A stretch of DNA of 45,337 nt from contig VXLT01000301.1 of the NCBI GenBank assembly GCA_009841475.1, forward strand, positions 1 to 45,337, given 5' to 3'. Position 1 is the stretch's first letter, and each line of letters opens with the position of its first letter. Source of the DNA: Gemmatimonadota bacterium. Lineage in GTDB: Bacteria; Gemmatimonadota; Gemmatimonadetes; Longimicrobiales; Gaopeijiaceae. The translations under genes and the position numbers were made by a program. Of the stretch, positions 1 to 45,337 are shown piece by piece. The notes below the pieces were generated by a model. That model was not told the DNA's origin and ran no database searches. It was given only the letters and a program-made list of their open reading frames with translations.

Positions 1-1
1 G

Positions 2-730
2 GTCGTGATCGAGACCCCCAACCTGGGCTGGCGCGAGGTGCCGCTGCGGGGCATGGTCGCGGGGCGGCTCGGGCTTCCCGTTGAAGTGGACAACGACGCG
101 AACTGCGCGGCCTACGGCGAGTGGTGGGTCGGGGCGGGACGCGGGGCCGACCGGCTGATCGGTCTGACCCTCGGCACCGGGATCGGCGGCGGTATCGTTC
201 TCGGCGGGGAGATCTATCGGGGGGCGTCCGGCGCGGCGGGGGAAGCCGGCCACATGTCGGTGCACTTCGCGGGGCGCCGTTGCGGGTGCGGCGCGCGCGG
301 TTGCGTCGAGGCCTATGCGTCGGGGCCGGCGATCGCCGCCCGGGCGATCGAGGGCCTCGGTACGGCCGGGGATACGGCACTCGCCGCAATCGCGGCGGAA
401 GATCCGGGACGGGTCACCGCCGAGGCCGTCTGCGACGCGGCCGCCGCCGGTGATGGCTACGCCTCTCGGATCCTGGAGGAGACGGCCCGGATCCTCGCGG
501 TGGCGGTGGCCAACCTGGTCCACCTCTTCAACCCGGAGGTGATCGTCATCGGCGGGGGGGTGGCCGCGGCGGGAGACCTGCTCTTCGAGCCGCTTCGCGC
601 CGGTGTGCGGCGGCGGGCTTTCCGCTCGGCGACCGACGTGTGCCGCATCGTCCCTGCCCAACTCCCGCAGACTGCCGGGATCATCGGCGCGGCCGCGGTC
701 CTGAAGCGCGCACTGCACGGCTCTCTGTGA
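2..730 (+). CDS. ROK-family sugar kinase (glucokinase-like), 5' end missing
   Basis: The reading frame is open from the window edge, so the N-terminus (including the first phosphate-binding loop) lies upstream. Visible ROK features are the catalytic-Asp type segment VDNDANCAAYGE, the glycine-rich LTLGTGIGGGIV loop, an EAGH segment whose His is a usual zinc ligand, and the Cys-rich CGCGARGCVEAYASG segment that is the CxCGxxGCxE zinc signature of ROK proteins. The C-terminal NPEVIVIGGGVA segment is also typical. ROK members phosphorylate glucose or N-acetylated hexoses with ATP in the cytoplasm, or act as repressors when fused to an N-terminal DNA-binding domain. The intact catalytic motifs favour a kinase. 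Substrate cannot be read from this fragment. Confidence 0.9.
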   Translation, partial: VVIETPNLGWREVPLRGMVAGRLGLPVEVDNDANCAAYGEWWVGAGRGADRLIGLTLGTGIGGGIVLGGEIYRGASGAAGEAGHMSVHFAGRRCGCGARGCVEAYASGPAIAARAIEGLGTAGDTALAAIAAEDPGRVTAEAVCDAAAAGDGYASRILEETARILAVAVANLVHLFNPEVIVIGGGVAAAGDLLFEPLRAGVRRRAFRSATDVCRIVPAQLPQTAGIIGAAAVLKRALHGSL

Positions 731-796
731 CCCGCGTCCGGCGCCCCGATTCGCCGATCCGGTCCGCCCATTTGCGGCGGCTGCCGCGTCCTCCGT

Positions 797-802
797 TATC
801 TT
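797..802 (+). promoter_or_regulatory. Candidate -10 box (TATCTT) for the STAS/ATPase operon
   Basis: TATCTT preceded by GT and followed by C lies 50 bases before the start of the signalling pair. A weak TTGCGG at 772-777 sits 19 bases upstream. The same TANCTT pattern recurs before nifU-like, menG, glmM, recA and alaS genes. Promoter function is inferred. Confidence 0.45.
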
Positions 803-809
803 CACCCCG

Positions 810-851
810 ATGAAGAGCGCACTGCACCCTCCGCCACCCGCCGGTCCCTGA
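810..851 (+). CDS. Possible 13-codon proline-rich leader peptide
   Basis: An ATG seven bases beyond the TATCTT box opens a frame encoding MKSALHPPPPAGP and ending in TGA one base before the ATG of the STAS/ATPase gene. If the box is a true -10, the ATG would be at or next to the transcript 5' end, so the peptide would be translated as a leaderless message. Four consecutive prolines are known to slow ribosomes lacking EF-P help. The downstream gene has no clear Shine-Dalgarno sequence, so re-initiation from this leader is a reasonable idea. No homology is claimed; it may be chance. Confidence 0.3.
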   Translation: MKSALHPPPPAGP

Positions 852-852
852 G

Positions 853-1734
853 ATGCGCGTCATCGAAGTTCCGGCTTCGCTGGACTACCGGAACGTGGAG
901 GTGCTCTATCGGCAATGCGGGGCCGACGATGCGGGTCCGGTCCTCTTCGACGCCCGCCGGCTCAGCTGGATCGACCCCAACGGGATGCTGCTCCTTCTCG
1001 CTGCGGGCAAGGTGGCCGCACGGAGCGGGACGCTGCCCCGCATCTCGCTCCCGGCCCAACAGGAAGTCACGGAATATCTGGACAGGATGGGCTTTCACCA
1101 TGCCGCCGCCGGCATCTTCAAGTCCGGTGTCAGAAGGAGGCGCCGCTCCCATTCGGTCTCCGACGTGCTGCTGGAGATCACGCCCGTCACAACGAACTCG
1201 GACGTGCACGACGTGGTGGACCGGGTCCAGTCGCGAGCCGGCGCCATACTCTCGAACACGCTGCACTACCCGCCGTCCGCGGTGGTCCGGTTCTCCGTGA
1301 TCCTGTCGGAAGTGTGCCAGAACGTCATCGAGCACGCGGAGGCACCGGGTTGGGTCGCGGCGCAAGCCTACAACTGGAGGAAGAGACTGGGCCGCCACGT
1401 CGCGGTCATCGCGGTTTCGGACCTCGGCTGCGGTTTTCGCGCCTCCCTGGAGGCGGAGCACGCGGCCCGGTTCGGCGATCGCTGGGGGGACGCGACCGCG
1501 CTGGAGGCGGCGTTCCTCCTGGGGCTGACGCGCTTCGCCGACACGGGCCGGGGGCAGGGGATCCAGCAGATACGCAAGCAGGTGGGCCGCTGGCACGGCA
1601 TCCTTTCCATCCGCAGCGGAACCGCCCGCATCGCCGACACCCCCGACTGGAGCAGCCGGCCCCCGCTCGAAGAGGGGCTGACGCGCTTCCCCGGCTCCCA
1701 GATCAACATCATTCTGCCCGAGCGCATCGGATGA
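853..1734 (+). CDS. STAS-like domain fused to GHKL ATP-binding domain (anti-sigma-kinase-like)
   Basis: The 293-residue protein has an N-terminal half resembling a STAS/anti-anti-sigma fold (about residues 1-90, with VLFDARRLSWIDPNGMLLLL matching the conserved strand and Asp-containing loop) and a C-terminal histidine-kinase-like ATPase. The N-box is visible as SEVCQNVIEHAEAPGW, the G1 box as VSDLGCGF and the G2 box as GRGQGIQQIRKQV. There is no phospho-accepting His domain, so it resembles SpoIIAB/RsbW-type switch kinases rather than a two-component sensor. No membrane segment is seen. The start is the ATG at 853; a Shine-Dalgarno sequence is not evident. Its stop overlaps the next start by four bases (ATGA), implying co-translation with the STAS-like partner. 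Target is unknown. Confidence 0.75.
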   Translation: MRVIEVPASLDYRNVEVLYRQCGADDAGPVLFDARRLSWIDPNGMLLLLAAGKVAARSGTLPRISLPAQQEVTEYLDRMGFHHAAAGIFKSGVRRRRRSHSVSDVLLEITPVTTNSDVHDVVDRVQSRAGAILSNTLHYPPSAVVRFSVILSEVCQNVIEHAEAPGWVAAQAYNWRKRLGRHVAVIAVSDLGCGFRASLEAEHAARFGDRWGDATALEAAFLLGLTRFADTGRGQGIQQIRKQVGRWHGILSIRSGTARIADTPDWSSRPPLEEGLTRFPGSQINIILPERIG

Positions 1735-2372
1735 GCCGCGCGGATGAACCGAGCGATTCGAATGAGGCGGGCGAGTCGAACGGGCGGGCTTGCGCGATGA
1801 GCAAAGGGCCGGCTCCGCCGCTGACCATCGACGTGGGCGCGATCGCGAGCGACGCGGTCGCCCAGGCCCGCCCCGACCTGGTCACCCGTCCCACCGGGCG
1901 CGCCGTCAGAGCGGCGATCGAAGTGCGCATCTCCCGCATCGCCCGTTCCCCGTCGGTCTCCCTGCTGGACTTCACACGCGTGCGGATCCTGGACTTCAGC
2001 TGCGCCGACGAAGTGGTCGCCAAGCTGCTCGTCCGCTACATGCGGCGCGACCGTCCCCGCGAAGCCTTCTTCCTCTTCCGCGCCGTGGGCGACATACACC
2101 GCCATGCGGTCGAAGAGGTGCTGGGGAGGCATGGTCTGGCGGCAGTGTGCGACCTCGGAGGAGGATACGAACTGCTGGGGTCGGCGACCGAGGAGGAACG
2201 GACCGCGTGGCGGACGCTCGAACACCGGGGAAGGATCAGCCTCTCCGAACTCGCCGCGGAGTTCGGCGAACAGGGCGTGCCGGTGATCCGCGGGCTGGCC
2301 GACCGGCGCGTGGCGTGGTGCGGCCGCCGGGGCGATGCGCGCGCGCTCAGCGAAATCGCCCGCAATCCCTGA
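1731..2372 (+). CDS. STAS-like (DUF4325-type) protein with C-terminal helix-turn-helix-like segment
   Basis: This 213-residue protein starts within the stop codon of the ATPase gene. An alternative in-frame ATG lies at 1797. The central part has the alternating strand/helix pattern of STAS-like domains: SVSLLDFTRVRILDFSCADEV, then a helix ending KLLVRYM, then a strand EAFFLFRAV. After about residue 155 comes a segment RISLSELAAEFGEQGVPVIRGLADRRV that reads like a small winged-helix unit, although no DNA contact can be proved. The pairing of a STAS-bearing GHKL ATPase with a separate STAS-like partner suggests a partner-switching module. No receptor, phosphatase or sigma factor is adjacent, so input and output are unknown. 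Confidence 0.6.
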   Translation: MSRADEPSDSNEAGESNGRACAMSKGPAPPLTIDVGAIASDAVAQARPDLVTRPTGRAVRAAIEVRISRIARSPSVSLLDFTRVRILDFSCADEVVAKLLVRYMRRDRPREAFFLFRAVGDIHRHAVEEVLGRHGLAAVCDLGGGYELLGSATEEERTAWRTLEHRGRISLSELAAEFGEQGVPVIRGLADRRVAWCGRRGDARALSEIARNP

Positions 2373-2396
2373 TACCACAACCAGAACGGAGGTGAG

Positions 2397-3584
2397 ATGA
2401 ACTCCCGATCAGCCGCCAGCGGCAGACCCGGAACGGCTACCAGCGCGGTGCACGCGGGATGCCCCGAGCCCCGCCCGGGCGGCCCGGTGGTGCAGCCCAT
2501 CGTGCGCAGCTCCACCTTTCACTGGGCGGGGCCCGGCGACGGCCTCGACCTGAGGTACAGCCGGTACGGCAACAACCCGAACCAGCTGTCGGTCGCCGGC
2601 AAGATCGCCGCCCTCGAGGGAACGGAGGCCGGCCTCGCCCTCGCCAGCGGAATGGCCGCGATCTCGATGACCATCCTCTCCTCGGCCGGCCCCGGAGACC
2701 ACGTGGTCGCCAGCCGCCACCTCTACGGCGCCACCCACGCCCTGCTGTCCGGCGAGCTCCCGAAGCGCGGAATCACCACCACCTTCGTCGAACCGTCCGA
2801 TCCCGCGGCCTGGGAGGCGGCGCTGACCCCCCGCACCCGGGTCGTCCTCATCGAACTGCCCACCAACCCCACGCTGCGAGTCTTCGCCATCGGTCCCGCC
2901 CGCCGTGCCGCCCGGTCGGCGGGGGCGATCCTGGCGGCCGACATGACCTTCGCGACCCCCGTGAACATCCGTGCGGCGGAGCACGGCGTCGACGCGGTCA
3001 TCCATTCGGCCACCAAGTACCTTGGCGGCCACTCCGACCTGATCGCGGGGGTCGTTGCGGGGAGCCCGGAGTTGATCGCGGCCGTGACGAAGATGATGAA
3101 ACTCTACGGGGGCTCCATCGACCCCGGCGCCGCGTGGCTCCTCGAGCGGGGCATGCGCACGCTCCCGGCCCGCATGGACCGCCACAACCGCACCGCCCAC
3201 GCCCTGGCCCACTGGTTCACCAGGGTCGGGGGAGTCCGCTCGGTGATCTACCCCGGCCTGGCCGACCACCCCGACCACGAGATCGCCACGCGCATGCTGA
3301 GCGGGTACGGCGGAATGGTCTCGATCGTGCTCGATGGCGGGGGCGAGGCCGCGGACCGCTTCTGCGCGGATTTGCGGCTGGCCGCTCCGGCACCGTCGCT
3401 GGGCGGGGTCGAGACGCTGGTCTCACAGCCGCGCCACACCTCGCATGTGGATCTGGGCCGGGAGGAGCGGGAGGCGCTGGGGATCCCCGACGGATTCGTG
3501 CGCATCTCGGTCGGCCTCGAGGACCTGGAGGACCTCAAGGCAGACTTCCGTCGAGCCGCCGAGGCGGTGTTCGCCCACGGGTGA
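2397..3584 (+). CDS. PLP-dependent trans-sulfuration enzyme (cystathionine gamma-synthase / gamma-lyase family)
   Basis: The 395-residue protein has the full Cys/Met-metabolism PLP enzyme layout. SRYGNNPN matches the cofactor phosphate-binding Tyr/Arg segment, LASGMAAIS the next PLP-phosphate loop, and the Schiff-base Lys is Lys207 in HSATKYLGGHSD. The C-terminal SLGGVETLVSQPRHTSH and FVRISVGLED segments are typical substrate-carboxylate regions. A strong GGAGGTGAG Shine-Dalgarno sits just before the ATG. Family members make cystathionine from an activated homoserine, cleave cystathionine, or degrade methionine; the sequence does not settle which. It follows the STAS-like gene by 24 bases and may be read from the same transcript. 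A second family member lies at 18987-20168. Confidence 0.85.
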   Translation: MNSRSAASGRPGTATSAVHAGCPEPRPGGPVVQPIVRSSTFHWAGPGDGLDLRYSRYGNNPNQLSVAGKIAALEGTEAGLALASGMAAISMTILSSAGPGDHVVASRHLYGATHALLSGELPKRGITTTFVEPSDPAAWEAALTPRTRVVLIELPTNPTLRVFAIGPARRAARSAGAILAADMTFATPVNIRAAEHGVDAVIHSATKYLGGHSDLIAGVVAGSPELIAAVTKMMKLYGGSIDPGAAWLLERGMRTLPARMDRHNRTAHALAHWFTRVGGVRSVIYPGLADHPDHEIATRMLSGYGGMVSIVLDGGGEAADRFCADLRLAAPAPSLGGVETLVSQPRHTSHVDLGREEREALGIPDGFVRISVGLEDLEDLKADFRRAAEAVFAHG

Positions 3585-3587
3585 TCC

Positions 3588-3600
3588 CACCGCAGCGGTG
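3588..3600. terminator. Short hairpin between convergent genes
   Basis: CACCGC and GCGGTG are separated by a single base just after the trans-sulfuration stop codon and before the converging dehydrogenase stop. There is no T tract, so this would be at best a weak or Rho-assisted terminator. Confidence 0.25.
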
Positions 3601-3627
3601 CGCCCGCGTGCGCCCTCTGCCTGCCCG

Positions 3628-5256
3628 CTATTCCGCTCCCATGAACGGGTAGTCGACGCTCGTCGGCGGCGCGAGGTTCTCCTTGATGCTCCGCGGCGAC
3701 AGCCACCGGGAGATGTTGAAGGCGGATCCGGCCTTGTCGTTCGTACCGGACGCGCGACCACCACCAAAAGGCTGCTGCCCGACGACCGCCCCGGTCGGCT
3801 TGTCGTTCACGTAGAAGTTGCCGGCGGCGTAACGAAGCCGTTCGAGCGCCTCGCGCACCGCGGGACGCTCCCTTGCGAAGACGGCCCCGGTAAGCGCGTA
3901 CGGCGAGGTGCGGTCCACCAGATCCAGCGTCTGCGACCATTCGCCGTCCGGATAGACGTGGATCGACATCACCGGCCCGAAGATCTCGTCGCACATGGCT
4001 TCGTGGGTGGGGTTCTCCGCCTCGATGATCGTCGGGCGGATGAAGTACCCGTCGGCGTCGGAGTACCGGCCTCCCGCGATCACCCGCGCGTCCGTGCTGG
4101 CGGCGGCCCGGTCGATGTAACCGGAGATCGTATCGAAGGCACCGCGGTCGATCACCGCGTTGACAAAGTTCCTGAAGTCGGCGGGATCCCCCATCGCCAG
4201 CCCGTCCGTTTCCTCGATGAGCGGATCCCGGATCTGCTTCCAGAGCGAGCGCGGAACGTACGCCCGCGACGCGGCCGAGCACTTCTGCCCCTGATACTCG
4301 AAGGAGCCCCGCACGATCGCGGTCCTGAGCGCGTCCGCATCCGCCGACGGATGCGCCAGAATGAAGTCCTTGCCGCCCGTCTCGCCCACCAGGCGCGGGT
4401 AGGAGCGGTACCGTGCGATGTTCTTCCCCACGGTCGTCCACAGCGACTGGAAGACCCCGGTCGACCCCGTGAAGTGCAGCCCGGCGAAATCCCGGTGCTC
4501 AAGCGCCGCTGCGGTGATCTCCACCGGATCCCCCGGCACGAAGTTGATCACGCCGGGCGGCAGCCCCGCCTCCTCCAGCAGCCGGTAGATGTAGTAGCCC
4601 GAAAGCACGGCGTGCTTCGAGGGCTTCCAGAGCACGCCGCAGCCGACCATGGCCGGCAGTCCGGCGAGGTTGGCACCGATCGCCGTGAAGTTGAAGGGGC
4701 TCACCGCATAGACGAATCCCTCGAGCGGCCGGTAGTCCAGGCGGTTCCAGATCCCCGTTTCGGAGTGCGGCTGCTGGTCGAAGATCTGCTCGGCGAAGAA
4801 GGCGCCGTAGCGGAAGAAGTCGATCACCTCGCAGGCGGCGTCGATCTCCGACTGAAACGCGTTCTTGCTCTGGCCGAGCATGGTCGATGCGTTGATTCGC
4901 GGGCGCCAGGTCGTCCTCAGCATCTCTGCGGCGCGCAGGAAGACGGCCACGCGGTCTTCCCAGGCCCACGAGGCCCACTCTCGCCGTGCCTCTAGGGTGT
5001 TGGCGATGGCTCGACGCGCCTCTTCGGCTCCAGCCGCGTGCCAGGACCCTAGGCACAGCCCGTGATCATGCGGCGCGCGGATGGGATGGGTCTCGCCGGT
5101 GCGGATCTCCTCGCCGCCAATGATCACCGGTATGTCGGGTCTCTCGTTCCCGACCTGTTTCAGGGCGGCTTTCAGCGCGGCGCGCGCGGACGTCCCGGGG
5201 GCATATGAGTAGACGGGTTCGTTCTCTGGGGCGGGAACACGGATCGTGCCGGACAT
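3628..5256 (-). CDS. pruA: L-glutamate gamma-semialdehyde (1-pyrroline-5-carboxylate) dehydrogenase
   Basis: The enzyme oxidises glutamate semialdehyde, in equilibrium with pyrroline-5-carboxylate, to glutamate with NAD+ in the second step of proline degradation. The aldehyde-dehydrogenase catalytic pair is visible as Glu292 in LVGETGGKDF and Cys326 in YQGQKCSAASRAY; the 34-residue spacing equals that in the human enzyme. AVSPFNFTAIGANL is the characteristic P5CDH segment. The open frame runs further upstream, but the ATG at 5256 (MSGTIRVPAPENEPVYSY) gives 542 residues, the usual length of monofunctional P5CDH, and starts at the conserved N-terminus. There is no PutA proline-dehydrogenase domain and no separate proline dehydrogenase in the window. 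It converges on the trans-sulfuration gene. Confidence 0.93.
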   Translation of the reverse strand: MSGTIRVPAPENEPVYSYAPGTSARAALKAALKQVGNERPDIPVIIGGEEIRTGETHPIRAPHDHGLCLGSWHAAGAEEARRAIANTLEARREWASWAWEDRVAVFLRAAEMLRTTWRPRINASTMLGQSKNAFQSEIDAACEVIDFFRYGAFFAEQIFDQQPHSETGIWNRLDYRPLEGFVYAVSPFNFTAIGANLAGLPAMVGCGVLWKPSKHAVLSGYYIYRLLEEAGLPPGVINFVPGDPVEITAAALEHRDFAGLHFTGSTGVFQSLWTTVGKNIARYRSYPRLVGETGGKDFILAHPSADADALRTAIVRGSFEYQGQKCSAASRAYVPRSLWKQIRDPLIEETDGLAMGDPADFRNFVNAVIDRGAFDTISGYIDRAAASTDARVIAGGRYSDADGYFIRPTIIEAENPTHEAMCDEIFGPVMSIHVYPDGEWSQTLDLVDRTSPYALTGAVFARERPAVREALERLRYAAGNFYVNDKPTGAVVGQQPFGGGRASGTNDKAGSAFNISRWLSPRSIKENLAPPTSVDYPFMGAE

Positions 5257-5419
5257 GGATCTTCCAGTCTGTGGGTTGGCGGGAGCGCTCGGAGCCGCCG
5301 CCCGGAGGCCGGCAGTGAGCAACAACGGAGGCAATTTCACCCAGCCGCCGGGGCCGTGCAACCCGCGGCGTCCCGGCGCCCCCCCCGAGCGCTCCGGTTG
5401 ACGGGCGCCGAAGACCGGG

Positions 5420-5425
5420 TAGCTT
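5420..5425 (+). promoter_or_regulatory. Candidate -10 box (TAGCTT) before the NifU-like gene
   Basis: TAGCTT followed by C lies about 62 bases before the NifU-like start, inside the 230-base gap between divergent pruA and the NifU-like gene. It matches the TANCTT pattern seen before other forward units. No convincing -35 is visible. Confidence 0.35.
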
Positions 5426-5486
5426 CCTCTGCGTCGTGTGCGGCTCTTTTCAGCGATGTGACGGCACTCGGGTGCCGAATGGAAGA

Positions 5487-5717
5487 ATGGGTACCAGAGA
5501 TCGGATCGAAGCGGTTCTCACGTCGATTCGGCCGGCGATCCGGTCCGATGGCGGAGACGTTGAATTGGCAGGTTGGAACGAGGAACTCGGCAGGGTCGAG
5601 GTCCGCCTGATGGGAGCCTGCGAGGCCTGCCCCATCTCGATGTTGACCCTGAAGGAAGGAATCGAGCGCCGCCTCCGGGCCGCCGTTCCCGAGGTGCGGG
5701 TCGTCGATGCACGCTGA
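5487..5717 (+). CDS. NifU C-terminal-domain Fe-S cluster scaffold/carrier
   Basis: The 76-residue protein is a single NifU-like domain: RIEAVLTSIRPAIRSDGGDVEL is the conserved N-terminal part, and GACEACPISMLTLKEGIE holds the CxxC (Cys45, Cys48) that binds a bridging Fe-S cluster in Nfu proteins. Such proteins carry clusters to apo-enzymes in the cytoplasm. I chose the ATG at 5487, where homology starts (MGTRDRIEAVL); GTG starts in frame at 5436 and 5472 are possible. It is followed after 26 bases by an Mrp/Nbp35 ATPase, another Fe-S carrier, so the two probably act together. Confidence 0.88.
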   Translation: MGTRDRIEAVLTSIRPAIRSDGGDVELAGWNEELGRVEVRLMGACEACPISMLTLKEGIERRLRAAVPEVRVVDAR

Positions 5718-5743
5718 CCGCACATGAGCCGAGACGGACGCGC

Positions 5744-6931
5744 ATGAGTCGCAGCGGTGTGGCCGCGGCGGTGACCCGGGCGCTCGCCCGGGTGGTCAAT
5801 CCGGCGACCGGAAGGGATGTCGTGGCCGGCGGACAGGTTGCCGACATCGCTGTGGACGGGGACGGCAGGGCGCGCTTCGTCTTCTCCTTGCGCAAGGGGG
5901 ATCCGGGAGCGCTGGTTCGCCAGGCACGGGCTGCCGCCGGGTCCGTCGACGGCGTGAGCAGCGTGAAAGTCGATGTGCAGCTGCCGCAGACGCCGGCGGC
6001 GGGATCGGCGGGGGATTCCGGCTCCCCGGGCGCAGCTCGGCCCGCACGGTCCCGGAGCAGGGCTCCAGCCGGCGCGGTTCCGGGGCAGCCCCCGAAGCGT
6101 GGCCTCCAGCCCGGTTCGGTGCCTGCACCGGTCCCGCAACCCGGGATCCTCGCCGGAGTCGCGCGGATCGTGGCGGTCAGTTCGGGGAAGGGCGGCGTCG
6201 GCAAGTCGATGGTGGCGACGAACCTTGCCGCCTACGCCGCCTCGAAGGGCCTTGCCACCGGGCTTCTCGACGCCGACATCTACGGCCCCAACATCCCCAT
6301 CATGTTCGGGGAGGCGCGGCGGCCGAGCGTGACCGGCGAGAAGGGATCCGAGATGATCGTCCCCCTCGAGGCCCACGGCGTCAAGCTCATGAGCCTCGGA
6401 TTCCTCCTCGAGCGCGAGCAGCCGGCGATCATGCGCGGACCGCTCATTGCGGGGATCCTCAAGCAGTTCATGGAGCAGGTGACGTGGGGCGAACTGGACC
6501 TGATGATCGTGGACATGCCGCCCGGTACGGGCGACGCCCAGCTCTCCCTCGTCCAGACCGTGGAGCTCGATGGCGCGCTGATGGTCACCACTCCCCAGAA
6601 GGTTGCGACCGGGGACGTGCGCCGGGGCGTCAAGATGTTCGAACGGGTGAACACCCGAGTTGTCGGGGTCGTCGAGAACATGTGCGGGTTCCGTATCCCC
6701 GGGTCCGGAGAAGTCATCGACCTGTTCGGGCGCGGCGGTGGAGAAGAGCTGGCGGAGGAACTGGCGGTCCCCTTCCTGGGGAGGATCCCGCTGGACCTGG
6801 CCGTTCGTGAAGCGGGGGACCAGGGGAGGCCTACAGTGCTTTCCGCACCCGGTTCGCCCGCCGGCCGATCACTGGCCGAAATCGGCGAACGACTTCGCGA
6901 GGCCCTCGACGGGTTGCCGCCACGGCGGTAG
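5744..6931 (+). CDS. Mrp/ApbC-family P-loop ATPase with N-terminal MIP18 domain, lacking the CxxC
   Basis: The 395-residue protein begins with an MIP18/DUF59 domain (residues about 5-85, including VNPATGRDVV), then a Pro/Ala/Ser/Arg-rich linker of roughly 50 residues, then a deviant-Walker ATPase. The loop GKGGVGKS is at 148-155; DADIYGPNIPIMFG and VDMPPGTGDAQLSL are the switch and Walker-B segments of Mrp proteins. In typical Mrp/ApbC the segment after VVENM contains CPxC or CxxC, which ligates a bridging 4Fe-4S cluster; here it reads ENMCGFRIPGSGEVIDLFG, with one Cys (Cys314) and IPGSG in place of the motif. It may therefore bind cluster differently or act as a regulator. It lies next to the NifU-like carrier. 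The ATG at 5744 was chosen because the DUF59 domain starts there. Confidence 0.9.
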   Translation: MSRSGVAAAVTRALARVVNPATGRDVVAGGQVADIAVDGDGRARFVFSLRKGDPGALVRQARAAAGSVDGVSSVKVDVQLPQTPAAGSAGDSGSPGAARPARSRSRAPAGAVPGQPPKRGLQPGSVPAPVPQPGILAGVARIVAVSSGKGGVGKSMVATNLAAYAASKGLATGLLDADIYGPNIPIMFGEARRPSVTGEKGSEMIVPLEAHGVKLMSLGFLLEREQPAIMRGPLIAGILKQFMEQVTWGELDLMIVDMPPGTGDAQLSLVQTVELDGALMVTTPQKVATGDVRRGVKMFERVNTRVVGVVENMCGFRIPGSGEVIDLFGRGGGEELAEELAVPFLGRIPLDLAVREAGDQGRPTVLSAPGSPAGRSLAEIGERLREALDGLPPRR

Positions 6932-6968
6932 CCATCGGCCCCTGTGGGCAACCGGCGCTACTACAGGG

Positions 6969-7205
6969 CTATTCGCCCTCGAGCCACTTCCGGTCCGCCG
7001 CGGACAGTGCTCCCCCTCCACGCATCTTGTCTACCACTTTCAGCACCAGCCAGCCGATGAGCATGATCGGGGCGACCTTCAGCAGGAGGAAGGTAGCGAT
7101 CCCTATGGTGAGGCCCAGAAGTTGACCCACGACGGTGAGCACGATCCAGACCACAACGATGCTCAGAATGCCCATCGCAAGAAACGTCAACAGGGTCCCG
7201 ATCAT
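6969..7205 (-). CDS. Small two-segment integral membrane protein
   Basis: The 78-residue product starts MIGTLLTFLAMGILS after a strong GGAGGAAAC ribosome site, which decides the ATG at 7205 over a longer upstream frame. It is mostly two hydrophobic helices (about residues 2-28 and 33-57), followed by a short polar tail MRGGGALSAADRKWLEGE. I do not recognise a family. It has its own promoter candidate at 7307-7336 and is the first gene after the end of the ECF-sigma operon on the same strand, so low read-through from that operon is also possible. Confidence 0.65.
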   Translation of the reverse strand: MIGTLLTFLAMGILSIVVVWIVLTVVGQLLGLTIGIATFLLLKVAPIMLIGWLVLKVVDKMRGGGALSAADRKWLEGE

Positions 7206-7306
7206 GTTTCCTCCAGAGATATCTTCAACGCCGGCAACCGCCGGGGCATTCGCCCCCGGCCGCAACGGCGCACTTAGGCCTTGGAGAGCATCGCGTTGTC
7301 TCCATA

Positions 7307-7336
7307 ATCATAACGCCCGCGACAATAAAGTGTAAC
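7307..7336 (-). promoter_or_regulatory. Candidate sigma70-type promoter for the small membrane protein
   Basis: On the reverse strand GTTACA (7336-7331) and TATGAT (7312-7307) are separated by 18 bases in an unusually AT-rich patch. The predicted transcript would have a leader of about 95 bases before the ATG at 7205. Confidence 0.5.
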
Positions 7337-7337
7337 A

Positions 7338-7369
7338 GTTCACCGTCGCGGCCGCGTTCACCATGTTCA
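7338..7369. repeat. Three phased GTTCA repeats upstream of a promoter
   Basis: GTTCACC occurs at 7338 and 7356 and GTTCA again at 7365, giving spacings of 18 and 9 bases. They lie immediately upstream of the reverse-strand promoter candidate, a usual place for an activator site, and just after the end of the secreted-protein gene. Binding is inferred only from position and phasing. Confidence 0.3.
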
Positions 7370-7376
7370 GCCCGGG

Positions 7377-8252
7377 TCAGGAGATCCAGACGAATTCCAC
7401 CGACCCCAGAGTCGCCGACAGATCGACCTCCAGTCTACGGCCGGCGCGGTCCCAGTTGTGGGACGTATAGGTATCCCGCCGCTTACTGAAGCCGTCCGCA
7501 TCGATCGACGCCAGGAAGCTGCCCTCGTGCCGAACCCGCACGCCCAGAGACTCGGGAACGAAGATCCGCAATCCCCCCAGTCCCATCTTGATCGACAACC
7601 GGGCGTCCTCCGGCCACTCCCCTTCGAGGCCCAGGGTGACGAGGCCCAGCCCGGCCTTCACCGATACGTGCCCGGCGTTCAGGTTGCCGAGACCGTGCGC
7701 CTCGAAGTCGGCCACGCCGACATTGATCCTGGCGGAATCGATTCGCTGTGAGTTGACCGAGGAAACGCGAAGTTCGGTGTCGGAGGCACCGATGTTCAGT
7801 GATAGCCGTTCCACCGGCACACCCGTGAGATCCACTTCCGCCTCACCCCCGATGAACCCCAGCTGGAGATCCATCGGGACGTCGGGCGGGAGTTCCAGGT
7901 CGATCGACGGTGTTTCCGCGGGGCCGTCGTCGGTTTCGTCCACGATCTCCACGGCGACTTCCAGCCTGCCGTCCTCGTATTCGGCCGTCGGGATCGCGAA
8001 CCGCTCGTCGAAGCGCATCCGGGTACGGTAGAGCAGGCCGGACGGGCCGCGGCGGACATTCAACCGCCCGATTCCGTAGAGCACCGTAACCTCGATACGG
8101 TCCTCGTTCGTAACCCGGCGGGAGTCGGAAAGTGTGCGAAGCTGCTGCGCCCGAAGTTCGCCGGTGCCGGCCACGGCACCCAGTCCCGCGGCAAGGACCA
8201 GCCCGGCAAGCCGGCTTGAGGGCAGGCACGATGCCCTGGACGCGGGGATCAC
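7377..8252 (-). CDS. Secreted beta-rich protein (toast-rack / DUF4097-like), end of ECF-sigma operon
   Basis: The 291-residue protein starts with GTG at 8252, inside the stop of the preceding gene (GTGA overlap) and after a GAGAAGG site. Residues about 14-36 form a signal peptide ending near ELRAQQ. The rest is repetitive beta structure with alternating polar/hydrophobic strands, such as ERLSLNIGASDTELRVSSV and ARLSIKMGLGGLRIFVPESL, the pattern of toast-rack/LiaF-like and DUF4097 domains. No catalytic residues are evident. These folds occur in cell-envelope stress systems, where they are thought to sense or bind envelope components, which fits its place as the last gene of an ECF sigma operon. 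It would lie in the periplasm or on the cell surface. Confidence 0.65.
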   Translation of the reverse strand: MIPASRASCLPSSRLAGLVLAAGLGAVAGTGELRAQQLRTLSDSRRVTNEDRIEVTVLYGIGRLNVRRGPSGLLYRTRMRFDERFAIPTAEYEDGRLEVAVEIVDETDDGPAETPSIDLELPPDVPMDLQLGFIGGEAEVDLTGVPVERLSLNIGASDTELRVSSVNSQRIDSARINVGVADFEAHGLGNLNAGHVSVKAGLGLVTLGLEGEWPEDARLSIKMGLGGLRIFVPESLGVRVRHEGSFLASIDADGFSKRRDTYTSHNWDRAGRRLEVDLSATLGSVEFVWIS

Positions 8253-9847
8253 GGAACCTTCTCTCCAGCGGGCCAGTCCTCCGCATCGCGGTCGTCCTCG
8301 TCCTTGAACCGGCCGGACCAGCGTGTCCCGACGGTGCCGCCCCGGGTTATGAGCACCGCTCCGAAGCCGGCGACCACGGCCACCACGCACGCGAGCGTCC
8401 CCGCGACGAACAGAATGCCCGCGACCCAGTCGATCAGCGGCAGCGCAATGAAGATGCTTCCGGCCGCAAAGGGCAGCAGGAGCGTCACGAGCCCCGCGAG
8501 TCTGGCGGTGAAGGGACGGTCCGCGTCAAAGCGGTCGAGCCAGCGGAAGTCCAGCCCCAGCACCCACCGTCCGATGTTCTCGGCCGCACCCACGAAGCCC
8601 GCGAACATCGCCAGGCAAACGACGACAGGGAAGAAGGGCACCCAGATGAGCAGGGCCGGGATTCCGATCACGGTCACCGTGAGTGCGGCGACTCCAAGCA
8701 GGAAGATCGGGAGTACCGCGTAGCCGCCCGCGAAGCCCACCAGAGTGCTGCCCATGGGGTTGCTCGAGAGCTCTCCGACCACCGACCGGACACGGTGTCC
8801 GCCGAGCACGGACAGGAGCAGCGTCAGGGCTCCCAGCACGACGAAGGCGACGCACGTGCCCAGCACGCCCGCCGCCGCGTCCTCCACCCTTTGGAAGTAC
8901 GCCGGCACACGCGTCCGGGGGGCACGGGGTGGCTGGACCCGGGAAACCGCATCGGCCCGGATGCGATTGCGAAGCCGCTCCTCCTGCTCCTCGAGTTGAC
9001 GTCGAAGGTCCACGCGCTCGCCCCCGAGGATGGCTCCGCCGTCGGCGACCTCGGAGTCCAGGGTCCGGATGTCGCCGTCGATCCGGCTGCCCGCCGCCAC
9101 GGCGAGCGTGCCGTCCAATACCACCACGTGGCCCCGCACGTTGCCGCGCACTTCCAGGAGCCCGTCCACATGCATGACGCTGCCATCGACAGTCGCGCCC
9201 TCGGGGATGGTGTAGTCCTCACCGATGCGCACCTCGGCTTCGCCGACACTCATGTCTTCGACGGCGATCGCCCACGCCTGCAGGAAGTCGGCACCGCGGC
9301 CGAGAATGGCAGCGGCCCGGCCGATGTCTCCCGTCTGGTTCCCGACCGGGGCCGCGACATCCTGCGGCGGTGGCTGCCCTGCAGTGGCAAATGCCGCGTC
9401 CAGTGCTTCCTCGATGCCGCGCAGCAGGAGCAGGTCCGTCTCAGGCAGCTCCGCGTCCGGGGTCCACCGGTCCAGTCTCTGCGCCAGCAACGCACCCGAC
9501 AGCGACTCCACGCTCTCAAGCAGGCCGCGCCAGGCCCGGTCGGACGCACCCCCGGGCACGTACGGCCCGATTTCGTCGCCGTTCAGCCTCGCGACCCCGT
9601 CCGCGAATTCGATGGCGAGCGTCTCGCCGTTGGCGAATCCCAGACGCAGCGAGGCGGCGTCACCGGAAACCTCGATTCGGCTGGAAACGACTTCGTGCTG
9701 CTGACCGGACCCCGCCGGCGCCCACATGAGCAACAGCAGGCCGGCGCTCAGCCCGGCGCTCCGGCGCGGGTGGGCGGCCCCCCGCGCTCCGGCGGAATTC
9801 CACCGGAGCGCTGCCAGCGACGGAGATCGATGCCTATACCGGTACAT
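8249..9847 (-). CDS. Membrane protein with bactofilin-like polymer-forming region
   Basis: The 532-residue protein has an N-terminal signal or anchor helix (SAGLSAGLLLLMWAPAGSG), a long soluble region, a short right-handed-helix-type stretch (DYTIPEGATVDGSVMHVDGLLEVRG and following turns) like bactofilin/polymer-forming domains, a charged helix rich in Glu and Arg (DLRRQLEEQEERLRNRIRAD), and then about five to six hydrophobic helices in the C-terminal 200 residues. The start at 9847 overlaps the anti-sigma gene by 14 bases; a much longer upstream frame exists but lies inside that gene. Because the beta region follows a secretion signal, it probably lies in the periplasm, unlike classical cytoplasmic bactofilins. 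It may be an envelope stress effector or sensor; function is not known. Confidence 0.65.
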   Translation of the reverse strand: MYRYRHRSPSLAALRWNSAGARGAAHPRRSAGLSAGLLLLMWAPAGSGQQHEVVSSRIEVSGDAASLRLGFANGETLAIEFADGVARLNGDEIGPYVPGGASDRAWRGLLESVESLSGALLAQRLDRWTPDAELPETDLLLLRGIEEALDAAFATAGQPPPQDVAAPVGNQTGDIGRAAAILGRGADFLQAWAIAVEDMSVGEAEVRIGEDYTIPEGATVDGSVMHVDGLLEVRGNVRGHVVVLDGTLAVAAGSRIDGDIRTLDSEVADGGAILGGERVDLRRQLEEQEERLRNRIRADAVSRVQPPRAPRTRVPAYFQRVEDAAAGVLGTCVAFVVLGALTLLLSVLGGHRVRSVVGELSSNPMGSTLVGFAGGYAVLPIFLLGVAALTVTVIGIPALLIWVPFFPVVVCLAMFAGFVGAAENIGRWVLGLDFRWLDRFDADRPFTARLAGLVTLLLPFAAGSIFIALPLIDWVAGILFVAGTLACVVAVVAGFGAVLITRGGTVGTRWSGRFKDEDDRDAEDWPAGEKVP

Positions 9848-10772
9848 GACGACGATCCATTCCCGAGTGGTTGACGAAGATCCTGTACAGAATTCTCCCC
9901 GAGACCAGGGAGAGCACACCGAAGACCAGGAGCCCCAGGAGGGCCACGGGCACAACCGCGCCGAGCGCTTCACCGGATCCGATCGTGGCGGTGCCGGACG
10001 ACCAGCCGCCCAGGAGCCCGTCGGCCAGGGTGGAGGCGGCGGAGACGGTCTTGTCCCAGACAAAGCCGGCCGCGCGCCCGGGCGTGACCAGCGGGTCGCG
10101 GAAGATGCCGACCAGGACGTACCCGAGCGAGGCGGCCAGCGCGGTCGGGGCAAACGCCATCCCTAGCGCCGCGGCCAGCCTTTGCCTGCGTTCGGGCCAG
10201 AGCGTCAGGACGCGCCGCCACGCTTCCCCGGGCGCACTTGCCGGGACGGGCGCGGCCGCGACGCGGGCCATCACACGCTCCCCGAAGCCGTCCCGAGGCT
10301 CCAGAACGGGAAGTCTTCCGAGTTTGCGGTGCAGGCGCCTCCAGCTCTTCAGGGCGGCGGCTGCCTCACGGTCACGCGCAACGAACGCCGCAAACGCCCG
10401 GGCCTGGCGGGGAGGGAGCCCTTCTTCGAGCAACTCGCTGAAGACGTTGCGAACGGCCGGCCGGCCCGCGCCCCCGATCCATCGCCGGACCCACGCCCCG
10501 CCCGGGCGGCGGGCCCGGAGCGCTGCCAGCACTCTGGCTTTGAAGTCCGCCGAAGGTGCGAACGCCGCCAGCCGGCCCAGTGCTGCAATCAGAGACCGGA
10601 GAACCCGCACTTCGGCGGCAAGCCGCGGGTCGGCCGCCAAAGCGGCTTCGAACGCGGCGCGCTCGCTCCGGGCGAGTTCTCCGTCGAGGTACGCGAAGAG
10701 ACGCGTCATTGCCGGATCGGGTCGATCCGGGGCGTTGCGCCTGCCATTCGCCTTGTCGTTTCTCTTTCTCAT
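9834..10772 (-). CDS. Transmembrane anti-sigma factor
   Basis: The 312-residue protein begins with a short cytoplasmic segment containing TRLFAYLDGELARSERAAFEAAL, the YLDGEL-type start of anti-sigma domains, but it lacks the HxxxCxxC zinc motif of ZAS proteins. Two hydrophobic helices follow at about 203-224 and 273-292, with an extracytoplasmic loop between them. It lies 33 bases downstream of the ECF sigma gene, the standard arrangement for a cognate inhibitor that holds the sigma factor at the membrane. The ATG at 10772 is used; another at 10709 (MTRLFAYLDGE) would remove a basic N-terminal extension. Its end overlaps the bactofilin-like gene. Confidence 0.75.
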   Translation of the reverse strand: MRKRNDKANGRRNAPDRPDPAMTRLFAYLDGELARSERAAFEAALAADPRLAAEVRVLRSLIAALGRLAAFAPSADFKARVLAALRARRPGGAWVRRWIGGAGRPAVRNVFSELLEEGLPPRQARAFAAFVARDREAAAALKSWRRLHRKLGRLPVLEPRDGFGERVMARVAAAPVPASAPGEAWRRVLTLWPERRQRLAAALGMAFAPTALAASLGYVLVGIFRDPLVTPGRAAGFVWDKTVSAASTLADGLLGGWSSGTATIGSGEALGAVVPVALLGLLVFGVLSLVSGRILYRIFVNHSGMDRRHVPV

Positions 10773-10805
10773 GTTTGCCAGTACGCCGATCCTTGCGGAA
10801 GGGTT

Positions 10806-11414
10806 TCAGTCCGTGTCGACGCCGGTGTCATCGAGAAGATGGCCCAGCGCCTCCTTGAGTTCCAGACGGGCACGATGGATGTAGGTCTTCACGGTTCCGA
10901 GCGGGACATCCATGATCTCCGCGATCTCCTGGTAGGAGTAGCCTTCCACATGCCTGAGGAGCGTGGCGGCCCGGTATTGTGGCCGCAATTGCCCGATCGC
11001 CGCTTCGATCTGGCTTCCAAGTTCCATATTCTCAACATAGGCGTCTGGACGTTCCAGGTCGGACTCCAGAATCGGCCGGGTGCGCGCCTGCTCCTCCTCC
11101 GTAAGCGCGTGCGGCGAGCCATGGATCGATATCGTATTGAGCCGTTTGCGCCTGAGGTGATCGATCGTCAGGTTGTGCGCGATCTTGAAGATCCAGCTCG
11201 AGAACTTGTAGCGGGGATTGTAGCTGCCGATGGCGTTGAAGGCGCGGATGAACGCCTCCTGGGCGAGGTCTTCGGCCAGGGCACGGTCGCGCACCATCCG
11301 GTAGACGAGCGAGAAGACCGGTTTCTCGTACCGGTTCAGCAACTCTCGAAACGCCCTTTGACGCCCGTCGGCGGCCTGCCTGGCAAGCGTGCTGTCGGGA
11401 ACAGGTTGTTCCAA
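10806..11414 (-). CDS. ECF-type RNA polymerase sigma factor
   Basis: The 202-residue protein carries sigma region 2 (RAFRELLNRYEKPVFSLVYR, then DLAQEAFIRAFNAIGSY and WIFKIAHNLTIDHLRRKR) and region 4 (LRPQYRAATLLRHVEGYSYQ, then EIAEIMDVPLGTVKTYIHRAR). It directs polymerase to a stress or envelope regulon when released by the adjacent anti-sigma factor. The frame continues to 11612 without an ATG; the only usable starts I see are TTG at 11612 and TTG at 11414, and the latter gives a normal ECF length. It is the first gene of a four-gene reverse operon. Autoregulation is common in this family and a repeated motif lies just upstream, but no specific promoter could be assigned. Confidence 0.9.
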   Translation of the reverse strand: MEQPVPDSTLARQAADGRQRAFRELLNRYEKPVFSLVYRMVRDRALAEDLAQEAFIRAFNAIGSYNPRYKFSSWIFKIAHNLTIDHLRRKRLNTISIHGSPHALTEEEQARTRPILESDLERPDAYVENMELGSQIEAAIGQLRPQYRAATLLRHVEGYSYQEIAEIMDVPLGTVKTYIHRARLELKEALGHLLDDTGVDTD

Positions 11415-11449
11415 GGTCGTTCCGATCTTCCGGAGGGAATCAATTCCCG

Positions 11450-11482
11450 GGACACCTGATGGCCGTGTAACGGTTGGACACC
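11450..11482. repeat. Direct repeat GGACACC in the sigma/menG divergent region
   Basis: GGACACC occurs at 11450-11456 and 11476-11482, 26 bases apart, each next to a CCCGGG sequence and bracketing GTGTAACGG. The 219-base gap between the divergent sigma and methyltransferase genes must hold both promoters, so this pair is a candidate regulator or ECF-sigma recognition site. Confidence 0.3.
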
Positions 11483-11534
11483 CCGGGTCCCGTTGAGGAT
11501 GCCGGCCCGCACTGGAACGAATCGCGGGCTCGCC

Positions 11535-11540
11535 TACCTT
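11535..11540 (+). promoter_or_regulatory. Candidate -10 box (TACCTT) for menG
   Basis: TACCTT lies about 94 bases before the TTG start of the methyltransferase gene and fits the TANCTT pattern found before five other forward units. A -35 element is not apparent. Confidence 0.35.
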
Positions 11541-11633
11541 ACGGCATTCCGAAATCCTTCCTTCACAAGACCGAACCAGGCAACCCAGGTCCCCGGCGGC
11601 CCCCGATGCCAATCACCGCAAGAAGGTGACACC

Positions 11634-12389
11634 TTGACCCTCATCCGGAAAGCCGAACCCGCCGCGGGCCGCGACCGGGCCGACCAGGTTCGCACCCTCT
11701 TCAGCGAGATCGCGCCCCGCTACGACCTGCTCAACCACCTTCTCAGCCTGAACATCGACCGGCTGTGGCGCAGGCGCGCGATCCGCGAACTCGGATGGGA
11801 AGCCGCTCCCGGAGACACCTACCTCGATCTCTGCACCGGCACCTTCGACCTGGCTGCCGAACTGGCCCGGCGGCGCGGGTTCGGCGGGACGGTCGTGGCC
11901 TCGGATTTCGCCTTCCCCATGCTGGCACGCGGCCTCGGGAAGATTCACGCCATTTCTGTGCAGCCCGTCTGCGGCGACGCCCAGCGTCTCCCGTTCGCGG
12001 ACTGCGCCTTCGCCGGCGTTACGGTGGGGTTCGGAGTGCGAAACCTGTCGGATCCGGAAGCAGGGTTCCGGGAGGCCTGCCGAGTGCTCAAGCCGGGCGG
12101 CCGGTTCGTGGTCCTCGAGTTCTCGGTGCCGCCGGGGAGGCTCCTGCGCGCCGCCTACCTGCTGTATTTCAACCACATCCTGCCGCGCGCGGGGAGGCTG
12201 GTCTCGGGGCACCCGTGGGCGTACAGCTACCTGCCGGAGTCGGTGAAGGACTTCCCGGGCCCGCGGCGGCTGGCGGAGCTCATTCGGGGGGCGGGGTTCG
12301 CGAAGGCCGACTGGTTCCTTCTGACCGGGGGGATCGCGGCGATCCACGTGGGGGTGAAGGGGCCGGCGGTCCCGCCTCCAGCACGGTGA
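11634..12389 (+). CDS. ubiE/menG: Demethylmenaquinone / ubiquinone-type C-methyltransferase
   Basis: The enzyme transfers a methyl group from S-adenosylmethionine to the demethylated quinone ring, the last step of menaquinone synthesis. The 251-residue protein has the UbiE signature: IAPRYDLLNHLLSLNIDRLWRR near the N-terminus, the SAM-binding LDLCTGTFDLA at about 64-74, and GVTVGFGVRNLSDPEAGFRE. The start is TTG at 11634, preceded by AAGAAGGTG; no ATG is available near the conserved start. Its 3' end overlaps the converging M16 gene by 110 bases, yet the homology extends to GGIAAIHVGVKG close to the stop, so the gene is intact. No other quinone gene is nearby. Confidence 0.92.
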   Translation: MTLIRKAEPAAGRDRADQVRTLFSEIAPRYDLLNHLLSLNIDRLWRRRAIRELGWEAAPGDTYLDLCTGTFDLAAELARRRGFGGTVVASDFAFPMLARGLGKIHAISVQPVCGDAQRLPFADCAFAGVTVGFGVRNLSDPEAGFREACRVLKPGGRFVVLEFSVPPGRLLRAAYLLYFNHILPRAGRLVSGHPWAYSYLPESVKDFPGPRRLAELIRGAGFAKADWFLLTGGIAAIHVGVKGPAVPPPAR

Positions 12390-13863
12390 CGGGTCCGAGT
12401 TCGGAGGGTGAGCCGTCGAAGCGGATCGTGTCGCCGACCAGCAGGATGGTCATGCGGGCCGGATCGACCTCGCGCCGGAATACCTCCTGCACCGCGCGGG
12501 GTGTCACCCCCTGGATGCCGCGCACGTAGCGCTCCAGCCAGTCGTCGGGGAGCCCCAGGGCCCGGTAGGCCATGCCGCGCGAGATGACCTGGAGCGGAGT
12601 GCGGAAGTTGAAGACGAAGCCGTTCACGGTTTCGTCGATGGTGCGCGCGACCTCTTCCGCGGCCGGGGGTGCGGCCCGCATGGAGTCGAAGGTGGCCAGG
12701 ATGAGCCGGGTCGCTTCCAGCGTGGCCTCCGGGCGGGTCCGGGTGAGCGCGCCCACCAGGCCATCGTTCCGGCTGGACGTGGTCCAGAGCGACGATGCCC
12801 CGTAGGCGAGGCCCTCCCGGGTCCGCACCTCGGTGACGAGCCGGCTGGAGAAGCCGGAAGCCCCCAGGATGGAGTTGGCCACCCGCGACGCGAAGTACGC
12901 GGGGTTGTCTCCCTGGCGAAGCCGCGAGACGTGGGCCATGACGATCACGCTCTGCTCGATCTCCCGGTGAATGACGAACACCCCGGGCTCGTCGCGGATG
13001 ACGGGGACCGCGTCTTCCAGGAGCGTACCGGAACAGGGCGGCCAGCCGTCGAGCATCTCTTCGAGCATCGCGGAGGCCCGCTGCCACGTCACGTCGCCGG
13101 TGACGCCGAGCACCATGTTGTCCGGGCAGATGATCGCACCGTGGACGTGGCGCAGCTTTTCCGGAGCCAGGTCGGCCGGTTCCAGGTCCGCGTCGTCCAT
13201 CTCCCAACCGACTGGATGGTCGCCGTACATGATGTGGTTGAAGCGCCCGAAGGCCAGCGTGCCCGGGTCGTCGCGGCCGCGGCGAACCCGTTCCAGCTCG
13301 GTGCCGCGCCAGCGCTCGACCTGCGCGGAGTCGAAGCGCGGGGCCCGCAGCATGGAAGCCCATAGCGGCACCGCTTCGTCCATGTGGTCGGTGAGAGTGT
13401 TCACCCAGGAGGTGGCGCCGCCGCCGCCCTGGCCGAAGCTCATCGCGAGCCCCATAAGCTCGATGCGCTCGTCGACGGAGTCGGGAGGCAGTTCGGCGGT
13501 GCCGCCGGTGCGCAGCAGATTCGGCAGCGCTGAGGCCGCCGCAAGATGGTCACGGGTGAGGTTCCGCACGCCGCCGTCGAAGGTCGCGTAAAAGGTGACG
13601 AGGGGCAGTTCGCTGTCATGGAAGAAGTAGACGGGAACACCCCGGACGGTGTGCGATTCGGGCTCGAGCCGAGTGAAGCGGATTTCCGGGAAGCGAATCG
13701 CCGCGATCCGCTCCCGCACGGTCTCCTGGGAGTAGGCGCGATGCGGGGAGGCCGCCGCCATTGCAGCGGCCGCCACCGCCAGCGCGACCGGCAGTCCGCG
13801 AAAGGACGCGCGCCGGCCCCGGAAAGCGTGTGGGGACGGGTTGCGGGCTCCGGCGGCGTTCAA
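12280..13863 (-). CDS. M16-family peptidase-like protein, zinc motif absent
   Basis: The 527-residue protein begins with TTG at 13863, overlapping the upstream M16 stop (TTGA) after GGAGAGG. A signal peptide (about residues 22-45) precedes the M16 fold. Where catalytic members have HxxEH, this protein has LAAASALPNLLRTGGT, so it cannot bind zinc in the usual way. It keeps the C-terminal Arg/Tyr substrate-binding segment FSSRLVTEVRTREGLAYGASS. In two-subunit M16B enzymes one partner carries HxxEH and the other the Arg-Tyr pair; the preceding gene supplies HxxEH, so the two probably form a periplasmic heterodimer. The C-terminal Pro/Ser/Arg-rich 30 residues are encoded antisense to menG and look non-conserved. 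Confidence 0.88.
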   Translation of the reverse strand: MNAAGARNPSPHAFRGRRASFRGLPVALAVAAAAMAAASPHRAYSQETVRERIAAIRFPEIRFTRLEPESHTVRGVPVYFFHDSELPLVTFYATFDGGVRNLTRDHLAAASALPNLLRTGGTAELPPDSVDERIELMGLAMSFGQGGGGATSWVNTLTDHMDEAVPLWASMLRAPRFDSAQVERWRGTELERVRRGRDDPGTLAFGRFNHIMYGDHPVGWEMDDADLEPADLAPEKLRHVHGAIICPDNMVLGVTGDVTWQRASAMLEEMLDGWPPCSGTLLEDAVPVIRDEPGVFVIHREIEQSVIVMAHVSRLRQGDNPAYFASRVANSILGASGFSSRLVTEVRTREGLAYGASSLWTTSSRNDGLVGALTRTRPEATLEATRLILATFDSMRAAPPAAEEVARTIDETVNGFVFNFRTPLQVISRGMAYRALGLPDDWLERYVRGIQGVTPRAVQEVFRREVDPARMTILLVGDTIRFDGSPSELGPVTVLEAGPPAPSPPRGSPRSPRSEGTSRPSRTPPPE

Positions 13864-15377
13864 CGGGATCCTCTCCGCACCATCACCGCGACCGTGCGGG
13901 TGGATGGGTTCAGATACTGCCGCGCCACGCGCTGCACGTCTTCCGGGGTCACGTCCGCCATCCGCCGGGAGAGCCGGAACGTCTCCCGCCAGTCGCCGAG
14001 GGACGCTTCCGACTCCGCGATCTGCATGGCGAGCTGCAGATTCGAGGAGAGCCTGCGGAATTCGCCGGCGCGGTACTGGTTCTGGATGCGCGTCAACGCT
14101 CGCTGGTCCGGGGGCGTGTCCCGGATCGCCTCGATCTCCTCCAGGATCGCGCGTTCGATCTCTTCGGTCGTGTGGGGGGAGCGGGGAACCGCGGAGATGG
14201 TGAAAAGGCGCGGATGCAGGGTCCCGGGTCCCAGGTAGGCGGCGACCTGGATCGCCGAGCGGTCCCCGGCGATCAGCCGGCGGTAGAGGCGGGTGGTGCG
14301 GCCCGCCGTGAGCAGCGAGGCGAGCATCGAGAGCGCGGGCGCGTCCTCGTGGAGGATCGACACGGCCCGCCAGCCCATCAGGAGCCGGGGCTCGGCCTCG
14401 AATTCCACGGTGATGCGGCGCTCTCCGCTCTGCACCGGCTCGCGCGCAAGCACCGGCGGGGGTTCGCGGCCCGCCGGCACCGGCGCGAAGTACTCCTCCG
14501 CCAGCCGGATCACCTGGTCCGCGTCGACGTCGCCGACGATCGCGGCTACCGCGTTGCCGGCCCCGTAGTAGCTCTGGAAGTACTCTACGGCTTGCGGGCG
14601 GGTCATGGCATCAAGGTCGGCAGCGTGCCCGATCACGGGAACCCCGTAGGGATGTACCTGGAACGCAGTGGCCAGGAACGCGGCCTGGAGGATCCCGCCG
14701 GGACTCGATTCCAACCGCATGCGCCGCTCCTCCCTGACCACGTCGAGCTCCGTGAAGAATTCGCGGAAGACGGGGTTGGCCATGCGGTCGGATTCGAGAG
14801 CGAACCAGAGTTCGATCCGGTTCGCGGGCAGCTCGACGAAGTAGCGCGTAGCCTCGTGGGAGGTGGTGGCGTTGAGTCCCTGCGCGCCCTCGGTGGAGAG
14901 GATGTGGTCGAATTCGTTCGAGATCACGTAGGCGCGGGCGCTGTCCTCCAGCGCCGCGACCCTCGCGCGCAGGCGCCGGACGGCGGCCGGGTCGGATCGG
15001 GACCGCGCCGCCTCGGCGACCATGGAATCACGCGCCGCGTCGATCGCGGCCAGGAGCGGCGCCTCCAGCACCCGGTTGGTGGTGCCGATCTCTTCGGTGC
15101 CCTTGAAGAGCATGTGCTCCACCACGTGGGCGATGCCGGTGTTGCCCAGATGCTCGTTGACGGACCCGACCGGGTAGTGCACGACCAGCGCCACGGTGGG
15201 AGACTGGCGGCGTTCCAGGACGAGGAAGGTCATGCCGTTGCCCAGGGTGTGGGCGACGACCGGTAGCTGCGTGCCGGGGACGGGCGGGTCGTCGGGGGGA
15301 GCCTGAGCCCCGAGGGCCGCTTGCGGCGCCAGGCCGAGCGCGGTGGCGAGGACGGGGACGATCGCACGCCTCAGCAT
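13860..15377 (-). CDS. M16-family zinc metallopeptidase, catalytic subunit
   Basis: The 505-residue protein has a signal peptide (to about residue 24, ALGAQ) and the inverted zinc motif HVVEH at residues 84-88 in GIAHVVEHMLFKGTEE. A long charged helical insertion follows (around residues 105-150), then the usual M16 core, and C-terminal GRTTRLYRRLIAGDRS. The ATG at 15377 overlaps the mutM stop by seven bases and is favoured over longer frames because the signal peptide starts there. It should act in the periplasm, degrading peptides or processing a protein, together with the HxxEH-less paralogue that follows. Confidence 0.9.
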   Translation of the reverse strand: MLRRAIVPVLATALGLAPQAALGAQAPPDDPPVPGTQLPVVAHTLGNGMTFLVLERRQSPTVALVVHYPVGSVNEHLGNTGIAHVVEHMLFKGTEEIGTTNRVLEAPLLAAIDAARDSMVAEAARSRSDPAAVRRLRARVAALEDSARAYVISNEFDHILSTEGAQGLNATTSHEATRYFVELPANRIELWFALESDRMANPVFREFFTELDVVREERRMRLESSPGGILQAAFLATAFQVHPYGVPVIGHAADLDAMTRPQAVEYFQSYYGAGNAVAAIVGDVDADQVIRLAEEYFAPVPAGREPPPVLAREPVQSGERRITVEFEAEPRLLMGWRAVSILHEDAPALSMLASLLTAGRTTRLYRRLIAGDRSAIQVAAYLGPGTLHPRLFTISAVPRSPHTTEEIERAILEEIEAIRDTPPDQRALTRIQNQYRAGEFRRLSSNLQLAMQIAESEASLGDWRETFRLSRRMADVTPEDVQRVARQYLNPSTRTVAVMVRRGSR

Positions 15378-16195
15378 GGCTGGCACCGAGGGCAGAAGAA
15401 GGCGGAGCGCCCGCCGAAGACGACGCGCTCGATCGGGGTGCGACACCGGTGGCAGGGCCGCCCTTCCCGGCCGTATGCGTGGAGCCGCCTCTGGAACAGG
15501 CCCTCGTTGCCGTTGGGGGCCCGGTAGTTGCGCAGGGTGGTGCCGCCGGCGCCGACAGCCGCGCGCAGGACACGCCTCAGCGCCCGGTGGAGGCGGACTG
15601 CGCCGGCGTCACCGATCTGGTTGGAGGGTGCGCGCGGGTGGATGCGTGCGGACCAGAGCGCCTCGACCGCGTAGATGTTCCCGGTGCCCGCGATCCTGCG
15701 CTGGTCGAGGAGCAGCGAGCGCACCGGCGCACGCGACCCGGACAGGATGCCGCGCATTCGTCGCCCGGTGAAGGAGCGGGAGAGGGGTTCGGGGCCAAGC
15801 TGCCGGGACCATCGCGTCCACTCGGCGCGGGACAGCTGGCGCAGGCGTCCGAAGCGGCGGACATCGTCGTAGGCCACGCACGCGCCGCCATCCAGGTGGA
15901 ACAGGACCGCCGGATGGGTGGACGCCGGCGGGACCCCGGGCCCCGGCCCCGGCACCAGGCGCCCGGTCATGCCGAGATTGACCACAACCCGGGTGGCGTC
16001 TTCAAGGACCAGAACCACGTTCTTGCCCCGCCTGCCGACCTCGCTGAAGCGCTTCCCCCGCAGTGCGGCGCCGAATTGCGGCGCCGACCCGGCCACCACA
16101 TCTTCCCGCAGCACGGTGACACTGCGGATCACCCTGCCCGGAAGGATGCCGGCCAGCGCCCGCGCGATCGTCTCGGCTTCGGGAAGCTCAGGCAT
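15371..16195 (-). CDS. mutM: Formamidopyrimidine-DNA glycosylase
   Basis: The enzyme removes 8-oxoguanine and formamidopyrimidines from DNA and nicks the abasic site. The N-terminal MPELPEAET supplies the catalytic Pro2 and Glu3, and Lys58 in GRRGKNVVLVLED matches the conserved active-site Lys57 of E. coli. DQRRIAGTGNIYA is the helix-two-turn-helix region. The C-terminal zinc finger is complete: CHRC and CPRC separated by 16 residues. The frame extends upstream but Pro2 must follow the initiator, which fixes the ATG at 16195. It is 274 residues, normal length. It overlaps the start of the M16 gene, an unexpected pairing of DNA repair with a secreted peptidase. Confidence 0.95.
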   Translation of the reverse strand: MPELPEAETIARALAGILPGRVIRSVTVLREDVVAGSAPQFGAALRGKRFSEVGRRGKNVVLVLEDATRVVVNLGMTGRLVPGPGPGVPPASTHPAVLFHLDGGACVAYDDVRRFGRLRQLSRAEWTRWSRQLGPEPLSRSFTGRRMRGILSGSRAPVRSLLLDQRRIAGTGNIYAVEALWSARIHPRAPSNQIGDAGAVRLHRALRRVLRAAVGAGGTTLRNYRAPNGNEGLFQRRLHAYGREGRPCHRCRTPIERVVFGGRSAFFCPRCQPC

Positions 16196-16283
16196 GGACC
16201 CGGCAATCCGTGGATGAATCCGCGCGGGCACCGGGAGCGCAGGAACGCAGCGCACGGCCGGCCGGGGTCACCGACACCGCACT

Positions 16284-16604
16284 CTACTCCAGCGCCACCG
16301 CGGTGCCGCTCGTGGTGACCATGAGCATGCCGTTCCCCGTCCCCAGCACCTCGTAGTCCAGATCCACCCCGATGACCGCGTCGGCACCGCGGGCGCGCGC
16401 TTCGGTCGCCATGTCACGCAACGACTCCTCCCGGGCCGTGCGCAACGCTTTCTCGTAGGCGCCTGAGCGGCCCCCGACGATGTCCCGGATCCCTGCCAGG
16501 AAGTCCTTGACGATGTTGGCGCCGATGATCGCTTCGCCGGTGACGATGCCGAGGTATTCGCGGATGCGGGATCCCTCAACCGAATTCGTAGTCGTGATGA
16601 TCAA
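16284..16604 (-). CDS. YbjQ/UPF0145 family protein
   Basis: The 106-residue protein matches the YbjQ fold throughout: [26 protein letters not shown] at the start, a middle helix with [22 protein letters not shown], and [18 protein letters not shown] at the end. The family is a small soluble pentamer of unknown function, sometimes labelled heavy-metal binding. No Cys or His cluster is present here, so metal binding is not supported. It is complete and lies 88 bases upstream of mutM on the same strand. Confidence 0.88.
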
Positions 16605-16646
16605 CGCTGCTGTTCCTCCAATCCGTGTGGTATTCCGTGTCTGCCG

Positions 16647-17915
16647 TTACCCTCGCCGCTCCGCCTCCCGCCACCCGATGTCGCCGCGGAACTGCCGTCC
16701 CTCGAAGGTGATCGACGCGGCCGCATCCCGGCTCGCCGCCCGCGCGCGGCCGAAATCCCGGTCCACCGCGGTCACGGCCAGAACGCGCCCGCCTGACGTG
16801 ACGAGCCGCCCGGACTCGAGGGCTGTGCCGGCGTGGAAGACTTGCACCCCGCCCGGCAGGGGCGGGATCGTGATGGGCACGCCCTTCCGGTATGCGCCCG
16901 GATACCCGTCGGCGGCAAGCACGGTGGTCACCGCCGCCGCATCCGCGAAGCTCGGCGAGTGGCCGGAGAGGCCCGATCCCTCCGCCATCGAGAGCATCGG
17001 CTCGAGGAGCGACGAAGAGAGCAGAGGCAGCACGGCCTGGGTCTCCGGATCGCCGAAGCGACAGTTGAATTCGACGACCCTGGGGCCGTCGCCGGTGATC
17101 ATCAGCCCCGCATACAACAGGCCGCTGAAGGGGCTTCCACCCTCGGCCAGCGCCCGCAGTACCGGCGCTACGATCCGGTCCGCCACCTCATGCATCAGCT
17201 CATCGGTCACGAATCCCACCGGAGCGTAGGCCCCCATCCCGCCAGTGTTCGGCCCGGTGTCGCCCTCGCCGATCCGCTTGTGGTCCTGCGAGGAGAGGAG
17301 CGCCACGAAGTCCTCCCCGTCGGCCAGGCAGAATACCGAGAGCTCCTCTCCTTCCATGCACTCCTCGATCACGACCCGCCGCCCCGCCTCCCCGAAAGCC
17401 CCCGCGAACATGTCCCGCGCCGTCGCCACCGCATCGGCCACCGTGCGGCACACCACCGCCCCCTTCCCGGCCGCCAGCCCCGACGCCTTCACCACGATGG
17501 GCGTGCCCATCGCCTCGATGTGGGCCTCGGCCGCGTCACCGTTCGTGTGGACCTCGTACGCCGCGGTCGGCACGCCGGCACCCGCCATCAGATCCTTGGC
17601 GAACGCCTTGCTGGACTCGATTCTGGCGGCGGCGGCCGAGGGGCCGAAGACGGGAATGCCGACGCGCCTGAGCCGGTCCGCCAGGCCGGCGGCCAGAGGC
17701 GTCTCGGGTCCGACCACGACGAGGTCGATCCGACTGGCGGCCGCCCACCCGGCGAGCGCCACCACGTCCGCCGGCGAGATGCCCACCCCGGTGCAGAGCG
17801 GCGCCATCCCCCCGTTCGGCAGCGTCGCGAAGAACGAGGCCGAGGGCGCGTCGCGGCGGAGCTTCCACAGCAGCGCGTGTTCGCGGCCGCCGTTGCCCGC
17901 GATCAGGATGCGCAT
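16647..17915 (-). CDS. purD: Phosphoribosylamine-glycine ligase
   Basis: The enzyme joins glycine to phosphoribosylamine with ATP, forming GAR in purine synthesis. The 422-residue protein begins MRILIAGNGGREHALLWKL, the classic PurD N-terminus, and has the ATP-grasp segments VVKASGLAAGKGAVVC and LLSSQDHKRIGEGDTGPNTG, then EFNCRFGDPETQAVL near the metal site. The ATG at 17915 was chosen for this N-terminus; the frame runs upstream into the M48 gene. It is unfused, without PurM or PurN, and no other purine gene is in the window. It follows the M48 protease gene by 34 bases. Confidence 0.96.
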   Translation of the reverse strand: MRILIAGNGGREHALLWKLRRDAPSASFFATLPNGGMAPLCTGVGISPADVVALAGWAAASRIDLVVVGPETPLAAGLADRLRRVGIPVFGPSAAAARIESSKAFAKDLMAGAGVPTAAYEVHTNGDAAEAHIEAMGTPIVVKASGLAAGKGAVVCRTVADAVATARDMFAGAFGEAGRRVVIEECMEGEELSVFCLADGEDFVALLSSQDHKRIGEGDTGPNTGGMGAYAPVGFVTDELMHEVADRIVAPVLRALAEGGSPFSGLLYAGLMITGDGPRVVEFNCRFGDPETQAVLPLLSSSLLEPMLSMAEGSGLSGHSPSFADAAAVTTVLAADGYPGAYRKGVPITIPPLPGGVQVFHAGTALESGRLVTSGGRVLAVTAVDRDFGRARAASRDAAASITFEGRQFRGDIGWREAERRG

Positions 17916-17949
17916 CGGTCCCCCCCCGGACCGGCCTTTCTCTCCCCGG

Positions 17950-18957
17950 TCACCTCCTGAAGTTCTCCCAGAAGGTCTCGCCGGCACGCCTGGCGGCACC
18001 GGCCATCTGGCCCAGCACGTCCTTCGCTCCCTTCCTGTAGGCGTTCGCCGCCTGGGAAAGGTCTTCCGCATACGACGGATCGGGTTCGCCCCGCCGCTGG
18101 TACTCTCCGCGCAACACCCGGTCGTACTCGCCGCTCTCGATCCAGGCCCGAAGCTCCGAGACCCGGAGGACCGAGAAGGGATGGGTGGCCATGACCAGCG
18201 CCAGCACCTTGAAGACCTGGTCGGCGAGATCGCCGGCCTCGCGGTACTCCTCCGCCTGGCGGATGAACTCGGGGAGCGAGGTTTCTTCGTCGGAGCCGCC
18301 TCCGGCCATCTTGAGCATCGTCGACATGGACTGGTCCGGATCCTGGATCGCGAGCAGTCCCGCGCGGTCGGCCGACAGCTCGCTCTTCCGCGCCCACTCC
18401 AGCAGTCCCAGCAGGATGGCCGCGGCAGCCAGCCCGACGATCGGGAAGCCCAGTGTGGCAAGCCTCCTGAGCAGCTCGGTCATCGTCCGGTAGAGGACGT
18501 GGTCGCTCATGACGTGCCCGACTTCATGGCCCATGACGAACGAGACCTGCCGGTCGTTGAGCAGCGCCAGGGCCCCCGAGTTGAGGATGATGAACGGCTT
18601 GTCCATCCCGTAGGCACCCGCGTTGACAACCGGATTCTGGGACACAAAGAGCGGGTAGCGCTCGGGCGCGTCGAGAGTGTCGCAGACGTCCGTATACAGG
18701 TCCCAGAGGTGCGGGAACTGGTTCGGGCCCACGCGCACCGCATTCGCCTGAAAGGCCAGCCGGACGGGCTTCTCGCCGAAGAAGCCGAACAGCGCCCGGA
18801 GGACCTGGTCGAAGAGGGGCAGTTTTCGCAGCGCGGTGAGCGCGGCCCGGTCGGCGGGGTGCTCCCAGGCTCGTGACGAGATGCCGGTCAGGATCCGTCT
18901 GTTTCCGGAACCGCCGGCGCCCTGGCCGTTCGAATCGGTGAGGTCGTGGCTGGTCAT
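17950..18957 (-). CDS. M48-family membrane zinc metallopeptidase
   Basis: The 335-residue protein has the zinc motif HEVGH at 144-148 in SFVMGHEVGHVMSDHVLYR and the third ligand Glu193 in KSELSADRAG, with the nearby conserved Asp197. One strong hydrophobic stretch (about 168-187) lies between them, and the N-terminal part has a further moderately hydrophobic segment. M48 enzymes such as HtpX and Oma1 cleave damaged membrane proteins on the cytoplasmic or matrix side. This one is closest in layout to the short bacterial M48 proteins of unknown substrate. The first 30 residues are polar and poorly conserved. Confidence 0.88.
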   Translation of the reverse strand: MTSHDLTDSNGQGAGGSGNRRILTGISSRAWEHPADRAALTALRKLPLFDQVLRALFGFFGEKPVRLAFQANAVRVGPNQFPHLWDLYTDVCDTLDAPERYPLFVSQNPVVNAGAYGMDKPFIILNSGALALLNDRQVSFVMGHEVGHVMSDHVLYRTMTELLRRLATLGFPIVGLAAAAILLGLLEWARKSELSADRAGLLAIQDPDQSMSTMLKMAGGGSDEETSLPEFIRQAEEYREAGDLADQVFKVLALVMATHPFSVLRVSELRAWIESGEYDRVLRGEYQRRGEPDPSYAEDLSQAANAYRKGAKDVLGQMAGAARRAGETFWENFRR

Positions 18958-18986
18958 GTTGCGTTCCTGTTCGGGTGGGTAGGGAT

Positions 18987-20168
18987 TCAGGAGGTACGAA
19001 GTGCCTGCTCCAGGTCTTCAACCAGGTCGCGCCCGTCCTCGATACCGACGGAAAACCGCACCAGGCCGTTCGTGATCCCCATGCGCAGGCGGGCCTCTTC
19101 CGGAACGGAGGCATGCGTCATCACGGAAGGAATCGAGATCATCGACTCCACGCCGCCCAGGCTCTCGGCGAGCCGGAAGAGGCGGGTGCGCTCCACCATC
19201 CGCCTGGCGTCGGCTTGCGACAGCTCGGCCGATAGCATGCCGGAGAATCCGGTCATCTGGAGGCGGGCCAGGTCGTGCCGGGGGTGCGCGGGCAGACCCG
19301 GGTAGTGGACCGCGCGCACCGCCGGGTGGGACTGGAGGAACTCGGCGATCAGCATCCCGTTCCGGTTGTGGCGTTCCATGCGCAGATGCAGGGTGCGGGT
19401 GCCGCGCAGCGTCAGCCACGAGTCCATCGGTCCGGGAAGGGGCCCGGTGGACTTGCGCACGAAGTGCAGTTCTTCCGCCAGGGAGTCGTCGTTGACGATG
19501 AGGATGCCGCCGAGCACGTCCGAGTGGCCGCTGAGGTACTTCGTGGTGGAGTGCATGGCAACATCCGCGCCGAGCGCGAGGGGCCGCTGGTTCGACGGGG
19601 ACGCGAAGGTGCTGTCCACGCACAGGAGGACGCCCCGCGCCCGTGCGACCCCCGCGATCGCCTCGATGTCGGCGATGCGCATGAGCGGGTTCGACGGCGT
19701 CTCGAGATGGATCAGGCGGGTCTGCGGCCGGATCGCCGACTCCACCGCGGCGAGATCGCGGGTGTCCACCAGGGTGACGTCGATCCCGAGCCGGGCCAGG
19801 ACCTGTGTGAACATCCGCGTGGTGCCGCCGTAGGTGTTCTCCTCGCTGATGATGTGGCCGCCTCCGGCCACCGCCTTGGCGAGACACTCGATGGCGGCGA
19901 GGCCGCTGGAGAACGCGATTCCGTGACGGCCGCCCTCCAACGCCGCGATGTTGGCCTCGGAGGCTTCCCGGGTGGGGTTCTGCAGGCGCGCGTACTCGTA
20001 GCCCCGGTGCCGCCCGATCCCGTCCTGCACGTAGGTGGAGGTCTGGAAGATGGGCGTGGTGATCGCGCCGGTGACCGGTTCCGGGGACTGCCCGGCGTGG
20101 ACGCAGAGGGTGTCGAAGCGGCCCGCCCCGGAGTTGGATCCCGGTTCCCTCGGCGACGGATCGGACAA
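18987..20168 (-). CDS. PLP-dependent cystathionine gamma-synthase / gamma-lyase family enzyme
   Basis: The 393-residue protein is a trans-sulfuration enzyme: FDTLCVHAGQSPEPVTGAIT at the start, EYARLQNPTREASE for the phosphate-binding Tyr/Arg segment, and the PLP Lys210 in MHSTTKYLSGHSDVLGG. SLGGVESMISIPSVMTHAS and VRFSVGIEDGRDL complete the family pattern. There is no ATG near the conserved start; TTG at 20168 follows an AGGAG site and gives the right N-terminus. Compared with the copy at 2397-3584 it keeps more of the CGS/CGL consensus (CVHAGQ and NPTR), so this is the better candidate for methionine or cysteine synthesis. Specificity is not resolved. Confidence 0.88.
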   Translation of the reverse strand: MSDPSPREPGSNSGAGRFDTLCVHAGQSPEPVTGAITTPIFQTSTYVQDGIGRHRGYEYARLQNPTREASEANIAALEGGRHGIAFSSGLAAIECLAKAVAGGGHIISEENTYGGTTRMFTQVLARLGIDVTLVDTRDLAAVESAIRPQTRLIHLETPSNPLMRIADIEAIAGVARARGVLLCVDSTFASPSNQRPLALGADVAMHSTTKYLSGHSDVLGGILIVNDDSLAEELHFVRKSTGPLPGPMDSWLTLRGTRTLHLRMERHNRNGMLIAEFLQSHPAVRAVHYPGLPAHPRHDLARLQMTGFSGMLSAELSQADARRMVERTRLFRLAESLGGVESMISIPSVMTHASVPEEARLRMGITNGLVRFSVGIEDGRDLVEDLEQALRTS

Positions 20169-20241
20169 CGGCGGGTCTCCTGTGGATGCGGGGGCGGCCG
20201 GCCGGCTGCGTCCGCGGCGTCCGCCTGGGCCGGCCGGTCTG

Positions 20242-20247
20242 AATATA
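20242..20247 (-). promoter_or_regulatory. Candidate -10 (TATATT) for the reverse trans-sulfuration gene
   Basis: On the reverse strand GCTATATTC lies about 74 bases before the TTG start. It differs from the TANCTT pattern by one base. It is the only AT-rich hexamer in that part of the divergent region. Confidence 0.4.
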
Positions 20248-20337
20248 GCATCCGGCCCGTGGACGGGCGGGCGGGCGATCGGGAGGTCATCGCTGGAATG
20301 CGACGAGGGCTTGTCCACGGGGTGCGGGCGCTGTGCT

Positions 20338-20343
20338 AACTTT
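20338..20343 (+). promoter_or_regulatory. Candidate -10 box (TAACTT) for glmM-glmS
   Basis: GCTAACTTTCCG lies about 73 bases before the glmM ATG, and nearly the same sequence, GCTAACTTCCG, lies before alaS. A TTGTCC at 20311-20316 is upstream, but the 21-base spacing is too long for a standard promoter. Confidence 0.4.
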
Positions 20344-20415
20344 CCGTGCGCATCGGTGTCCGGCCCGCCCGTCCGGTTTCCTGATGCAATCCTTCCCACC
20401 CCGACCCGACGCAGC

Positions 20416-21867
20416 ATGCCGATCGATCTTCCCGCCGACCTCATGGTGAGCGTCTCCGGTTTCCGGGGGCGCGTGGGGCCGTCGCTTACGCCGGAGCTGG
20501 TCGCGGGGCTGGGTGCGGCCTACGGGGCTTTCCTGCGGGACGACGGGGACGGGGACGGGGACACGGTGATCGTGGGGCGCGATTCGCGGACGTCGGGACC
20601 GATGCTGATGCGGGCTGCGGTGGCGGGGTTGCTCTCGGCCGGGTGCAGGGTGGTCGAGCTCGGCGTCGTTCCCACGCCGACGCTGATGTTGGCGGTGAAG
20701 GACGCGGGCGCCGCGGGGGGGATCGCCGTGACCGCTAGCCACAACCCGGCCGAGTGGAATGCGCTCAAGTTCGCCGCGCGCGGAGGCGCCTTCCTCCTGC
20801 CTGAGCGCATGGAACGCTTCCAGCGACGGTTGGCGGAGGAGGATCCGGCGCGGGTGGACTGGGATGCGATTCCGGCCGTGTCCGGCGATGACGCCGCTCC
20901 CGGGCGGCACGTCGAGCGCATTCTGGGGCTGCCGTTCGTGGATGTGGCCGCGCTGCGGCGGGCGCGGATGCGCGTCGCGCTGGACTGCGTGAACGGCGCG
21001 GGGGGGGTCGTGCTGCCGGAGCTGCTGGAGCGGCTCGGCTGCGAGGTGCACGCGATCGGGACGGAACCGCACGGGAGGTTCCACCGTGACCCGGAGCCCA
21101 CCGCGCGGAACCTGGCCGCGCTGGGCGAGCTTGTGCGCGGGTGCGGTGCCCGGATCGGGTTCGCGGTCGATCCCGACGCCGACCGGCTGTCGCTGGTGGA
21201 CGAGCGGGGACGTGCGCTGGGCGAGGATCTGACCCTGGCGCTCGCCGCGGACGTGGTGCTCGGGCGCCAACCGGGCCGCGTGGTGACCAACCTGTCGACG
21301 AGCCGCGTGGTGGAGGATGTTGCGCGCAGCCACGGGTGCGGTGTGGCGCGGGCCCCCGTGGGCGAGATCAACGTGGTGGTGAGGATGGTCGCGGAGGGTG
21401 CGGTGGTGGGGGGGGAGGGGAATGGCGGCGTGATCGTGCCGGCGCTGCAACACACCCGGGACGCGCCCGCCGGGGCCGCGCTGCTGCTCCAGTACCTGGC
21501 CTGCGAGCCCGGCGTTCCGCTGTCGGAGCGCATCGCCGCGCTTCCAGCCTACACGATTGTGAAGGAGAAGGCCGCCTTCCCCCGGGAGGCGCTCGATACG
21601 GCGTACCAGGCCCTCGCCGAAGAGCTGCCCCCGGGGCGCCAGGACGAGTCCGACGGGCTGCGGATCGAGTGGCCGGCCGAGCGAGCATGGTTGCATGTGC
21701 GTCCGTCGGGCACCGAGCCCGTGGTACGCCTGATCGCCGAAGCGCCGAAGCCCGCGTCGGCACGATCGCTGGTCGGCCGGGCTCGGCGGGTACTGGAGGC
21801 CTGCGGCCCGTTCGGGGCGCGGCAGGAGGCGCAGGCTCGCGGACCGGCGGGGAACGCGGCCGGCTGA
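20416..21867 (+). CDS. glmM: Phosphoglucosamine mutase-type phosphohexomutase
   Basis: The enzyme interconverts glucosamine-6-phosphate and glucosamine-1-phosphate on the way to UDP-GlcNAc. The phospho-accepting Ser lies in VTASHNPAEWNALKF, the Mg-binding loop is DPDADRLSLVDERG, and the C-terminal phosphate-binding loop is RPSGTEPVVR. The protein has 483 residues, slightly longer than most GlmM. ASHNP followed by W, and a relaxed sugar-binding loop (GGEGNGGVIVP), also fit phosphomannomutase/GlmM-like archaeal-type enzymes, but the direct coupling to glmS (TGATG overlap) argues for the glucosamine role. A run of three GGGGAC hexamers near codons 45-50 encodes DGDGDGD in a surface loop. No Shine-Dalgarno is obvious. 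Confidence 0.88.
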   Translation: MPIDLPADLMVSVSGFRGRVGPSLTPELVAGLGAAYGAFLRDDGDGDGDTVIVGRDSRTSGPMLMRAAVAGLLSAGCRVVELGVVPTPTLMLAVKDAGAAGGIAVTASHNPAEWNALKFAARGGAFLLPERMERFQRRLAEEDPARVDWDAIPAVSGDDAAPGRHVERILGLPFVDVAALRRARMRVALDCVNGAGGVVLPELLERLGCEVHAIGTEPHGRFHRDPEPTARNLAALGELVRGCGARIGFAVDPDADRLSLVDERGRALGEDLTLALAADVVLGRQPGRVVTNLSTSRVVEDVARSHGCGVARAPVGEINVVVRMVAEGAVVGGEGNGGVIVPALQHTRDAPAGAALLLQYLACEPGVPLSERIAALPAYTIVKEKAAFPREALDTAYQALAEELPPGRQDESDGLRIEWPAERAWLHVRPSGTEPVVRLIAEAPKPASARSLVGRARRVLEACGPFGARQEAQARGPAGNAAG

Positions 21868-23702
21868 TGTGCGGAATCATCGGCTACATCGGCCCGCGGC
21901 AGGCCGGCCCGATCCTGATGGAGGGGCTCAAGCGCCTGGAATACCGGGGTTACGACTCGGCCGGGCTGGCCATCGTAACCGGCCGGGACCTCGCGGTGGA
22001 GAAGTGCCCGGGGAAGATCGCGGGGCTGGAAGAAGCGCTCAATGGCCGCATCCCAAAGGGCAGTTGCGGGATCGCCCACACCCGCTGGGCGACCCATGGC
22101 GTCCCGAACCGGGCGAACGCGCACCCGCACCTCTCCCCCACGGACGACATTGCCCTGGTCCACAACGGCATCATCGAGAGCGCCGCGCGCCAGCGGCCTC
22201 TGCTCCGCGACCTGGGCTACCATTTCCGCAGCGACACCGACACGGAGGTGCTCGTCCACCTGATCGATCTCGCCTTTCGCGAGTGCGACCTGCTCGAGGA
22301 CGCCGTGGCCGGGGCGCTGGCGAGGGTGGAAGGTACCTACGGCATCGCGGTCGTCAGCACGCGTGACCCCGGGAAGATCGTAGTGGCCCGCAACGGCAGC
22401 CCGATCCTCCTCGGCATCGGCGCGAACAACGAGTACCTGGTGGCCTCCGACGCGGCTGCGGTCGTCGCGCACACCCAGAAGGTCGTGCGGCTGGGCGACG
22501 GCGACTCCGCGGTGCTGAGCCGTGACGGCTACCGCACCTTCGATCCGGCCAGGCGCGCGGTCAGCCGCGGCTCCCACATCGTCACCTGGGACGCGGAGAC
22601 GGTGGGCAAGGGTGGCTACGACCACTACATGTACAAGGAGATCCGCGAACAGCCCTCTTCGTTGCGTGACGTGATGCGGGGGCGGCTTCTCGGGGAGGAG
22701 GGCACCGCGCGGCTCGGCGGGATCACCATGTCCGACCTGGAGCTGCTGGAGGTCGACCGGATCGTCATCACCGCCTGCGGGACGAGCTGGCATGCGGGGC
22801 TGATCGGCGCGCGCATGATCGAGGAGATGGCCAGGATCCCCGTCACGGTCGAGTACGCGTCGGAGTTCCGCTACCGCAACGCGGTTCTGGCGCCCACCAC
22901 CCTGGTCATGGGGATCAGCCAGTCCGGCGAAACCGCCGACACCCTGGCCGCGCTCCGTGAGGCGAAGCGGCGCGGCTGCCCGATCATGGGGATCGTCAAC
23001 GTGGTCGGCTCGACAATCGCGGCCGAGACCGATTTCGGCATGTACCTTCACGCCGGACCGGAGATCGGGGTGGCTTCGACCAAGGCGTTCTCCAGCCAGG
23101 TCGTCGCCCTCGCCCTTTTCACGCTCTACCTCGCCCGGCGCAGGAACATGTCGGTCCTCGACGGGCGCAGGCTGGTGCGGGCGCTTGCCGGGCTGCCGGA
23201 CCAGGTGGAAGAGGTCCTGAAGGTGGACGAGCACGCCAGGGAGCTGGCGCGCACCTACCGGGACGCGCCCAACTTCCTCTATCTCGGGCGCGGGTACCAG
23301 TTCCCGGTAGCCCTCGAGGGAGCTCTGAAGTTGAAGGAGGTAAGTTACATTCATGCAGAAGGTTACCCTGCCGCGGAAATGAAGCACGGCCCGATCGCGC
23401 TCATCGACGAAAACATGCCTGTGGTCGTCCTGGCGCCGCGCGACGGAGTGTATGCCAAGACCCTCTCCAACATCGAGGAGGTGCGGGCGCGTCATGGCCG
23501 GGTGATCGCGGTCGTCAACGACGAGGAGGCGGAGGTGGCGGACCGGGTGGACGATGTGATCGTGGTCCCCTCCACCGTGCCTGCACTCATGCCCGTGCTC
23601 GCCACCGTCCCCCTTCAGCTGCTCGCCTATCACATGGCGGTGATGCGCGGCTGCGACGTGGACCAGCCGCGCAACCTCGCCAAGTCCGTGACGGTGGAGT
23701 GA
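21867..23702 (+). CDS. glmS: Glutamine-fructose-6-phosphate aminotransferase (isomerizing)
   Basis: The enzyme makes glucosamine-6-phosphate from fructose-6-phosphate and glutamine. MCGIIGYIG gives the N-terminal nucleophile Cys, exposed after Met removal, followed by [12 protein letters not shown] and [12 protein letters not shown] of the glutaminase domain. Two SIS domains follow ([12 protein letters not shown] and [19 protein letters not shown]; later [20 protein letters not shown]), and the end [13 protein letters not shown] is the GlmS hallmark. It has 611 residues, full length. The ATG is shared with the glmM stop (TGATG), so the two consecutive pathway enzymes are translationally coupled. 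There is no room for a glmS ribozyme. Confidence 0.97.
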
Positions 23703-23709
23703 GCTCCGC

Positions 23710-24150
23710 ATGAGGATCGTCGCACAGCGTGTGAGCGAGGCCTCCGTCACCTCGGAGGGGGAGACGCTCGGCGCGATCGGCCCGGGGCTGGTGGTGCTGG
23801 TGGGGTTCACCGCGGGCGACGACCCGGCCCGGGCCCGCTGGATGGCCGACAAGGTGGTCAATCTGCGCATCTTCAACGACGCGGCCGGGCGCATGAACCG
23901 GTCGGTGCGCGACGTTTCCGGCGAGGTGCTGGCGGTCTCCCAGTTCACTTTGTACGGCGACGCAACAAAGGGACGCCGGCCGTCCTTCATCCGCGCGGCC
24001 CGGCCGGAATCGGCCATACCCCTGTACGATGGTTTCGTGGCGGAGCTGCGCGAACTTCTGCCGGGCGCCGTACAAAGTGGCCGCTTCGGCGCTGCCATGG
24101 AGGTCGCGCTGGTCAACGACGGTCCCGTCACGCTGGTGATCGAGCGGTAG
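23710..24150 (+). CDS. dtd: D-aminoacyl-tRNA deacylase
   Basis: The enzyme hydrolyses D-amino acids (and glycine) mischarged on tRNA. The 146-residue protein begins [13 protein letters not shown] and has the two family signatures: [17 protein letters not shown] with the catalytic Thr region, and [11 protein letters not shown], the Gly-cis-Pro motif that excludes L-amino acids. It is full length and lies seven bases after glmS, so it is probably in the same transcript. A cytoplasmic dimer is expected from the family. Confidence 0.96.
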
Positions 24151-24156
24151 CAGTCC

Positions 24157-24753
24157 GTGGTCATCCCCGTCGTACTTGCGTCCGCGTCTCCCCGGCGCGC
24201 CGAGGTTCTTGCCATGCTGGGGATTCCCTTCACGGTCGCGCCGGCCGGAGTGGAGGAGCGCATGCACCCCGCCGAATCGCCGCGGCGGTACGTGGAGCGG
24301 CTTGCGCGCGAAAAGGCCGCGGCGGTGGCTGCGGCCCACCCAGGCGCGCTCATCGTGGCCGGCGACACGATCGTCGTTCTCGGTGGGCGGGTTCTCGAGA
24401 AGCCGGCCGATCCGGCGGACGCGGCTGCCATGCTCGCCGCACTGTCGGCGAGGGCGCACACGGTCTACTCTGGTCTGGCACTCGCCCGAGGGAAGACGGT
24501 CGCTACGGGGGTCGCAGTGGCCCGGGTGGTCTTCCATGAGCTCGGGCGCGACCTCATCGACCGCTATGTGGAAACGGGGGAACCGCTGGACAAGGCCGGC
24601 GCATACGGGATTCAGGGATACGGATCCGCTCTGGTCAGGGAGATCGAGGGCGACTACTTCACCGTCGTGGGGCTGTCGGTGGCCGCTTTCGTGACGCTGC
24701 TCCCCGAGTTGGGCCTGGAGTACCGGCCGGGGGAGGGGGTGGTGGGACGATGA
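24157..24753 (+). CDS. maf: Maf-family nucleoside triphosphate pyrophosphatase
   Basis: The 198-residue protein begins with GTG six bases after dtd. VVLASASPRRAEVLAMLG is the Maf N-terminal signature, IVAGDTIVVLGGRVLEKP contains the catalytic Asp, and KAGAYGIQGYGSALVREIEG DY-type residues complete the family core. Maf proteins hydrolyse dTTP/UTP or modified pyrimidine triphosphates to monophosphates and are linked to septum control. The T-I-V form after GD in the active site suits the YhdE-like dTTP/UTP group, but this is a soft call. Co-transcription with glmS and dtd is likely. Confidence 0.93.
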   Translation: MVIPVVLASASPRRAEVLAMLGIPFTVAPAGVEERMHPAESPRRYVERLAREKAAAVAAAHPGALIVAGDTIVVLGGRVLEKPADPADAAAMLAALSARAHTVYSGLALARGKTVATGVAVARVVFHELGRDLIDRYVETGEPLDKAGAYGIQGYGSALVREIEGDYFTVVGLSVAAFVTLLPELGLEYRPGEGVVGR

Positions 24754-24764
24754 GGGTCGGGCAG

Positions 24765-24801
24765 CGGTGCAAAATGCGCCGCGATGTCGCAGCTTGCACC
24801 G
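24765..24801. promoter_or_regulatory. Inverted repeat in front of glpK
   Basis: CGGTGCAA (24765-24772) and TTGCACCG (24794-24801) are perfect 8-base arms 21 bases apart, ending 13 bases before the glpK ATG. They overlap the likely ribosome-binding region, so the element could be a repressor operator or an RNA hairpin that limits initiation. The 61-base maf-glpK gap has no other clear signal. Confidence 0.45.
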
Positions 24802-24814
24802 GAGCGGCCCGGAA

Positions 24815-26329
24815 ATGAGCGCGGGCGCCGTGCTCGCCATCGACCAGGGCACCACGGGGTCGGCCGCGCTCGTCATCTCGGCGGACGGAAGGGTGCTCAG
24901 CCGTGCGTACTCCGAATTCACGCAGCACTTCCCGCAACCGGGGTGGGTGGAGCACGACGCGGAGGAGATCCGGGCCGTGACCGTCCGGGTCGCCCGGGAG
25001 GCGCTCGCCGCCGCCGGGACCGAGGTCCGGGCGCTGGGCGTCACCAACCAGCGCGAGACGGTCGTCGTGTGGGATCCCGCCACGCTCAGGCCCCTCCACC
25101 GCGCGATCGTATGGCAGGACCGCCGCACCACGGATCTCTGCCGCCAACTCCGCGAGGCGGGTCACGAGGACACGGTCCGGCGCCGCACGGGGCTGCTTCT
25201 CGACCCCTACTTCTCGGGGACCAAGCTGCGCTGGCTCCTCGAGCGCGAACCGGAGCTTGCCGCCCGGGCCCGGGCCGGCGAACTCGCGGCCGGCACCATC
25301 GACAGCTGGCTGGTGGCGTGCCTCACCGCCGGCCGGGTCCACGCCACCGATCCCACCAACGCGTCGCGAACCCTCCTCTACGATCTGCAGGAGGGTGACT
25401 GGAACGACGAACTCCTCGGCCTCATGGGGGTGCCGCGCCGGATCCTGCCCGCGGTTCGCCCGAGTTCGGGGGACTTCGGGGTCGCGCGTGGCGAGGTGCT
25501 CGGCGCCGACATCCCCATCGGCGGGGTGGCCGGCGACCAGCAGGCGGCACTCTACGGCCAGGGCTGCTGGGAGGCCGGCGCGGGCAAGTGCACCTACGGA
25601 ACCGGCGCGTTCCTGCTGTTCAACACGGGGACCGAGCGCGTCGCATCCCGCCACGGCCTTCTCACGACCGCCGCCTGCGACGCCACCGGCGGTCCCGCCT
25701 TCGCCCTCGAGGGGTCGATCTTCATCGCCGGAGCGGCGATCCAGTGGCTGAGGGATGGGCTCGGACTGCTCGAGGATGCCGCCGCCAGCGAAGAGATGGC
25801 CCGCTCGCTGTCCGGCAACGCCGGCGTCTATCTGGTCCCCGCCTTCACCGGACTGGGGGCCCCCCGGTGGCAGCCCGGCGCGCGGGGCGCGATCACCGGC
25901 CTGACGCGGGGCACCACGCGCGAACACCTCGTGCGGGCGGCGCTGGAAGCCATGGCATACGGCACCCACGAGGTTCTCGGCGCAATGGAGCGCGACGCCG
26001 GGGTCCGGGCCGCGGCGCTCAAGGTGGACGGCGGGGCCGCCAGGAATGACTGGCTGCTCGGGTTCCTGGCCGGGATTCTGGGCTTGCCGGTGCGCAGGCC
26101 CTCCATGGTCGAGACCACGGCCCTGGGAGCCGCCGGACTGGCCGGTCTGAGCGCGGGGGTGTGGCGCTCTCCGGACGGTTTCGCGGAGGCATTCGGCGAA
26201 GGGGAAACCTTCCGCCCCGCGATCGGAGCGCCGGAGCAAGCCGAGCTGATCGCCGGGTGGAAGCGGGCGGTGGATGGAACGCTTGCGGCATCCGGGCTGT
26301 CCCTCGGGGCCGGGCATCCCTTAGATTAG
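24815..26329 (+). CDS. glpK: Glycerol kinase
   Basis: The enzyme phosphorylates glycerol to glycerol-3-phosphate. The 504-residue FGGY kinase has the N-terminal phosphate loop AIDQGTTGSAALVIS, the glycerol-binding NQRETVVVWD and IVWQDRRT segments, PYFSGTKLRWLL, a second loop GVAGDQQAALYGQGC, KCTYGTGAFLL, and the C-terminal VDGGAARNDWLL adenine site. Length and motifs match GlpK closely; the usual SSR after DQGTT is GSA here. The ATG at 24815 lies after GGAGCGG; the frame extends further upstream without homology. No glpF or glpD is nearby. The inverted repeat just upstream suggests specific control. Confidence 0.94.
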   Translation: MSAGAVLAIDQGTTGSAALVISADGRVLSRAYSEFTQHFPQPGWVEHDAEEIRAVTVRVAREALAAAGTEVRALGVTNQRETVVVWDPATLRPLHRAIVWQDRRTTDLCRQLREAGHEDTVRRRTGLLLDPYFSGTKLRWLLEREPELAARARAGELAAGTIDSWLVACLTAGRVHATDPTNASRTLLYDLQEGDWNDELLGLMGVPRRILPAVRPSSGDFGVARGEVLGADIPIGGVAGDQQAALYGQGCWEAGAGKCTYGTGAFLLFNTGTERVASRHGLLTTAACDATGGPAFALEGSIFIAGAAIQWLRDGLGLLEDAAASEEMARSLSGNAGVYLVPAFTGLGAPRWQPGARGAITGLTRGTTREHLVRAALEAMAYGTHEVLGAMERDAGVRAAALKVDGGAARNDWLLGFLAGILGLPVRRPSMVETTALGAAGLAGLSAGVWRSPDGFAEAFGEGETFRPAIGAPEQAELIAGWKRAVDGTLAASGLSLGAGHPLD

Positions 26330-26398
26330 AGGTCGCGCCGAAAGGCGGGCAGGCCTGGCGGGCGCAGGTGCCGGATTGAACCCGGAGCGAAAACCAGG

Positions 26399-26821
26399 AT
26401 GAAAAACGGACGCTTTTTCGTGGGACTGGTCGGGGTCGCCGCGGTGGTTGCGTGGCTGATGTGGACCGGAATCAGCGACAGCATGGTGTACTACCTCACC
26501 CCCGTCGAGCTGATGGCCCGGGTCGACGAGGACCCGACCTTCCATGAGGTGGGGGTCAAGGTCAGCGGACGGGTCGTCGAGGGATCGTGGGAACGGGGGG
26601 CCGGCGGCACCGGGACCCACCGGTTCGTGGTCGCCGACCTGGAACGCCCGGAGATCCTCTTCACGGTAATGTACGAGGACGTCCTGCCGGACACCTTCAA
26701 CGACACCGCCGAGGTGGTGCTCGAGGGTACCTACGGGACGGACGGCGTATTCACCGCCCACACGGTCCTCACCAAGTGCGGCAGCCGCTACGAGGCGGCG
26801 GAGGAGGAGTTGGCGGCGTGA
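26399..26821 (+). CDS. ccmE: Cytochrome c maturation haem chaperone CcmE, CxxxY variant
   Basis: CcmE carries haem in the periplasm from CcmC to CcmF. The 140-residue protein has one N-terminal membrane helix (residues 6-23) and the small beta-barrel (LTPVELMARVDEDP, VKVSGRVVEGSW, EILFTVMYEDVLPDTF, VVLEGTYGTDGVFTAHTVLTK). Where standard CcmE has the haem-binding His in HxxxY, this one has Cys127-GSR-Tyr131, the CxxxY form described for variant System I in archaea and some bacteria such as Desulfovibrio. In those systems ccmH is usually missing, as it is in this operon. The stop overlaps the ccmF start (GTGA). Confidence 0.92.
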   Translation: MKNGRFFVGLVGVAAVVAWLMWTGISDSMVYYLTPVELMARVDEDPTFHEVGVKVSGRVVEGSWERGAGGTGTHRFVVADLERPEILFTVMYEDVLPDTFNDTAEVVLEGTYGTDGVFTAHTVLTKCGSRYEAAEEELAA

Positions 26822-28863
26822 CGATCCTGGGCGAAATCGCCCTCTGGATCGCCCTTCCCGTTGCACTCTGGGGCGCGGTCGTATCGTTCGTCGGGGGCAG
26901 GACCGGAAGGAGCGACCTGGTCCTGAGCGGCGAGCGCACCGTCCATGTCGTCACCCTCCTGCTGATCGTGACCTCCCTGGGGATCATCGCGGCCTTCGTG
27001 GGCAACCGGTACGAGTACCTGTACGTCGCCAACTACTCCAACCGCGAACTCGACACCTACTTCAAGGTGGCCGGCCTCTGGGCGGGCCAGCGCGGCTCCC
27101 TGGTCTTCTGGACTCTTCTCCTCTCGGTCTTCGCATCCATCGCGGTCTTCCGCAACCGGCGCCGCAACCGCGAGTTCATGCCCTATGTCGGCGGAACGCT
27201 CCTCGGGCTGCTCTCCTTCCTGGTCATCGTGCTGCTCTTTGCCGACGTCAATCCCTTCGAAAGGATGGGATTCACGCCCGCGAACGGCCGCGGCCTCAAT
27301 CCCCAGCTGCAGAACTACTGGATGACCATCCACCCTCCCACGCTCTACCTGGGGTTCACGTCGTTCGCGGTTCCCTTCGCCTTCGCGGTTTCGGCGCTGC
27401 TCACGGGCCGGCTGGACTCGCGCTGGATCGCGGTCACCCGGCGCTGGATCCTTCTCAGCTGGTTCTTCCTCACCATCGGGATCATCTTCGGGATGCGGTG
27501 GGCCTACGAGGAGCTGGGGTGGGGCGGCTACTGGTTCTGGGACCCGGTCGAGAACGCATCGCTCCTCCCGTGGCTCACCGCAACCGCCTTCCTCCACTCG
27601 ATCCAGATCCAGGAGAACCGGGGGATGCTGAAGGTGTGGAACATGGGCCTCGTCGTCACCACTTTCCTCCTCACCCTCTTCGCCACCTTCCTGACGCGCT
27701 CCGGCCTCATCGAATCGGTCCACAGTTTCGCACAAAACCTGACGATCGCGTACATCTTCCTGGGCTTCATGGGGGGGCTGGCCGCGTTCTCCATCCTGCT
27801 GATCGTCCACCGGCTCCCGTCGCTCCGGCCGGAGAACCGGATCCAGTCGTTCCTGTCGCGGGAGTCCGCCTTCCTCTTCAACAACCTCCTGTTGCTGGGA
27901 ATCGCCTTCGCGGTGGCGTGGGGGACGCTCTTCCCGCTCATCACCGAAGGGCTGTTCGGCCAGAAGATCAACGTGGGGCCGCCCTTCTACAACCGCGTCA
28001 ACATCCCCATCGGACTGATCCTGCTGACGCTGATGGGAATCGGGCCCGTGATCGCGTGGCGGCGAGCGTCGCCGCGCAATCTGCGCAGGAACTTCACGCT
28101 TCCGCTCGCGGCGTCCGCCCTCATGCTCGCGGCACTTCTCCTGACCGGAGTGCGGCACACCATGGCGCTCGCCACCTTTGCGATCGCCGCCTTCGTGATG
28201 ACGATTGTCGTCACCGAGTTCTGGAAGGGAACGAAGGCTCGCGCACGCATCGCGGGGGAAGGGGCGATGCGTGCCTTTGCCAGCCTGGTGAAGCGCAACC
28301 GGCGCCGATGGGGCGGCTATGTGGTGCACGCGGGCGTCGTCGTGGTCTTCACCGGTCTGGCCGGCGCGGCCTTCGACACCGCGGTGGTCCAGGAGCTTGC
28401 GCCGGGGGAGGCGGTCACGGTCAGATCCGCCTTCGGCAACGAGTACCGCCTCGTCTACGAGAGCCTCTCTCATTCGCGGCCCCGCGTGGCGGAGGACGCC
28501 CGTGAGAACGACTGGCGCTGGACCGCGCTGATGACGGTGTACCGGAACGGTGAGCGCACCGGCATCGTGCGCCCGGAACGGCGTTTCTACCCGGTAATGG
28601 ACCAGGCATCGACCGAGGTGGGGATCGTGAGCGCGGCGCTGGAGGACCTCTACGTCATCCCGCGCGACGTCGACCTCGACAGCGGCGCCGACCGTGTGAT
28701 CTTCGAGGTCAAGACGCTGCCGCTGGTCCCGTGGATCTGGTCGGGCGGACTGCTGGTGGCGATCGGCGCGCTGGTCGGTCTGTGGCCCCCGCCCCCCATG
28801 CGCGCACACGCCGCCCAGCACAGGGCCGTCCCCGGCCCGCTGCCGGCCGGAGCGTCCGGGTAG
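26818..28863 (+). CDS. ccmF: Cytochrome c haem lyase subunit CcmF
   Basis: CcmF takes haem from CcmE and attaches it to apocytochrome c. The 681-residue polytopic membrane protein begins with GTG inside the ccmE stop. The tryptophan-rich haem-handling segment is GWGGYWFWDPVENASLLPWL (around residue 233), and the conserved periplasmic histidines lie in NYWMTIHPPTLYLGF, ENASLLPW-flanking loops and VVHAGVVVVF. A large periplasmic C-terminal domain between the last two helices is present (about residues 520-640). It is slightly longer than the E. coli protein, with a Pro/Ala-rich tail. It works with the CxxxY CcmE just upstream. Confidence 0.95.
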   Translation: MTILGEIALWIALPVALWGAVVSFVGGRTGRSDLVLSGERTVHVVTLLLIVTSLGIIAAFVGNRYEYLYVANYSNRELDTYFKVAGLWAGQRGSLVFWTLLLSVFASIAVFRNRRRNREFMPYVGGTLLGLLSFLVIVLLFADVNPFERMGFTPANGRGLNPQLQNYWMTIHPPTLYLGFTSFAVPFAFAVSALLTGRLDSRWIAVTRRWILLSWFFLTIGIIFGMRWAYEELGWGGYWFWDPVENASLLPWLTATAFLHSIQIQENRGMLKVWNMGLVVTTFLLTLFATFLTRSGLIESVHSFAQNLTIAYIFLGFMGGLAAFSILLIVHRLPSLRPENRIQSFLSRESAFLFNNLLLLGIAFAVAWGTLFPLITEGLFGQKINVGPPFYNRVNIPIGLILLTLMGIGPVIAWRRASPRNLRRNFTLPLAASALMLAALLLTGVRHTMALATFAIAAFVMTIVVTEFWKGTKARARIAGEGAMRAFASLVKRNRRRWGGYVVHAGVVVVFTGLAGAAFDTAVVQELAPGEAVTVRSAFGNEYRLVYESLSHSRPRVAEDARENDWRWTALMTVYRNGERTGIVRPERRFYPVMDQASTEVGIVSAALEDLYVIPRDVDLDSGADRVIFEVKTLPLVPWIWSGGLLVAIGALVGLWPPPPMRAHAAQHRAVPGPLPAGASG

Positions 28864-28870
28864 GGACTCG

Positions 28871-29314
28871 ATGACCGTGCTCCTTGGGGGCATCCTGCTC
28901 GCCGCGGGCGTGATGCTGTACGTTCTCGAACCGGTCTTTTCGGGACGGGGGGCGCCGCTCTACGACGGGGTGGACGACTTCGACGAGGGAGCCGCACGGC
29001 GCCGGGTCGCCCTCACCGCCCTGCGTGATCTCGAATACGACCGCGCGACCGGAAAGCTGGACGGCGACGACTACGAGATGCTCAAGACCGAGCTTTCCCG
29101 CGAGGCCCTCCAGCATATGGGACCTCGGCAGCGGGGGGGTGGCGACCCGGTCACGGAACGGGCGTCACGGGAGCTGGAGGAGGAGATCGAGCAGATCCGC
29201 AGGGCGCTCCGCGAGGGGCTCCAGTGCGGGGATTGCGGTCACCTCAACGCCTTCGGCGCACGGTATTGCGGGCGCTGCGGCGAAGCGCTGGAACGCGACG
29301 GAGGCGCTTCTTGA
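28871..29314 (+). CDS. CcmI-like N-terminal domain with C-terminal zinc ribbon
   Basis: The 147-residue protein has an N-terminal membrane helix (residues 4-20) and a cytoplasmic charged helical part, ALTALRDLEYDRATGKLDGDDYE, that matches the start of CcmI/CycH proteins. The usual periplasmic TPR half of CcmI is missing. Instead the C-terminus is a zinc ribbon: Cys119, Cys122, Cys133 and Cys136 in CGDCGHLNAFGARYCGRCG. Its position between ccmF and ccmA makes a role in cytochrome c maturation likely, but apocytochrome binding by a TPR domain cannot apply. The stop overlaps the ccmA TTG start. Confidence 0.75.
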   Translation: MTVLLGGILLAAGVMLYVLEPVFSGRGAPLYDGVDDFDEGAARRRVALTALRDLEYDRATGKLDGDDYEMLKTELSREALQHMGPRQRGGGDPVTERASRELEEEIEQIRRALREGLQCGDCGHLNAFGARYCGRCGEALERDGGAS

Positions 29315-30018
29315 CCCTGGCCGCGCGCAACCTGGTGTGCAGCTACGGCCCCACACGCGCCCTCGACGGCGTCGATCTCGAAGTGGCCGGTGACTCGATC
29401 CTGGCCGTCTTCGGGCCCAACGGGGCGGGGAAGACCACGCTGCTCAAGGCGCTCAGCGGCGAACGCAAGCCTGACGCCGGGCGGGTCGTGGCGGATGGGA
29501 AGGCGGTCACGGGATCGGATCCGGCTTGGCGTGGCAGGGTGGGGCTGGTTTCGCACCGCACCGGCCTCTACATGAAGCTCACCGTGATGGAGAACCTGCT
29601 CTTCTTCGCTTCGCTGCACGCCGTTGCGGGGCCGGCCGACGCCGCCAGCGCCGCGTTGGCCGCGGTGGGTGGCCGGGAGCTCGCCGGGACCCGGGCGGAG
29701 GCGCTTTCCCGCGGACAGCGGCAGCGGATCGCGTTGGCGCGCGCCCTCCTTCATGATCCCGATATCCTCTTTCTGGACGAGCCCTTCTCGGGACTCGATC
29801 CCTCCGGCGCGGATGCGCTGGCGACCATGCTGGGAGCACGCAGGTCCCCCGAGAGGATCATCGTGCTCGTGACCCACGATCTGCGGCGGGGACTCGGGCT
29901 GGCGGACCGGGTGGTGCTGCTGCGGCGCGGCCGCAAGGTGCTGGACGCCGCGCGCGCCGAGTGCGAGCCGGAGGCACTGCTCGAACTCTTCACCGGCGAC
30001 GCACGGGGGCGCGCGTGA
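29311..30018 (+). CDS. ccmA: Haem exporter ATPase CcmA
   Basis: CcmA is the ATPase of the CcmABCD complex that releases haem-loaded CcmE. The 235-residue ABC protein has Walker A GPNGAGKTT at 35-43, the signature LSRGQRQRIALARALL and Walker B ILFLDEPFSGLDPS, then a switch His in LVTHDLRRG. The start is TTG, overlapping the previous stop (TTGA); the homology starts at TLAARNLVCSYG, so no ATG is needed. The signature's Q-rich LSRGQ is the usual CcmA form. It sits directly before ccmB. Confidence 0.92.
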   Translation: MTLAARNLVCSYGPTRALDGVDLEVAGDSILAVFGPNGAGKTTLLKALSGERKPDAGRVVADGKAVTGSDPAWRGRVGLVSHRTGLYMKLTVMENLLFFASLHAVAGPADAASAALAAVGGRELAGTRAEALSRGQRQRIALARALLHDPDILFLDEPFSGLDPSGADALATMLGARRSPERIIVLVTHDLRRGLGLADRVVLLRRGRKVLDAARAECEPEALLELFTGDARGRA

Positions 30019-30692
30019 CGTCGCTCCGCTGGATCTGGTTGATCGCCCGGAAGGACCTGCGGGCCGAGTTCCGCTCCGGAGGCAGGATCGCCGCGATGCT
30101 CGCCTTCTCCGTGCTGGCATGCTTTCTCTTCAGCTTCTCGCTGGACCGGACCCTCGTTTCGGGCCGGGAGATCGCATCGGGCCTGCTCTGGCTGACGGTA
30201 CTCTTCGCCTCGATCTCGGGGGCCGGGCGCACATTCGATTCGGAAGAGGAGGACGGCGCCTTCCGGCACTTGCTCCTCTCGCCGGTGTCCCGCCACTCGA
30301 TCTTCCTCGGCAAGGCCGCGGCCAACCTCGTTGCGGTGGCGCTGGTGGCCGTATTCACACTGTTCGCCCTGACCCTCTTCTTCGCGATCGCATCCCCCGG
30401 CCCCGTGGTGCTGCACGCGGCGATCCTGCTCCCCGGCACCATCGGCCTCGCCGCCGCGGGGACCTTCTTCGGTCTGATCTCCAGGCAGAGCAACCTGGGC
30501 GACTCGCTCCTCCCGGCGCTCACCTTTCCGGTGCTGGTGCCGCTCGTGTTCTTCGGCGCGACCGCGTCGTCCAGGGTCTTCCTCGACCGGCCCTGGGCGG
30601 AGATCTCGGGTTCGGCACGCTTGCTGTGGGCCTTCGCGATCGGCTTCGTGGCGGTGGGCTCCCTGCTGTTTCGTTACCTTACGGAGGAGTGA
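30015..30692 (+). CDS. ccmB: Haem exporter membrane subunit CcmB
   Basis: The 225-residue protein has six predicted membrane helices and the CcmB pattern: WIWLIARKDLRAEFRSG at the N-terminus, WLTVLFASISGAGRTF in the second helix with the following EEEDGAFRHLLLSP loop, and FPVLVPLVFFGAT later. The GTG start lies inside the ccmA stop (GTGA). It pairs with CcmA as the ABC transporter that acts on CcmC-bound haem and CcmE. Confidence 0.93.
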   Translation: MTSLRWIWLIARKDLRAEFRSGGRIAAMLAFSVLACFLFSFSLDRTLVSGREIASGLLWLTVLFASISGAGRTFDSEEEDGAFRHLLLSPVSRHSIFLGKAAANLVAVALVAVFTLFALTLFFAIASPGPVVLHAAILLPGTIGLAAAGTFFGLISRQSNLGDSLLPALTFPVLVPLVFFGATASSRVFLDRPWAEISGSARLLWAFAIGFVAVGSLLFRYLTEE

Positions 30693-30702
30693 CGGCCGAA
30701 CC

Positions 30703-31458
30703 ATGCACGCACAGGACGCTTCGGGGGGCGGGAACGGTATGGGAATCGGACACGGGGGAGGGGGCAGGCTCGCATATCTGGGATTCGGTCTGGCCGCCAC
30801 GGGCGTCGCGACGATCCTGCTCGTCCACTGGATGGTTGCGTTCTGGGTGCCCACGGAGGCGGCCCAGGGGGTGGTGCAGAGGATCTTCTACATGCACGTC
30901 CCGGCCGCATGGACGACCTTCCTCGCCGTCGCCGTCGCCGGACTGGCGAGCGCCGCGTACCTGTGGCTGGAGGACGAGCGGGGGGACATGGCCGCGGTCG
31001 CGGCGGCGGAGGCGGCGCTCGTCTTCGGCGCGATCGTGCTCCTCACGGGCCCGCTCTGGGGACGGCTCGCATGGGGGACCTACTGGACCTGGGAGCCGCG
31101 CCTCACCCTTACCCTCCTGCTATGGTTCAGCTACCTCGGATACTTCATGATCCGCGGGTCGGTCGCCGACCCGCGGAAGGGGAGGCGCTTCGCGGCGGCG
31201 GTCGCGATAATCGGCGCCCTGAGCATCCCGCTCAACCACGTCAGCGTGGTCTGGTTCCGCTCACTCCATCCCGAGCCCGTGGTCCTCAGGACCGAGGGCC
31301 CTTCGCTGCCCTCCGAAATGCTGGCCACGCTCATGACTTCGCTGGCCGGGTTCACCCTGTTGTTTTTAGGCATCTTCACGGTCCGCTATGCAATGGAAAA
31401 CCTCTTACGGCGCCCGGCATCGGGCCCGCCACCCGGCAGCGACGGAGCGTTTACATGA
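30703..31458 (+). CDS. ccmC: Haem-handling membrane protein CcmC
   Basis: CcmC presents haem to CcmE through its tryptophan-rich loop. The 251-residue polytopic protein has the loop LAWGTYWTWEPRLTLTLLLW at about 122-141 and the two flanking His in FYMHVPAAW and IPLNHVSVVWFRSLH. An N-terminal Gly/His-containing extension of some 20 residues (HAQDASGGGNGMGIGHGGGG) is unusual. The reading frame starts with ATG ten bases after ccmB; the stop overlaps the next gene (ATGA). With CcmE of the CxxxY type, CcmC would load haem onto a Cys. Confidence 0.94.
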   Translation: MHAQDASGGGNGMGIGHGGGGRLAYLGFGLAATGVATILLVHWMVAFWVPTEAAQGVVQRIFYMHVPAAWTTFLAVAVAGLASAAYLWLEDERGDMAAVAAAEAALVFGAIVLLTGPLWGRLAWGTYWTWEPRLTLTLLLWFSYLGYFMIRGSVADPRKGRRFAAAVAIIGALSIPLNHVSVVWFRSLHPEPVVLRTEGPSLPSEMLATLMTSLAGFTLLFLGIFTVRYAMENLLRRPASGPPPGSDGAFT

Positions 31459-31661
31459 TCTGGCGCAGCTCAATCGCCTCACTCTGGCTCCTCGCCGCTC
31501 CGGCAGTCGCGGCCGCCCAGGCCGTGGACGGGGGGCGCGGTGCACTCCGCCCCTATGTCCATGTGCTACTGGCGTACGCGGTCGTCTGGATCCTGATCGT
31601 GCTCTGGATCTGGTGGATTGCGCGAAAGCTCTCCCGGCTGAATAATGGACACGACGAATAG
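31455..31661 (+). CDS. CcmD-like small membrane protein
   Basis: The 68-residue product begins in the ccmC stop codon. It has a signal-like N-terminus (SSIASLWLLAAPAVAAAQA), a short linker, and one membrane helix (LRPYVHVLLAYAVVWILIVLWIWWIARKL, abbreviated here as PYVHVLLAYAVVWIL) followed by a basic residue cluster and polar tail. CcmD proteins are short single-helix proteins with a Tyr near the helix start and a positively charged cytoplasmic end, as here, and they always sit after ccmC. An N-terminal signal peptide is less usual. The call rests on position and shape. Confidence 0.75.
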   Translation: MIWRSSIASLWLLAAPAVAAAQAVDGGRGALRPYVHVLLAYAVVWILIVLWIWWIARKLSRLNNGHDE

Positions 31662-31669
31662 CCTCGCGG

Positions 31670-31698
31670 TTTCCCCGGGGATGGTGCGGGGCTATAGT
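31670..31698 (+). promoter_or_regulatory. Candidate promoter for the outer-membrane protein gene
   Basis: TATAGT at 31693-31698 is preceded by a weak TTTCCC at 31670-31675 with 17-base spacing. It predicts a leader of about 115 bases before the ATG at 31821, which includes a GGCCAAAAGGCC short hairpin. The gene after it probably forms its own unit separate from the ccm operon. Confidence 0.4.
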
Positions 31699-31820
31699 GT
31701 TTCTACGACATTTCATCCTGCCACGCTGCATTTCGATATGCCCGGGGGCGATGAGCCCGCTCCGGCCCGTTGCCCCGGAATAATCGGCCAAAAGGCCTAC
31801 ACACACTGGAGACGATTCCG

Positions 31821-33260
31821 ATGACGCACCGACGCTCGAAGCTGCTTCACACAGCCGCCGTCGCCTTCCTGGCGGTGGCCCTGCTGGCGAGGCCCGGCAC
31901 CGCCCAGAACAACGGTACGACCAGCACCCTCCGGTACGGCTCGGGGCTGCTGGACATCCCGGTGGCGACGGTCCTTCCCCACCTGACCATCATCGGAACC
32001 TACTCCGGGTTCGGTATCTCGATCGACAACACGCAGATCATCGACCGAAACGGCAACGTAGTGGGGCAGGGGCCCGCCTTTGACAAGTGGCTTTCGGACG
32101 GGTCGATCGCCATGGGCCTCTTCGATCGCGCGGAGATCGGCATCAGCATCCAGCACTTCGACGACCCGGATGAGGGCGGCAACATGCTGGGCGCTTTCGG
32201 ACGGGTCTCGCTGCTGCCATCGTCGGTCCGGTACCTCGACCTCGCGCTCGGGGCACGCTACGTCACCGCCCCATCGTTCGGCGACGACTACGGCAACTAC
32301 GATTTCCAGCCGTCCCGGTTCGGCTTTCCGGACTCGCGCGTCTTCAGCGGCTACAACGGGCACAACGATTTCAGCAGCACCTTCACTCCGTACGCGGTGG
32401 CGACCGCTACGCTGCCCGGGTTCGACGCCGGCCCCGACTACGACATCACGCTGAACCTGGGCTGGGGCTCGGGGATGTTCACCGCGGGCAGCGATCTGGA
32501 GTTCTACCGGACCGCCTCGTCGAACGGCCTCTTTGTGGGCTCGGCGCTCAACTTCTCCATGGGTGGGGGCCGTTTCCTGCACCTGATGGGCGAGTTCAAC
32601 GGCTTCGACACCAACGCGGGCCTGCAGATCGATTTCGGCGGACTGCGCGTGGGCGCCTTCATGCTGGGGCTGCAGCACGACGGGTCCTCGACCATCCAGT
32701 CGCGCAAGTTCGGCATCCTGGGCTCGATCGCCTTCTGCGCCCAGCACGGCGGCCTTTGCAGCAACGTGCCCGAACCGCCCGCCCCCGACACGGTGATGCT
32801 CCCCGCACCGCCGCCGGACACCGTGGTCATCGAGCGGGTCACCACGCCTCCGCTTCCCACCGGGACGCCGACCTCGATCTGCCTGGCCACCGGCATGAAC
32901 GTGCAGGTGATGCTCACGGCGGCGGGGGACACCCTGGTGGGACCGTCACGCGTGTCGATGCGCGACCTGGGCCCCGGGATCGTCTTCGCGGGCTCCTACG
33001 CCGGCGATGCCGAGTGGTTCACGGAGGACGAGCCGGTCATGGTCGAGGAGCGCCGCTTCGACAAGTCGGGCAACCCGCTGCGGATGGACTGCGACGACAT
33101 CATGCAGATCGCCCTGCACGAGGGCGTGCCGGTCTTCGTGCAGCGCTCCGCGGAGGAGCCTTACACGATGGTCTACGTCCCGATCGCCCCGGGCGAGTGG
33201 CAGGGCTACGAGTACGGCCTGCAGGGCACGCGCGGCGAGATGCAGGGGACTCGCGACTAG
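31821..33260 (+). CDS. Outer-membrane beta-barrel protein with Pro-rich linker and C-terminal domain
   Basis: The 479-residue protein has a signal peptide (residues 1-28, ending near PGTAQN). Residues about 30-310 show repeated amphipathic beta strands with Gly/aromatic girdles (SVRYLDLALGARYV, FTPYAVATATLPGF, YDITLNLGWGSGMFT and RFLHLMGEFNGFDT), as in outer-membrane barrels. A Pro/Thr-rich linker (VPEPPAPDTVMLPAPPPDTV) then leads to an about 130-residue soluble domain, similar to OmpA-like layouts although I see no OmpA peptidoglycan-binding signature. The ATG at 31821 follows GGAGACG. I do not recognise a named family. Its place after the ccm operon may be incidental. Confidence 0.7.
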   Translation: MTHRRSKLLHTAAVAFLAVALLARPGTAQNNGTTSTLRYGSGLLDIPVATVLPHLTIIGTYSGFGISIDNTQIIDRNGNVVGQGPAFDKWLSDGSIAMGLFDRAEIGISIQHFDDPDEGGNMLGAFGRVSLLPSSVRYLDLALGARYVTAPSFGDDYGNYDFQPSRFGFPDSRVFSGYNGHNDFSSTFTPYAVATATLPGFDAGPDYDITLNLGWGSGMFTAGSDLEFYRTASSNGLFVGSALNFSMGGGRFLHLMGEFNGFDTNAGLQIDFGGLRVGAFMLGLQHDGSSTIQSRKFGILGSIAFCAQHGGLCSNVPEPPAPDTVMLPAPPPDTVVIERVTTPPLPTGTPTSICLATGMNVQVMLTAAGDTLVGPSRVSMRDLGPGIVFAGSYAGDAEWFTEDEPVMVEERRFDKSGNPLRMDCDDIMQIALHEGVPVFVQRSAEEPYTMVYVPIAPGEWQGYEYGLQGTRGEMQGTRD

Positions 33261-33263
33261 CCG

Positions 33264-33277
33264 GCCTGCCGGCAGGC
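33264..33277. terminator. Perfect 14-base palindrome between convergent genes
   Basis: GCCTGCCGGCAGGC lies in the 36-base gap between the outer-membrane protein stop and the reverse glycosyltransferase stop. As RNA it would form a GCCTG/CAGGC stem with a four-base loop on either strand. It has no T tract, so it is only a possible bidirectional terminator. Confidence 0.35.
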
Positions 33278-33296
33278 ATTCCCGCGGTCACGACCG

Positions 33297-34673
33297 TCAG
33301 ACCTCACACCCGAGGGCCCGGGCGAACTCGGGCGTGAGGTCGGCGGCGGTGTCGATGTCGGACTCGACCTCCAGGAGAGTCACGTCCAGCCCCGCCGCCC
33401 GCGCGCGCTCCAGGGTCTCACCGGTCACGGATCCGGTGCTCCAGCGGATGCCCTTGAAGAGTTCGGGCCGGGGACGGCTCAAGCCGAGCAGGTAGTACCC
33501 CCCGTCGCGCGAGGGACCCAGCACCACATCCGCCGAGTCCAGCCCCTCCAGGGCCCGGCGGATTGTTCCGTCGTCCACTGCCGGCGCGTCCGTCCCGATG
33601 ACAATGACCCGGCTCGACGACTCGAACGCGCGGTCGAACATCCGCGACATCCGCGCGCCCAGGTCCCCGGATCCCTGGGGCCAGTAGCGCGCTGCCCCGG
33701 GGCCCAGCCACTGACGAATCTCATCCTCGCCGCCGCCGGGTGTGTAGCATACGGTGACCGTGGCCGGAGCGTCCGCCACCTGACCGATCACAACGCGGCC
33801 CATGCGCCGGTACAGCGTCGCCGCGCGCTCGTCGCCCAGCGTGCGGGCGAGACGGGTCTTGACCGCACCGGGGCGTGGTGCCCTGGCAAAGACGAGCAGG
33901 GTGGCGGGCGCGGCCTCCCGGTCAGGGCGTGATGGGCCTGCGTGGTTCTCCGCGGTCCGGCCGGCCCCCGGCCTCGCCGGCCACCTGCGGGTGGGATACG
34001 CGGCGGCCAGTGCGGCGGGATCGGCCCCCGCCAGGAATCGCGAAACCAGGCGTATGTTGCGGAGAACGGCCCGGACGGGACCTTCCTCTTCGTAGCGGCG
34101 CGGGCTGGTGGTGACGGTCGCGGGCAGGGTGCGGAGCCGCCCCATGCGCCGGAGCCTTCGGTTCAGGATCACGTCCTCCATCAGCGGCACGTCGGGGTAG
34201 GCGCCCGACTGGAGGAACAGGTCGCGCCGGATCAGGAGTCCCTGGTCCCCATAGACCAGGCCGAGGGCGCGTTCGCGGACCCGCTGTCCCCACTCGACGA
34301 CGCGGTAGAAGCGGCCGGGGTGTCCGAATGCGAGCGCGAAGCAGGCGGCGTCGGGCCCGCCTGCGCGCACGTAACGGTCGATGACGGCGAGGGCGAATTC
34401 GTCCAGGCGCGAGTCGGCGTGCAGAAAGAGGAGCCAGGGGGCCGCGAGGAAGGCGGCGCCGGCATTCATCTGCCGGGCCCGGCCGGGGCGGCTCCGCAGC
34501 ACCACGGCGCCACCCGCCCGGGCGGCCCGCACCGTCTCGTCGCGTGAACCTCCGTCGACGACCAGCAGCTCTGTGGGCAACGCGAGGCGGGACAGATCGG
34601 CCAGCAGGCCCGGCAGTGTGCCGGCTTCGTCCAGCGCGGGGATGACGACGCCGAGCGCGGGGTCGGTGGCCAC
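33297..34673 (-). CDS. GT2 glycosyltransferase (TIGR04283-type) fused to DUF2064 nucleotidyl/glycosyltransferase (TIGR04282-type)
   Basis: The 458-residue protein has two catalytic-type domains. Residues 1-215 are a GT2 domain: LGVVIPALDEAGTLPGLLADL, VVDGGSRDETVR, a DxD-like FLHADSRLDEF, and VYGDQGLLIRRDLF. A 35-residue Pro/Arg-rich linker follows. Residues about 250-458 are a DUF2064/GT-A domain: LLVFARAPRPGAVKTRLARTLG, VIGTDAPAVDDGTIRRAL and GPSRDGGYYLLGL. These families, usually separate genes, are named for arsenosugar clusters. The GTG start directly follows the upstream TAG stop with no gap, so the fusion is translated by coupling to the VTT-DUF547 gene. The substrate is unknown; no radical SAM ArsS is seen here. 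Confidence 0.85.
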   Translation of the reverse strand: MATDPALGVVIPALDEAGTLPGLLADLSRLALPTELLVVDGGSRDETVRAARAGGAVVLRSRPGRARQMNAGAAFLAAPWLLFLHADSRLDEFALAVIDRYVRAGGPDAACFALAFGHPGRFYRVVEWGQRVRERALGLVYGDQGLLIRRDLFLQSGAYPDVPLMEDVILNRRLRRMGRLRTLPATVTTSPRRYEEEGPVRAVLRNIRLVSRFLAGADPAALAAAYPTRRWPARPGAGRTAENHAGPSRPDREAAPATLLVFARAPRPGAVKTRLARTLGDERAATLYRRMGRVVIGQVADAPATVTVCYTPGGGEDEIRQWLGPGAARYWPQGSGDLGARMSRMFDRAFESSSRVIVIGTDAPAVDDGTIRRALEGLDSADVVLGPSRDGGYYLLGLSRPRPELFKGIRWSTGSVTGETLERARAAGLDVTLLEVESDIDTAADLTPEFARALGCEV

Positions 34674-36191
34674 CTACTTCGGGATGTCGTTGAGGGTCCA
34701 GTCGTAGTCCGTGAAGACGAGCCGTACACCCGGGTCTTCCAGTGCCTCACGCGCAGCTCCCTGGACATGGCCCGCCAGGAACGCCCTCACGCCGTCGTGT
34801 CCTCCGAAGTCCTCGCTGAACCAGTTCAGGAGTTCGTTCACCCGCACGGTGGGCTGGCCTCCGGAGTTGTCCACGCCGAAGTGGAGGGGGTCGCCCACGA
34901 ACGCCATCACGCGCGAGTCGAGCTGCTCCTCCAGCGTCTCGGCCCGGTACGCCTCCCGGATCAGCGGGGGACAGCTGATCGCGGCGCAGTTGATGGCGAA
35001 GTGAATCCTCGGCTCCCCCATCGGACGGATGATCTCGTGCTCGATCTCGTCCTGTGAACGCTCCGCGCCCGCGACCGGACAGTGAGCTCCCGTGAAGACG
35101 TCCCCGATCTGCCAGACCGAGTTGGCCGGGCGGCCGGAAACGGCGTTTCTCACGCCGCGCAGGCCGCGGGCCGAACGGATCGGGTAGTGGGAGACGACCC
35201 GCTTCAGCATGCACGCATTGTAGGCGTTGATCCAGAAGGCGAGACGTTCCTCGCGGGAAGCGCCGGCGACGGCGTTCGGGTCGGTGGCCTCCAGCTCGGC
35301 GATGTACCGTTCGAGGCCGGACGGATCGGCCGCCAACGCGGCGTAGTCGACGCCGGCGTCAGTGACCACCGAGGCGAGGACTGCCGTCAATGCCGAATGG
35401 TCGGGCAGGCCGGAGGCGGGCTCCTGCGCGGCTGCGCCCCGGGTTGCGGCCGCCCCGGCGCAGAGGAGGACGAGGGCGCCCATGCCGGGAAGCCGGATTC
35501 CCAGACGCTTGAGCAGGGCGGGCAGGAAGCTGAGGAGCACCAGCAGCCCTCCCGCGATGAACACCTGCACAAGGGCTTGGGTGCTGGCCTCGCGCGAGCC
35601 CTCGAGCAGGGAGTCGGCGAAGAAGGTGTAGATCGCGGTCCCGGGGACGATGCCGATCAGCGTGGCCAGGGCGTAGGTGCGCCACGTGAGCGGCATCAGC
35701 CCGGATCCGAAGTTGAGGGCATTGAAGGGGACCAGCGGGATCAGCCTGAGGGTGAGCAGACCCTGGAAACCGTGCCGCCCAACCACGTTGTCGAGCTTCT
35801 CGAGGGCTCGCGAATCGTCGCCCATGAGGGATCGCACACCGTCCCTGCCAAGGGTGCGCGCGAGCAGGAAGGCCGCGTTCGCCCCGATATTGGCGGCGAA
35901 CATGTTCAGAAGCGTGCCCCACCAGAAGCCGAAAACCGCGCCTCCGGCAAAGGTGAGAATCGTCCCGGGGACGGCCAGCGCGGTCGCGCCGGCGTAGAGC
36001 GCGACGAAGATCACCGGTGCCCAGGGGTGTCCGCTCAGCCAGTCAATGAACTGGAAGATCCCGTCACGCGTCAGGTAGGTGCCCAGCGGGGTCAGCCTGG
36101 CGATCAGGAACACCCCTATAAGGAATACGGCCAGGAGGCCGAGTTTCATCAATGGGCCGGCGCGGCGGGCGTTCGAGGTCACTTCAGCCAT
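34674..36191 (-). CDS. VTT (TVP38/TMEM64) membrane domain fused to DUF547
   Basis: The 505-residue protein begins with a DedA/VTT-type membrane half: N-terminal helix, then FVALYAGATALAVPGTILTF, GAVFGFWWGTLLNMFAANIG, and the FxxLLxLRLxPLxPFxxLN segment GLLTLRLIPLVPFNALNFGS. After a last hydrophobic helix and cleavage-like AAAQEPASG, residues about 265-505 are DUF547: LAFWINAYNACMLKRVVSHY, IHFAINCAAISCPPLI and the terminal DYDWTLND. The DUF547 half should face the periplasm. These two families are usually encoded separately; here they are one gene. It overlaps the flavoprotein gene by 13 bases. VTT proteins move lipids or small molecules; DUF547 is uncharacterised. Confidence 0.88.
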   Translation of the reverse strand: MAEVTSNARRAGPLMKLGLLAVFLIGVFLIARLTPLGTYLTRDGIFQFIDWLSGHPWAPVIFVALYAGATALAVPGTILTFAGGAVFGFWWGTLLNMFAANIGANAAFLLARTLGRDGVRSLMGDDSRALEKLDNVVGRHGFQGLLTLRLIPLVPFNALNFGSGLMPLTWRTYALATLIGIVPGTAIYTFFADSLLEGSREASTQALVQVFIAGGLLVLLSFLPALLKRLGIRLPGMGALVLLCAGAAATRGAAAQEPASGLPDHSALTAVLASVVTDAGVDYAALAADPSGLERYIAELEATDPNAVAGASREERLAFWINAYNACMLKRVVSHYPIRSARGLRGVRNAVSGRPANSVWQIGDVFTGAHCPVAGAERSQDEIEHEIIRPMGEPRIHFAINCAAISCPPLIREAYRAETLEEQLDSRVMAFVGDPLHFGVDNSGGQPTVRVNELLNWFSEDFGGHDGVRAFLAGHVQGAAREALEDPGVRLVFTDYDWTLNDIPK

Positions 36192-37588
36192 TGGATCACC
36201 TTCTTCAGGGTTCGCCCCGCCGGCGTGTCCAGGCGGGAGCGGAGGAATTCGGCGGACGCCCTTTTCACGCCCTCCGCCATGGTGGGGTAGGGAAAGATGG
36301 TGTTTGCGATGGCGCTCAGCGTCAGTCCGTTCTGCTTCGCCAGCACGAAGGGAAGAATCAGGTCGCCGGCCCCGTGCGCCACCACCGTGGCGCCCATGAC
36401 CTTCCCCTTCCTGTCGGCGGAGACCTTCACGTAACCGACCGCGGTCCCGTCGACGATGGCCCGGTCAAGGTCGTCCATCCCGTACCGGTAGACCGTCCCC
36501 CCGGCCGCGGCCGCCTCCGCTTCCGACATGCCCACATGCGCCACCTCGGGATCGGTGAAGGTGACCCGGGGGACGTTGTCGTAGCGGATCTTCGTCCTCG
36601 CCGGCAGGATCGCGTTGCGGAGCGCCACCTTGGCCATGTGGTCGGCCACGTGGGTGAAATGCATCGCGTCGGTGACGTCGCCGACCGCCCATACGGTCCG
36701 CGCCGAGGTGCGCAGGAAGGGATCCACGACCACCGTCCCACGGTCGGTGCGGATGCCCGCGGCATCGAGATCCAGTCCCCTTGTGAAGGGACGCCGGCCC
36801 GTGGCGACGAACACCTCGTCCACGGCGACCGGATCTCCCACGCCGGCCTCCACTACCTTGCGGCCTCCCTCGCTTCGCACAGCGGTCACGGCGGCTCCCG
36901 TGCGCACCTCGATGCCCTCCTCGGCGAGCAGGCGCTGCATGAACACCGCCACGTCGGGATCCTCCCTGATGAGGATGGCCGGAGCCATCTCCAGCACCGT
37001 GACCCGCGACCCGAGCCGGGCAAAGATCTGCGCGAACTCGGTCCCGATGGGCCCACCACCCAGGATCGCGATGGACTCGGGCAGCTCGTTTTCGTCGAAG
37101 ACCGTCTCGTAGGTCCAGTAGCCCGACTCCCGCAGGCCCGGGATGGGCGGGATGGCCGGCACCGCCCCGGTTGCGATGACGAAGCGCTTCGAGCGGATGG
37201 TGCCCACACCGTCCACCTCCACAGTGGATGGACCGGTGAAGCGGGCGGCGCCGAAGTGCACGGCAACACCCATCTTGCGGAATCGCTCGGGGTCGTCGTG
37301 GTGCGCGACGGTGGCTCGGGCCGACCTCATCCGCTCCATCACCGCCCGGAAGTCGTGGGGGTGCTCCGCAGGACGGAGCCCGAGGGCTCGCGCTTCGTTC
37401 ATCTGGTGCGCCAGGCGGCCCGAAGCGATCAGTGCCTTGGACGGCACGCAGCCGGTCCAGAGGCAGTCGCCCCCCAGCGCGGACTTCTCGACGATCGCCG
37501 CGTCCAGGCCCATGTAGGCGGCCCCCGCGGCGGAAACCAGTCCTCCGGTGCCGCCTCCGATGGCGACGAGATCGTATGTGGTGTTCAT
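36179..37588 (-). CDS. MerA-like FAD-dependent disulfide oxidoreductase
   Basis: The 469-residue flavoprotein has FAD-binding VAIGGGTGGLVSAAGAAYMG, the redox disulfide Cys42/Cys47 in GGDCLWTGCVPSK, an NAD(P)-binding ILGGGPIGTEFAQIF, and VWAVGDVTDAMHFTHVA. The C-terminal interface reads IFPYPTMAEGVKRASAEF, which matches mercuric reductase (FPYLTMVEG) rather than lipoamide dehydrogenase (HxHPTxxE). The substrate-side C-terminal Cys pair of MerA and its N-terminal metal domain are both missing, so Hg(II) reduction is doubtful. The family is often found with VTT and DUF547 genes. The ATG at 37588 was chosen for the FAD fold; the open frame is far longer upstream. Confidence 0.9.
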   Translation of the reverse strand: MNTTYDLVAIGGGTGGLVSAAGAAYMGLDAAIVEKSALGGDCLWTGCVPSKALIASGRLAHQMNEARALGLRPAEHPHDFRAVMERMRSARATVAHHDDPERFRKMGVAVHFGAARFTGPSTVEVDGVGTIRSKRFVIATGAVPAIPPIPGLRESGYWTYETVFDENELPESIAILGGGPIGTEFAQIFARLGSRVTVLEMAPAILIREDPDVAVFMQRLLAEEGIEVRTGAAVTAVRSEGGRKVVEAGVGDPVAVDEVFVATGRRPFTRGLDLDAAGIRTDRGTVVVDPFLRTSARTVWAVGDVTDAMHFTHVADHMAKVALRNAILPARTKIRYDNVPRVTFTDPEVAHVGMSEAEAAAAGGTVYRYGMDDLDRAIVDGTAVGYVKVSADRKGKVMGATVVAHGAGDLILPFVLAKQNGLTLSAIANTIFPYPTMAEGVKRASAEFLRSRLDTPAGRTLKKVIQWLK

Positions 37589-37653
37589 GGGATCGGAAGT
37601 CCTCTGTCCGCGTCCCCGGGGATCACCGCGGACGCTGCGGTCTGCAAGTTGGC

Positions 37654-37672
37654 CGATTCCGCCATGGAATCG
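37654..37672. promoter_or_regulatory. Inverted repeat CGATTCC-N5-GGAATCG, candidate operator
   Basis: Perfect 7-base arms lie at 37654-37660 and 37666-37672, 66 bases upstream of the flavoprotein start. A dimeric regulator of that reverse operon could bind here. The reverse-strand -10 is not obvious nearby, so the function is tentative. Confidence 0.4.
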
Positions 37673-37782
37673 CCCGCTGGTAACGATACCTTGATCCTGC
37701 CGTTCGTGATCCCGGGTTCCATCGGCAGCGATCCCGCACGTGCCGGCTCGCGGCGACGTCCGCCCTTGCAGGGTCGGACAGC

Positions 37783-37810
37783 TTGACTTCGGACCATTTC
37801 GTGTTATCTT
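37783..37810 (+). promoter_or_regulatory. recA promoter (TTGACT-N16-TATCTT)
   Basis: TTGACT at 37783-37788 and TATCTT at 37805-37810 are 16 bases apart, the best sigma70-like match in the window. Just downstream, 37816-37823 reads TATGTTCG, equal to one half of the Gram-positive type LexA box CGAACATATGTTCG; the other half is not conserved. Confidence 0.6.
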
Positions 37811-37816
37811 CGGTTT

Positions 37817-37891
37817 ATGTTCGCCGGAGTGCCAGGTACCGAGGAACTGCGGGCGGCGCGCCGCGCATGCCCGGTCGGTCCGGAACGGTAA
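37817..37891 (+). CDS. Possible 24-codon leaderless open frame in the recA leader
   Basis: An ATG six bases after the TATCTT box opens a frame that begins MFAGVPGTEELRAARRACP and ends in TAA, 36 bases before the recA ATG. If the promoter assignment is right, the ATG is at the transcript start. No homology is claimed; composition does not prove coding. Confidence 0.25.
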   Translation: MFAGVPGTEELRAARRACPVGPER

Positions 37892-37927
37892 CGCAACCAC
37901 CCCAACCGCAAAGGAACAGGCCCGCAG

Positions 37928-39019
<1,092 letters not shown>

Positions 39020-39116
39020 CGACCGGGTGTGCCGGGGATTCACGGACGCGCTTCCGGAGCCGGAAGGAGCCCCCGCCCGGGGCGACCGCCTGCGGGCGTT
39101 GCGGGCGCGGTTGGGC

Positions 39117-39122
39117 TAACTT
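39117..39122 (+). promoter_or_regulatory. Candidate -10 box (TAACTT) for alaS
   Basis: GGGCTAACTTCCGG lies about 60 bases before the alaS ATG in the 162-base recA-alaS gap, and shares GCTAACTT(T)CCG with the glmM upstream region. The gap has no clear terminator for recA. Confidence 0.4.
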
Positions 39123-39181
39123 CCGGTAGTCGGCCGGCCATCGGCAACCTCGTTCAACCCTCGCCTTAATAACCGCCTGCA

Positions 39182-41854
39182 ATGAAATCCGCCGAAATCC
39201 GCCGGAGGTTCCTGGAGTACTTCGAATCCCGGGGCCACGCGGTCCGTCCCAGTTCGTCCCTTGTGCCGGCCAGCGACCCGACGCTGCTCTTCACCAACGC
39301 GGGGATGGTGCAGTTCAAGGGGGCCTTTCTGGGGCTGGAGGAGTTGCCGTACAACCGCGCGGTGACTTCGCAGAAATGCGTGCGGGCCGGGGGCAAGCAC
39401 AACGACCTCGAGGAGGTGGGCCGCACGGCGAGGCACCACACCTTCTTCGAGATGCTGGGCAATTTCTCATTCGGCGACTACTTCAAACGCGAGGCGATCG
39501 GGTACGGCTGGGAGTTCCTCACCGGCGAGATGGGGCTCGACCCCGACAGGCTCTTCGTGACCGTGCACTACAGCGACGACGAGGCGGCCGGGCTCTGGAC
39601 GGAGGTGGCCGGGGTCCCGCCCGAGCGGATCTACCGGCTCGGCGACAGGGACAACTTCTGGCAGATGGCCGACACCGGACCGTGCGGTCCCTGCTCGGAG
39701 GTCCACTACGACCTGCGCCCGGAAGCGGAGCGGGGTACGGTCCCGGAGAAGGAGGAATTCGAGGCGAAGGGTGAAGCGGGAGAGTTCCTGGAGCTGTGGA
39801 ATCTGGTGTTCATGCAATACGACCGGGACGGGACGGGTGAGCGGACGCCGCTGCCGGCACCCAGCATCGACACGGGGCTCGGGCTGGAGCGGCTGGCGGC
39901 GGTGATGCAGGGGGTGGGGTCCAACTATCACACGGACCTGTTCCTGCCGCTGCTGGAAAGGGTGGCCGAGGTGGTGGGGCGGCCGTACGACCCGGACGGG
40001 GAAGAGGGCGTGTCGTACAGGGTGCTGGCCGACCATGCTCGGGCGGTGGCGTTTCTGCTGGGCGACGGGGTGTTTCCGTCGAATGAGGGGCGCGGGTACG
40101 TGCTGCGGCGAATCCTGCGCCGCGGGGTGCGGCACGCGTGGCTGCTGGGGAGGCGTGAGCCGACGCTGAACAGGGTCGTGAGTGCCGTGATCGACGCAAT
40201 GGCGGAAGCCTACCCCGAGCTGGCGGCACAGCGGGAGAGCGTGCTGGAGAACGCGCTCCGGGAGGAAGAGCGCTTCCTGGCGACGATCGACGGGGGGATG
40301 GAGCGGCTGGAGGAGCTTGCTCCGAGGGTGGCGGCCGGGACATCGCCCGCGCCGATTCCCGGGAAGGATGTGTTCAAGCTCTACGACACCTTCGGGTTTC
40401 CTGTGGACCTGACTCGCATCGTGGCCGGGGAGCGCGGGTATGAGCTGGACATGGAGGGGTTCGAGAAGGCGCTGGAGGAGCAGCGGGAGCGGTCGCGGGG
40501 GTTCCCGATCACGGACCGGGTGACGGTAACTCCTTCGCTGCAGGTTACTCCCGGCCCTTGCCCGGCACCTCCCTGGCGGATGGCTCCCGATGCACCTCCC
40601 CAGCGCTTCGTCGGCTACGATGGTCTCGATGCGGAAACCATAGTGATCGATTGGTGCGAGGGGGACGGACAAACCAGCCTCATCCTTGAACGCCGCCCAT
40701 TTTACCTCGAAGCCGGCGGCCAGGTCTCCGACCGGGGCCGCGTCTTGGCGGACGGCTGGAGTATGGAAGTGGCGGAAGTCCATCGCGAAGGCGACTACAT
40801 CGTCCTCCGCGGCCGCCCCACAGGCGCCTTCCCTGGCGAGGCGGTCCTCGGCACCACCGTCACCGCCCGGGTCGATCCCCGCCATCGGCGCGACACCGAG
40901 CGCAACCACACCGCCACCCACCTCCTCCACGCGGCCCTGCGCTCCGTGCTGGGCGGCCACGTCCGCCAGCGCGGCTCCCTCGTCGCCCCGGACCGCCTCC
41001 GCTTCGACTTCGCCCACACTGCCCCCATGACCGGCGCCGAGCTGGACGAGGTGGCCGCGATGGTTGTCGAGGGCATCTGGGCCAGCCACACTGTGCGCAC
41101 CTCCATCCGGCCCTACGAAGACGCGGTGAAGGCCGGGGCGATGGCGCTCTTCGGCGAGAAGTACGGCGACGAGGTGCGGGTCGTGGAGGTCCCGGACGTG
41201 AGCCTGGAGCTCTGCGGCGGCACCCACGTGCGTCACACGGGCGAGATCGGCCCCTTCGTCATCACCTCCGAGAGCGGGGTCGCGGCCGGGGTCCGGCGGA
41301 TCGAGGCGCTCACGGGGCGGGGCGCCTTCGATCACCTCGCCGCCTACAAGCACAGGATCGGCGAACTGGCCGGGGCCGTGAAGGCCCAACCCGCCAACGT
41401 GGAGCGCCGCGTGAACGAATTGCTCGCGGAGAAGGTGGCGCTCGAGGCGCTGGTCGACGACCTGCAACGCCACGGAGGAGATGGGGCCGAGGTCCTGACC
41501 GAGGCCGAGTGCGAGGTCAACGGAACGCGGCTGACCTACCGCGGGGTGCGCATCAGGGCCCGCGGCGCCCGGGACGCGAGGAACTGGGGCGACCGGTTCC
41601 GCGAATCCGGGGGCATGGGCGTGGCCGTGCTCGCCGCCGAGATGCCGGGCGACAGGCACGTCCTCTTCGCCTTCGCGACCGACGGCGCGATCGCCGCGGG
41701 GGTGAGGGCCGACACGGTCGTCCGCGAGGTGGCCGCGCTGGTGGGGGGCAGGGGAGGGGGCAGACCCCACATGGCACAGGCGGGGGTCGCCGATCCGGCG
41801 GGGCTGGGGGATGCGGTCCGTCGCGGCGCCGAGATTCTCGGGGGCCGGTTGTGA
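39182..41854 (+). CDS. alaS: Alanyl-tRNA synthetase
   Basis: The enzyme charges tRNA-Ala and edits mischarged Ser/Gly. The 890-residue protein contains the class II core (RRRFLEYFESRGHAVRPSS, LFTNAGMVQFK, GKHNDLEEVGRTARHHTFFE, and STEYR-like AP SIDTGLGLERLAAVMQG in separate stretches), the editing domain with HTATHLLHAALRSVLG (HxxxH) and CGGTHVRHTGEIG, and the C-terminal Gly-rich GGRGGGRPHMAQAG region. A Pro-rich linker (TVTPSLQVTPGPCPAPPW) joins the aminoacylation and editing parts and is longer than usual. No Shine-Dalgarno is apparent before the ATG. It starts a chain of six start/stop-overlapping genes. Confidence 0.97.
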   Translation: MKSAEIRRRFLEYFESRGHAVRPSSSLVPASDPTLLFTNAGMVQFKGAFLGLEELPYNRAVTSQKCVRAGGKHNDLEEVGRTARHHTFFEMLGNFSFGDYFKREAIGYGWEFLTGEMGLDPDRLFVTVHYSDDEAAGLWTEVAGVPPERIYRLGDRDNFWQMADTGPCGPCSEVHYDLRPEAERGTVPEKEEFEAKGEAGEFLELWNLVFMQYDRDGTGERTPLPAPSIDTGLGLERLAAVMQGVGSNYHTDLFLPLLERVAEVVGRPYDPDGEEGVSYRVLADHARAVAFLLGDGVFPSNEGRGYVLRRILRRGVRHAWLLGRREPTLNRVVSAVIDAMAEAYPELAAQRESVLENALREEERFLATIDGGMERLEELAPRVAAGTSPAPIPGKDVFKLYDTFGFPVDLTRIVAGERGYELDMEGFEKALEEQRERSRGFPITDRVTVTPSLQVTPGPCPAPPWRMAPDAPPQRFVGYDGLDAETIVIDWCEGDGQTSLILERRPFYLEAGGQVSDRGRVLADGWSMEVAEVHREGDYIVLRGRPTGAFPGEAVLGTTVTARVDPRHRRDTERNHTATHLLHAALRSVLGGHVRQRGSLVAPDRLRFDFAHTAPMTGAELDEVAAMVVEGIWASHTVRTSIRPYEDAVKAGAMALFGEKYGDEVRVVEVPDVSLELCGGTHVRHTGEIGPFVITSESGVAAGVRRIEALTGRGAFDHLAAYKHRIGELAGAVKAQPANVERRVNELLAEKVALEALVDDLQRHGGDGAEVLTEAECEVNGTRLTYRGVRIRARGARDARNWGDRFRESGGMGVAVLAAEMPGDRHVLFAFATDGAIAAGVRADTVVREVAALVGGRGGGRPHMAQAGVADPAGLGDAVRRGAEILGGRL

Positions 41855-42144
41855 CCATCGGCCAGTGGATCGACGGGCGGGAGCGCGCCGTCCCGGACGA
41901 GTTCCGGCCGCTTCTGTCGGCCGGTGGGCCGGTCTCGCCGGACGCGCTTCTGGCAGCTGCCGAGCGCGAGGTCACGGGCTGCGCGGTCGAGAACCCGCGG
42001 GACCGGAGCGCCGCCTTCACGCTGCTCGCCGCGGACGCCTACGTCACCTATGCTTGCGCGCTGATGATCGTGGAGGGTGCGGGAGCTTCGACCCTCAAGG
42101 GAACGGCGCAGCGAGTTGCCCGCGGTTGGTGGGACAATCTGTGA
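41851..42144 (+). CDS. Conserved-looking hypothetical protein, 97 residues
   Basis: The GTG start overlaps the alaS stop (GTGA) and the stop overlaps the next start (TGATG), so the gene is tightly coupled on both sides. The product is a small soluble, mostly alpha-helical protein: WIDGRERAVPDEFRPLLSAG, then SPDALLAAAEREVTGCAVEN, then AAFTLLAADAYVTYACALMI and a C-terminal VARGWWDNL. There is no signal peptide or membrane helix and only two Cys. I do not recognise a family. The coupling supports a real gene. Confidence 0.7.
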   Translation: MTIGQWIDGRERAVPDEFRPLLSAGGPVSPDALLAAAEREVTGCAVENPRDRSAAFTLLAADAYVTYACALMIVEGAGASTLKGTAQRVARGWWDNL

Positions 42145-42944
42145 TGACCAGAAGCTACGGGGATTTCCATAGTCACCTTGTTCCGGGTGTGGATGACGGT
42201 TCCCGCAGCCTGGAGGATGCCCTCCACTCCGTCGACCGCATGGTGAGCGCGGGAGTCACGCGGGTGATCACCACGCCCCACTTCCGGTCCTCCCTCACCA
42301 GCCACGGCGAGTTCGAAGGGTACATGGCCTTTCTGGACCGACGGTGGAAGAGGGTGCGGCGCGCCGTCGCGGCCGCATACCCTCACCTGGACTTCCGGCG
42401 CGGTTTCGAGGTGCGGCTGGACACCCCGGCACCCGACCTTTCCGACCCCAGGCTTCACCTGGGCGACACCCCGTTCGTGCTCGTCGAGTGGTCCATGTTC
42501 ACCGCTCCGCCGGGGGCCCCGGAGCTCCTGGCCCGGCTCGGCACCGCGGGCCATATCCCGATCGTCGCGCACCCCGAGCGCTACGGCGGCATCGACGAGG
42601 ATCTCGGCGCCGCGCGTGCCTGGAAGGAGGCGGGGGCTCTCCTGCAGGGCAACTACGGGTCCCTGGCGGGCCAGAACGGGCCGCGCGCCCGCAAGGTCAT
42701 CTTCAGGATGCTGGAGGAAGGTCTCCTCGACTACCTGTGCTCCGACTTTCACGGCCGCCCCGAGTACACATTCTATCTGCCCGACGGCGCCACCGAGCTC
42801 ACGCGACAGGGTGGGGGCGGGCATCTGGACCTTCTGGGCAAGGTCAATCCCCGCCGGCTCTTCGAGGGAAAGCGGCCTCATCGCGTGCCTCCGCTGCAGT
42901 TGGACGATCCGGCCACCCGGATGTTGCACGGTTTTCTCTCATGA
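42144..42944 (+). CDS. CpsB/YwqE-type PHP-family tyrosine phosphatase
   Basis: The 266-residue protein is a PHP-fold metal enzyme: DFHSHLVPGVDDGSRSLEDAL at the start (HxH), VITTPHFRSSLT, GFEVRLDTPAPDL, IPIVAHPERYGG, and YLCSDFHGRPEYTF with the final Asp-x-His ligands. CpsB enzymes dephosphorylate BY-type tyrosine kinases that control capsule and exopolysaccharide export. No BY-kinase or export gene is in view, so the partner must lie elsewhere. It is coupled to the 97-aa gene upstream and the SIS gene downstream (ATGA). Confidence 0.85.
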   Translation: MTRSYGDFHSHLVPGVDDGSRSLEDALHSVDRMVSAGVTRVITTPHFRSSLTSHGEFEGYMAFLDRRWKRVRRAVAAAYPHLDFRRGFEVRLDTPAPDLSDPRLHLGDTPFVLVEWSMFTAPPGAPELLARLGTAGHIPIVAHPERYGGIDEDLGAARAWKEAGALLQGNYGSLAGQNGPRARKVIFRMLEEGLLDYLCSDFHGRPEYTFYLPDGATELTRQGGGGHLDLLGKVNPRRLFEGKRPHRVPPLQLDDPATRMLHGFLS

Positions 42945-43570
42945 CCGGACGAACCGCGACTTCCGCCGGGCACCCTCGCCTGGCCGATTCCCTGCTGGAA
43001 CTGTCGGATCTGGCTCGGGACACCGCCGGAAGCTGCGGCGCCGATGTTGCCGCCTACGCGGAGTCCGCACTCGACGCGCTGGCCCGCGGCGGAAAGCTGC
43101 TCTTTTGCGGCAACGGTGGCTCGGCCGCCGACGCCCAGCACCTCGCGGCCGAGTACGTCGTGCGCATGTCCCGCGACCGGCGCGCGCTCCCCGCGGTAGC
43201 CCTCACCACCGACACTTCGGTCCTCACGGCCTGCGCCAACGACCGGGGATACGAGGAGGTCTTCGCGCGGCAGGTGGAGGCGCTGGGCCGCCCGGGGGAC
43301 CTGCTGGTCCTGCATTCGACCTCGGGCGATTCGCCGAACCTGGTCCGCGCGGCCCGGGCGGCGGCGGCCGGCGGGGTTCGCACGGTGGGGATTCTGGCCC
43401 GGGGAGGCGGCAGCCTGCGGCCCCTGGTCGACGTCGCGGTGGTCCTGCCGACCCGCAGCGTCTCCCGGGCCCAGGAGGTGCAGCTCGCGATCGGCCATAT
43501 CGTCTGCCGGCACGTCGAGGAGATTCTGTTCGGCGGCGGCAACCGAACCCCGCAGGGAGGGAACACGTGA
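42941..43570 (+). CDS. SIS-domain phosphosugar isomerase (GmhA/DiaA-like)
   Basis: The 209-residue protein matches sedoheptulose-7-phosphate isomerase: KLLFCGNGGSAADAQHLAAEYVVR is the near-invariant GmhA segment, TDTSVLTACANDRGYEEVFARQV follows, and LHSTSGDSPNLVRAARAA is the phosphosugar-binding Ser-rich loop. GmhA makes the first heptose intermediate of LPS or S-layer glycans; the closely related DiaA acts in replication initiation and lacks catalytic residues. The GNGGSAADAQHLAAE and STSG motifs are both kept, so an isomerase is more likely. No other heptose gene is present. Start ATG overlaps the upstream stop. Confidence 0.85.
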   Translation: MTGRTATSAGHPRLADSLLELSDLARDTAGSCGADVAAYAESALDALARGGKLLFCGNGGSAADAQHLAAEYVVRMSRDRRALPAVALTTDTSVLTACANDRGYEEVFARQVEALGRPGDLLVLHSTSGDSPNLVRAARAAAAGGVRTVGILARGGGSLRPLVDVAVVLPTRSVSRAQEVQLAIGHIVCRHVEEILFGGGNRTPQGGNT

Positions 43571-44334
43571 CCGGACTGGATCTTGGACTCGAGGGCAAGC
43601 GCGCGCTGGTGACCGGGGGGTCGCGCGGCGTGGGAAGGGCGACCGCCGAACTCCTGGCCCGGGCGGGAGCGCACGTGGGCATCTCGTACCACCGCCGAGC
43701 CGAGGAGGCCCGCAGGGTGGTGGAGAGCGTCCGGGCGCAGGGGGTGCGGAGCTGGGCAGAGGGGGGAGATCTGACCGACCGCGCTGCGGTGCGCCGGCTG
43801 TTCATGCGCCTCGACGACGAGTTCGACGGGCTGGACATCTTCGTCGGCAACGCCGGGATCTGGCCGGTGGCCGACGTCCCCCTGTCCATGATGGACGACG
43901 AGCGCTGGCACACCACCGTCGCTGTCAACCTGGACTCGATCTTCTTCACGACCCGGGCCGCGCTCCAGCGGATGAGCGACGACGGGCGAGTGGTGCTGGT
44001 GAGCTCGACCGCGGGCCAGCGCGGCGAGGCTTTCCACTCCGACTACGCCGCCACCAAGGGCGCCATCATCTCGATGGTCAAGGGGATCTGCGTGGAGGTC
44101 GGACGCCGCGGGATCACGGTGAACGCGGTCGCGCCGGGCTGGATCGACACGGAGATGTCCGCCAGCGCGCTCAGGGGGCCCGAGAGAGCGGCGATCGACG
44201 ACGCGATTCCGCTCGGCAGGGTGGCCACGGCCGAGGACGTGGCCGGACCGATCGTGATGATGTGCTCGCCGCTGGCCCGCCACATCACCGGCGAGATTCT
44301 CAACGTCAACGGGGGAGCGGTACTGGTCGGGTGA
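43567..44334 (+). CDS. Short-chain dehydrogenase/reductase (SDR)
   Basis: The 255-residue classical SDR has the nucleotide motif TGGSRGVG at 16-23, NAGIWPV, and the catalytic Ser146/Ser147, Tyr160 and Lys164 in HSDYAATKGA. The C-terminal APGWIDTEM and TGEILNVNGG segments are typical of FabG-like enzymes. The basic residue in the TGGSRG loop and no Asp at the end of the second strand suggest NADP preference. The substrate is unknown; the neighbours suggest a sugar or lipid of the envelope. GTG start inside the previous stop (GTGA). Confidence 0.85.
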   Translation: MTGLDLGLEGKRALVTGGSRGVGRATAELLARAGAHVGISYHRRAEEARRVVESVRAQGVRSWAEGGDLTDRAAVRRLFMRLDDEFDGLDIFVGNAGIWPVADVPLSMMDDERWHTTVAVNLDSIFFTTRAALQRMSDDGRVVLVSSTAGQRGEAFHSDYAATKGAIISMVKGICVEVGRRGITVNAVAPGWIDTEMSASALRGPERAAIDDAIPLGRVATAEDVAGPIVMMCSPLARHITGEILNVNGGAVLVG

Positions 44335-45337
44335 GCGTCCGCATCGAGGTTCCGGGCCCCGTGCGGGAACTGGTCGAGCAGCTGGAAGACGCCGAATTCG
44401 AGACCTGGACGGTCGGGGGCGCGGTACGGGACGCGCTCCGGGGCAAGCCCGCCGAGCGGGAGGATTGGGACCTCGCCACCCGCGCTACTCCGGAACAGAT
44501 GCGGCGGGTGTTCAGGCGCACCATCCCGCTCGGCCCCGAATACGGCACGCTCGGCGTCTTCGGCAGCGACGGCGTCCTCTACGAGGTCACCACCTTCCGC
44601 CACGATGTGGTGACCTACGGGAGGAAGGCCGTCGTGGCCTTCGCGGAGTCGCTGGACGAGGACCTCTCGCGCCGGGACTTCACCGTGAACGCGATGGCCT
44701 GGCACCCGCGCCGGGAAGTCCTTCACGACCCGCACGGCGGCGAGCGCGACCTTCAGGCGGGCATTCTGCGCGCGGTGGGCGACCCCGCCGAGCGTTTCCG
44801 GGAGGACTATCTGCGGGTATTGCGGGGGTTGCGCTTCGCGGGGTCGCTCGGGCTCGAGATCGAACCGGGAACCTGGTCCGGGATGACCGCCGCCGTGCCC
44901 GGACTCGACCGTCTCTCCCGCGAACGGATCCGGGAGGAGCTGATGAAGGTGCTGTCCGGACGCGAGCCGTCCCGCACGCTGCGCCTCTACCGCCGTTGCG
45001 GTGCGCTGGACCGCGTGTTCGGCGAGATGGCGCCGGTGGCCGGCCGGGGCGCGCTCGCCACCGTGGACGCGGTTGCGGAGGGCGGTGTGGCCGGGGCCGC
45101 GGAGGACACGCCGGTCGGGGTGGTCCGGCTGGCGGCGCTGCTGCTCTTCGGCGCGGGGGACGGGAACGGGAACGGGCCCGCCGCGGTGGCCGAGCTGCTC
45201 GTAGGACTGCGCTTCTCCAGGGACGAGGTGGAGCGTGTCACCGAGGCGATGAGCGGGGGACTTGGGCCAACCGTGGAGCAGATGGCCGACCCGGTGGCAC
45301 GGCGCCGCTGGGTGGCCGGAACGGGGTGGGGCGGGAT
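44331..45337 (+). CDS. cca: CCA tRNA nucleotidyltransferase, 3' end missing
   Basis: The frame is open to the window edge, 335 codons, with no stop. GTG start overlaps the SDR stop (GTGA). The class II poly(A)-polymerase-type head is clear: TWTVGGAVRDALRG, the DxD metal site as DWDLATRATP, LGPEYGTLGVF, RRDFTVNAMAWHP, and LRVLRGLRFAGSLGLEIEP. The enzyme adds or repairs the CCA end of tRNAs; the last residues of the head and any HD domain would lie beyond the window. A GGGAAC tandem near 45163-45178 encodes GNGNG in a loop. The family also includes poly(A) polymerase, but the DWDLAT and RRDFT context favours CCA addition. Confidence 0.9.
   Translation, partial: MSVRIEVPGPVRELVEQLEDAEFETWTVGGAVRDALRGKPAEREDWDLATRATPEQMRRVFRRTIPLGPEYGTLGVFGSDGVLYEVTTFRHDVVTYGRKAVVAFAESLDEDLSRRDFTVNAMAWHPRREVLHDPHGGERDLQAGILRAVGDPAERFREDYLRVLRGLRFAGSLGLEIEPGTWSGMTAAVPGLDRLSRERIREELMKVLSGREPSRTLRLYRRCGALDRVFGEMAPVAGRGALATVDAVAEGGVAGAAEDTPVGVVRLAALLLFGAGDGNGNGPAAVAELLVGLRFSRDEVERVTEAMSGGLGPTVEQMADPVARRRWVAGTGWGG

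Follow-up and report, generated by a model that had tools for sequence, protein, structure and literature searches.

CapK and CapS form a DNA-damage-responsive kinase-repressor pair, encoded by adjacent genes upstream of immune operons (EMBO J 2026, PMC13373217). As that report presents them, CapK is an HTH-STAS-GHKL protein and CapS a STAS domain joined to a winged helix-turn-helix; single-stranded DNA activates CapK, CapS is phosphorylated at S54, and the CapS dimer dissociates and leaves its DNA. The same source describes VapK, which has the STAS-GHKL arrangement without HTH, VapS, which consists of a STAS domain and a short tail, and VapC in the same system. The other described systems that bear on what follows are small open reading frames. 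Mycobacteria are reported to have an excess of leaderless small ORFs that are coupled to the gene after them (Shell et al. 2015, PMC4633059), and ribosome delivery is put forward as a function of short upstream ORFs in a 2025 review (PMC12548453).

The DNA analysed here is a stretch of 45,337 nucleotides (the window) from a Gemmatimonadota genome of 4.18 Mb. Near its 5' edge, all on the + strand, lie a 293-residue STAS-GHKL kinase (positions 853-1734; CapK/VapK-like by its predicted folds and by its match to a CapK profile) and a CapS-like STAS-winged-helix partner (1731-2372), which starts either at 1731, in ATGA overlap with the ATPase gene, or at the in-frame ATG 1797. The nearest upstream gene, a PfkB-type gene being absent, specifies a ROK-type sugar kinase (2-730, its 5' part cut by the window edge); the conserved downstream neighbour is a PLP enzyme of Cys/Met metabolism (2397-3584). 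The reading favored here, with a probability of about 0.6, is that the locus is a kinase-repressor switch on the chromosome, of the type represented by CapK/CapS, to which a leaderless mini-cistron has been added as ribosome loader.

In the AlphaFold model of the kinase built from the family alignment (mean pLDDT 86.3), residues 103-292 resemble SpoIIAB (1til_E; Z 14.8, 133 residues aligned, 2.4 Å) and RsbW (Z 11.8), these two ranking above every other GHKL protein in the list; residues 1-93 resemble a homologue of STAS anti-sigma antagonists (1vc1_A; Z 10.3, 88 aligned, 2.0 Å). The original prediction of a GHKL ATPase carrying its own STAS-like domain agrees with both folds. (Foldseek alone gave no match with E < 0.001 for either the kinase or the partner model, and the folds came from the VIA second look; Pfam finds STAS_2 and HATPase in the ATPase only below its cut-offs.) The motif of the kinase's own STAS domain is DPNG or SPYG. 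A profile of the family's kinases matches a three-sequence CapK profile over 247 columns (probability 97%, E 1e-10), and the invariant N-box residue Asn157 (codon 1321-1323) falls in the column of CapK N218, where all 14 aligned rows have Asn. A PADLOC scan of six window proteins yielded a single match, of the kinase to DrmA (positions 47-244 of 1750, E 3.8e-10), which is taken as a shared STAS/GHKL-type module that some DrmA-like defence proteins may carry.

The partner is modelled with somewhat higher confidence (mean pLDDT 89.5, likewise from the family alignment). Its STAS fold resembles RsbS (6jhk_B; Z 9.1, 106 aligned, 3.6 Å), in a match list that is mixed with transporter STAS domains (Z up to 9.9). 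Residues 130-188, numbered from the start at 1797 (positions 2184-2360), form the winged-helix region by structure comparison, with matches to TrmBL2 (5bpd_D; Z 7.6, 57 aligned, 1.7 Å) and MarR (3vb2_B; Z 7.3, 60 aligned, 2.3 Å); winged-helix matches overall reach Z 7 to 8 across 55-60 residues, which by itself is middling evidence because the fold is common. The second STAS protein had been expected to end in a helix-turn-helix-like tail, and the predicted fold has one. Pfam finds no domain in the window's partner. An identity with DUF4325 (PF14213) was considered and rejected: its Pfam model matches 2 of 20 partners (best E 0.018), the window's not being one of them, and a literature search for DUF4325 together with STAS found no paper.

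The relation of the partner to CapS becomes apparent through a cyanobacterial intermediate. Searched against PDB, the Gemmatimonadota partner profile does not return CapS among matches up to E 10, and its profile-profile match to CapS is weak (probability 27%, E 7e-4). When a Nostoc homologue is added to the profile, CapS (9z71) is the top match (E 7.1e-6, positions 29-175). This Nostoc protein, encoded by the gene after a Nostoc kinase, by itself finds the CapS structures 9z72 (E 0.0022) and 9z71 (E 0.034), and it is matched by the family partner profile with 94% probability; pairwise BLASTP of the window's partner against it gives no match. The kinase leads to the same place, its only match in 72,556 plasmid records being the Nostoc STAS-GHKL protein (E 2e-8; 32% identity, pairwise). 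On the plasmid concerned (Nostoc linckia, AP018224.1) the STAS-GHKL kinase and CapS-like protein genes are followed by two unannotated genes, and this locus is possibly a cyanobacterial capKS. Ser68 of the partner, in the sequence D-F-S (codon 1998-2000), is serine in 20 of 20 family rows and in 14 of 14 rows of the alignment with CapS, where it aligns with the phosphorylated S54 (the second S of D-S-S in WP_001567865.1). The CapK- and CapS-like genes used for comparison were taken from plasmids, one record carrying the CapS accession named in PMC13373217; the CapS stretch was also sought in phage records and found in none.

The window's pair shares with CapK and CapS, as these are described, the adjacent order of kinase gene and repressor gene, the STAS-GHKL and STAS-winged-helix domains, and the positions of the catalytic Asn and phospho-acceptor Ser (N157 and S68, each in 14 of 14 rows). 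There are also differences. The window's kinase has no N-terminal HTH (it starts at the STAS domain, and an extension is present in 0 of 27 aligned homologues), in which it is like VapK rather than CapK. The aromatic residue that is reported to sense single-stranded DNA (CapK W68, VapK F54) has no counterpart in the Gemmatimonadota rows, all 10 of which show a gap there, in a part of the alignment that is loose. The CapS DNA contacts N145, K151 and G169-G170 are replaced by Q159, R165 and R182-A183, at positions that are variable in the family. Unlike capKS, the locus is a core chromosomal one, next to lepA, ROK, PfkB-type and Cys/Met enzyme genes; its conserved neighbours are housekeeping genes, and no immune operon was found among them. 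It also differs from the VapK-VapS-VapC system, as far as that is described, in having a partner with a full winged helix and in that none of the conserved neighbours is a VapC-type gene. The pair is homologous to CapK/CapS and is predicted, with fair confidence, to work in the same way, without being CapK/CapS proper.

The pair is a core pair of this Gemmatimonadota family. The kinase is present in 23 of 23 genomes of the genus and in 113 of 121 genomes of the family (71 of the 73 good ones), nearly always at one full-length place. Neighbourhoods were compared at 122 distinct loci (22 + 31 + 80 - 11: G014 was excluded from the genus loci, its match being cut by a contig end; from 37 initial loci L027, L028, L029, L030 and L039, on contigs shared with genus genomes, and the partial L042 were dropped; 80 of 86 near-full-length non-genus matches were used, leaving out G094, G076, G063, G097, G105 and G057; 10 further loci and G032 were dropped because their first 300 bases are identical to other rows). 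The STAS partner lies downstream of the kinase in 120 of these, a PLP enzyme follows in 41 of the 42 loci whose downstream sequence extends for 2.6 kb or more, and a PfkB-type kinase gene lies upstream in at least 109 (a lower bound, since some upstream stretches are short). Some lineages have lepA directly upstream, and there it is the lepA stop that the kinase start overlaps or approaches. The PfkB-type gene is missing from the locus in the genome of the window (G000) and in its relatives G007, G009 and G010, and a search over these four whole genomes found none.

Two accounts of the pair compete with a CapK/CapS-like switch. The original prediction had been a partner-switch pair with no sigma factor, phosphatase or sensor adjacent to it. 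A true partner switch, in which one member of the pair, the ATPase or its STAS partner, binds a sigma factor or another protein encoded elsewhere, is consistent with the fold of the GHKL domain, nearest to the anti-sigma kinases SpoIIAB and RsbW; partners in such switches can be encoded elsewhere in the genome. Likeness to SpoIIAB/SpoIIAA and RsbW/RsbV is confined to the GHKL kinase fold (Z 14.8) and the STAS folds: the window's kinase is fused to its own STAS domain, no sigma factor was found nearby, and the partner has a C-terminal winged helix, for which a pure antagonist has no need. Moreover, the nearest characterised relative of the partner binds DNA itself, as PMC13373217 describes it, and these points together make a partner switch unlikely. 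No sigma factor or phosphatase was identified among the conserved neighbours, and this is no puzzle, since in CapK/CapS the part of repressor is played by the STAS protein. The other account, in which the partner is ancestrally protein-binding like VapS, DNA binding came second and the window's winged helix may do something else, gains from some distant members, in Gemmatimonadales, whose partners lack the tail, and from VapS, reported as a STAS domain with a short tail. Most other partners keep the tail, however, and the conserved neighbours that were found are not toxins; a protein-binding ancestry accordingly looks distinctly improbable. (The tail-less partners, of 148-164 amino acids, stand beside an intact kinase in L044, L046, L049, L050, L054 and L058.)

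Measured from the start of the kinase gene, the closest long ORF upstream has its end at -4 to +1 in 86 of the 122 loci; in 70 of these the two frames overlap by four bases (NTGA). An adjacent upstream stop (in any frame of at least 5 codons) is found in 115 of 122 loci, compared with 1701 of 8118 (21%) of other ATGs, and this favors the earlier suggestion that the ATPase depends on ribosomes finishing an upstream frame. The ATPase gene of the window had also been said to lack a Shine-Dalgarno sequence, and pairing with the anti-Shine-Dalgarno sequence 5' of its start is indeed very weak (-1.3 kcal/mol; -2.9 in a wider stretch). Pairing is weaker than -4 kcal/mol at 24 kinase starts, and each of these has a stop next to it, a few (the palindrome class, below) only by way of a stop with 10-base overlap that is possibly spurious; the 7 starts that have no adjacent stop all belong to the 98 with stronger pairing. 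This association fits coupling but is not significant alone (p about 0.2). Of the 22 genus loci, 18 have a TGA one base ahead of the kinase start, which in 10 cases terminates a long PfkB-type ORF. G016 and G020 have lost this TGA and have no mini-ORF, so coupling is not strictly required. In 12 of the 122 loci (G100, G102 and G106, for example) the kinase start reads as CTG and overlaps the upstream stop (CTGA).

In the window, where the PfkB-type gene is gone, a -10-like TATCTT (797-802, + strand; TTATCTT from 796) is followed after seven bases by a putatively leaderless mini-ORF of 13 codons and TGA (810-851, + strand), with the sequence MKSALHPPPPAGP. Its ATG is at 810-812 and its TGA at 849-851; a single base, G852, separates the latter from the ATPase ATG at 853-855 (TGA-G-ATG, 849-855), exactly the arrangement originally proposed. 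The block CTCC(G/A)TTATCTT...GATGAAGA is kept in G000, G007 and G010 and largely in G009. Promoter and ATGAAG start are retained in 4 of 4 PfkB-less genomes that have this promoter, with 7 or 8 bases between promoter and ATG and then ATGAAGA, with small differences in G009. Together with the genus-wide enrichment of the motif (below), this supports the proposal of a leaderless leader, whose transcript is predicted to start at its ATG. The orthologous frames read MKRLPHFPLLSGL in G007, MKRALHLRPRPPGS in G010 (+3 nt) and MKTSPVPYAPRCRP in G009, each followed by a stop. In G000, G007 and G010 the frame has 13 or 14 codons, the +3 nt being the only length change, and stops one base before the ATPase (TGA-N-ATG). 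G009, which has a good Shine-Dalgarno sequence, is organized differently: the TGA of its 14-codon frame overlaps an ATG (ATGA) that opens a second frame, MKSEGA and a stop, which ends TGA-G-ATG before the kinase. The peptide varies freely, so the expectation of a leader frame conserved among relatives is borne out for the frame and fails for the peptide. A phylogenetic tree groups G000, G007 and G010 (99/95) and sets G009 beside them without resolved placement; conservation of the frame is weak evidence because only four species carry the promoter and leader, possibly from a single origin. Elsewhere, a 16-codon mini-ORF in G001 bridges from the PfkB stop, which its ATG overlaps, to the kinase (TGA-C-ATG); an 11-codon bridging mini-ORF in G043 starts with GTG and ends in ATGA; and in genus g2 (G023-G033) a 20-codon mini-ORF, identified by eye, runs into the kinase start.

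The working of the locus can be pictured as follows. A signal would activate the GHKL kinase, which would phosphorylate Ser68 of the STAS-winged-helix partner; the phosphorylated partner dimer would release its DNA, and target genes would be derepressed. The kinase itself would be translated by ribosomes that terminate beside its start, because its gene is almost without a Shine-Dalgarno sequence. In most relatives these ribosomes would be supplied by the upstream PfkB-type gene, which ends immediately before the ATPase start or overlaps it. In the lineage of the window, which has lost PfkB, transcription would begin at or beside A810, a ribosome would initiate leaderless on the ATG, read 13 codons to the TGA at 849-851, and re-initiate one base on. 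Re-initiation after the mini-ORF is plausible.

The mini-ORF might instead be a passive relic, a chance ATG at a new transcription start with the old PfkB stop surviving downstream and the ATPase initiating weakly in the ordinary way. The unconserved peptide fits such a relic, as do the ancestral stop just ahead of the ATPase (the TGA at -1 may be inherited from the PfkB stop) and G020 and G016, which manage without a mini-ORF. On the other hand, the ATGAAG block persists in 4 of 4 genomes even though the G009 kinase is only 78% identical, the three close species differ in length by nothing more than one change of +3 nt, G009 chains two mini-ORFs by ATGA, and the ATPase Shine-Dalgarno sequence is nearly absent in G000, G007 and G010. 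A relic is thus doubtful, though to be taken seriously. The original prediction also allowed that ribosomes might stall in the leader. An attenuator of this kind, in which the ATPase is regulated by stalling at the four prolines (by way of EF-P or of proline sensing), draws on the rarity of the run: of 820 ATG-started stop-free 13-mers in the window only the leader contains PPPP. When the run was checked among relatives, it proved to be confined to the species of the window, absent in G007 and broken in G010 and G009. Proline stalling in the mini-ORF is therefore unlikely, and attenuation as the control of the ATPase very improbable.

As a putative ribosome-delivering frame, the leader has parallels in the mycobacterial small ORFs as these are described (PMC4633059): a short leaderless ORF ends where the following gene begins, and placement and coupling are kept while the peptide is not. 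In contrast to the RTGA overlap reported there, the junction here has a one-base gap, the phylum is different, and the mini-ORF occupies the site of a lost, full-length coupled gene. The predicted leader is, on this comparison, a new case of a coupled leaderless small ORF, in another phylum, at a place where the coupled gene was lost. A broader proposition is offered tentatively, at less than even odds: that CapK/CapS-type switches are not only immune devices, and that in Gemmatimonadota one may have become a vertically inherited core circuit, sensing something other than single-stranded DNA and coupled translationally to a PfkB-type kinase, for which, after loss of PfkB, a leaderless 13-codon frame would have evolved as a pure ribosome-delivery cistron that keeps the coupling. 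An uncharacterised pair, conserved across much of the phylum, is in this way tied to a mechanism described in 2026 for immune operons (PMC13373217), and the serine, the kinase residue and the DNA target are therefore testable at once. The junction offers a before-and-after view of operon evolution, first with the coupled gene and then, after its loss, with a mini reading frame at the same place; it is relevant to the question, still open, of whether delivering ribosomes is the main reason why short upstream frames exist.

A separate element precedes the kinase in five members of the genus (L071, L075, L077, L079 and L080), the palindrome TGTAATG-N4-CATTACA, of which the window contains no copy. 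Seven genus genomes have 54 to 156 sites (up to 2 mismatches), compared with 0 to 5 in the control; 13 genomes of other genera have 0 to 2 (up to 1 mismatch), and 9 of these 13 have the kinase. The palindrome was rejected as a general operator of the partner on the latter count. BlaI as its reader is not supported either: the palindrome count does not follow that of BlaI-type genes, G016 having 2 BlaI-type matches yet the most sites.

The promoter-to-ATG arrangement of the leader recurs in the genus. TTATCTT-N4-9-ATG occurs 139 times in the 23 genus genomes compared with 41 times in the reversed control, the spacings 4 to 9 being represented 9, 23, 59, 29, 14 and 5 times (peak at 6; 111 of 139 at 5-7). 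The exact form TTATCTT-N7-ATG is not enriched in the window's own genome (2, compared with 1 in the reversed control), and a strict test at gene starts, with small numbers and a crude gene caller, showed no excess of TANNNT before gene-start ATGs. About 49 of 70 inspected TTATCTT-ATG sites, which include orthologues and are therefore not independent, open directly into a long coding-like frame, some with recognisable N-termini, such as that of methionyl-tRNA synthetase. In a few cases the site opens a mini-ORF that extends as far as the following gene: in L194 and L196 a leaderless-looking 11-codon frame ends four bases before a GTG. At L236 (in G013) a leaderless-looking 16-codon ORF overlaps the next gene, presumably a DNA methyltransferase gene, by ATGA. 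Literature searches by title found nothing on leaderless genes in this phylum (anti-Shine-Dalgarno statistics exist for the class) and only unrelated papers for the phylum with TTATCTT.

TATCTT-N5-9-ATG, expected 0.11 times in the window, is found twice. The second occurrence opens a leaderless-looking 24-codon ORF (37817-37891, + strand; TTATCTT, six bases, ATG) that ends 36 bases before ATG 37928, the start of a gene that, from its N-terminus, we take to be recA. The TTGACT promoter, this ORF and the gap are strongly kept in G007, G010 and G014, more so than the sequence further upstream.

Follow-up and report, generated by a model that had tools for sequence, protein, structure and literature searches.

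A three-gene operon in a member of the Gaopeijiaceae (Gemmatimonadota) brings together five domains that in other phyla accompany the arsenosugar enzymes ArsS and ArsM, and does so in a genome lacking ArsS. The window, 45,337 nt of contig VXLT01000301.1, harbours genes for a MerA-like flavoprotein (MER), a fusion of a VTT membrane domain to DUF547 and a fusion of a GT2 domain to DUF2064 (Table 1). On the best reading, these represent the same accessory set as is found with ArsS and ArsM elsewhere, here free of ArsS and inherited independently of both enzymes; the set either serves another molecule or reflects an undescribed form of the arsenic pathway. Judged from the sequences, the chances are evenly balanced that the five domains constitute one pathway module, compressed into three genes and decoupled from arsenosugar clusters, which would build and move a glycosylated, perhaps lipid-linked, product.

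Table 1. Features of the three-gene operon, in window coordinates
Feature	Position	Strand	Evidence or remark
MER, MerA-like flavoprotein disulfide reductase, 469 aa	36179..37588	-	Pfam/NCBIfam; best solved relatives are mercuric reductases
Redox-active CxxxxC (C42, C47)	37448..37465	-	Sole cysteines of MER
FPYPTMAE motif	36272..36295	-	Alignment: Tyr where GR/LPD have catalytic His; MerA has FPYLTMVE
VTT + DUF547 fusion, 505 aa	34674..36191	-	ORF and Pfam; 17/18 genus genomes
VTT (DedA/TVP38-type) membrane domain	35616..35972	-	PF09335, 98.8 bits (cut-off 33.9)
Hydrophobic segment and Ala-rich linker between VTT and DUF547, signal-peptide-like	35427..35504	-	Hydropathy scan
DUF547 domain	34896..35261	-	PF04784, 91.0 bits (cut-off 27)
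GT2 + DUF2064 fusion, 458 aa, GTG start	33297..34673	-	ORF and NCBIfam
GT2 domain, TIGR04283	33996..34655	-	222 bits (cut-off 182)
DUF2064 domain, TIGR04282, CofC/MobA-like nucleotidyltransferase fold	33336..33899	-	202 bits (cut-off 134)

All five domains were matched by Pfam or NCBIfam profiles, with each fused pair lying within one ORF, which bears out the three-gene set and both fusions proposed in the initial annotation. The tight junctions described there stand in part: the GT2-DUF2064 start codon directly follows the TAG stop codon of VTT-DUF547, with a gap of zero, but the supposed 13-base spacing is, from the ORF coordinates, an overlap, with VTT-DUF547 starting at an ATG 13 bases before MER ends. 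The operon is flanked on one side by recA (37928-39019, plus strand) and on the other by a gene at 30703-31458 that, from its sequence, is putatively ccmC-like; neither tRNA genes nor curated Rfam families were found in the window. Two candidate features upstream of MER were rejected: a perfect inverted repeat 67 bases away (37655-37671), considered as an operator, has one unconserved arm and similar near-matches are expected by chance, and a 26-codon ORF whose end coincides with the MER start codon lacks conservation among relatives. Its ATG shares the reading frame of MER in several of them, though not in the window, and the stretch at 37663-37700, upstream of MER, is conserved and contains an ATG; the position of the MER start codon may be shifted in the window relative to these relatives.

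MER consists of Pyr_redox_2 and dimerisation domains (Pfam). No cysteine follows residue 47, meaning the C-terminal vicinal pair of MerA is missing, and Pfam detected no heavy-metal domain in the protein, exactly as had been described for a flavoprotein retaining only the CxxxxC motif. Against the MerA model TIGR02053, it scores 391 bits, under the cut-off of 454. When aligned with solved relatives, MER has a tyrosine at the catalytic histidine position of glutathione and lipoamide reductases, and the surrounding YPT (or PYLT) is kept in nearly all MER homologues among the matches listed. Because this tyrosine, within a MerA-like motif, replaces the catalytic histidine, the substrate of MER is probably something besides an ordinary disulfide.

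In the second protein, a hydrophobic, signal-like segment precedes DUF547, and the domain is therefore predicted to be placed outside the membrane; stand-alone DUF547 relatives begin with similar leaders. The alignment of DUF547 sequences has the invariant motifs NxYN, IE[HN], H, CxxxxCPxL and YDWxLN. Although the structure of the domain was modelled with confidence (pLDDT 91.8), Foldseek searches with this model against the PDB and BFVD gave no match at E <= 0.001, leaving the idea of a papain- or transglutaminase-like enzyme unsupported. VTT proteins of the COG0398 group have been suggested to be phospholipid scramblases (PMC10127716), a group to which the VTT domain of the operon, assigned here by PF09335, may belong.

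The DUF2064 domain of the third protein matches 3cgx (E = 4e-34) and the 3-phospho-D-glycerate guanylyltransferase 7p97, but scores only 42 bits against the CofC model TIGR03552, under the cut-off of 105. It has the invariant motifs VKTRL, GTD and DGGYY, while the GT2 domain retains DGGS, HAD and ED. By itself, GT2-DUF2064 is widespread and adjoins unrelated genes; no shared pathway emerged from its neighbours in Nitrospira and Rhodobacteraceae. Those in Nitrospira include a dCTP deaminase and a lysine-aminomutase-like radical SAM protein.

A scheme consistent with these domains can be proposed. The CofC/MobA-like DUF2064 domain would activate a sugar-phosphate with a nucleotide, and the fused GT2 domain would pass the activated sugar to a small-molecule or lipid acceptor at the cytoplasmic face. 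MER, with NAD(P)H, might keep a reactive electrophile reduced, presumed not to be a disulfide because tyrosine replaces the general-acid histidine of true disulfide reductases. VTT could then carry or scramble across the inner membrane either the product itself or the lipid bearing it, and DUF547, which the fusion would keep at the outer face, would complete the product. From the sequences we infer that the domains may jointly carry out the activation and transfer, the reduction, the translocation and the extracytoplasmic completion of one product. An envelope-glycolipid or thiol-redox pathway, as the initial annotation suggested, is possible.

The association of these components with arsenic metabolism is evident in other phyla. 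On the Acinetobacter portensis plasmid pJNE5-X3, a single row comprises arsS, a VTT-MER fusion, DUF547, TIGR04283, TIGR04282 and an ArsM-like methyltransferase, followed by a phosphate transporter and then mtnP on the opposite strand. Related arrangements occur in Burkholderia glumae and Cupriavidus, and a locus in Hydrogenedentota has VTT+DUF547 beside ArsS. Among 80 loci retrieved with a GT2-DUF2064 alignment, and hence selected by similarity and scored with thresholds of our choosing, a link to ArsS, an ArsM-like protein or a related radical SAM protein was present at 10 of the 12 loci outside Gemmatimonadota that include MER, VTT or DUF547, as against 3 of the 60 GT2/DUF2064 loci there without any of these (p = 3e-8). 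Together with the Acinetobacter row, this upholds the tie between the component families and arsenosugar clusters that had been noted in the initial annotation. By contrast, only one of the seven Gemmatimonadota loci with MER, VTT or DUF547 had such a link. This exception, a family member (locus L135, genome G215), has the order MER-VTT-GT2=DUF2064, after which come another VTT and a radical-SAM/ArsM-like fusion; the arsenic link has therefore not been wholly lost in the family. The refuting condition set in the initial annotation, that close homologues always adjoin arsenic genes, thus had a split outcome: ArsS or ArsM genes adjoin distant homologues, but not the close ones, L135 excepted.

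Several further cluster types were observed in these comparisons. Fusions of a radical SAM domain to an ArsM-like methyltransferase, approximately 830-870 aa long and with a CC end, are present at L135/L246:5252-7741, L171, L244, L247 and L248; they score under all curated ArsM and ArsS cut-offs, and may be a C-As enzyme that has yet to be described. At L176 and L192, single ORFs combine an ArsS with an ArsM-like domain, each of them complete. L130 and L132 are a related cluster type, in which a VTT-MER fusion is found with a YnjBCD-like ABC transporter and a CDP-alcohol phosphatidyltransferase, with neither ArsS nor GT2; L130 additionally has DUF547 and a sterol desaturase.

Within Gemmatimonadota, the module does not track the arsenic enzymes. 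The window contains neither arsS nor arsM, as first noted, and the absence of ArsS extends to the whole genome, in which the best match to TIGR04167 scores 53 bits (cut-off 300), and to all 18 genomes of the genus, none of which has ArsS over the cut-off. The further suggestion that no arsenic gene accompanies the operon holds for the window but not for the genome, where contig C168 contains an arsM scoring 298.9 bits (cut-off 263), the operon being on C352. This gene (L233:5156-6034 of G000) encodes 292 aa with conserved Cys motifs, and is surrounded by WD/FG-GAP-like and MFS genes rather than by an ars operon. Neither a C-As bond-forming radical SAM protein nor a radical-SAM/ArsM fusion was found in the genome. 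The co-occurrence check proposed with the initial annotation was run on a survey of 198 genomes of the class, including 61 of the family and 18 of the genus, and revealed no association: ArsS is present in 3/43 genomes with the module and 12/155 others (p = 1.0), and ArsM in 27/43 and 104/155 respectively (p = 0.59).

Nevertheless, the module might still serve arsenic, with methylated arsenicals from the unlinked ArsM being converted, independently of ArsS, to an arsenosugar-like or arsenolipid product and MER reducing As(V) forms. The genome's own ArsM, with its conserved cysteines, accords with this, as do the presence of ArsM in 16 of the 17 module-bearing genomes of the genus, the company that the accessory set keeps with ArsS and ArsM in other phyla, the fusion beside the set at L135 and the MerA tyrosine motif in MER. 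We nonetheless consider it unlikely, given that the module and ArsM are unassociated in the class and also in the family (23/39 against 10/22; p = 0.42), that in G006, a single-contig genome, the module is present and neither ArsM nor ArsS exceeds its cut-off, and that ArsM is unlinked in a genome in which no radical SAM enzyme forming C-As bonds was found. Somewhat less doubtful, although still short of an even chance, is an undescribed, arsenic-independent envelope pathway, the accessory genes of which were recruited by the arsenosugar clusters of other phyla, or from which the arsenic enzymes were shed in Gemmatimonadota. In such a pathway, the five domains would produce a nucleotide-activated sugar, attach it, bring the product through the membrane and finish it on the outside.

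That the five domains belong to one unit is indicated by their inheritance. Gene maps place the locus constantly beside recA-alaS, as well as the ccmC-like gene where the contig extends that far, and the locus is therefore vertically inherited. The same recA-module-ccm order is seen on two contigs labelled Gammaproteobacteria (L151 and L158), which are probably mislabelled or mis-binned. In the 61 genomes of the family (f1), the DUF547 subfamily and GT2-DUF2064 occur together in 38, GT2-DUF2064 alone in one, DUF547 alone in none and neither in 22 (Fisher p = 1e-15), these counts being tallied by hand, uncorrected for phylogeny, drawn partly from incomplete assemblies and dependent on some analyst-chosen score thresholds. 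All 38 module genomes have MER, alongside VTT in 36. In 23, MER is at the recA locus, and in 15 it lies elsewhere: as a VTT-MER fusion in seven, adjacent to VTT in six and at a contig edge, with the MER segment alone visible, in two. The six adjacent pairs are of another lineage, and because the seven fused MERs cluster with proteobacterial VTT-MER fusions in a quick maximum-likelihood tree, the native copies seem to have given way to foreign VTT-MER. MER-VTT is found in only 2 of the 22 module-negative genomes (G092 and G104), in each case alone. The retention of MER elsewhere in all 15 genomes, and the rarity of MER-VTT without the module, argues that the five domains function together, although these two genomes, and G157, which has GT2-DUF2064 and VTT without DUF547, mean that the unit is not strictly indivisible.

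An improbable alternative is that the operon comprises partly separate jobs, a flavoprotein and VTT dealing with metal or thiol stress and a glycan pair plus DUF547 unrelated to these, with nothing but the vertical inheritance of the recA-ccm region keeping them together. Such a division would fit the 15 family members that keep DUF547-GT2-DUF2064 at the recA locus with MER-VTT gone from it, the wide distribution of GT2-DUF2064 beside unrelated genes, and the occurrence of VTT-MER without GT2-DUF2064, whether with DUF547, the YnjBCD-like ABC transporter and the CDP-alcohol phosphatidyltransferase or, elsewhere, with transporter and transferase. It is at odds, however, with those same 15 genomes holding MER at other sites, 13 of them with VTT, with the translational coupling of the genes and the fusion of VTT to DUF547, and with the assembly of the same set in other orders by other phyla. 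The near all-or-none co-inheritance, maintained in relatives by off-locus MER and VTT of other lineage, instead favours the initial proposal that all parts work on one substrate.

The fusions, which had been thought unusual in themselves, are on their own unremarkable: those of GT2 to DUF2064 have been found repeatedly across several phyla, and VTT+DUF547 is likewise found beside ArsS at a Hydrogenedentota locus. Of the 18 genus genomes sampled, 17 have the operon, among them a single-contig assembly. Across the class survey, the VTT-DUF547 fusion was found in the same number of genus members, in some other members of the family and in another family as well, namely in four genomes at approximately 42% identity, where its loci (L087-L090) lack the other partners as neighbours. 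GT2-DUF2064 fusions are common across the family. A locus from another part of the class, L109, encodes the five domains as five separate genes in unchanged order. That the fusions are artefacts of chance or annotation, through lost stop codons or misassembly, can be dismissed as next to impossible, since although the window comes from a 369-contig assembly, both are present at 63-81% protein identity in independent assemblies, including the single-contig G006 and G032.

The association of TIGR04282 and TIGR04283 with ArsS is already known, being part of the family names; what is new is that the five parts recur as a set, that this set is compressed into three genes, the way in which its parts are replaced, and that in this family it is independent of ArsS and ArsM. 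In the open-access literature, subscription papers being outside the scope of the search, no paper was found on DUF2064 or TIGR04283, and only passing mentions of TIGR04282, in two papers; likewise, nothing was found in it tying DUF547 to arsenosugars, or mentioning any two of DUF547, arsenosugars and TVP38 jointly. The phrase 'arsenosugar biosynthesis' in the names of these two glycosyltransferase families is spread by annotation pipelines and cannot safely be relied on in this lineage of Gemmatimonadota, where the set is inherited without regard to either ArsS or ArsM. Conversely, the module points to partners of ArsS for the largely uncharacterised late steps of arsenosugar formation, and offers a gene set with which to probe the roles of the VTT protein and DUF547.

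Of the known systems, arsenosugar-type clusters, with ArsS (TIGR04167; its chemistry has been reported, according to a citation in PMC12159101), ArsM, TIGR04282 and TIGR04283, have all five accessory domains in common with the operon, but the genome described here has no ArsS, its ArsM is unlinked and no phosphorylase lies beside the operon. The pJNE5-X3 row shares the order VTT/MER, DUF547, GT2, DUF2064, although in the operon the fusion partner of VTT is DUF547 instead of MER, and GT2 and DUF2064 are joined. The same MER and VTT families make up bifunctional TVP38/TMEM64 (VTT)-FAD-dependent oxidoreductase proteins, Pyr_redox being the commonest fusion partner of COG0398 DedA proteins (PMC10127716); by contrast, MER and VTT in the operon are encoded by separate, overlapping genes, and MER is of a different clade. 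Similarly, the DUF2064 domain shares its fold family with 3cgx and the CofC and 3-phosphoglycerate guanylyltransferases, yet falls under the CofC cut-off and is fused to GT2. Mercuric reductase MerA has the CxxxxC and FPY-T motifs in common with MER and supplies its best PDB matches, but MER differs in having neither the C-terminal Cys pair nor the heavy-metal domain, in scoring below the TIGR02053 cut-off and in overlapping a membrane-protein gene by 13 bases.
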